A stretch of 32,111 nt of DNA from a virus: positions 1-32,111 of the IMG/VR virus record IMGVR_UViG_3300030103_000509. One strand, written 5' to 3'. The notes under the pieces are model-generated. The model was not told the origin of the DNA and made no database searches. It saw only the letters and a list, made by a program, of their open reading frames with translations. Both the position numbers and the translations under genes were made by a program. Positions 1-32,111 of the stretch are shown here, in pieces. Position 1 is the first letter of the stretch. Every line of letters starts with the position of its first letter.

Positions 1-174
1 CCAGCAGATGCAAGAGCCACAGTTGCAAAAGTTAAAAAAATCAATAAGCCTTATGCGAGAAAGATACAAATACTTACAGTTATGGAGCAAAGAGCAAAAG
101 TAATGAAAAAAGCTGAAGTTGTGAGAATAGCTAAGTCAGCAAAAGAATCTTTAAAACGTGCTAGAAAAAAATGA
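1..174 (+). CDS. C-terminal fragment of an unidentified lysine-rich protein
   Basis: An open frame enters from the left edge and ends at a TGA at 172-174, leaving 57 residues. The visible tail is rich in Lys, Arg and Ala (for example KSAKESLKRARKK at the end) and looks alpha-helical, with no catalytic motif. The next gene starts inside its stop codon (ATGA at 171-174), which is the normal style in this genome and supports a real gene end. By position, upstream of holin, scaffold and capsid genes, it could be the end of a portal or terminase gene, but the sequence does not show that. Confidence 0.6.
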   Translation, partial: PADARATVAKVKKINKPYARKIQILTVMEQRAKVMKKAEVVRIAKSAKESLKRARKK

Positions 175-368
175 CTGTATTTATGCTTATGTGTTATTTA
201 AATGATAATTTCAATGGCGGAGTTTACTTTCAAAACATTAATGATTGCTTGTATTATTCTGAAAGATTGAGCAATCAAAAAATAGAAGTTCCGATTAAAG
301 TTGAAAATTATGAATGTATGTGTAAACTCATACCAAATATTGATCCAGAAAAAGTGAAGGTATATTAG
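171..368 (+). CDS. Small hypothetical protein (65 aa)
   Basis: I do not recognise this protein. It starts with an ATG that overlaps the previous stop (ATGA) and ends 9 bases before the holin start. The product has a hydrophobic start (MTVFMLMCYL) and three cysteines spread along its length, with no clear membrane span or domain. The holin ribosome binding site (AGGAGG) begins right at its stop codon. Translational coupling on both sides makes it likely to be expressed with the holin. Confidence 0.55.
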   Translation: MTVFMLMCYLNDNFNGGVYFQNINDCLYYSERLSNQKIEVPIKVENYECMCKLIPNIDPEKVKVY

Positions 369-377
369 GAGGTAGCC

Positions 378-773
378 ATGTTACAAGCACTTATAGGTCC
401 TGTCACAGGACTTCTTGATAAATTTATTCCAGATGCAGATCAAAAGGCGAAGCTTGCTCACGAGATAGCCACCATGTCTGAAAAACACGCGCAGGAAGCA
501 CTGCTTGCTCAGTTAGAAATTAACAAAGCTGAAGCTGCTAGTGGCTCTATATTCAAAGGCGGCTGGCGACCCGCTGTTGGCTGGACATGTGCGATTGCTT
601 TTTTATATCACTTTATCCTAAAAGATTTAATTATATTTGGTTGTGCCATTGGTGGTGTAGAATTACCAGAACTACCTGAATTTGACATGGGTACACTTTT
701 AACTGTTCTCGGTGGCATGTTAGGAATCGGAGGACTCAGAACATATGAAAAGCAAAAAGGTCTCACAAAATGA
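378..773 (+). CDS. Phage holin, GTA-type three-TM family
   Basis: This 131-aa protein matches the GTA_holin_3TM pattern. It has a charged helical N-terminus (about 1-55), then GGWRPAVGW at 61-69 entering the first membrane segment, a second hydrophobic stretch at about 82-93, a third at about 105-120, and the family-typical end GLRTYEKQKG at 119-128. Holins of this kind oligomerise in the inner membrane and open it so that the endolysin can reach the cell wall. A strong AGGAGG lies 5 bases before the ATG. The likely partner, the T4-type lysozyme, is encoded far away at 24951, so the lysis genes are not clustered. Family assignment is by motif reading. Confidence 0.85.
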   Translation: MLQALIGPVTGLLDKFIPDADQKAKLAHEIATMSEKHAQEALLAQLEINKAEAASGSIFKGGWRPAVGWTCAIAFLYHFILKDLIIFGCAIGGVELPELPEFDMGTLLTVLGGMLGIGGLRTYEKQKGLTK

Positions 774-856
774 CATATGATGAATTTTGGATACTTGCTA
801 TGAAAAGTATGTTAGACCATGAAGGGAAACCTAATTTTGAAAGAAAAAGAAATTAA
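770..856 (+). CDS. Possible micropeptide (28 aa) coupled to the holin
   Basis: A 28-codon frame starts at an ATG overlapping the holin stop (ATGA at 770-773) and ends at a TAA at 854-856. The product begins MTYDEFWILAMKSML and ends very basic (FERKRN). There is no known family. Support is only the start/stop overlap that real genes here share. It overlaps the next small frame by 38 bases, so one of the two may be spurious or the next gene may start later. Confidence 0.35.
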   Translation: MTYDEFWILAMKSMLDHEGKPNFERKRN

Positions 857-989
857 AATTTGTTGGATTCATAAAATTGCTATGAAAGAAATAGTGCATG
901 AAGAACCAATACCTACTGTAGGAATGTACAAATTTAAAGAATATAAATGTCCTATGTGTGCTAACTTGTATCAAGAAGAAGATTTATAG
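819..989 (+). CDS. Small CPMC zinc-binding-like protein (56 aa)
   Basis: This frame runs from ATG 819 to TAG 987-989 and ends one base before the next gene. The product contains CWIH near residues 15-18 and YKCPMCANLY near 43-52, which together could bind one zinc ion. No good Shine-Dalgarno sequence precedes ATG 819; TTG 837 and ATG 882 are alternative starts that would remove the overlap with the preceding micropeptide. The CxxC pair and tight spacing favour a real gene, but the function is unknown. Confidence 0.5.
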   Translation: MKGNLILKEKEIKICWIHKIAMKEIVHEEPIPTVGMYKFKEYKCPMCANLYQEEDL

Positions 990-990
990 C

Positions 991-1182
991 ATGGATGGTG
1001 TTAAACTAGCAGAGCATTTATATAAGAACATACGTCAAAGAAAAGAGCAATTAAGTGAATCTTTGGCTGATGGAGCGATAGGATCAATGGAAGACTATCG
1101 AGCAATTACAGGTGAAATACGAGGACTAACCTGGATTGAAGAAGAACTTAGAACCTCGATGAAAGGTATAGAAGATGACTAA
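991..1182 (+). CDS. Small conserved-looking helical protein (63 aa)
   Basis: ATG 991 is preferred over an in-frame ATG at 958, because it follows directly after the previous stop and the extra residues would only overlap the upstream gene. The product is charged and helical, with the core MEDYRAITGEIRGLTWIEEEL near the C-terminus. I recall similar short proteins near the capsid genes of marine phages, but I cannot name a family. It overlaps the GroES-like gene by 8 bases, so the two are probably translationally coupled. Confidence 0.65.
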   Translation: MDGVKLAEHLYKNIRQRKEQLSESLADGAIGSMEDYRAITGEIRGLTWIEEELRTSMKGIEDD

Positions 1183-1657
1183 AAAGTTATATGTGCCAGA
1201 TCGGATTTTGGCACAAAAAGCAAAAGCAGTTAATCCGACTCCAAAAGCAATATCAAAAGCTTTTGATAACAAAGAAGAAGCTAATGAAAACTCTAAAGAT
1301 CCATCAAAACTAGATGTGTCGATATTAGAGAGATTACCTCAACCAACAGGATACAGAATACTTGTTATTCCATATTACTTGTCTGAGAAGACTAAGGGAG
1401 GAATAATTATCCCTGACGCAACAAGAGATCGTGAGTCTTTTGCAACAGTCGTAGCTTACGTTGTTAAGTTAGGTCCAGATGCTTATAAAGATTCTGATAA
1501 ATTCCCAAATGGAGCGTACTGTTCTGAGAAGAATTGGGTGCTTATGGGTAGATATGCTGGAAATAGGTTCAAAGTGGATGGTCTTGAGCTAAGAATCATA
1601 AATGATGATAATATTATAGCTACAATACTTGACCCAGCAGATATTTCTTATGTATAG
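1175..1657 (+). CDS. Phage GroES-like co-chaperonin (Cpn10)
   Basis: Residues about 55-155 follow the Cpn10 fold. They show GYRILVIP (59-66), a mobile-loop-like KTKGGIIIPDA (72-82) with a hydrophobic III that would dock on GroEL, a VV-rich strand followed by LGPDAY (99-104), GRYAGNRFKVDG (125-136), and a closing LRIINDDNIIATI (139-151) like the end of bacterial GroES. The first ~54 residues are a polar extension rich in Lys and Ala that normal GroES (about 95-100 aa) lacks. It sits just upstream of scaffold and capsid genes, so the likely role is to work with host GroEL in folding capsid protein, as T4 gp31 does. Co-chaperonins are already known in phages; the family call is fairly secure by motif. 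Confidence 0.83.
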   Translation: MTKKLYVPDRILAQKAKAVNPTPKAISKAFDNKEEANENSKDPSKLDVSILERLPQPTGYRILVIPYYLSEKTKGGIIIPDATRDRESFATVVAYVVKLGPDAYKDSDKFPNGAYCSEKNWVLMGRYAGNRFKVDGLELRIINDDNIIATILDPADISYV

Positions 1658-1668
1658 TGGAGGTAATG

Positions 1669-2574
1669 ATGAATGATATACAAGAAAATAAAGTAGAAGA
1701 AGTTTCTAACGAAAACGATTTCGTAGTTGAGCTTGATGAAAATCAAGAAGTTGCAAAACAAGAAACTCAATCTGAAAATAAAGAGCAAACAATTGTTCGG
1801 ACTGAAGAGTCTGATGAACATGAGTCTTACAGTGAGAAGGTTCAAAAAAGAATCGATGCACTTACTGCCAAAAGAAAAGCGGCAGAAGACGATGCTAACA
1901 ATGCCATAACTTATGGAAAGCAGGTTGAAGAAGAGAACAAAAAACTTAGAAAGCAACTTGAAACATATACAAATGGTTATACTAATGAGTTTGACACACG
2001 AATACAGTCTCAAGAAGCTCAAGTAAAGCAATTGTTAAAGGAGGCATATGATGCTCAAGATGTTGATAAAATTGCAGAAGCAAATTCTGCACTTACTCAA
2101 GTCAATATTGAAAAAGAAAGACTCAGAGTCCTCAAACAACAAAGAGAGCAAGCAAAGTCAACTCAAGCAAATGAGAGACAAAGCAATCAAACGCAAGAAG
2201 TAAAACAACCATCTATTGAGGATAATCCTAAAATAAAAGCATGGATTGCTAAAAATCCTTGGTATGGAAAAGACGAAGAAATAGAAAAAAACTTAGCTCT
2301 AATGTTAGCTGATAAAAAAGTATCAAGAATGTATGATGCTACAGATGACAGATATTATGAAGAAATAGACAAAGAAATGGCTAAGTTGTTTCCACAAGAT
2401 CAGAACAACAGTAATGTCCAAACTGTTGCACCTGTAAACGGCAGAGCTTCTGTCAAAACTGGACGAAAACAGAGAGTTGTTCTTAGTGAAAGCGAAAGAA
2501 GAACTGCTGACAAACTTGGTGTGCCATATGAAAAATATGCACAGCAAAAATTAAAATTGCAAAAAGGAGCATAA
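1669..2574 (+). CDS. Capsid scaffolding/assembly protein
   Basis: This 301-aa protein is strongly charged, rich in Glu, Lys and Gln, and has an acidic N-terminus. A long predicted coiled coil covers roughly residues 60-170 (KRIDALTAKRKAAEDDA and KKLRKQLETY segments). Composition and position two structural genes before the major capsid protein fit a phage scaffold, which templates procapsid assembly and then leaves. Start choice: an upstream GTG (1657) and ATG 1666 are in frame, but GGAGG at 1659-1663 is best spaced for ATG 1669. The C-terminus (KQRVVLSESERRTADKLG) has the basic look of scaffold tails that bind coat protein. Confidence 0.72.
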   Translation: MNDIQENKVEEVSNENDFVVELDENQEVAKQETQSENKEQTIVRTEESDEHESYSEKVQKRIDALTAKRKAAEDDANNAITYGKQVEEENKKLRKQLETYTNGYTNEFDTRIQSQEAQVKQLLKEAYDAQDVDKIAEANSALTQVNIEKERLRVLKQQREQAKSTQANERQSNQTQEVKQPSIEDNPKIKAWIAKNPWYGKDEEIEKNLALMLADKKVSRMYDATDDRYYEEIDKEMAKLFPQDQNNSNVQTVAPVNGRASVKTGRKQRVVLSESERRTADKLGVPYEKYAQQKLKLQKGA

Positions 2575-2575
2575 G

Positions 2576-3040
2576 ATGGCTGATAGATCAAATCGAGAGT
2601 CTGCTACTCGTGAAAAACAGGAAAGAAAACATGATTGGAAGCCACCTCAAACCCTTGATGCACCCGAAGCTCCTGTGGGGTATAAACACAGGTGGATAAG
2701 AGAACGTGTTATGGACTTTGATGATAAGCAAAATGTCTATAAACGAAGAAGAGAAGGGTATGAATTAGTCCGTGCAGAGGAGTATCCTGATTTTGACACC
2801 CCTGTGGTTGATGAAGGCAAAAATGCTGGAGTAATCGGTCAAGGAGGTTTATTGTTGGCACGAGTCCCAGAGGAAGTTGCTGATAGTCGAAATGAATATT
2901 TCGCCAAAAAAACTTCAAATCAAATGTCAGTTTATGATCAAGAGTTGGCAAATCAACCTGAATCATCTGCTGGTAGGATCTTAAAGCCAGAGAGAAAATC
3001 ACAAGTTCGATTTGGTGGAAAGAAAATTTTAAATGATTAA
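2576..3040 (+). CDS. Conserved marine-phage structural-region protein (154 aa)
   Basis: The product is soluble, highly charged and Arg/Lys/Asp-rich. It contains GYKHRWIRERVMDFDD and VYKRRREGYELVRAEEYPDF in its first half, a Gly-rich GVIGQGGLLLARVP in the middle and a basic end. I recall similar proteins lying between scaffold and capsid genes in marine phages, so a virion-assembly role is likely, but I cannot name a family. AAGGAG precedes the ATG, and the gene lies one base after the scaffold stop. Confidence 0.62.
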   Translation: MADRSNRESATREKQERKHDWKPPQTLDAPEAPVGYKHRWIRERVMDFDDKQNVYKRRREGYELVRAEEYPDFDTPVVDEGKNAGVIGQGGLLLARVPEEVADSRNEYFAKKTSNQMSVYDQELANQPESSAGRILKPERKSQVRFGGKKILND

Positions 3041-3057
3041 ATTTACAGGAGTGTAAA

Positions 3058-3642
3058 ATGGCAAATCAAGATGCTGCTTTTGGAATGCGTCCTTTAAAAA
3101 TGATAGGTGGACAAGCCTTTCATGGTGGACAAAGCCGATATAGAATCGCTGCCAATTACGGAACTAATATTTTCCAAGGTGACATGGTTGCTCAAGTCAC
3201 TGGTGGTACTGTTGAAGTACACGCAGATGGTGGTACTGTTCCAATAGTTGGAGTATTCAATGGTTGTAGGTTTACTGACCCAACCACGAAAAAGGAAACT
3301 TTTTCAAACTTTTATCCTGCAAGTACAAATGCTTCAGACATTGAAGCTTTTATTATAGATGACCCAAATGTTATCTATGAGATTCAATGTGACGCTGCAT
3401 TTCCTATTGCAGATTTATTTGGTAATTTTGACATCGTATATACAACTTCAGGTTCTACTGTGACTGGTATATCAGGTGCAGAATTGGATGTAACAACAGG
3501 TGCGACCACTGCTGGTTTACCTCTGAAAGCGATTGATATTTCGCAAGACCCAGAGAACAGCGATGTAAGTTCCGATGCAACCAATGTTCAAGTAGTTATT
3601 CAAAATAGCATATTTGGACAAAAGGGTGCAGGATTAGCGTAA
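3058..3642 (+). CDS. Virion structural protein, probably capsid-associated (194 aa)
   Basis: The protein starts MANQDAAFGMRPLKMIGG, an opening that recurs in capsid-region proteins of marine phages. It is Gly/Thr/Asp-rich and beta-like throughout (VTGGTVEVHADGGTV, YTTSGSTVTGISG), with few charged helices, which fits a decoration or minor capsid protein. AGGAG lies 6-7 bases before the ATG. The major capsid gene follows 14 bases later with its own strong ribosome binding site, so both are probably made in quantity. The exact role, decoration or head vertex, is not visible from sequence. Confidence 0.65.
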   Translation: MANQDAAFGMRPLKMIGGQAFHGGQSRYRIAANYGTNIFQGDMVAQVTGGTVEVHADGGTVPIVGVFNGCRFTDPTTKKETFSNFYPASTNASDIEAFIIDDPNVIYEIQCDAAFPIADLFGNFDIVYTTSGSTVTGISGAELDVTTGATTAGLPLKAIDISQDPENSDVSSDATNVQVVIQNSIFGQKGAGLA

Positions 3643-3656
3643 AGGGAGATTAGATT

Positions 3657-4565
3657 ATGGCTATATCAAGAGCGCAACTCGTAAAAGAGTTAGAACCTGG
3701 TCTTAACGCTTTATTCGGCATGGAATATGATCGTTACGACAATCAGCATACTGAAATCTTTGAGACAGAAACTTCAGATCGAGCATTCGAAGAAGAAGTG
3801 ATGTTAAGTGGATTTGGTAATGCACAAACAAAATCTGAAGGTGCTGGTGTAGCATTTGATGATGCAAACGAAGTATATACTTCAAGATATACAATGGAAA
3901 CAATTTCATTGGCTTTTGCTTTAACAGAAGAAGCTATGGAAGACAACTTGTATGATCAGCTTGGAAGAAGATATACGAGAGCGTTAGCAAGATCAATGTC
4001 ACACACAAAGCAAATCAAAGCCGCTGCAGTGTTAAACAATGCATTTGACTCAAGCTTTACAGGTGGTGATGGTAAAGAGCTTTGTGCAACAGATCATCCT
4101 TTAGGTGGTGGTGGTACATTCAGAAATGAATTTACTGTAGCTGCAGACCTTAATGAGACATCATTAGAAAATGCTCTAATTGACATTTCACAATTTGTTG
4201 ATGAGAGAAATATGATTGTTGCTTTAAGAGGTATGAAGCTTATTGTTCCACCAGCATTACAATTCGTTGCTGATAGATTACTTGAGTCAACATTAAGAAC
4301 AGGTACTTCTGACAATGATATTAACGCAATTAAAAACATGGGTATGTTACCAGAGGGTTATACAATTAACCATTTCTTAACAGACACAGATGCGTTTTTC
4401 TTAAAGACAGATGCACCTAATGGTTTCAAGTATTTTGAAAGAACACCATTAAGTACAAGTATGGAAGCTGATTTCGATACTGGTAACATGAGATATAAAG
4501 CTAGAGAGCGTTATGCCTTTGGTTTTTCAGATCCAAGATGTGTGTTCGGATCACCAGGCGCATAA
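3657..4565 (+). CDS. Major capsid protein
   Basis: This 302-aa protein reads as a phage major capsid protein. It has an N-terminal helical region (LVKELEPGLNALFGMEYDRY), then SGFGNAQTKSEGAGVAFDD and YTMETISLAFALTEEAMEDN, the segment where Mu-gpT/HK97-type coats show a similar pattern. It continues with LCATDHPLGGGGTFRN and a central strand/helix region around ALRGMKLIVPP, and ends with the aromatic RERYAFGFSDPRCVFGSPGA. AGGGAG precedes the ATG. The gene is followed at once by two terminators, as expected for a highly transcribed coat gene. The position after scaffold supports the call. Confidence 0.85.
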   Translation: MAISRAQLVKELEPGLNALFGMEYDRYDNQHTEIFETETSDRAFEEEVMLSGFGNAQTKSEGAGVAFDDANEVYTSRYTMETISLAFALTEEAMEDNLYDQLGRRYTRALARSMSHTKQIKAAAVLNNAFDSSFTGGDGKELCATDHPLGGGGTFRNEFTVAADLNETSLENALIDISQFVDERNMIVALRGMKLIVPPALQFVADRLLESTLRTGTSDNDINAIKNMGMLPEGYTINHFLTDTDAFFLKTDAPNGFKYFERTPLSTSMEADFDTGNMRYKARERYAFGFSDPRCVFGSPGA

Positions 4566-4586
4566 ACGAACAATTGTTCGTTTTTT
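4564..4586 (+). terminator. Rho-independent terminator 1 after capsid gene
   Basis: An 8-bp stem AAACGAAC / GTTCGTTT with an AATT loop lies at 4564-4583, followed by further T residues to 4586. It begins inside the capsid stop codon. The core CGAACAATTGTTCG is a perfect 14-base palindrome that belongs to a motif repeated elsewhere in the window. Confidence 0.7.
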
Positions 4587-4589
4587 ATT

Positions 4590-4617
4590 AAGGGGTCTTT
4601 TCAGACCCCTTTTTTTT
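4590..4617 (+). terminator. Rho-independent terminator 2 after capsid gene
   Basis: A strong 9-bp stem AAGGGGTCT / AGACCCCTT with a 4-base loop (TTTC) is followed by an uninterrupted T-run to 4617. This is the clearest terminator in the window and separates the capsid unit from the next unit. Confidence 0.9.
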
Positions 4618-4635
4618 GTATATACTTAAATTACC

Positions 4636-4683
4636 TTGACGAAGAATTAACTTCGACAACAGCCAAGACAAGGAGATATACAT
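4636..4683 (+). promoter_or_regulatory. Leader hairpin and strong ribosome binding site
   Basis: After the double terminator lies a short leader. An inverted repeat TTGACGAAG / CTTCGACAA (8 of 9 pairs, AATTAA loop) spans 4636-4659. AAGGAGATATACAT at 4670-4683 then runs into the ATG at 4682. Those 14 bases equal the start region of T7 gene 10, one of the strongest known phage ribosome binding sites, here with two bases less spacing. A new promoter must lie between 4590 and about 4640, but I cannot define its boxes; TATACT at 4621 is one candidate -10. Confidence 0.55.
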
Positions 4684-5191
4684 GGCTAATACAACATTCT
4701 CAGGTCCTATTAGATCTGAAAGCACAATCAAAACTATTAGTAAAAATGCAACAACTGGTGCAATTACAGAGGTCACAACATTAGGTGGCGCACCAGTAAG
4801 CTTATCTGATGGTGACGTAACTTTAACTAATGCTACTCATAGTGGTAGAATTTTACTTGTACCAGATGGATCACAGGATAATACATACACATTACCAGCA
4901 CCCATAGCTGGATCTTCATTTAGATTTGTTTATGCTGGTGGAGCTGCTGATGCAACAGATGCTTTAATTCTTACACCAGGTAACTCAAACTTTTACATTG
5001 GTGGAGTAACATTTTTAGATACTGATGGTAATGAAGTAAGTTCAGTTTTTTCTGATGGTAACTCAAACAGCAGTATTCAATTAAATGTTCCTGCTGGATT
5101 TGATGTGACTATTGTTGGAATTGATACAACTAACTATCAAATTTTTGGTAACGTAACATCAACGACTGCTCCAGCTTTCGCTGATCAATAA
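4682..5191 (+). CDS. Beta-rich virion structural protein (169 aa)
   Basis: The first gene after the capsid terminators, with the best ribosome binding site in the window. The product starts MANTTFSGPIRSESTIKTISK and is Gly/Ser/Thr/Asn-rich with alternating hydrophobic strands (SGRILLVPDGSQDNTYTLP, SFRFVYAGGA, LNVPAGFDVTIVGID), so it is probably an all-beta protein. I recall proteins of this type after the capsid gene in marine phages. A decoration or head-fibre role is the best inference. There is no enzyme motif, no membrane span, and one Trp-free, Cys-free sequence. Confidence 0.65.
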   Translation: MANTTFSGPIRSESTIKTISKNATTGAITEVTTLGGAPVSLSDGDVTLTNATHSGRILLVPDGSQDNTYTLPAPIAGSSFRFVYAGGAADATDALILTPGNSNFYIGGVTFLDTDGNEVSSVFSDGNSNSSIQLNVPAGFDVTIVGIDTTNYQIFGNVTSTTAPAFADQ

Positions 5192-5203
5192 TAGGAGAGT
5201 TAT

Positions 5204-5605
5204 ATGGCAGACGCAGTTACCTCTCAAACCTTACAGGATGGTAATCAGATTGCTGTTTTTAAATTTACTAATATCTCTGACGGAAGTGGTGAAGATGCAG
5301 TAACAAAAGTTGATGTTTCTGCATTACAAAAAAATGTTCGTGGTGAAGCTTGCACAAGAGCTACAATTGAAAAAATGTGGTGGCAGTGCAACGGCATGAA
5401 AGTAAAAGTTTTATTTGATGCTACAACTGACGATTTTTGTATAGAACTTGGTGAAAATCAAAGTGGACATCACGATTACACATCTTTCGGTGGTTTAGTA
5501 AATCCTGCTAGTTCTGGTGTCACTGGTGACATTAAGTTTACAACTGTAGGACATAGTTCAGCAGATACTTATACAGTTATCATGCAGGTCAGAAAGAGCT
5601 ATTAA
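5204..5605 (+). CDS. Virion structural protein (133 aa)
   Basis: The product opens MADAVTSQTLQDG and contains VFKFTNISDGSGED, VDVSALQKNVRGEACT, MKVKVLFDATTDDFCIELG and a Gly-rich C-terminal half ending TVIMQVRKSY. I know this pattern from small structural proteins of cyanophages and other marine phages; no enzymatic motif is present. AGGAG lies before the ATG. The gene ends on the first base of the next start codon (TAATG), so translation is coupled to the basic-protein cluster downstream. Confidence 0.65.
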   Translation: MADAVTSQTLQDGNQIAVFKFTNISDGSGEDAVTKVDVSALQKNVRGEACTRATIEKMWWQCNGMKVKVLFDATTDDFCIELGENQSGHHDYTSFGGLVNPASSGVTGDIKFTTVGHSSADTYTVIMQVRKSY

Positions 5606-5859
5606 TGGCTAGGAAGGCTAGTAAAAACCCTCCTAAAACAAAAAAGTATTTCCGTTCCACAAAGAGTGGAGCGGGAATGACTAAAGCTGGAGTTGCACGT
5701 TACAGACGTGAAAATCCAGGCAGTAAGCTTCAAACTGCTGTTACAGGTAAGGTTAAACCTGGTAGTAAAGCGGCGAAAAGAAGAAAGTCTTTTTGTGCTA
5801 GATCTAAAAGTTGGACAGGTCCAAGAGGCAAAGCGGCTAGAAGAAGGTGGAAGTGTTAG
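5605..5859 (+). CDS. Small very basic protein with KAARRRWKC end (84 aa)
   Basis: First of a run of tiny basic proteins. About 40% of residues are Lys or Arg, with GAGMTKAGVARYRRENPG near 22-39, then LQTAVTGKVKPGSKAAKRRKS and the end FCARSKSWTGPRGKAARRRWKC. The C-terminal CARSxxWTGxRGKAARRRW signature recurs in marine phages and other aquatic viruses (I think DUF6321, not checked). Two Cys residues flank a basic loop near the end. DNA or RNA binding is likely from charge alone. It starts immediately at the previous stop and ends where the next gene begins. Confidence 0.7.
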   Translation: MARKASKNPPKTKKYFRSTKSGAGMTKAGVARYRRENPGSKLQTAVTGKVKPGSKAAKRRKSFCARSKSWTGPRGKAARRRWKC

Positions 5860-6018
5860 ATGACAAGTAAAGAATTATTAAAAATGTTGGAAAAACATGA
5901 GTCTGTATGTAATGCTAGATTTGATGGTATTAACAATAAATTAAACAAATTGGATACTCGTTTGTGGGGTATCTATGGAGTTATTATAGGAGTAGCAGTT
6001 CTTGAGAAGTTTTTCTAA
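5860..6018 (+). CDS. Small coiled-coil plus one-TM protein, XhlA-like layout (52 aa)
   Basis: The ATG at 5860 follows directly on the previous stop, and the TAA ends at 6018, sharing a base with the next start. The product has a short charged helical region with a heptad-like FDGINNKLNKLDTRLW stretch, then one membrane span (YGVIIGVAVLEKFF) at the very C-terminus. This layout resembles the XhlA class of small phage membrane proteins that help holins, but the match is by layout only. It is the only membrane protein in the basic-protein cluster. Confidence 0.6.
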   Translation: MTSKELLKMLEKHESVCNARFDGINNKLNKLDTRLWGIYGVIIGVAVLEKFF

Positions 6019-6185
6019 TGGTTATGGGCAGGTCACAAATGTCACGTCAAGTGTCAAAACCTCCCCAGAAAAGGAAGTGGAGTAATGCGAGGAAACGGAA
6101 AATCAATTGCAAACGACCTAAAGGATTTTCTGAAAAAGCACATTGTGCCGCTAAAAAAAGGAGAAGTTCTAAGAGCAAGAGGTGA
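6018..6185 (+). CDS. Tiny basic protein with PKGFSxKAHC motif (55 aa)
   Basis: The ATG overlaps the previous stop (TAATG) and the frame ends at a TGA at 6183-6185. The product is extremely basic: KRKWSNARKRKINCKRPKGF, then SEKAHCAAKKRRSSKSKR. The C-x3-PKGFSxKAHC-x3-KKR signature recurs in small proteins of marine phages, which supports a real gene even though it is short. The two Cys and His around the motif could bind metal. It overlaps the next gene by 101 bases in a different frame, which is unusual for this genome. Confidence 0.6.
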   Translation: MVMGRSQMSRQVSKPPQKRKWSNARKRKINCKRPKGFSEKAHCAAKKRRSSKSKR

Positions 6186-6270
6186 ACCATTAAAAGATTG
6201 TCCTCAATGTATGAAGAGAAAATATTGGTGTACCTGTTGGAAAGTATTGAAAGGAAGATATTATGCCTAA
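6085..6270 (+). CDS. Cys-rich CPQC/CTC protein, overlapping gene (61 aa)
   Basis: The frame starts at ATG 6085 within the preceding basic-protein gene and ends inside the start of the next one (8-base overlap). The product has a basic helical N-terminal half (NDLKDFLKKHIVPLKKGEVLR) and then DCPQCMKRKYWCTCW, a compact four-Cys cluster likely to bind zinc. GGAG lies just before the ATG, with AAGG further up. The Cys pattern falls largely downstream of the overlap. A shorter version from ATG 6208 would avoid the overlap but lose the first CxxC pair. Confidence 0.5.
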   Translation: MRGNGKSIANDLKDFLKKHIVPLKKGEVLRARGEPLKDCPQCMKRKYWCTCWKVLKGRYYA

Positions 6271-6547
6271 AGACGCTTGTTATCATAAAGTAAAAGCTCG
6301 TTACAGAGTTTTTCCATCAGCTTATGCTTCAGGAGCTATTGCAAAATGCCGAAAGGTAGGAGCAGCCAACTACGGAACTGGTGGCAAAAAGAAAGCTAAA
6401 AAGAAAGCAGAAGGTGGTGTAATTGAGTTGAAGAATGGTGGCTCTGTTCCAAAAAGAACTCGTAAGAGAAAAACAAAAAATCCAAACATTGCACGAGGTT
6501 GTGGTGTGGTTATGAATAATAGAAGAAAAGTAACAAAGTTTAGATAA
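6263..6547 (+). CDS. Basic protein with KDACYHKVKARYRVFPSAYASG motif (94 aa)
   Basis: Residues 3-40 carry a signature (DACYHKVKxRYxVFPSAYASGA, then KCRKVGAANYG) that I know from many aquatic virus and phage proteins, often repeated in one protein. A Lys-rich linker follows (KKKAKKKAEGG), then a second recurring end motif, ARGCGVVMNNRRKVTKFR. The charge is strongly positive, so nucleic acid contact is plausible, but no function is established to my knowledge. AAGGA lies before the ATG. The stop shares a base with the next start codon (TAATG). Confidence 0.72.
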   Translation: MPKDACYHKVKARYRVFPSAYASGAIAKCRKVGAANYGTGGKKKAKKKAEGGVIELKNGGSVPKRTRKRKTKNPNIARGCGVVMNNRRKVTKFR

Positions 6548-6828
6548 TGGCTGTTCGCAAAACAAAAGCTGGTTTAGCACTTAAACGCTGGTTTAAAGAA
6601 GATTGGAAAGATCAAAGAACTGGTAAAAAGTGCGGCAGACAAAAAGGTGAAAAACGTGGTACACCTTATTGCAGACCATCAAAAAGAATATCCAGTAAAA
6701 CTCCAAAGACTGGATCTGAGATGTCAGCTTCTGAAAAAAGAAAACGTATAGCTCAAAAGAAGAGATTAGGTCAACCAGCAGGTAAGCCTAGAAGAGTTCA
6801 AGCAGTAAGGCGAAGAAAGAAAAAATGA
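6547..6828 (+). CDS. DUF5872-like basic protein (93 aa)
   Basis: This protein has the pattern LALKRWFKEDWKDQRTGKKCG, then PYCRPSKRISSKTPKTGSEM, followed by a Lys/Arg-rich tail that ends RRRKKK. The WFKEDWxDxxTGKxCGR...YCRPSKRxSxKTPKT signature matches what I recall as DUF5872, seen in algal viruses, giant viruses and marine phages. Two conserved Cys are in the middle. It starts at the previous stop and overlaps the next gene start by 4 bases. A nucleic-acid or virion-packaging role is an inference from charge and context. Confidence 0.72.
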   Translation: MAVRKTKAGLALKRWFKEDWKDQRTGKKCGRQKGEKRGTPYCRPSKRISSKTPKTGSEMSASEKRKRIAQKKRLGQPAGKPRRVQAVRRRKKK

Positions 6829-7376
6829 GTTTAGAGCAAAAAATTTGTGACGAAATAAAAGCTTGGTCTAAATACGCCTTAGAAATCCCTAATGAAAATT
6901 ACAATAACTTACCCTCATGTCCCTATGCAAAAGCTGCTTGGAAAAATAATAAAGTTGGCTTTGCCTTAAAGACTACGAACAATTATGACATAGTTTATTC
7001 TTTAATTAATAAATTTCACGATTCAAAAGAATTAATTATCGTTATAGATCTGTGTTACGAAAATAATGAAATATTTCATAACAACCTTACAAATTTAAAT
7101 GAATTGATACATCAAAACAAATTTGACCAAAGAGACATTTGGTTAATGGGATTCCACCCTGATGATGACGTTAACGAGCTAATAGACGATGGTTCGTTTG
7201 ACGAAATTGTTAGTGAGGAATATTCTTTAATATTCGTACAAAGACTAAGTAAACTTCAAGAAAGTGCAAATAAATTGAAGAAACTTGGATATTATGATAA
7301 TTATTATAATAAGTACGATGTTGAAGACATTTATAAGCAACGTGAAACTTACTATAGGAGACTAAAATGGCAATGA
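6825..7376 (+). CDS. Conserved hypothetical protein with FHPDDDVNE motif (183 aa)
   Basis: Unlike its basic neighbours this protein is acidic and probably globular. It has ICDEIKAWSKYALEIPNENY near the start and NLPSCPYAKAAWKNNKVGF (about 28-46). A hydrophobic strand LIIVIDLCYE follows near 70-79, then WLMGFHPDDDVNEL near 106-119, LIFVQRLSKLQESANKLKKLGYY near 135-157, and a Tyr-rich end. I recall relatives with the CPYAKxAW and GFHPDDxxNE signatures in marine cyanophages, where the function is unknown. The conserved His/Asp cluster suggests an active or metal site. It overlaps the neighbouring genes by 4 and 10 bases. Confidence 0.65.
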   Translation: MSLEQKICDEIKAWSKYALEIPNENYNNLPSCPYAKAAWKNNKVGFALKTTNNYDIVYSLINKFHDSKELIIVIDLCYENNEIFHNNLTNLNELIHQNKFDQRDIWLMGFHPDDDVNELIDDGSFDEIVSEEYSLIFVQRLSKLQESANKLKKLGYYDNYYNKYDVEDIYKQRETYYRRLKWQ

Positions 7377-7540
7377 GTCCAAGAAAAATGAACGCTATGG
7401 GCGATCAATTAAAAAAAGCTGCTAAAATGATGATGGGTGGCGAAGCAAAAGCAAAAAAAATGAGAGGTGGTGGCATGGCTGCGAAAAAGATGCGTGGTGG
7501 TGGCATGGCTAAAAAAATGAAGAAGGGTGGTAAAGCCTAA
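7367..7540 (+). CDS. Lys-Met-Gly repeat protein (57 aa)
   Basis: The ATG lies at 7367, inside the end of the previous gene, with AGGAG at 7356-7360. The TAA at 7538-7540 shares a base with the next start. The protein consists largely of repeats of KKMRGGGMA and has almost no residue types other than Lys, Met, Gly and Ala after position 20. Similar Lys/Met/Gly-repeat tails occur in small proteins of marine phages. No fold is predictable. Function is unknown; the charge suggests nucleic acid or membrane contact. Confidence 0.65.
   Translation: MAMSPRKMNAMGDQLKKAAKMMMGGEAKAKKMRGGGMAAKKMRGGGMAKKMKKGGKA
7461..7510 (+). repeat. 30-base tandem repeat in Lys-Met-Gly gene
   Basis: The blocks 7461-7480 and 7491-7510 are identical at 18 of 20 positions with a period of 30 bases, and the 10 bases between the blocks continue the same Lys-rich pattern. 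They encode the MRGGGMA units. Confidence 0.7.
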
Positions 7541-8208
7541 TGACAACTTCAAGTTCAAATAATTTTGAATTAGATGTTGCAGAGTACATTGAAGAAGCTT
7601 TTGAACGATGTGGTTTAGAAGCCAGGACAGGTTACGATTTGCAAACAGCCAGACGTTCCATGAACATTATGTTGGCAGAGTGGGCAAATCGTGGCTTGAA
7701 CCAATGGACTATCGAACAAAGAACACAATCTCTTACTTCAGGGACTGCTGAATATAGTTTAGGAACAGACATAATTGATGTTCTATCAGTTGTTGTAAGA
7801 AGATCAGGCACTGATTTTAGTATGAGTAGAATAAGTAGAGACACTTATTTAAACATACCAACTAAGTCAACAACAGGTCGAGCAACACAATATTTTTTAG
7901 ATAGACAAATTACACCAAATCTAAAATTATATCCAACACCTGAGAATAGCACTGATGTTTTAGTTTATGATGCCTTAACAAGAATGCAAGATGCTGATAC
8001 TCAAGTAAATACACTTGAAGTGCCTTTTAGATTTTTTCCATGTCTCACTGCTGGATTAGCTTATTACATAGCTATGAAACGTGCGCCAGATAGAATACAA
8101 TTATTAAAAAGTGTATATGAAGAAGAGTTTGAAAGAGCTATAGGTGAAGACAGAGATAGATCTTCATTTAGTATTACACCAAAGTTAGATTATTATAAGG
8201 TTGGATGA
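7540..8208 (+). CDS. Head-completion/connector protein, P22 gp4-like
   Basis: The 222-aa product carries VAEYIEEAFERCGLEARTGYDLQTARRSMNIMLAEWANRGLNQWTIEQ (positions about 13-60, given in parts), a helical pattern typical of the P22 gp4-like tail accessory factors found throughout marine podophages. A beta region (YSLGTDIIDVLSVVVRR) and LKLYPTPEN follow. The C-terminal helices AGLAYYIAMKRAPDRI and LKSVYEEEFERAIGED close it. P22 gp4 binds below the portal and completes the head before tail attachment. It begins the connector/tail gene set. The call is by motif and context. Confidence 0.78.
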   Translation: MTTSSSNNFELDVAEYIEEAFERCGLEARTGYDLQTARRSMNIMLAEWANRGLNQWTIEQRTQSLTSGTAEYSLGTDIIDVLSVVVRRSGTDFSMSRISRDTYLNIPTKSTTGRATQYFLDRQITPNLKLYPTPENSTDVLVYDALTRMQDADTQVNTLEVPFRFFPCLTAGLAYYIAMKRAPDRIQLLKSVYEEEFERAIGEDRDRSSFSITPKLDYYKVG

Positions 8209-8522
8209 TGGCTTTTGCTAAAGGTAAATATGCTTACAGAATTTCAGATCGTTCTGGATTTCGTTATCGTATAAGAGATATGAGAAAGGAATGGAATGGT
8301 AGCATAGTTGGTTATGATGAATATGAAGAAAAACATCCACAACTAACTCCACCAAGAATAAGAACAGATCTTGAAGCTATTAGAGATGCAAGACCAGATG
8401 TAAAAGATGACAATAAAAAATTTATTGTTTACACTAATACTGGATTAGGAAACATAGGATCTTTACTAACAAGTTTTAGTGCAACAGCGTCTGTTGGAAC
8501 AGTTACAGTGAGTACAACATGA
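8205..8522 (+). CDS. Conserved head-tail region protein with repeat-like tail (105 aa)
   Basis: The core KYAYRISDRSGFRYRIRDMRKEWNG, then GYDEYEEKHPQLTPPRIRTDLEAIRDARPD, is a pattern I know from small proteins between the gp4-like and adaptor genes of marine phages. It contains no enzyme motif. The last ~20 residues (TSFSATASVGTVTVSTT) are different in style and match a Gly-Thr-Val-Thr-Val repeat also seen in the split gp10-like gene at 15814. ATG 8205 overlaps the previous stop; ATG 8208 is an equally possible start. ATGA overlap with the next gene. Confidence 0.65.
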   Translation: MMAFAKGKYAYRISDRSGFRYRIRDMRKEWNGSIVGYDEYEEKHPQLTPPRIRTDLEAIRDARPDVKDDNKKFIVYTNTGLGNIGSLLTSFSATASVGTVTVSTT

Positions 8523-9163
8523 GTTTTACCTTAACTACATTGACAACATCAATACAAGAGTGGACACAAAATGATGAAGCAACTTTTGTAGCAGAAATAC
8601 CTTTTTTTATAAAAAATGCTGAAGAAAGAATATTTAAAGTTGTTGATTTAGATTATTTTAGAAAAAATGTCACTGGAACAATGACAAGTGGCAATAAATT
8701 TTTAGAAAAACCATCTGATTATTTAGCAACTTTTTCACTGTCTTATGTTAAAGACAGTGCAAATGTATTTTTATTGCAAAAAGATGTAAACTATATTCAA
8801 GAGTTCACCCCAAATCCAAGTACAACTGGTAGTCCTAGATTTTATTCATCTTTCGATGTTGATACATTTATAGTTGCACCAACTCCAGACTCCAGCTATG
8901 CCGTTGAGTTACATTATTATTACAGACCTGCTTCGTTAACGACTGATAATTCAGGTAGCACATGGATAAGCACAAATGCACCTGATGCTTTGTTATATGC
9001 TTCACTTGTAGAAGCATATACTTTTATGAAAGGTGAGTCAGATTTAATACAACTTTATACTGCAAGATTTACTGAAGCTATGAGCAGATTAAAAGTATAT
9101 GGTGAAGCTCAAGAAAATACGGATGCTTATAGAGAAGGTTTAGTAAGAATACCAAAACAATAA
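8519..9163 (+). CDS. Head-tail adaptor protein, SU10-adaptor-like
   Basis: The 214-aa protein begins with a helical part (LTTSIQEWTQNDEATFVAEIPFFIKNAEERIFKVVDLDYFRKNV, quoted in overlapping pieces). It then has strands such as FLEKPSDYLATFSLSYVKD, the segment SPRFYSSFDVDTFIVAPTPDSSYAVELHYYYRP, and a C-terminal helix with FTEAMSRLKVYGEAQENTDAYREG. This helix, beta-insert, helix plan and the phrase xRFYxxxDxxxxxxxPTPDxxYxxELxYYxRP are typical of the SU10-type adaptor proteins that join connector and tail in short-tailed phages. It directly follows the gp4-like gene set, with a 4-base overlap. Confidence 0.72.
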   Translation: MSFTLTTLTTSIQEWTQNDEATFVAEIPFFIKNAEERIFKVVDLDYFRKNVTGTMTSGNKFLEKPSDYLATFSLSYVKDSANVFLLQKDVNYIQEFTPNPSTTGSPRFYSSFDVDTFIVAPTPDSSYAVELHYYYRPASLTTDNSGSTWISTNAPDALLYASLVEAYTFMKGESDLIQLYTARFTEAMSRLKVYGEAQENTDAYREGLVRIPKQ

Positions 9164-9175
9164 AAAGGTAGCAAA

Positions 9176-9901
9176 ATGAAAAAATATAAAAGTGTAGCGA
9201 TTGTCGGTCTTGGCAATAGTTGTAGCGAATATTTAATGTCCAGAATAAGAAGTGAAAAGTTTGATGAAGTTTGGACAATAAATTCTATGTCTGCTGTAAT
9301 TTATCACGACAAATGTTTTATGTTAGATCCTCCTTCAAGATTTCTTGACACCCCTAATGCTGGTAAACAAACAAACATTATGGCAGATAGATTAAAGATG
9401 AAGTTAGGTATCCCAATCTTTTCTTGCACTCTAGACAAAAGATGTCCAGATGTTGTTGAATTTCCTTTACAAGAAGTGTTGGAAAAAACAAAATATGCTT
9501 ATTTAAATAACACAGTTGCTTATAGTCTTGCTTATGCAATAGCTCAAGAAGTAAAAGAAATTCATTTGTACGGCATAGATTTTACATATAAAGATGTAGC
9601 TTTTGCCGAAGCAGGAAGAGGTTGTTGTGAATTTTGGTTAGCAATAGCTGCATCAAAAGGAATAAAACTTAATATTGCACACAATTCCTCTTTGCTTGAT
9701 ACCAATGTCAAAGATGATCAAAAATTATATGGATATCATAGATTAGATGATCCGATTGTTTCAACAGTAACACAAGGCAGTATGCTTATAACCAGAAAAT
9801 CTAAATTAAATCCACCAGAGCCGATGGACAATACACCTAATATATTAGGTCGTGAAGACATACCTGGTGTTACATTTGAAGATAAAGGATTAAAAAAATA
9901 A
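9176..9901 (+). CDS. Rossmann-like protein, possibly MptE/DUF115-like, in tail module
   Basis: This 241-aa soluble protein begins with a nucleotide-binding-like strand-loop (VAIVGLGNSCSEYL, 7-20). It continues with DEVWTINSM (30-38), MLDPPSRF (49-56), CTLDKRCPDVVEFPL (84-98), YLNNTVAYSLAYAIA (109-123), IHLYGIDFTYK (129-139) and AGRGCCEFWLA (147-157). The alternating pattern and the LxGIDF strand resemble the 6-hydroxymethylpterin pyrophosphokinase-like/DUF115 fold, whose relatives include flagellin glycosylation proteins. A sugar- or nucleotide-using enzyme is plausible. Similar genes are common in marine phages, but the function is unknown to me. It is not a structural-looking protein, although it sits among tail genes. 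Confidence 0.6.
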   Translation: MKKYKSVAIVGLGNSCSEYLMSRIRSEKFDEVWTINSMSAVIYHDKCFMLDPPSRFLDTPNAGKQTNIMADRLKMKLGIPIFSCTLDKRCPDVVEFPLQEVLEKTKYAYLNNTVAYSLAYAIAQEVKEIHLYGIDFTYKDVAFAEAGRGCCEFWLAIAASKGIKLNIAHNSSLLDTNVKDDQKLYGYHRLDDPIVSTVTQGSMLITRKSKLNPPEPMDNTPNILGREDIPGVTFEDKGLKK

Positions 9902-10188
9902 TGTTTAATGTAGGTATATCACAAGCTGGAAATGTTAATGTTATGACGTCTGATAAAGGAGGTTTAACAAATGAACAAGTGGCAGATCTAGCAGTAGATA
10001 AGATAGTTAGTATATCAAATGATGCTCCTCCACATATAAGACAACAAGCAAAACAATTTAGAGAGCATCTTAAAAACGTGTTGTATCATTATTTACTCTT
10101 GGCAAGAAGAGAAGAAAGAGCTAGTATAGTTCATATCTTAAGATCTAATGGTCAAAAAGAAATGGCTGAATATATAAGGAGACTCTAA
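9901..10188 (+). CDS. Conserved small helical protein (95 aa)
   Basis: The product has MFNVGISQAGNVNVMTSDKGG, then a helical segment with LTNEQVADLAVDKIVSISNDAPPHIRQQA and a second helical part ending KEMAEYIRRL. I recall this pattern (LTxEQVADLAVxKIV, DAPPxIRxQAxxFR) from small conserved proteins in tail regions of roseophages and other marine phages, of unknown function. The start shares a base with the stop of the upstream gene (TAATG). No membrane span, no Cys. Confidence 0.65.
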   Translation: MFNVGISQAGNVNVMTSDKGGLTNEQVADLAVDKIVSISNDAPPHIRQQAKQFREHLKNVLYHYLLLARREERASIVHILRSNGQKEMAEYIRRL

Positions 10189-10189
10189 T

Positions 10190-10642
10190 ATGGCTATAGC
10201 ACAAGCAATGTGTACTTCCTTCAAACAAGAGTTGATGCTAGGTACACACAATTTTGCAACAAATGGAAATGCTTTTAAATTAGCACTTTATGCAGAGGGC
10301 AGTGGTGGTAAATCAAGTACAACTGCAACATTAGGAGCTACAACTACTGCGTTTACTACAACTGGTGAGGTTGCAACAAGTGGTTCTTATACAACTGGTG
10401 GCGGTACGTTAACTAAAGTTGCACCAACAACTTCTGGAACTACTGCTTTTACTGATTTTAATGATTTAAGTTTCACTACAGCTACTATCACAGCTATGGG
10501 TGCTTTGATATATAATAGTACTAATAGTAATAAAGCAGTGTGTGTGTTAGATTTTACATCTAATAAAACTTCAACATCTGGCACTTTTACAATTCAGTTT
10601 CCAACTGCCGATGCAAGTAATGCGATTATAAGGATAGCTTAA
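10190..10642 (+). CDS. Virion structural protein, conserved marine-phage type (150 aa)
   Basis: The opening MAIAQAMCTSFKQELMLGTHNF and the end TSGTFTIQFPTADASNAIIRIA are signatures that I know from a widespread structural protein of cyanophages and other marine phages. Between them lie YTTGGGTLTKVAPTTSGTTAFTDF, ATITAMGALIYNSTNSNKAVCVLDF and Thr/Gly-rich strands. All-beta, probably trimeric tail or fibre-base component by inference. GGAG before the ATG is separated by 6 bases. It precedes the cupredoxin-like and fibre genes, which supports a distal-tail role. Confidence 0.75.
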   Translation: MAIAQAMCTSFKQELMLGTHNFATNGNAFKLALYAEGSGGKSSTTATLGATTTAFTTTGEVATSGSYTTGGGTLTKVAPTTSGTTAFTDFNDLSFTTATITAMGALIYNSTNSNKAVCVLDFTSNKTSTSGTFTIQFPTADASNAIIRIA

Positions 10643-10643
10643 A

Positions 10644-11459
10644 TTGTCAAATACTACCTTACAAGGTTGGGGTAGAGGCACATGGGGTCAAGGTCCTTGG
10701 AATGAAGAGATTGACGTTGTTGTTACTGGTGTTGTTGGTACAACTGCTGTAGGAACTCCAGATGGTATTCCTGGTGTAAATGTATTAGCAACAGGTGTTT
10801 CTGCAACTACTGCTATAAGTCAAACTGGTGCTAGTACAGTTACCTTTGCCGTTACTGTTGTTTCTGGTAATCCTTCAAATCATCCATATTACAATCAAGG
10901 ATCAACAAACAAATACGCTATAGATGGATCTACTGCATCATCCGATGTAATTCTAACATTATATGAAGGCAACACTTATAGATTCGATCAAAGCGATAGC
11001 AGTAATAGTGGTCATCCATTAAGAATTTACACAGCAGCCGATAAAACTGGTGGCGAATATACAACTGGAGTCACTACAAATGGAACTGCTGGATCAAGTG
11101 GTGCTTATACAGAAATAACTGTAGCAGATGGTGCGCCAACATTATTTTATCAGTGTAGTAATCATGCTCTTATGGGAGCAACATTAAACACTTTAGGTAT
11201 TCCCAATGTGGCAACAACAACTGGTGCGCCTGTAACAGGTAATGTTGGAACAACTGCACTAGGTTCAGAGTCTGTTGTAACTGAAGTTGGAGTTAATGTT
11301 ACATTAGTTGGTTTACAAGCACAACAATCTAATGTTGTCACAATACCACAAACTGTGGTATCGTTAACGGGAGTTAGTGCTACTGGTGGCACTGGAGAGG
11401 AACTAGTATATAGTTTAATAGTTCCAAATCAAACAGCTAACTGGCAAGAGGTCGCATAA
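10644..11459 (+). CDS. Tail-region protein with cupredoxin-like (type-1 copper) domain
   Basis: The 271-aa product starts at TTG 10644: an in-frame stop at 10635-10637 rules out earlier starts, no ATG occurs in frame before about residue 177, and AAGGA lies 9 bases upstream. N-terminal WGRGTWGQGPWN resembles tail proteins. Residues about 66-183 read as a cupredoxin: strands DVILTLYEGNTYRFDQSD, then SGHPLRIYT, ATTTGVTTNGTAG-like loops, and FYQCSNHALMG. His124, Cys171, His174 and Met177 would form a type-1 copper site with C-x2-H-x2-M spacing as in amicyanin. The domain is flanked on both sides by GVSATTA/VGTTALG repeats. Similar HPLR...YxCSNHxxMG domains occur in marine phage structural proteins; copper binding there is unproven to my knowledge. 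Confidence 0.72.
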   Translation: MSNTTLQGWGRGTWGQGPWNEEIDVVVTGVVGTTAVGTPDGIPGVNVLATGVSATTAISQTGASTVTFAVTVVSGNPSNHPYYNQGSTNKYAIDGSTASSDVILTLYEGNTYRFDQSDSSNSGHPLRIYTAADKTGGEYTTGVTTNGTAGSSGAYTEITVADGAPTLFYQCSNHALMGATLNTLGIPNVATTTGAPVTGNVGTTALGSESVVTEVGVNVTLVGLQAQQSNVVTIPQTVVSLTGVSATGGTGEELVYSLIVPNQTANWQEVA

Positions 11460-12739
11460 TGGCAAGTACATTTGTAAATAATTTAAGACTCGAAGAAATG
11501 AATACTGGTGAACAGTCAGGAACTTGGGGTACTAAAACTAACACAAACTTAGAACTTATAGGTGAAGCACTAGGTTTCGGCACAGAAGCAATAACAACTA
11601 ACGCTGATACTCATTCAACTGTGATAGCAGATGGTGCTAGTGATGGTGCTAGTGATAATAATGGTGCTAGAGCCATATATGTTAAATATACTGGAACATT
11701 AGATAGTGCTTGCACAATTACAATAACACCTAACACTATAAAACGACTGCATTTTATAGAAAATGGCACAAGTGGTTCACAAAATATTATTATATCTCAA
11801 GGCTCTGGAAGTAATGTAACGATTACACCTGGTACAACTAAAGCAGTTTATTTGGATGGAGGTGGAAGTTCAGCTAATGTAGTGGATGCTTTTGCACATT
11901 TAGCTGCCGTTGATTTAACAGTGGATGACGATTTAATTGTTGGAGATGATTTAACTCTTAAATCAGATAGTGCAGTGCTTGGTTTTGGTGCAGATACAGA
12001 CACGACTCTCACACACACAGATGGTACTGGACTAACACTTAATGGCACAAACAAACTTACATTTGGTGATACAGCTAGTTTTGTACATCAAAGCTCAGAT
12101 GGAGTTTTGACAGTGGATGGTGAGGCAACTATTGATTTAAATGCTTCAACAGCAGTTCTTGTAAGTAATGATTTAAAATTAGATAGTGATGCCGCAGTGT
12201 TAGGTTTTGGTGCTAATAATGATGTAACTTTAACTCATGTGCATGACTCAGCTTTATTATTAAATGATGCTATTAAGATGACTTTTAGAGATAGTGCTTT
12301 ATCTGTAAGTTCTACTACAGATGGACAACTTGATGTAGATGCAGATACGGAGGTAGAGATAACTGCACCAACAATTGATTTGACTGCATCAACTAAGGTT
12401 ACAGTTAGTAATGATGTTGAGGTTACTGGCAGATCTGTAGGTGTAACAGTTACAGCAGAAAACGATGGTAGTTTTGATTTAGCAGTAGGTAATGATTTTA
12501 CTTGTACCACTAGTGGCAACACAGAGATCACATTTAGTAACGCTGCTGCTGGACAATCTGGTAATATTAAATTTGTAAATGCAAGTAATCATACAATTAC
12601 TGCAAATGCACTTGTAGCTATAAATGCAGATGTGCTTACAACATTATCAACAAGTGGTACATATCATTTAGCTTATTATGTAACGGCAGCTAGTGGTAAC
12701 GACACTATTTTAGTATCAGCATCGGCAGCATTAACGTAG
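11459..12739 (+). CDS. Repeat-rich tail fibre protein (426 aa)
   Basis: N-terminal FVNNLRLEEMNTGEQSGTWGTKTNTNLELIGEALG (given in parts here) is the attachment-type start common in marine phage fibres. The middle is a beta-helix-like array with two long repeats, one from SDSAVLGFGADTDTTLTHTD and one from SDAAVLGFGANNDVTLTHVHD. Each repeat has GLTLN/ALLLN, LTFGD/MTFRD and an SSDGVLTVDGE/STTDGQLDVDAD strand. The end (GNIKFVNASNHTITANALVAIN and STSGTYHLAYYVTAASGND) looks like a distal beta domain. Almost no Cys, very Thr/Asp/Gly-rich. It probably forms a trimeric fibre for host contact. The ATG shares a base with the previous stop. Confidence 0.78.
   Translation: MASTFVNNLRLEEMNTGEQSGTWGTKTNTNLELIGEALGFGTEAITTNADTHSTVIADGASDGASDNNGARAIYVKYTGTLDSACTITITPNTIKRLHFIENGTSGSQNIIISQGSGSNVTITPGTTKAVYLDGGGSSANVVDAFAHLAAVDLTVDDDLIVGDDLTLKSDSAVLGFGADTDTTLTHTDGTGLTLNGTNKLTFGDTASFVHQSSDGVLTVDGEATIDLNASTAVLVSNDLKLDSDAAVLGFGANNDVTLTHVHDSALLLNDAIKMTFRDSALSVSSTTDGQLDVDADTEVEITAPTIDLTASTKVTVSNDVEVTGRSVGVTVTAENDGSFDLAVGNDFTCTTSGNTEITFSNAAAGQSGNIKFVNASNHTITANALVAINADVLTTLSTSGTYHLAYYVTAASGNDTILVSASAALT
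11630..11653 (+). repeat. 12-base tandem repeat in fibre gene
   Basis: GATGGTGCTAGT occurs twice in direct succession, and a shortened third copy (AATGGTGCTAG) follows at 11660-11670. It encodes DGASDGASDNNGA and looks like recent slippage in frame. Confidence 0.75.
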
Positions 12740-12748
12740 GAACTTAAT

Positions 12749-15250
12749 ATGAGTTTAATAAAAGCAAGTGGTGCAGGAGAAAGTGGTGATTTTTACAATG
12801 GTGTTGCTACACAGTCATTAAGGTTTGATAGTGGCAGTAGTGCTTATTTATACAGAACACCATCAAGTGCAGGAAATAGAAGAACTTTTACTTGGTCTGC
12901 TTGGATTAAAAGAGGTGTTTTAGATGGACAAAACACAACTGGTAGTAGTGATACATCTATATTTACTGGTGGTTCTGGTAGCACTGGTTATAGTGTTTTT
13001 AGATTTAATTCACAACTTGTTACAGACAAAAATGATTTACAACTTTACACTTATTTAATTAGTAGTGGTGTTGATTATTCAGAAGAAACTAGTGCAAGTT
13101 TTCGTGATACATCTGCTTGGTATCATTTCGTTATTTCTGTAGATACAACACAATCAACTGCATCAAATAGAATTAGATATTATGTAAATGGAACAGAGTT
13201 TACAGATAAAGGGCAATATTATGGTCAAGTACCACAAAATTATGATTTCCACATAAATAATAATGTTTTACAAGGTATTGGGAGAAATGTTGAAAATACA
13301 AGATACTTTGATGGTTATATGGCAGAAGTTAACTTTGTTGATGGTACACAATATGATGCTTCATATTTTGGCGTAACAAAAAATGGTGTATGGATACCCA
13401 AAACGTATACTGGCTCGTATGGAACAAATGGCTACAGATTAGAGTTTAAAAATACGAGTGTTGGTAGTGGTTCATCTAGCACTATAGGTGCTGATACAAG
13501 TGGTAATAATAATCACTTTGACTCTAGTGGTATAGCCGCATCTGATTGTAATATGCCTGATAGTCCTGAGAATAATTTTTGTACTTTAAGTTCTGTTCAT
13601 GGAGCAAGTAATAGTTACACTAACGATTTTCAATTAAAAGAAGGCAACTTACATTTATATAACGCAAGTTCAGCTAATCAAGCCACTGCTGGTACAATAC
13701 TTATGGAAAGTGGTAAATGGTATTGGGAAATTTACATAGCAGATACAAATAGCACTTATAATCATCATATTGGGGTAGTAAATGGTGCAAGTTTTGGAGA
13801 GCCTTCATCTGGACCTCGTGCAATATACAGAAATGATGGAATAGTTTATTATCAAGATACAAGTGGTAACAGTGCGAATGATACAAGTCCCGCAGCTATG
13901 GTTGCAGGGGAAGTATGGGCAGTTGCTCTTGATGCAGATGCTAATACAATTAAATTTTATAAAGCAGGAAGCCAAACAGGTAATACAATATCTTTAGACG
14001 GGCCAGGTGGTTTGGGGTGGAAAGTTATTACAATTACTGGTCAAGCAAGTGCAGATAATTCTTATTGGAATTATGGACAAGATAGTTCGTTTGCAGGGCA
14101 GAAAACGAGTGGATCAGCAGAAGCACAAGATGGTAATGGCATAGGAGATTTCTATTATAGTGTACCAAGTGGTTATCTAGCATTATGTACATCTAATTTA
14201 CCAAAGCCAGATATAGGTCCTGATTCTCCCACACAAGCTAGTGACCATTTTAATACAGTTCTTTATACTGGTAATAGTTCAAATGGACATAGTATAACTG
14301 GTGTAGGTTTTCAACCTGATTGGACATGGATTAAAGCAAGGTCAGATAATAGAACTCATGTTCTTTATGATTCTACTAGAGGTGCTGGAAAGTATTTAAG
14401 TTCTGATAATGACAGTCAAGAAGGAACAGACACAACAGCATTTGCTTCATTTAATTCAGATGGTTTTACTGTAGGCACATCTGAAAATTATATTAATAAT
14501 AGTTCCCATACATATGTAGGTTGGAACTGGAAAGCAAATGGTGGCACAACCTCAAGCAATTCAGATGGTTCTATAACAAGTACAGTACAAGCAAACACAA
14601 CTGCTGGGTTTAGTATTGTTACTTTTCAAGGTAATCAAACGGCAGGAGCTACAGTAGGTCATGGTTTGGGTAAAATTCCAAAAATGATTATTCTTAAAAA
14701 TAGAAATGTAGATGGTAATGGTTGGATAGTTTATGATGAAACAGTAGATCAAACAGACTTTTTGTTTTTAAATAATAGTAATCCAAGAGCAGACAATGCA
14801 AATAGATTTAATGATACTAAACCAACAAGCACTGTATTTTCATTAGGTGCTGATGGAAACATCAATGACAGTGGCGAGGATATCATAGCATATTGTTTTA
14901 CAAATATAGATGGCTACAGTAAAATCGGCAGTATAACAGGTAATGGAAGAACAGATGGTTCATATATTTATACAGGATTTAGACCCGCTTGGATTATGGT
15001 AAAAGCTATTGATACGACAAATGATTGGTTCATATATGACATTAAGCGAGACACTACCAATGTAGTTGAAAATATTCTAGCACCAAATCTAACTAACGCT
15101 GAATCTGCTGTAAATACAGCAGTAAGAAATTTGGATATATTATCCAATGGTTTTAAAGCTAGAGGAAGTGATGGTTTTAACCTAAGTGGACAATTACACA
15201 TTTACATGGCTTTTGCCGATCAACCATTTAAGTATGCAAATGCAAGATAG
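12749..15250 (+). CDS. Large tail fibre / receptor-binding protein: LamG + SPRY-like + three repeats
   Basis: At 833 aa this is the largest tail gene. Residues about 22-210 read as a LamG/concanavalin-like lectin domain (LRFDSGSSAYLYRTP, FTWSAWIKRG, WYHFVISVDT, IRYYVNGTEF, FDGYMAEVNFVDGTQY). Residues about 290-480 look SPRY-like (GKWYWEIYI, HHIGVVNGA, EVWAVALDADANTIKFYKAG). Residues about 503-833 hold three repeats of roughly 100 aa sharing GFxPxWxxIK and a later WxxYD motif, starting near 520, 641 and 742; I recall this as DUF7483. Together they fit a sugar-binding host-recognition protein. The gene has its own weak ribosome binding site after the fibre gene. Confidence 0.8.
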   Translation: MSLIKASGAGESGDFYNGVATQSLRFDSGSSAYLYRTPSSAGNRRTFTWSAWIKRGVLDGQNTTGSSDTSIFTGGSGSTGYSVFRFNSQLVTDKNDLQLYTYLISSGVDYSEETSASFRDTSAWYHFVISVDTTQSTASNRIRYYVNGTEFTDKGQYYGQVPQNYDFHINNNVLQGIGRNVENTRYFDGYMAEVNFVDGTQYDASYFGVTKNGVWIPKTYTGSYGTNGYRLEFKNTSVGSGSSSTIGADTSGNNNHFDSSGIAASDCNMPDSPENNFCTLSSVHGASNSYTNDFQLKEGNLHLYNASSANQATAGTILMESGKWYWEIYIADTNSTYNHHIGVVNGASFGEPSSGPRAIYRNDGIVYYQDTSGNSANDTSPAAMVAGEVWAVALDADANTIKFYKAGSQTGNTISLDGPGGLGWKVITITGQASADNSYWNYGQDSSFAGQKTSGSAEAQDGNGIGDFYYSVPSGYLALCTSNLPKPDIGPDSPTQASDHFNTVLYTGNSSNGHSITGVGFQPDWTWIKARSDNRTHVLYDSTRGAGKYLSSDNDSQEGTDTTAFASFNSDGFTVGTSENYINNSSHTYVGWNWKANGGTTSSNSDGSITSTVQANTTAGFSIVTFQGNQTAGATVGHGLGKIPKMIILKNRNVDGNGWIVYDETVDQTDFLFLNNSNPRADNANRFNDTKPTSTVFSLGADGNINDSGEDIIAYCFTNIDGYSKIGSITGNGRTDGSYIYTGFRPAWIMVKAIDTTNDWFIYDIKRDTTNVVENILAPNLTNAESAVNTAVRNLDILSNGFKARGSDGFNLSGQLHIYMAFADQPFKYANAR

Positions 15251-15259
15251 GAGAAAATA

Positions 15260-15811
15260 ATGGCTTGGAAACATAATGGAAAAACTATACAAGCAGGCAG
15301 AGCGTGGGTAAGTGACAATAATATTAAATACCCACGACAATGGAACAATCTTACAGACGCAGAGAAAAAATCTGCTGGTTTAGTTTGGGAAGATGATCCA
15401 GTTGCTGAGTATTTTGACAAAAGATTTTATTGGGCAAAAGATGTTGAAAAAAAAATAGCAGATGAAAATGCAGTTGATTCTGATGGTAATCTACTTAAAG
15501 ATGCAGATGGAAATCAAGTTGTTAATAAGGGCTTGAAAACTCTTTGGATAGAAAATACTAAATCAATTGCAAATGGGTTATTAAGTAAATCAGATTGGGA
15601 AGTAACTCGCAAAGCCGAAAAAGGCACTGCAATAGCTAGTGCTACAAGCACATACAGAGATAAAGTGAGAACTGCTTGTGATACTATTGAGACAAAGATT
15701 AATAACTGCTCTAACCTTAAAGAGTTTATGGCGTTGTTTGATACACCAACAGACAGTGATGGTAAAGTAACAGGTAAAGCACCTATAAATGATTTTCCTA
15801 ATGAGGGTTAA
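15260..15811 (+). CDS. Tail-fibre-associated / chaperone-like protein (183 aa)
   Basis: The product starts WKHNGKTIQAGRAWVSDNN and continues PRQWNNLTDAEKKSAGLVWEDDPV. A helical C-terminal half contains LLSKSDWEVTRKAEKGTAIA, then YRDKVRTACDTIETKINNC. This plan (N-terminal WxHxGKxIxAGRxWxDxxG motif plus C-terminal LxxTDWxxxRKAEKG and xxRxxVR motifs) is typical of small proteins after phage fibre genes that resemble tail-fibre assembly proteins/DUF4376 or XkdW-like proteins. AGGAG precedes the ATG. It lies directly downstream of the receptor-binding candidate, which fits an assembly partner. Confidence 0.65.
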   Translation: MAWKHNGKTIQAGRAWVSDNNIKYPRQWNNLTDAEKKSAGLVWEDDPVAEYFDKRFYWAKDVEKKIADENAVDSDGNLLKDADGNQVVNKGLKTLWIENTKSIANGLLSKSDWEVTRKAEKGTAIASATSTYRDKVRTACDTIETKINNCSNLKEFMALFDTPTDSDGKVTGKAPINDFPNEG

Positions 15812-15813
15812 TT

Positions 15814-16392
15814 ATGCCCATAACGTCTTTAAAATTCAGACCAGGCATAAATAAAGAAACAACTTCTTACTCAAACAAGGGTGGTTGGAATGATTGTGAT
15901 CTTATTCGTTTTCGTTTCGGATACCCAGAAAAATTAGGTGGTTGGGAGAAGTATTCAACAAACACTTTTCTTGGATCATCAAGATCCTTACACACATGGG
16001 CAAATTTACAAGGCAATAGTTATCTAGGCATTGGAACAGAAATAAAATTCTATATTGAAGAATCACAAGGTTATAACGACATTACACCACTTAGACGCAA
16101 AGTTGTAAATGATGTAGTTGTTTTTGATTTGGAGGGTGGTGTAGTTAAATCAGTAATCACTGGGAATGCAGGAACTGGCTCAGTTGGCACAGTTGTAATA
16201 GATCAAGCACAAACAGTGAGCGTTGAGTCAAATAATCCAGTAGAAAGTTTAAGAATATTAGCAACTACATCTCTTGGCACAGTTACAGTAAGCACACCAC
16301 CAGTTACAGCTAATTTAGCTATGACAACGGCAGTAGGTAATGTAACTGTATCTATTACTAATGAGTCAACTGTTAGTGTGGGTGGTTCATAA
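15814..16392 (+). CDS. P22 gp10-like packaged-DNA stabilisation protein, N-terminal part of split gene
   Basis: Residues 1-95 match the start of P22 gp10-like proteins of marine podophages: LKFRPGINKETTSYSNKGGWNDCDLIRFRFGYPEKLGGWEKYS (in parts), LHTWANLQGNSYLGIGTEIKFYI and YNDITPLRR. From about residue 110 the sequence turns into repeats with SVGTVVI, LGTVTVS and VGNVTVS units and then stops at 16390-16392. The missing part of the family continues in the next gene. Gp10 seals the head and joins gp4 to the tail needle. The repeat-containing tail shares near-identical DNA with the end of the gene at 8205. The gene may be functional as a separate subunit, or a break product of a longer ancestor. 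Confidence 0.72.
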   Translation: MPITSLKFRPGINKETTSYSNKGGWNDCDLIRFRFGYPEKLGGWEKYSTNTFLGSSRSLHTWANLQGNSYLGIGTEIKFYIEESQGYNDITPLRRKVVNDVVVFDLEGGVVKSVITGNAGTGSVGTVVIDQAQTVSVESNNPVESLRILATTSLGTVTVSTPPVTANLAMTTAVGNVTVSITNESTVSVGGS

Positions 16393-16393
16393 T

Positions 16394-17935
16394 ATGGCAA
16401 TAACTTTTACATCTGCAACTGATAGCACAAGTGTTACTGTAAATGATTCCTCTCATGGAGCTATAGCGGGAGATTTTGTAACTTTTAGTAATGCGGCTAC
16501 AGGTAACTCGTCTTTAAACACTCAATTAAATAACGAGTTCTCTATAATATCAATAACTGATGCAAACAGTTATGTTATTACTTTAAGTTCTAATGCCGCT
16601 GCTTCTTTGTCTAGTGGTGGTTCGGCAGACGCAGAATATCAACTTAATGTGGGAATAAATACTGTTGTGCCAGGTGATGGATGGGGTGCAGGTACTTGGG
16701 GCGCAGATGGATGGGGTTCTGCTTCAAGTGAAACTGCTGGTGGTGGCACTATGCGTCTGTGGTCACAAGACAATTTTGGCGAAGATTTAATATTTAATCA
16801 AAGAGATGGTTTTGTTTTTTATTGGGATAAAACTCTTGGAGTTAGTTCAAGAGCAAAAAATTTAATTGAATTATCTGATGCTGCACCAACAAAATCTAGA
16901 AAGGTCATTGTATCTGAAAGGGATCGTCATGTAATTTGTTTTGGTGCAAATCCTATAGGTGAAACAGTTCAAGACAGATTGCTTGTTCGTTTTAGTTCAC
17001 AAGAAAATCCTTTTTTTTGGACACCTCGTGCAACTAACACTGCTGGCAGTTTGAGAATAGGTTCAGGATCTGAAATTGTAACTGCTGTAAAAACAAGACG
17101 AGAAATAATCGTTTTAACAGATACATCTGTTCATAGTATGCAATTTATAGGACCTCCATTTACTTTTGGAATTAATCAATTAGCAAGTGCTATTACAGTA
17201 AGAGGATTTAATTCAGCAGTAGCCGTAGGCGATAGTGTGTTTTGGATGGGTTATGATAGATTTTATGTTTATGATGGTCGTGTTCAAGTTATACCTTGTT
17301 CTGTAAGAGATCATGTATTTCAAGATTTTAACGAAACACAATCAGATAAAGTCTATGCAGGAATTAATTCAGCTTTTGGTGAAATATTTTGGTTTTATCC
17401 GTCTGAAACCAACTCTGGTGCAAATGGTGGCACGGATGAAAATGATAGATATGTAGTATATAATTACGATCAAAAGATATGGTATGTAGGTAATCTTTCA
17501 AGATCATCATGGGTAGACAGAGGTGTATATCAATATCCAATGTCGACTGACTCTAATCTTGTGTACAACCATGAAAAAGGTAATGATAATGATGGCACTG
17601 CTTTTACATCATTTATTGAATCAAGTCCCATTGATATACAAGACGGAGATCAATTTGTATTTATTAGAAGAATGATACCTGATGTAAGTTTTGAAAATAG
17701 TGATACTGATATCAGCAATGATAATAAACAAGCAGTATTTTCATTAAAATCACAAAGAACTCCAAATGGTGGTTTTGTTAAAACATCAACAAACACTGTA
17801 TCTCCAACAACTGAAATTAATCATTTGAGATTGCGTGGTAGATCTTTTGGATTAAGAGTAGAAAGCACAACACAAGGTGTTAACTGGAGATTAGGAACAA
17901 ATAGAGTTGATATAAGACAGGATGGTGACAGATGA
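16394..17935 (+). CDS. P22 gp10-like packaged-DNA stabilisation protein, C-terminal part of split gene
   Basis: ATG 16394 starts one base after the upstream stop; the open frame extends to 16361 but that part only overlaps the upstream gene in another frame. The 513-aa product begins AITFTSATDSTSVTVNDSSHG, which in relatives lies in the middle of one longer protein. It continues with GWGAGTWGADGWGS, MRLWSQDNFGEDLIFNQRDG, VIVSERDRHVICFGANP, REIIVLTDTSVHSMQFIGPP, SVFWMGYDRFYVYDGRVQVIP, and ends with LRLRGRSFGLRVEST. These are hallmarks of the propeller-like gp10 family. Good reading-frame integrity and close spacing suggest that both halves are translated. Confidence 0.78.
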   Translation: MAITFTSATDSTSVTVNDSSHGAIAGDFVTFSNAATGNSSLNTQLNNEFSIISITDANSYVITLSSNAAASLSSGGSADAEYQLNVGINTVVPGDGWGAGTWGADGWGSASSETAGGGTMRLWSQDNFGEDLIFNQRDGFVFYWDKTLGVSSRAKNLIELSDAAPTKSRKVIVSERDRHVICFGANPIGETVQDRLLVRFSSQENPFFWTPRATNTAGSLRIGSGSEIVTAVKTRREIIVLTDTSVHSMQFIGPPFTFGINQLASAITVRGFNSAVAVGDSVFWMGYDRFYVYDGRVQVIPCSVRDHVFQDFNETQSDKVYAGINSAFGEIFWFYPSETNSGANGGTDENDRYVVYNYDQKIWYVGNLSRSSWVDRGVYQYPMSTDSNLVYNHEKGNDNDGTAFTSFIESSPIDIQDGDQFVFIRRMIPDVSFENSDTDISNDNKQAVFSLKSQRTPNGGFVKTSTNTVSPTTEINHLRLRGRSFGLRVESTTQGVNWRLGTNRVDIRQDGDR

Positions 17936-18159
17936 GCAGACAATTAGTACCACCAAATTTTTCTCTGCCACCTGATGAGTATGACGTTCAGTATTTTAAT
18001 GAGATGGTAAGAAGTTTAAGTCAGCTTGTAACACAATTACAAAATCCAGGTGAATTGAGAGCTACAAAAATTACTTTGACCGACTTACCCACGAATGATA
18101 CAGATTTAGAGGTAGGTGCTTTATTTAACGATAATGGAACTGTTAAAGTTAAGACGTAG
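17932..18159 (+). CDS. Small conserved tail-region protein (75 aa)
   Basis: The product has VPPNFSLPPDEYDVQYFNEM, then VRSLSQLVTQLQNPGELRAT and ITLTDLPTNDTDLEVGALFND. I recall this pattern (YDxxYFNxxVRxLxxxVxQLxNPG, LTxLPTxDxxLExGxxxND) as a short protein after the gp10-like gene in many marine podophages. The helical part followed by a small beta end suggests a trimeric tail-tip or spike-base piece, but the role is unproven. The start overlaps the previous stop by 4 bases (ATGA). Confidence 0.68.
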   Translation: MSRQLVPPNFSLPPDEYDVQYFNEMVRSLSQLVTQLQNPGELRATKITLTDLPTNDTDLEVGALFNDNGTVKVKT

Positions 18160-18191
18160 ACGTATTATAAAAAGTAAGGTAACATAGGGCT

Positions 18192-19013
18192 ATGAGTTTA
18201 GGTAAGTTATTAAAAAATTTAGCACCAGTGGCACTTGGAGCATTTTTAGGACCTGGTATAGGCACGGCTGTGGCTGGCACTGGTGCAAGTCCTTTTATTA
18301 GTAGAGCTGTAACAGGAGCTTTAACATCTAAACTTATGGGTGGCAAAACTAAAGACGCATTACGAAATGCTTTGATTGCTGGTGTTGGTGGAGCTGCTTT
18401 TGATCAGTTTGGTGGTGGCGAACAGGCTGTAACTCAAGGTACAGACGGAACAATTGTTCGTAAAGGTCTACCATCTGGTAGTCGAGGAAGTGGTGAATTT
18501 TTAAGAACTGGTGAATCTGCATCAGGATCAGCAATTGTTCCAACAGAACAATCAGCTAAACAAATAGCAGAAACATTCAAACCAAAAACATTTAGTGCAG
18601 AGTTACTTAAATCTGCTGGTGTAGGTGGTGACAACTTGTTTGCAAGATTGTTAAACACACCATTAGGTGAGGGTTTGACAGCAGGTTTGTTAGCACAATT
18701 GCTATCTGGTGGTGATGAAGATGAAGACACAAGGACAGAGTTTGAAAGAAGACCTTTTGGTGCTGGAGGACCTGGTGGCAAACTTGGTGGTATTACATTT
18801 GCCAGAAAAGGTGGTGAGATGGGATTTCCAAGACGAACAGGTGGTATAGATCCATCAGAAGGTTCAGGTACAAAAGATGACGTTCCTGCTATGTTAATGG
18901 CTGGAGAGTTCGTGTTAACGAAGGATGCAGTAAAAGGTTTAGGTGATGGAAATCAACGTAAAGGAATACAAAGAGCCTATAATATGATGGATAACTTGGA
19001 GGCTAGAGCGTAA
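18192..19013 (+). CDS. Internal virion protein with PAMLMAGEFVLTKDAV motif (273 aa)
   Basis: N-terminal residues 10-75 are Gly/Ala-rich with hydrophobic stretches (APVALGAFLGPGIGTAVAG, ALIAGVGGAAFDQFGGG) that could insert in a membrane. The middle is polar and low-complexity. The C-terminus carries GGEMGFPRRTGGIDPSEG (207-224) and KDDVPAMLMAGEFVLTKDAV (228-247), a motif found in many phage virion proteins including tape-measure ends. In short-tailed phages such proteins sit inside the head and help eject DNA. A 32-base spacer separates it from the tail genes. One copy of the palindromic ACAATTGTTCG motif lies at 18450. Confidence 0.68.
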   Translation: MSLGKLLKNLAPVALGAFLGPGIGTAVAGTGASPFISRAVTGALTSKLMGGKTKDALRNALIAGVGGAAFDQFGGGEQAVTQGTDGTIVRKGLPSGSRGSGEFLRTGESASGSAIVPTEQSAKQIAETFKPKTFSAELLKSAGVGGDNLFARLLNTPLGEGLTAGLLAQLLSGGDEDEDTRTEFERRPFGAGGPGGKLGGITFARKGGEMGFPRRTGGIDPSEGSGTKDDVPAMLMAGEFVLTKDAVKGLGDGNQRKGIQRAYNMMDNLEARA

Positions 19014-19936
19014 TGGCAACACAAACAGTAGAAAATATACAAAGATTACCTCCATTTTTAGAGGGCTTACAAAAAAGACTACTGCAAACTGGCTTTGGTA
19101 CGTTTGATGGTGATACACAAACCACACCTGGTCTATTAGATTCGCCTTTAAATTTGCCAGGTTTTCAAATTGCAGGAATGGACCCGCTTCGATCTCGTGC
19201 TATTTCTTTAGGTGAAAATTTAGTTGGTTCTTTTAGACCATTTGTTCAAGGTGCAGCAGATCAAGCTTTAGCTGGGCAACAAGCATTGACTCAAGGTATG
19301 CAATTTTTACAACCTGAAGCAATTGAAAGATTTCAAAATCCATTTCAACAACAAGTCATTGATGCCACCATGGATCAGCTTAATAGACAAGCTGATTTGA
19401 GAAGAGCTGGAGCTAGTGCAGCAGCAGTTAGATCTGGAGCTTTTGGTGGATCAAGAGAGGGTGTACAAAGAGCAGAAACTGAGAGAGGATTGCAACAAGT
19501 AAAAGGTGATACTTTATCAAGATTGTTGTCATCAGGTTTTCAATCAGCTTTACAAGCCGCACAAAATGCAGGAAGACTATCTGGTGGTCTAGGGCAAGCT
19601 TTTGGTACATTAGCAGGAACAACAGGTGATTTAGGCAGACTACAACAAGCATTGGGTCAAGCAGATATATCTCAATTATCACAACTTGGTGCATTGAGAC
19701 AAGGGCAACAACAAGCACAACTAGATGCACAACGTCAAAATTTAATGCAACAAGCTCAAGAACCATTTACAAGATTGCAATTAGGACAAAACTTACTTCA
19801 AGGTATGCCAAGTGCTTCAATACCTTCTACGTTCCAACAGGCAACAACACCTGGTGCAAATCCATTCTTGCAGGGTATTGGTGCTTATACTACATTGTCA
19901 CAAATCGCACCTTTTGGTGGTGCGAAGTCTCCATAG
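19013..19936 (+). CDS. Internal virion protein, Gln/Ala-rich (307 aa)
   Basis: Most of the protein from residue 85 onward is helical and rich in Gln, Ala, Gly and Leu: AIERFQNPFQQQVIDATMDQ, LRRAGASAAAVRSGAFGGSR and a long Gln-rich region near 200-255. This composition and the NPxQQxVIDxTxxxxNRQAxxRRAGxxAxAVxSGAFGGSRxGV pattern (about 122-165) match ejection proteins of marine podophages. The N-terminal part contains PFLEGLQKRLLQTGFGTFDG. It shares the stop/start base with the previous gene. Likely released into the cell envelope with the two large proteins that follow. Confidence 0.68.
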   Translation: MATQTVENIQRLPPFLEGLQKRLLQTGFGTFDGDTQTTPGLLDSPLNLPGFQIAGMDPLRSRAISLGENLVGSFRPFVQGAADQALAGQQALTQGMQFLQPEAIERFQNPFQQQVIDATMDQLNRQADLRRAGASAAAVRSGAFGGSREGVQRAETERGLQQVKGDTLSRLLSSGFQSALQAAQNAGRLSGGLGQAFGTLAGTTGDLGRLQQALGQADISQLSQLGALRQGQQQAQLDAQRQNLMQQAQEPFTRLQLGQNLLQGMPSASIPSTFQQATTPGANPFLQGIGAYTTLSQIAPFGGAKSP

Positions 19937-19945
19937 GATAGTTAT

Positions 19946-21784
19946 ATGGCAAAAACACCAACATTAACCTCTGGATTAACTGTAAGCTCACCTGGCGTTA
20001 AATCTACTCCTACAAGTCAAATGGGTTTATTAGGTTCTTTACTCGAAAAAATTGGAGTTAAACCTTTAGCTCAACAATTAGCAGAAGAACAAGCTCAAAA
20101 AGATAGATCTATATTAAGTCAAGATTTAGATACACAAAAAGGACAGACTCAATTATCTCAACTTGGATTAGGACCTATTTCTTTTTCTGATGATGTGCAA
20201 AATTTCATTAATCAAGATGCAATTAACAAACAAAGAATTGCAGAAAAAGAAAAAGAATTAGCATCTAAAAGTTTAAGCAATGTCGAAGGAGTATCTACTG
20301 TTGATCCTGCACAATTAGGTGATAAATCTGCTGGTATTGATCAAGATGTATCTGGTTTGGGAGCTGATAAAAAAACACAATTAGATGATCGATTTGAAGT
20401 AGCAGCAGGCTCTGATGCAGACATAGACTATAGTGATGTCGGTGAGCCTGGCTCAGAAGCTCCAGCAGAGGAAGCAACTCCTGAAACAACTTTAGCTAAA
20501 GAACAAAAAGCACTACAAGATTTATTTACTGAAACTATGTCAGAAACAGAAGCATTATACACTGATGAAATAACAAAAGCTCAACCTAAAAGTATTGAAG
20601 AGTATAAAGCAGATTTTCAAAAGGCAACTGGTATAGATATATCAGGAGAACCTGATAACAAGTCAGCTCTTATGGCTCTTGGACTGAAGTTAATGCAGAA
20701 TAGAGCTGGTAAGGGCTTTGATTTATCTAAAATACTTACAGAAGTTGGTAGAGCAGGAGAAGAAACATTACCTGCTTTTGAGAGAGCAAAAGACAAAGCA
20801 AGAGCTGGTCAATTAGCCGCTGGTAAGTTTGCGCTAGGACAGAAGATGGCTGATACAAAAGCATTAGCTGCTCTAAACAAAGAAAAGAGATTAGCTTTAC
20901 TAGGTCTTGGCAAAGAGTTTAGAGGTAAAGCTGAAGCTAGAAGGCTAGCAGCCGCCAAACACCTAAATGATGTTGAATTGAAAGAATTAGAGTTTACACA
21001 AAAGAAATTAGAAGCATTCCGTAAGGGACAAGCAAAACTGTCTGAGATAACAAAGAATCAAGGATTTGCACCTATTGATGGACAAGCTCAATTAAAAGTA
21101 TTTAAAGCTTTAAGAAAAGATGCAAGTGTGGGCAATCCTCTTGTTTATACACAAGCTCCTGATGATATTAGAAGATTTAAAGATTCTTATGGTAACATAA
21201 CAAGGGCAAGAAATACGTTAAGTAGTATTGGTGGATTAGTTCAAGATTTAGGTTCTGAAACTGGATCTCCATTAGCAGATCAAGTCTTTGATAAAGTAAG
21301 AAATGTTGGTGTTGCTATTGGTCTTGATCCAAAACAATTGTTCGGTAAATTAGTTACAGTTGGTAAAGATGGAAAGGCAGAACTTGTTGAAGGTGTATCA
21401 AGAGCTGATATGATACAAGTTTTAAATAGAACTTTAATAAATGAATATAAGAAGTTTTTAACACAAGAAACTGGTAATGGTATATCAAATCAAGACGTAC
21501 AGAGACTCGAAGAAGCTTTAGGTAAAATAGATTTATTTACAAACCCACAATTAGCATTACAAAGAATAAACGAAATCGATCAGATATTTGCTAAGACACA
21601 AGATCAAATTACAAATACACTTACTGGTTTCAAGGATAGAAATAGTTATCTAACTGACGATCAGTTTGATAGGGCGCAGAAAGAACTTAGAGCAGGGACT
21701 GTGGAACAGTTTGGTAAGTCAGGACCTAAGTTTAACGTATCAACTGCTGATGATGGAACAATAACTTATACTTTGGTTAAATAA
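19946..21784 (+). CDS. Internal virion protein, coiled-coil rich (612 aa)
   Basis: The N-terminal ~170 residues are polar and rich in Ser, Gln and Asp (low complexity), followed by helices. A long basic coiled-coil region covers about 275-375 (KRLALLGLGKEFRGKAEARR, AKHLNDVELKELEFTQKKLE). The rest is helical with QVLNRTLINEYKKFL and a final beta-like FNVSTADDGTITYTLVK. No enzyme motif is seen. Size, composition and place between two other internal-virion candidates suggest an ejection protein comparable in role, not sequence, to T7 gp15. The next gene starts at its last stop base. Confidence 0.65.
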   Translation: MAKTPTLTSGLTVSSPGVKSTPTSQMGLLGSLLEKIGVKPLAQQLAEEQAQKDRSILSQDLDTQKGQTQLSQLGLGPISFSDDVQNFINQDAINKQRIAEKEKELASKSLSNVEGVSTVDPAQLGDKSAGIDQDVSGLGADKKTQLDDRFEVAAGSDADIDYSDVGEPGSEAPAEEATPETTLAKEQKALQDLFTETMSETEALYTDEITKAQPKSIEEYKADFQKATGIDISGEPDNKSALMALGLKLMQNRAGKGFDLSKILTEVGRAGEETLPAFERAKDKARAGQLAAGKFALGQKMADTKALAALNKEKRLALLGLGKEFRGKAEARRLAAAKHLNDVELKELEFTQKKLEAFRKGQAKLSEITKNQGFAPIDGQAQLKVFKALRKDASVGNPLVYTQAPDDIRRFKDSYGNITRARNTLSSIGGLVQDLGSETGSPLADQVFDKVRNVGVAIGLDPKQLFGKLVTVGKDGKAELVEGVSRADMIQVLNRTLINEYKKFLTQETGNGISNQDVQRLEEALGKIDLFTNPQLALQRINEIDQIFAKTQDQITNTLTGFKDRNSYLTDDQFDRAQKELRAGTVEQFGKSGPKFNVSTADDGTITYTLVK

Positions 21785-24700
21785 TGGCAAAGATAAAAAT
21801 AAATTTACCTAATGAGAGCTTTAATTTCGAGATTGAAGGTAATGAGCCTACTGAAGAAGAACAGGCTGCTATCAATCAAATAGTGCAACAGAAACTTGCT
21901 GAATCAAAAAAAGCTGAAGAAGTAGCAGCACAAACAACTGAACCATCACCAGAAAAAAACAAACAATTGTTCGATGTCGAGACAGGAATAAAGAACAATG
22001 CATTGAGAGCTGCGCTTGGAGTAGCTGAAACAAAAGAAGAAGAAGAGGCTATATTAAGAAAATTTGATTTGTTAGATGATGATTTTACCAGAGACAATAG
22101 AGGTAGATTAGCTCTAACTCCAACTGGAGCTTCAAAGTTTGGACAAGAGACAGATAAAAATATACTTATAGATGAAGAAGGATTCAGTCGTTACGATTTC
22201 TCAGATTTATCTGGTATAGCACCAGAGCTAATAACTGGTATAGGTGGAGCAATAGCAGGTCAACTGTTGATACCAATACCTGTTCTTGGCGCAGCCATTG
22301 GTGCTGGAGTAGGAGCTGGTAGTGGACAAGCCATTGAAGAAGGTGTTGAAGCTTTAGCTGGTGTATCAAAACAATCAGGAGAAGAGATAGCTAAAGACAT
22401 AGGTAGAGAATTTGCTTACGGATTTGTAGGTGAGGGTTTGCTTGGTGGTGCAGTGGCTGCTTTCAGATTTGCACGAAGAGGGGTCACACCTGGCAAAGGG
22501 CTAACCTCCAAAGAAGCAACCACAGCAGGACAATCTATATCAGAGCCAATTGATGAAGCTGGTAATATAATTAAGCCAAAAGACTTTGCAAAATTGACTG
22601 CTGATGAACAAATAGCTGCAACAAGTCGTGTTGTAACAAAGCCAGACGGGACAGTTGTTCGTGGTGGATTTGGTGTTAGACCAACTCTATCAGCAATAAA
22701 AGCACCATCTCTTGTAGCTAGAATACAAGCAATTGGTGAAAAAATATTTAAAACATCTGATCGACTAAAAAACAACAATGATCAAATTAAAACATTACTT
22801 GATGCTTATAAAAATAAATATGGTGTTACAGATGACGTAATTGATGCAGACGTAGGTCAAATACTTAAAGATGGAATGGTTGAGAACAACACTAAGCTTT
22901 TAAATAATGAAGAAACATTAACAAATGTTGTTGTGAAACATTTAGAAGATTCTGTGAATGCCTTCAAACAAGCTGGAGTTAGAAACTCAAATGTAGAAGA
23001 TGATTTATTTGAAATAATTAAAGATGCTTCAGTCAATTTTGATGAAATGATTTCAGGTAAATTTGCAGCAGTTGATAAAGTGTTAAGAAATTCAAGTTTA
23101 GGTGGTGATGCTTTTATAACTACTGGTAGATTTAAAGACACGATTAAAAGACTAAAAAGAGATTATGGATCAGGAATAGCCGCTGGCACAAAGGATGGAA
23201 AAAGGATAGGGCAAATCATCGCTGCCTTTGAAAATGTTGGAGGAGCAGCGTTTAACAAAAATGCTTCTTTTAACCAAATGTACAATTTAAGAAAAACATT
23301 AAGTGATATAAGAATGGAATTACCACCTCAATCTAAAACAGTTCGTGGAGAACTTGTTACAAAAGATGGTGATGGATTACTTGATCAAGTTGACAAAATT
23401 TTTAAAGAAATGGGTGATGAAAATAGTGCAACATTTAGAGAAATAATAGCAAGAGAATCATTATCTCCTGCCGACGCTCAAAAATTCAAAAATGCTGGTA
23501 AGGCAATAAAAAAAGCACAAACACAATTTTTCCTAGGAAGAAAACTTATTGAAGATTTAAATGCTTCAAAAACAATTAAAAATTTAGAGGCTTATAAATC
23601 TCAACCAGGTAATATAGTTGATGATGTTCCACAAAATATTGACATTTACGAAAATATTGTAAAGAACAACAATCCAAATTTTATACAACGTGCAAGACAA
23701 TTTATTACAGAATATGGTGGTGGAGCGCAATTAGCTGATGAATTTGTTGCAAGAGCCGCCAATCATACCTTAGAGGAAGCTCTTAAAAAATCTGGAATAA
23801 GTAATTTTACAAATGTTAAAAACTTTAATTCTGAGAAATTTGCACAATCTATCAAAAATTTAGGAACAACTGCAAAAGAATTGTTCGGAGCAGAAACAGA
23901 TCAGATACTTAAATTAGCAGACGAGATAGGATCTGTGAAAATTACAGGTCTTGAGTCTGATCAAGTGCTTCGACAGTTTAGAAATATTAAGGGTGACACA
24001 AGATCTAACACTTCATTGTTAAGAAAACTTGAAGCATTAGCAACCACACAAAAAAGACTAGCCGCTAACCAAAAAAATGTCATATTAAGAAAATTAGCAG
24101 ATGATACTGGTGATTTAGATCCAGTTGAGGCAGCTCGTTTTCTTGTTCAAAAAACAACCAAAAACTCACAGATTAAGCCAGTAATAGAGTATTTTAAGAA
24201 ACAAGGTCAAAATGGTCAGCAAGCATTAAATAAAATTCAAAGTTATTACATCAATAGTATTATAGATGATTTTGGTGAATCTATAATGACTGATGGTAAA
24301 TCTTTAAATGCTTTTGCCGACAGACTGTTAGCGGCTTCCAAAGACAACAAACTTGTTACAGTCTTTGGCAAAGAAGTTGGTAACAATATGAAAAAATTTG
24401 GTCAGATACTTAAATTTAATGCCAGAACTGCTGAAGGTGGTGATCTCGTTGCTGCTAATATAGCTGCTTCACCATTTCAAAACGTAGGTAAACTTATAAA
24501 ATTTAGCATTTTAGGTAACAGACTTCTGTCTAATGGATATTATGATGACATACTTAAACAATATAATGGTGTGACTTTAAAACAATTTCAAAAACCTGCT
24601 GATAGAGCAAAGAGTTTAGGATCTATTATAGGTAAAGCTCTTAGCGTTGGAACAGGACAAACAATACAAAATGTTGTTGATGAGGCAGAGAGTCAAGCTC

Positions 24701-24954
24701 AATCATTTCTTGAGAGTCAAGGTTTAAATGTTAAGTTGCCAGACATAAAGGCTGAAGATTTAAAGACTGGCAATCTATCTACATTCTTATCCCCAACTAG
24801 ACCTAATGTACCTCTGAGTCAGTTAAAAATACCAGAGCCAGTATCTGGCACAACATTAGGAAATATAGATGTTACGAATCCAGCTAATGCTTTTTCATTA
24901 GGATTAAACCCTACTGACATAGCCATAGCACAGAGAAGAAGAGGAACACAATGA
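21784..24954 (+). CDS. Large internal virion/ejection protein (1056 aa)
   Basis: The longest gene in the window. The N-terminus starts AKIKINLPNESFNFEIEGNE, a recurring opening of marine phage ejection proteins. Residues about 145-195 form a Gly/Ala-rich hydrophobic region with glycine-zipper spacing (LITGIGGAIAGQLLIPIPVL, AIGAGVGAGSGQAIEEG), and 208-230 a second one. These are candidate membrane-channel elements. The remaining ~800 residues are mostly charged helix. I looked for a transglycosylase signature like that of T7 gp16 and saw none. It ends in an ATGA overlap with the lysozyme gene. Confidence 0.7.
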   Translation: MAKIKINLPNESFNFEIEGNEPTEEEQAAINQIVQQKLAESKKAEEVAAQTTEPSPEKNKQLFDVETGIKNNALRAALGVAETKEEEEAILRKFDLLDDDFTRDNRGRLALTPTGASKFGQETDKNILIDEEGFSRYDFSDLSGIAPELITGIGGAIAGQLLIPIPVLGAAIGAGVGAGSGQAIEEGVEALAGVSKQSGEEIAKDIGREFAYGFVGEGLLGGAVAAFRFARRGVTPGKGLTSKEATTAGQSISEPIDEAGNIIKPKDFAKLTADEQIAATSRVVTKPDGTVVRGGFGVRPTLSAIKAPSLVARIQAIGEKIFKTSDRLKNNNDQIKTLLDAYKNKYGVTDDVIDADVGQILKDGMVENNTKLLNNEETLTNVVVKHLEDSVNAFKQAGVRNSNVEDDLFEIIKDASVNFDEMISGKFAAVDKVLRNSSLGGDAFITTGRFKDTIKRLKRDYGSGIAAGTKDGKRIGQIIAAFENVGGAAFNKNASFNQMYNLRKTLSDIRMELPPQSKTVRGELVTKDGDGLLDQVDKIFKEMGDENSATFREIIARESLSPADAQKFKNAGKAIKKAQTQFFLGRKLIEDLNASKTIKNLEAYKSQPGNIVDDVPQNIDIYENIVKNNNPNFIQRARQFITEYGGGAQLADEFVARAANHTLEEALKKSGISNFTNVKNFNSEKFAQSIKNLGTTAKELFGAETDQILKLADEIGSVKITGLESDQVLRQFRNIKGDTRSNTSLLRKLEALATTQKRLAANQKNVILRKLADDTGDLDPVEAARFLVQKTTKNSQIKPVIEYFKKQGQNGQQALNKIQSYYINSIIDDFGESIMTDGKSLNAFADRLLAASKDNKLVTVFGKEVGNNMKKFGQILKFNARTAEGGDLVAANIAASPFQNVGKLIKFSILGNRLLSNGYYDDILKQYNGVTLKQFQKPADRAKSLGSIIGKALSVGTGQTIQNVVDEAESQAQSFLESQGLNVKLPDIKAEDLKTGNLSTFLSPTRPNVPLSQLKIPEPVSGTTLGNIDVTNPANAFSLGLNPTDIAIAQRRRGTQ

Positions 24955-25400
24955 ATGTAGAACAGTTAAGAGACACCCTCAAAGTTGATGAGGGCTGTGT
25001 AAATTCCATTTATTTAGACCACCTCAACCTACCCACGCTAGGAATTGGTCACCTTATTAATGAATGGGATGAAGAGTATGGTAAGCCAGTTGGGACACCA
25101 GTATCAGAAGAACGAGTCAATGAATTATTTGACAAAGACATCCAGATTACGATTGACGAATGCGAACAATTATTCGGTAACTTTCAGGATTTGCCAGAAG
25201 AAGTACAGCAAATTCTGGCAAATATGATGTTTAATCTCGGCAGACCTCGTCTATCCAAATTCAGGAAGCTATGTAAAGCTGTGGCTGAAAGAAACTGGAA
25301 AGAGTGTGCCATTCAAATGGAAGACTCGAAATGGCATAAACAAGTAACTAAACGCGCTGATCGTTTAATCTCTCGTATGAATGCTGTTGATAGCACCTAA
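24951..25400 (+). CDS. Endolysin, T4-type lysozyme (GH24)
   Basis: This 149-aa protein matches the T4 lysozyme family, which cleaves the MurNAc-GlcNAc bond of peptidoglycan. The start MNVEQLRDTLKVDEGCVNSI parallels T4. Catalytic residues fit as Glu14 (VDEG), Asp23 (YLDH) and Thr29 in LPTLGIGHL. The C-terminal lobe has VQQILANMMFNLGRPRLSKF and ends KRADRLISRMNA. It is slightly shorter than T4 lysozyme (164 aa). No signal peptide or arrest anchor is seen, so it would depend on the holin at 378. Its 3' end overlaps a minus-strand gene by 36 bases. Confidence 0.9.
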   Translation: MNVEQLRDTLKVDEGCVNSIYLDHLNLPTLGIGHLINEWDEEYGKPVGTPVSEERVNELFDKDIQITIDECEQLFGNFQDLPEEVQQILANMMFNLGRPRLSKFRKLCKAVAERNWKECAIQMEDSKWHKQVTKRADRLISRMNAVDST

Positions 25401-25577
25401 TCCTAAACTTGTAACCTTAGTTTTATATTTATTATATTCTTCTTTATCAAACTCTTGATCAATCATAAGACTTAATTGTTGCCTGATGTTTCTTCTTTGA
25501 TGTTCACATATCTTAATTAATTTATCATAACTTTTACGATCCAAGCCAACGGACTTGAATTTTGCTATATCTGTCAT
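25365..25577 (-). CDS. Small ribbon-helix-helix-like protein (70 aa)
   Basis: Read on the minus strand from ATG at 25577, preferred over an ATG 21 bases upstream because GGAGG lies 7 bases before it. The product MTDIAKFKSVGLDRKSYDKL begins with a beta-strand-like KFKSVGL, then helices KSYDKLIKICEHQ and NIRQQLSLMIDQEF: the Arc/MetJ-type strand-helix-helix plan of a dimeric DNA-binding repressor. It converges on the lysozyme gene with a 36-base overlap and diverges from the nuclease gene with 12 bases between starts, so it may control that start region. Confidence 0.65.
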   Translation of the reverse strand: MTDIAKFKSVGLDRKSYDKLIKICEHQRRNIRQQLSLMIDQEFDKEEYNKYKTKVTSLGLGAINSIHTRD

Positions 25578-25589
25578 TATACTACCTCC

Positions 25590-25970
25590 ATGACCCATAC
25601 ATACCCATTTATACCCAAAAAGACTAGAACAAGCAACAATAAGTATTTTGCAAAAAAAACCATTGCAATGGGATTAAAGTTTGATTCTAGGTGGGAAGCA
25701 GAAAGATGGGGACAACTTAAAGCTATGGAAAGAGCTGGTGTAATATCTGAATTAGAACGTCAAATTAAATACGAATTATCTATAAATGATGTCAAAATTT
25801 GTAATTACATAGCTGATTTTAGATATTTACAACAAGAAGAAGATGGCTTTTCAAGATTGGTTGTAGAAGATGCAAAAGGCGTGCTGACACCTGAGTTTAA
25901 GTTAAAAAAGAAGATGATGAAAGCTATACATGGTATAGACATTCATCTCTCCTACAAAAATAAACGCTAA
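25590..25970 (+). CDS. DUF1064-like phage nuclease (126 aa)
   Basis: The core matches DUF1064: NNKYFAKKTIAMGLKFDSRWEAERWGQLKAMERAGVISELERQIKYEL (in parts, residues about 16-63), YIADFRYLQQEEDGFSRLVVEDAKG (74-98, with the D...E.K pattern) and TPEFKLKKKMMKAIHG. The family is considered a PD-(D/E)XK-like endonuclease; Glu36, Asp76, Glu92 and Lys96 or nearby are candidate active-site residues. It is the only plus-strand gene inside a minus-strand island and may have been acquired with it. The ATG has no clear Shine-Dalgarno sequence. Confidence 0.78.
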   Translation: MTHTYPFIPKKTRTSNNKYFAKKTIAMGLKFDSRWEAERWGQLKAMERAGVISELERQIKYELSINDVKICNYIADFRYLQQEEDGFSRLVVEDAKGVLTPEFKLKKKMMKAIHGIDIHLSYKNKR

Positions 25971-26356
25971 TGTCGATTAAAATGATTAGATAATTTATTT
26001 CTCATTTCTTTTAACTGTTCAAATTTGTGATTACCATCAACGGGATCTCCTTTATTAGTCCGTTTTTTAATGTTCCAAACTTGTTTGTTTGCCCATGAGG
26101 TAGCACATTTCTGCATACAAAAATGTCCAAAGTTCATTTTATATTCACCAGTCCATACTTTATATCGCCAATACATTTTTCCGTTGAACTCTGTAGCTAC
26201 TGGTTTACCTACAACTTCAAGATTGCCGATATATTTTTCGTTAGGTTTCTCACTGTTAAGTTCTTCTATTAATTTTGGTGCAAATCTTTTACAATTCCAA
26301 CACTGCATAGGGTGAGATCTAACTCTCGCTTTAGTATATTCATCAGTATTTCTCAT
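25967..26356 (-). CDS. Cysteine-pair protein, zinc-binding candidate (129 aa)
   Basis: I do not recognise a family. The minus-strand product has CWNCKRFAPKLIEEL near residues 19-33, a beta-like middle (YIGNLEVVGKPVATEF, KMYWRYKVWTGEYKM) and FGHFCMQKCATSWAN near 76-90. The two Cys pairs (CxxC and CxxxC) with a nearby His suggest one zinc site holding the domain. The C-terminal helix is basic. It overlaps the upstream minus-strand gene by 4 bases (ATGA), so the two form an operon, and it converges on the nuclease gene with a 4-base overlap. Confidence 0.6.
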   Translation of the reverse strand: MRNTDEYTKARVRSHPMQCWNCKRFAPKLIEELNSEKPNEKYIGNLEVVGKPVATEFNGKMYWRYKVWTGEYKMNFGHFCMQKCATSWANKQVWNIKKRTNKGDPVDGNHKFEQLKEMRNKLSNHFNRH

Positions 26357-26748
26357 TTTGATGCAACCCTTTCTAAGTATTCATTTACTCTTCTTTTGTA
26401 GGCTTGCAGTAAAAAAAGAAATGTGCCAGCCATAGACTTTTCCATATGTATAGATAACATTTTAACTTCTTTATAAACTTCGAGAGTTATGTTTACCTGC
26501 TTATATTTTTTTGATGGATTGATTTTTATGTGATGATTCAATAAATCTTGTGCTGCTTTTTTACATTCTTTTTTATCTAAAGCTTCTCCATATTCATCAG
26601 CTAATTCAAAACCATATAGATGTGGATATTGATCAATTAAATTTTCAAGCTTTTCTAATGTCTCCTTTTTTGTATATAAGTCTCGTTGAAAACCATTAAG
26701 TATGTGAGATTCCTCGTAATCTACTTGAATCATCTGTGAATTACCCAT
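26353..26748 (-). CDS. Ribbon-helix-helix-like protein with N-terminal extension (131 aa)
   Basis: First gene of the minus-strand pair, with AAGGAG before the ATG at 26748. Residues about 82-125 show a strand YKQVNITLE, helix VYKEVKMLSIHME and helix GTFLFLLQAYKRRV, the ribbon-helix-helix plan. The first 80 residues are helical and acidic (LEKLENLIDQYPHLYGFELADEYGEAL, in parts) and are not a known domain. Its start lies 28-58 bases from two overlapping perfect palindromes, so autoregulation through them is a reasonable inference. Relation to the other small RHH-like gene at 25365 is not obvious. Confidence 0.62.
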   Translation of the reverse strand: MGNSQMIQVDYEESHILNGFQRDLYTKKETLEKLENLIDQYPHLYGFELADEYGEALDKKECKKAAQDLLNHHIKINPSKKYKQVNITLEVYKEVKMLSIHMEKSMAGTFLFLLQAYKRRVNEYLERVASK

Positions 26749-26775
26749 ATTAAACTCCTTTTGTTAAATTAATTT

Positions 26776-26806
26776 ATATATCATATATATGATATATCAT
26801 ATATAT
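26776..26806. promoter_or_regulatory. Overlapping perfect palindromes, operator candidate
   Basis: Two perfect inverted repeats overlap: 26776-26797 (22 bases) and 26783-26806 (24 bases). They are built from ATATAT units separated by C or G, so the spaced TCATATAT/ATATATGA elements appear three times. They sit in the gap between divergent transcription units, 28 bases upstream of the minus-strand start and 35 bases upstream of the -35 box on the plus strand. Likely binding sites for a dimeric repressor or activator. Confidence 0.7.
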
Positions 26807-26840
26807 TACAAGAGAAAAATAAAAAAAGATAGTTTAGGTA

Positions 26841-26868
26841 TTGACATTGTTGTAATCATGTCTATATT
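26841..26868 (+). promoter_or_regulatory. Sigma70-type promoter of the recombination operon
   Basis: TTGACA at 26841-26846 and TATATT at 26863-26868 are separated by 16 bases. Transcription would begin near 26875, before the ATG at 26909 that has its own GAGG. This also rules out the longer frame starting at 26789 as the expressed form. Confidence 0.72.
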
Positions 26869-26908
26869 AGACCTTGCAAGTAGAAATTTTAACGAAAGTG
26901 AGGTTAGT

Positions 26909-27343
26909 ATGGAACAGAATTTCTATGACATGAGTGATCACGAACTTTTACAGGCAAAGATGTCTATAAAACGTGAGATTGATCGATATAAAAAGAAAAT
27001 GGAAGAGCTTAACGGCTATCTTACCGATAGATACTTTAGTATTGCTCGTGAAGATTTGCAGAGACAAGGCAAAGATTTCGGCACGACTACTGTGTTTTCT
27101 GATCAAGAAGATAAAGTTAAGGTCTCCATAGCAAAAAAAGTAACATGGGATCAACAAGCATTGAGAGATGCTTTCGATAGTATGAATGCTGATGATGCAA
27201 GACACTATGCAAAAGTCACATACTCTGTTGACGAGAGGAAATATACAAATGCTCCTCCAGCTATAGTAGAAATGCTTCAACCAGCTAGAACTGTCGAGCA
27301 AGGTACTATTAATGTTGATCTTGTACAACAAGAGGAGGCTTAA
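26909..27343 (+). CDS. Coiled-coil protein, first gene of the recombination operon (144 aa)
   Basis: ATG 26909 is chosen because it follows the promoter at 26841-26868 and a GAGG; the open frame extends upstream to 26789 but would cross the promoter and palindromes. The product starts MEQNFYDMSDHELLQAKMSI, then a coiled coil (about 14-45, KREIDRYKKKMEELNGYL), a beta-like EDKVKVSIAKKVTWDQQAL and an acidic end (QQEEA). I recall small proteins with a KKVxWDxxxL motif upstream of Sak4-like genes in phages; a helper role in recombination is an inference. Confidence 0.65.
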   Translation: MEQNFYDMSDHELLQAKMSIKREIDRYKKKMEELNGYLTDRYFSIAREDLQRQGKDFGTTTVFSDQEDKVKVSIAKKVTWDQQALRDAFDSMNADDARHYAKVTYSVDERKYTNAPPAIVEMLQPARTVEQGTINVDLVQQEEA

Positions 27344-28210
27344 TTGGCTTTACAAATAATCACTGCCGAACAACGTATGGCAGAAAAAAGAGGTCATAAA
27401 ATGGTCATCTGTGGTCAAAGTGGTGTGGGCAAGACAACTCTTGCCCGAACCCTTGATCCTGATAAAACATTGTTCATTGACCTTGAGGCAGGTGACACTG
27501 CTATTAAGGATTTTCCTATTGATGTAATTAGACCAAATACATGGCAAGAATGTCGTGATTTTGTTTGTTACATTGGTGGTGTTAATCCGTCACTGTCAAG
27601 AGAGCCTTATGATCATATTCATTATGAAAGAGTCATGCAGGAACATGGTGATGAATTTCACAAAAAACTTGGCAAGTATGATACTATTTTTGTTGATAGT
27701 ATTACAGTTGCAGGACGTTTGTGTTTTCAATACTGTATGTCACATCCCGATAATATCATAGAAAGATCAGGTAAAGTAGATACTCGTTCTGCCTATGGTA
27801 TGCACGGAAGAGAGATGATGTCATGGCTTACTCATTTACAACATATTAGAGATAAGAATGTTATTTTAGTTGGCATACTTGACTCTAAGGTAGATGACTA
27901 TGGTCGAACTAACTACGAGTTACAAATAGAGGGTTCTAAAACTGCACGAGAACTGCCTGGTATTGTTGATGAAGTTATCACAATGACAGTCATGGGTGGT
28001 GCAGATGGTGTGCAACCATATAGAGCTTTTGTTTGTCAAACTCTGAACGAGTGGGGATACCCAGCTAAAGATAGATCAGGTAAGCTTGATGTTATTGAAG
28101 AACCACATCTTGGCAAACTAATTAGTAAGCTTAACGGATCTGCACAGAAAAAGGATTTAACATTTGTTGATCCACAATCACAACCAACAGAGAGAGGAGA
28201 AGTCCAGTGA
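27344..28210 (+). CDS. Sak4-like RecA-fold recombinase / AAA_24 ATPase
   Basis: The 288-aa protein has a Walker A motif GQSGVGKTT (24-32), a Walker B strand DTIFVDSIT (113-121), and a strand ending NVILVGILDSKVDD near 172-185, matching the AAA_24/Sak4 group of phage annealing proteins. These anneal or pair single strands during recombination and replication. It starts at TTG 27344, supported by an excellent AGGAGG 5 bases upstream; the first in-frame ATG is at residue 12. The gene is followed by a putative ssDNA-binding protein, the usual partner of Sak4. One base of overlap style at the end: the next GTG starts inside its stop region. Confidence 0.8.
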   Translation: MALQIITAEQRMAEKRGHKMVICGQSGVGKTTLARTLDPDKTLFIDLEAGDTAIKDFPIDVIRPNTWQECRDFVCYIGGVNPSLSREPYDHIHYERVMQEHGDEFHKKLGKYDTIFVDSITVAGRLCFQYCMSHPDNIIERSGKVDTRSAYGMHGREMMSWLTHLQHIRDKNVILVGILDSKVDDYGRTNYELQIEGSKTARELPGIVDEVITMTVMGGADGVQPYRAFVCQTLNEWGYPAKDRSGKLDVIEEPHLGKLISKLNGSAQKKDLTFVDPQSQPTERGEVQ

Positions 28211-28806
28211 TTGATTTAAATAATGTCGGTGATATGTCACCATCAGGTGATTTCGAGTTAATACCTGAGAATACTATTGCAAGAGCAATAATTACGATTA
28301 AACCTAATGCAGTTACAATGCCTGAGTTTAGTAATACTCCTATCTTTAGGGCATCACAGACTTCATCAGCTAAGTGGCTTGAAGTTGAATACACGATTAT
28401 CGGTGGTCAATTTGATAAACGTAAGTTTTGGCAAAATCACTTTTTCGATGGTGATGCTAAAGACGATAGTGGTGTATCTAAGTCTAAGAAGATTGGATTG
28501 CAATGGTTGAAAGCAGTTGTTGAAAGTCATAATGATATTTCAGCAATGGATGCTTCACCTGAAGCTCAAGCAGTTAGGCAAATAGATATGCAGAAAGGTG
28601 GAGTTGCGTCCATTAATAGCATGAACGTATGTGTTAAGATTGGTATTGAGAAATCAAATGATCAACAGTATCCTGATAAGAATAGATGTAAGGTCATATT
28701 GACTCAAGGCATGGAAGGATACATACCAAGTGGATCTGTACCAACTAATACACCATCATCTGCACCTACCAATAATGGTAATGCAGTACCTGATTGGGCT
28801 AGGTAA
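28207..28806 (+). CDS. Putative ssDNA-binding protein, DUF669-like (199 aa)
   Basis: Starts at GTG 28207 overlapping the stop of the Sak4-like gene, with AGGAG upstream. The product reads FELIPENTIARAIITIKPNA, WLEVEYTIIGGQFDKRKFWQ, then a helical KKIGLQWLKAVVESHNDISA, a strand segment NVCVKIGIEKSNDQQ and a Pro/Ser/Thr/Asn-rich tail ending VPDWAR. The beta pattern followed by LQxLxxxVxS and a disordered C-terminal tail resembles DUF669-type phage SSB-like proteins coupled to Sak4. The reading is by layout and context; no proven ssDNA-contact residue can be named. Confidence 0.62.
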   Translation: MIDLNNVGDMSPSGDFELIPENTIARAIITIKPNAVTMPEFSNTPIFRASQTSSAKWLEVEYTIIGGQFDKRKFWQNHFFDGDAKDDSGVSKSKKIGLQWLKAVVESHNDISAMDASPEAQAVRQIDMQKGGVASINSMNVCVKIGIEKSNDQQYPDKNRCKVILTQGMEGYIPSGSVPTNTPSSAPTNNGNAVPDWAR

Positions 28807-28909
28807 TGATGGCAGGCATAGCAAGGGCTAACTGACCTTAGTCTACTTGCAAGTCGCTTGGGTAGTGCGATGCCCTAAAACTACCCACCATTTAGCCAAT
28901 GAGGATCTT
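28807..28909 (+). ncRNA. Structured GC-richer spacer, possible leader or small RNA
   Basis: This ~100-base spacer is visibly richer in G and C than the AT-rich genes around it. It contains a perfect 8-bp stem TGGGTAGT (28859-28866) / ACTACCCA (28880-28887) with a 13-base loop. An outer pairing GGCTAA (28826-28831) / TTAGCC (28892-28897) encloses that stem. No T-run follows, so it is not a simple terminator. It ends before the ribosome binding site of the next gene. It does not fold as a tRNA: there is no T-arm at the proper place. Structure only; function unknown. Confidence 0.45.
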
Positions 28910-29134
28910 ATGAAAACGTATGAACAAGCAAAAAAAGAAATGATTTCTCAAATTAATAACTTGCAAGAAGTTATTAAGTTTTTAAGAGAGAATGCTTATT
29001 ATGAAAAAATTTGTGGAAGTTGTAGCACTAAAATGCGTTTAAGAGTTAACGATTATAGAGCCAATGAAAGAAAGTTTTGTAATGATGCTTGTAGAGCTAG
29101 GGATCAAAGACGTAGAGATAAGAGCAAAAAATGA
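28910..29134 (+). CDS. Small zinc-finger-like protein (74 aa)
   Basis: ATG 28910 is preferred because GAGG lies 5-8 bases before it; the longer open frame runs back into the structured spacer. The product has a helical N-terminus (KTYEQAKKEMISQINNLQEV), then CGSCSTKMRLRVNDYR and KFCNDACRARDQRRR: a CxxC...CxxxC zinc-finger pattern, like short treble-clef or MYND-like fingers found in phage proteins. The basic end suggests nucleic acid contact. It overlaps the helicase gene start by 4 bases (ATGA), so coupling with the helicase is likely. Confidence 0.65.
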   Translation: MKTYEQAKKEMISQINNLQEVIKFLRENAYYEKICGSCSTKMRLRVNDYRANERKFCNDACRARDQRRRDKSKK

Positions 29135-30813
29135 TTTTAAGACCATATCAAGAGATAGCAGTACAAGATGCTTCTAATGCTTTGGACAAGCATAAGAATA
29201 CTATTGTTGTTGCACCAACGGGTGCAGGTAAAACAATTATGCTATCTGCATTGATTGGCAAACGATACAAAAAGGGCAAAAAGATTTTAGTCCTGCAACA
29301 TCGGGATGAACTTGTAGGACAGAACAAAAACAAATTCTCTCGTGTTAATCCAAAAATATCCACATCTATCGTAGATGCTTCAGAAAAAAATTGGGATGGT
29401 AGTGCAGTATTTAGTATGGTGCAGACACTATCGAGACCGAACAATTTGGCTAATATGTCTAAAGTAGACATGATGGTGATAGACGAAAGTCACCATGCCA
29501 TAGCCGATACATACATGAGAATTATCAACAAGGTTAAAGAAGCTAATGAATCTGTAGAGATTGTTGGCTTCACTGCTACACCTAATCGGGGAGATAGAAA
29601 AGGCTTGAAAGGTGTGTTCAATAACTGCTCACATCAGATCGAAATAGCTAACCTTATACGAGAGGGTTTTCTTGTGCCACCAAAGACATTCGTGATTGAT
29701 GTCGGGGTACAAAAAGATTTACAAAATGTTCGTAAAACTGTGTCAGATTTTGACATGGGACAAGTCGAGCAGATAATGAATAAACGTGCTATCAACGAGA
29801 AGATTGTTGAAGAATGGCAGGAGAAAGCAGGAAACAGAAAGACAGTTATATTCTGTAGCACTGTGGTTCATGCACAAGATCTATGTGATGAGTTTAGAAG
29901 ATCGGAGATCCGTGCAGAGATTGTGACAGGTGAGACACCATCGGAAGAGCGAAAACAAATACTACATGATCTGGAACATGGTGACGTACAAGTTGTGGTC
30001 AATGTTGCAGTATTAACAGAAGGATTTGATGCACCACCTGTCAGTTGTATTGTGCTTACAAGACCATGCTCATACAAGTCCACAATGGTACAGATGATTG
30101 GTCGTGGACTACGAACAATAGATCCTGAAGAACATCCAAACGTAATCAAGAAAGATTGTATTGTATTAGATTTCGGTACAAGTGTATTGACACATGGGTC
30201 TTTAGATGAGGGTGTGGATCTTGATGGCAAAGATAAAATGCAACAAGGATCAGCTCCTGAAAAAGTATGTCCTAATTGTAAATGTCTTATACCATTAAGT
30301 GTTCGTGTATGCCCTATGTGTGGACATGAGATCGAGATGCAAGCAAAAGAAATGCTTGAGACATTTGAGATGACAGAGGTAGATCTTATCGACAGATCAC
30401 CATTTAGATGGATTGATTTGTTTAACAATGGCAGATGTATGTCAGCTAGTGGATTTAATGGCTTTGGCTTAGTTGCACATTTAGATGACGTTTCTGTAGC
30501 CTTAGTTAAACGTACAAGGGGCAAACTTAGAGTTGTGGGTGTAGGTACTAAAGAACAAGCTTTGGCTTCTGCTGACGATTTTTTGAGGGAAATAGAAGAT
30601 AGTGACGGAGCTAAGAAAGGTAAAAGGTGGCTAAACCAAGCCATGACAGATAGACAAAGAGAAGCTTTAGCAAGGGAAAATAAAATTGTAAGTCAGTTAG
30701 ATCTTAGTTTTAGCAAGTACAAAGCGGCGTGTTGGTTAAATTATTTGTGGAATAAGAAAGAAATTGATGGCAGAGTTTTAGATTATTACGAGGGAGATGA
30801 GAATGCAGCGTAG
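29131..30813 (+). CDS. SF2 DNA helicase with zinc ribbon, RadD/UvsW-like
   Basis: The 560-aa protein has all main superfamily 2 motifs: RPYQ (Q-like, 4-7), Walker A APTGAGKT (28-35), DESH (118-121), TAT (148-150), NVAVLTEGFD (291-300) and QMIGRGLR (321-328). After the helicase core comes a four-Cys zinc ribbon (Cys380, Cys383, Cys394, Cys397: CPNC...CPMC) and a C-terminal domain of about 150 aa. The layout resembles bacterial RadD and phage UvsW-type helicases, which process branched DNA in recombination-dependent replication. It overlaps its downstream neighbour by about 11 bases. No primase or polymerase motif is present. Confidence 0.88.
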   Translation: MILRPYQEIAVQDASNALDKHKNTIVVAPTGAGKTIMLSALIGKRYKKGKKILVLQHRDELVGQNKNKFSRVNPKISTSIVDASEKNWDGSAVFSMVQTLSRPNNLANMSKVDMMVIDESHHAIADTYMRIINKVKEANESVEIVGFTATPNRGDRKGLKGVFNNCSHQIEIANLIREGFLVPPKTFVIDVGVQKDLQNVRKTVSDFDMGQVEQIMNKRAINEKIVEEWQEKAGNRKTVIFCSTVVHAQDLCDEFRRSEIRAEIVTGETPSEERKQILHDLEHGDVQVVVNVAVLTEGFDAPPVSCIVLTRPCSYKSTMVQMIGRGLRTIDPEEHPNVIKKDCIVLDFGTSVLTHGSLDEGVDLDGKDKMQQGSAPEKVCPNCKCLIPLSVRVCPMCGHEIEMQAKEMLETFEMTEVDLIDRSPFRWIDLFNNGRCMSASGFNGFGLVAHLDDVSVALVKRTRGKLRVVGVGTKEQALASADDFLREIEDSDGAKKGKRWLNQAMTDRQREALARENKIVSQLDLSFSKYKAACWLNYLWNKKEIDGRVLDYYEGDENAA

Positions 30814-31084
30814 TGAAGCTTTACAAAAAGCAGAACAATTAATCAACGGAGCTAGAGCTAGAACACATGGAGATGCAAAAGATACACATGAATCAATAGC
30901 TAAGATTATGAATGTATTGTGGAGACACAAACTTAAAGCAGAACTTACTTATGATGACATATATAAATTTTGTATAGTGCAAAAGCTTGTACGAGACTCT
31001 CAGAACCCAAAGAATATGGACAATCCAATAGATGTAATAGGATACGGAGCTTTGTGGGCAGAGGGTAAAAGTGGCAAAAATTAA
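30803..31084 (+). CDS. DUF6378-like small protein (93 aa)
   Basis: ATG 30803 is preferred over ATG 30797 because GAGGGA at 30790-30795 is better spaced. The product contains ALQKAEQLINGARARTHGDA, then TYDDIYKFCIVQKLVRDSQN and DNPIDVIGYGALWAEGK. This matches what I recall as DUF6378 (AEELINGxRxxxYGDAxxxHxxIA...KxxRxxxxxxxxDxxxDxxGYxAL), a phage family reminiscent of small NTP-pyrophosphohydrolase-like helical proteins but of unknown activity. It starts within the end of the helicase gene and overlaps the next gene by 14 bases. Confidence 0.72.
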   Translation: MQRSEALQKAEQLINGARARTHGDAKDTHESIAKIMNVLWRHKLKAELTYDDIYKFCIVQKLVRDSQNPKNMDNPIDVIGYGALWAEGKSGKN

Positions 31085-31364
31085 CGTGGATTATCAACTC
31101 AACATGAAGTCTAAGAATGACGCGCAGTACATTCGTGAGGGCAGTATAGTTGTGCCTGTTTTTTTAGAGGACAATAACGATCATGTCTTAGACCACATTG
31201 ATAAATTTATTACAGAGGCTATTGATGATACAGATGATGAGTTGTTAGGTGGTACGATAGTGGCTGAATTTTTAGGAGTCAGTCATTATTTTGATTTTAT
31301 GGTAATGGAAGAAGGAGTAAAAAAATGGAACAACATGGTAACGGGGACAGACACAATACATTAA
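31071..31364 (+). CDS. Acidic hypothetical protein (97 aa)
   Basis: Starts at GTG 31071 with GAGGG about 8 bases upstream, overlapping the end of the previous gene by 14 bases. The product is acidic: QLNMKSKNDAQYIREGSIVV, DHVLDHIDKFITEAIDDTDD and LLGGTIVAEFLGVSHYFDFM. A beta-helix-beta plan with a hydrophobic strand core is likely. No family recognised, no enzyme motif. Its place between the DUF6378-like gene and the SSB-tip protein suggests DNA or nucleotide metabolism, but only by context. Confidence 0.55.
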   Translation: MAKINVDYQLNMKSKNDAQYIREGSIVVPVFLEDNNDHVLDHIDKFITEAIDDTDDELLGGTIVAEFLGVSHYFDFMVMEEGVKKWNNMVTGTDTIH

Positions 31365-31537
31365 AGATATTGTCCGAACAATTTGCAAAGATAGGCTGGG
31401 ATAAAAAGCTACAGAATTTGACACAAGATGAAGCTCTTGCCATAATTGATGCCATTCAATCAGCTAATGGAGACAGTAGTGGCATTCTCGACCTTAATCC
31501 AAACTCAGCCATACCCGAAGACGAAATACCCTTTTAA
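31325..31537 (+). CDS. Small protein with SSB-type acidic C-terminal tip (70 aa)
   Basis: AAGGAG precedes ATG 31325, which lies inside the end of the previous gene (40-base overlap, different frame). The product has a helical core (LKILSEQFAKIGWDKKLQNL, then QDEALAIIDAIQSA) and a flexible tail ending IPEDEIPF. Bacterial SSB ends in an acidic tip of the form DDDIPF that recruits repair and replication proteins; EDEIPF is very close. There is no OB fold here, so it is not itself an SSB. It might bind or compete for host SSB-partners. Unknown family. Confidence 0.62.
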   Translation: MEQHGNGDRHNTLKILSEQFAKIGWDKKLQNLTQDEALAIIDAIQSANGDSSGILDLNPNSAIPEDEIPF

Positions 31538-31538
31538 A

Positions 31539-32111
31539 ATGTTAGAGCAAGAAATATCAAATATAATAGATAAAGCTATTGTTGATCGGAACAAAGAGGT
31601 CAAGAAAAGAACTTACATAGGTGCTTCTAGTCTTGGTGACTCTTGTTCTCGTAAAATACAGTATCGTTACATGGGTCAACCAGTTGATGATAATCGGGAT
31701 TTTGATGCAAAGACACTTCGTATATTTCAATTTGGTCACGAGATAGAATTTAGTGTAGCTGGATGGCTCAGACAAGCTGGTTTTGATTTACGAGTACAAG
31801 ACAAAAATGGCGAACAATTTGGTTTCAGCATAGCAGAAGGCGAAGTTAAAGGTCACATAGATGGTGTTATATGTAACGGACCTTTGGACACTGCATATCC
31901 TATGTTGTGGGAATGTAAGTCAGCCAATGAGAAGAAGTTTAAAGAGTTTCAAACAAAAGGTGTAGCAGTAGCTAATCCTGTGTATGCAGCACAGGTTGCT
32001 TTGTATCAAGCTTATATGCAACTAACAGACAATCCTTGTTTATTCACAGTATTAAACAAGAATACAAGCGAGATATACTATGAGTTTATACCTTTTAACA
32101 AAGCTTTAGCA
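31539..32111 (+). CDS. Cas4/RecB-like PD-(D/E)XK nuclease, 3' end cut off by window
   Basis: The gene starts at ATG 31539, one base after the previous stop, and runs open to the window edge (191 residues visible). Motifs are GASSLGDSCSRKIQYRYMG (28-46, with Cys36), FGHEIE (65-70), GEVKGHIDGVIC with Asp108, LWECKSAN with Glu125 and Lys127, and QVALY at 152-156, the QxxxY motif of RecB-family nucleases. The active site D...ExK is complete. Such nucleases resect DNA ends for the Sak4/SSB pair. A Cas4-like iron-sulphur cluster cannot be judged because the C-terminus is missing. Confidence 0.82.
   Translation, partial: MLEQEISNIIDKAIVDRNKEVKKRTYIGASSLGDSCSRKIQYRYMGQPVDDNRDFDAKTLRIFQFGHEIEFSVAGWLRQAGFDLRVQDKNGEQFGFSIAEGEVKGHIDGVICNGPLDTAYPMLWECKSANEKKFKEFQTKGVAVANPVYAAQVALYQAYMQLTDNPCLFTVLNKNTSEIYYEFIPFNKALA

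Follow-up and report, generated by a model that had tools for sequence, protein, structure and literature searches.

Two long palindromes overlap in the spacer between a leftward gene for a ribbon-helix-helix (RHH)-like protein and a rightward recombination operon, and the question raised by this locus is which of the two transcription units they serve. The window, as we call the whole stretch of 32,111 nucleotides analyzed here, corresponds to a viral record of 32 kb, which may not be complete. Its capsid protein is 69–70% identical to those of Pelagibacter phage HTVC023P and phage DSL-LC04, and the window therefore comes from a related marine phage. No close DNA relatives were found among the phage records, nor any relatives in bacterial genomes. 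In our preferred reading, which we consider likely, the palindromes serve as operator for RHH–ZnP, a mobile cassette of two genes that regulates itself and is independent of the rightward promoter (Table 1). What was a sequence curiosity thereby becomes a testable repressor–operator pair in an HTVC023P-related pelagiphage.

Table 1. Coordinates of the features around the palindromes in the window.
Feature	Position	Strand	Basis
Holliday-junction-resolvase-like gene (DUF1064, phrog_190), left border of the cassette slot	25590–25970	+	
ZnP gene, 129 aa, zinc-finger-like (CxxC ... FCxxKC), cassette partner	25967–26356	−	Sequence
RHH-A gene, 131 aa, proposed autorepressor	26353–26748	−	Fold prediction, sequence profiles
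Candidate operator, overlapping palindromes of 22 and 24 nt	26776–26806	.	Pattern found only in RHH-bearing contigs
Proposed leftward cassette promoter, TTGTAA-16-TATATA	26784–26811 (boxes 26811–26806 and 26789–26784)	−	Inferred; overlaps the operator
Rightward promoter of the recombination operon, TTGACA-16-TATATT	26841–26868	+	Consensus scan, conservation in relatives
First gene of the rightward operon (phrog_2480 family)	26909–27343	+	ATG at 26909
Sak4-like ssDNA annealing ATPase	27344–28210	+	phrog_124, E 4e-51

Overlapping palindromes in the spacer

Direct reading and a script both gave a perfect 22-nt palindrome, ATATATCATATATATGATATAT (26776–26797), and a perfect 24-nt palindrome, ATATATATGATATATCATATATAT (26783–26806), which overlap where an earlier note on this DNA had placed them and are the two longest perfect palindromes of the window. 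Alternatively, the segment forms a direct repeat with 16-nt units (26776–26791 and 26792–26807, 94%), and it contains three heptads, TATCATA, TATGATA and TATCATA, at 26779–26785, 26788–26794 (inverted) and 26795–26801. Of 200 dinucleotide shuffles of the full window, 4 contained a palindrome of at least 22 nt. When the 92-nt spacer was shuffled 20,000 times, no shuffle contained two palindromes of at least 22 nt; 20,000 shuffles confined to the core, which is almost purely A/T, gave a pair as long as the observed one 6 times. The pair is unusual even though AT-richness makes palindromes easier to form, and its conservation, described below, is the stronger evidence.

Two variants of the operator were seen (in loci L042 and L028). 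Both break the center of the 24-nt palindrome while retaining ATCATATATAT twice, 16 nt apart, together with the inner TCATATATATGA, and no compensating change that preserves full symmetry was found among the operator variants. Selection on palindrome symmetry is unsupported because both variants break the symmetry and keep the direct repeat; the conserved feature is the half-site array, not perfect symmetry. Elsewhere in the window, a perfect 20-nt palindrome (AAACGAACAATTGTTCGTTT, 4564–4583) lies at the end of the major capsid gene and is possibly a terminator.

A predicted RHH protein

The minus-strand gene to the left, which starts at 26748, had been called RHH-like, and both its predicted fold and a weak similarity to MatP bear this out; on these grounds its product is a predicted RHH protein, in which N-terminal helices are followed by a C-terminal RHH domain at about residues 79–130. 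Pfam alone made no call for the window protein. Among its relatives the matches are weak, the best being to MatP_C in Pfam (E 0.0014, below the curated cut-off) and to the NCBIfam MatP model (2.6e-4), and a family profile compared with PDB sequences returned MatP as its top matches (E 0.008–0.018). Pfam matches to PAH and SH2_2 were treated as chance helical matches.

An AF2 model built with 13 sequences places helices at residues 89–102 and 106–130 after an extended stretch, the strand-helix-helix fold of a protein of the MetJ/Arc type; the RHH strand itself has low confidence in this monomer model. Plain Foldseek found nothing at E <= 0.001 with the 13-sequence model, though its first row was MatP, while in a first model built with 4 sequences the RHH part was poor and Foldseek gave no useful match. 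RHH folds were ranked clearly first solely by a second-look aligner, VIA-align, whose re-alignment of the model gave MazE, MatP, AtaR and CopG at Z 5.4–6.6, mostly over residues 79–131. Its rows 1–11 are RHH regulators, or in one instance an entry described only as a transcription factor–DNA complex. Structural Z values of 5–7 are middling, yet for the modeled protein these eleven rows agree on one fold and one segment.

A cassette slot beside the recombination operon

Loci of relatives were gathered with the Sak4-like gene as bait. Their conserved order is lysozyme, a small RHH2 gene (minus strand), the resolvase (DUF1064), the phrog_2480 gene and Sak4. The slot between resolvase and phrog_2480 is empty in most relatives and holds a minus-strand cassette in the others, namely RHH-A with ZnP (the window, L001/L042, L002/L035 and L003), RHH-B with ZnP (L007, L089 and L090), RHH-C with a ParB-like gene (L028), RHH-D with a ParB-like gene (L023, L025 and L034) or with a ZnP-like gene (L026), or the ParB-like gene without RHH (L016–L018). 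Judged by this gene content, the leftward RHH–ZnP pair is an interchangeable insert between the conserved resolvase gene and the recombination operon. The ParB-like protein that replaces ZnP, at times without an RHH gene, belongs to phrog_12305 (E 1e-31; L028:127–882). In the window, the RHH-A gene comes first and overlaps the ZnP gene by 4 nt (ATGA at the RHH stop).

A second short RHH-like gene (25365–25598, minus strand) starts inside the resolvase gene, in a divergent 9-nt overlap with it. A link between this gene and the palindrome was rejected because nearly all relatives, those without the palindrome included, have the gene; its leader contains no TATCATA.

Comparison of the cassettes points to exchange in blocks. 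RHH-B is 43% identical to RHH-A as a protein and 59% as DNA, and positions 26749–26808 are 97% identical between the two (97–98% for the operator block). Along the A and B loci, identity falls from ~95% to ~55% at 26350, rises again at 26750 and falls once more at ~26867, with sharp breakpoints at both ends of the RHH gene. In L003 and L089 identity collapses just to the right of the rightward -35 box, and the block from ZnP to ~26840 therefore moved as a unit. Genes beside the recombination operon thus appear to be exchanged as self-regulated units. The block AAAAAAAGATAGTTTAGGTATTGACA (26816–26846), which extends leftwards from the rightward -35 box and includes it, stays 97–100% conserved where identity in the downstream promoter spacer and the operon drops to ~50%; it may be an exchange anchor or an upstream promoter element.

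The half-site follows the RHH lineage

A pattern scan of 2.9 million viral contigs in IMG/VR for TATCATATATATGAYAYATCATATATAT returned 7 contigs, which are exactly the seven that encode RHH-A, RHH-B or RHH-C. This bears on a check that had been proposed for the locus, namely whether the palindromes are kept in relatives with the same gene. No palindrome was found outside the RHH-A/B/C cassettes among the 35 loci checked, and the operator stays with the gene even in phages that share only ~50% identity in the adjoining operon DNA. Since the near-identity of the A and B leaders stems from recent exchange, it is weak evidence of independent conservation; from the sequences we would count these leaders as about one independent operator, and as about three together with those of RHH-C and RHH-E.

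RHH-E is ~30% identical, lies elsewhere in the genomes of other phages, and was traced through ZnP homologs beside a DNA polymerase gene. Its leader has ATATCATATCATATCATATCATAT at the same place, with four overlapping copies of TATCATA (0 of 2000 shuffles). The RHH-D leaders, which occupy the same slot as those of the window type, have no TATCATA. An unbiased 7-mer count found TATGTAA/TTACATA to be most enriched in them (14 seen against 1.45 expected, counts that are not all independent because the leaders share ancestry). This heptad is present in 9/9 complete RHH-D leaders and in none of the A, B, C or E leaders. The half-site type follows the RHH protein lineage, with TATCATA in A, B, C and E and TATGTAA in D, and RHH lineages with different predicted half-sites are now available.

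The predicted DNA-reading strand differs along the same line. It reads K-Y/F-K-Q-V/I-N in RHH-A, B, C and E, with Q and N invariant, and K-F-K-S-L-N in RHH-D, where S replaces Q. Known RHH proteins suggest that the strand residues Q84, N86 and T88 should read DNA bases.

Proposed autorepression of the cassette and its alternatives

The proposed leftward promoter is weak (8/12 to consensus) and absent from the consensus-scan list; a TTGYAA or TTGACA box stands at a similar distance in the leaders of other cassettes. From this promoter, which overlaps the operator, the RHH gene and then ZnP would be transcribed leftwards. RHH dimers would occupy the TATCATA half-sites over the cassette's own promoter and, once enough RHH protein had been made, would shut off the RHH–ZnP transcript, so that the cassette would be expressed in a short, self-limited burst once phage DNA enters. 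The rightward recombination promoter would be an older, independent unit beside which the cassette was inserted. Autorepression by the RHH protein had already been suggested in the earlier note; the predicted fold of the left product and the restriction of the palindromes to that gene family agree with it, while DNA binding, repression, the position of the leftward promoter and the timing are what we infer from these sequences.

A related but rather unlikely reading has the same operator mechanism and adds a specific function for the cassette, which would be a type II toxin–antitoxin-like system with RHH as antitoxin and autorepressor and ZnP (or the ParB-like gene in relatives) as the restrained partner. 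Type II antitoxins bind palindromes over their own promoters (PMC4803016; examples are MazE-mt9, MazE6 and AtaR), and the cassette resembles such systems in its two overlapping genes with that for the predicted DNA-binding protein first, in operator-like palindromic repeats before it and over the proposed operon promoter, in the MazE and AtaR RHH folds among the top structural matches of the model, and in recurring at several places in many marine phage contigs. Unlike in type II antitoxins, the RHH domain of RHH-A is C-terminal. The second gene is related to no known toxin in Pfam, PHROGs, PADLOC or PDB sequences, ZnP matches no defense family either, and PADLOC gave no match; the partner can be exchanged between unrelated proteins (ZnP or ParB-like), and three loci (L016–L018) have the ParB-like gene and lack RHH.

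It is improbable that the palindromes are a site of recombination or replication, such as an exchange hotspot, an AT-rich origin or a centromere-like site, rather than mainly an operator. Such a site would suit the exchange breakpoints just beside them (26350, 26750 and ~26867), the AT-rich DNA and the ParB-like nature of some cassette partners, but relatives that have other cassettes in this slot, and no palindromes, evidently replicate and recombine there all the same, the cassette has no ParA-type gene, and the half-site type tracks the RHH lineage.

The earlier note had suggested that this region could be the main early/late or decision switch of the phage. In such a switch, RHH at the palindromes would control the leftward cassette and the rightward recombination operon alike. 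The divergent layout invites this reading, as the operator sits in one 92-nt spacer with the RHH start on one side and the rightward -35 box on the other, and the strong promoter reported to the right of the palindromes is indeed there, matching the consensus at 11/12 positions and ranking among the three best promoter-like sites in 25000–32111. However, its hexamers and 16-nt spacing are identical in 35/35 relatives, most of which lack the palindromes and the RHH gene (21 have no cassette and 9 have a different one), and the distance to the ATG is 40 nt (38 in two loci) whatever the cassette. The conservation of the rightward promoter is therefore not dependent on the palindrome. Moreover, 34 nt separate the operator edge from the rightward -35 box downstream of it, and the expected start is ~70 nt away, which makes a direct effect on this promoter unlikely. 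Given this conservation and a cassette that can be swapped, the switch was rejected as very improbable.

That the palindromes are a chance product of AT-rich intergenic DNA is scarcely credible and already disfavored by the operator scan and the half-site enrichment: single long palindromes turn up not infrequently when the almost purely A/T core is shuffled, but a pair this long seldom does (6/20,000), and the operator is kept one-to-one with the RHH family across divergent phages.

Comparison with known systems

MatP is the macrodomain Ter protein, which organizes the host chromosome at matS sites. It is the top sequence match and among the top structural matches of RHH-A, with which it shares an N-terminal helical part followed by the RHH domain; unlike MatP, RHH-A is encoded in a phage cassette beside its own candidate operator.

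The operator recalls that of the Omega (ParB) repressor of pSM19035, an RHH protein that binds 5'-WATCACW-3' heptads over promoters including its own (PMC9499535, PMC4803016) and requires four repeats for ParA activation (PMC9499535). Here too, a predicted RHH regulator is paired with 7-bp A/T-rich repeats of the ATCA type, direct and inverted, over its own proposed promoter. Unlike the at least four contiguous WATCACW heptads of RHH plasmid partition systems (Omega/ParG), there are only three copies of the TATCATA type, one of them spaced by 2 bp. The partners are ZnP or ParB-like proteins instead of a ParA-type ATPase, which the window cassette lacks, and RHH-A has an N-terminal helical part. 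In the absence of both a ParA and a known toxin, the system would work like the Omega and type II operators but can be filed as neither. Known families of anti-CRISPR-associated (Aca) repressors are helix-turn-helix proteins whose genes come after acr in their operon (PMC9410906). Like them, RHH-A would be a small phage repressor of an accessory operon; unlike them, the RHH gene comes first here, and no anti-CRISPR activity is known.

Recurrence of the module in marine phages

RHH-A, RHH-D and ZnP had no match in 50,697 phage records (ZnP none in named phages), so that, as an accessory system of ocean phages, the module would be unstudied. The main text of a paper on HTVC023P-type genomes (PMC9599517) contains no mention of ParB, RHH or the cassette. 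The RHH–ZnP module recurs across many marine phage contigs and at several genome places. The Cys pairs of ZnP (CxxC and FCxxKC) are kept even in homologs of 28–30% identity, and in most loci examined an RHH or RHH-like gene comes before ZnP, with the short ones matching RHH_5 (up to 2.6e-5).

We tentatively suggest that RHH with ZnP (or the ParB-like protein) might be an uncharacterized, widespread accessory system of marine phages, for example toxin–antitoxin-like or for host takeover, in which the RHH gene is swapped as one piece, flanked by near-identical DNA, and a lineage-specific operator code (TATCATA/TATGTAA) keeps repressor and promoter matched. A toxin–antitoxin-like or takeover role of the ZnP module is possible, and the architecture fits it.

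The RHH-E and ZnP pairs (L102–L108) have a DNA polymerase gene on one side and lysozyme on the other, and their leader contains ATATC as a tandem repeat. Very short RHH genes also stand before ZnP homologs of other phages, at L124:2778–2936, L126:2725–2946 and L130:2211–2435, and their leaders contain other inverted repeats, e.g. ATGGA-N7-TCCAT.
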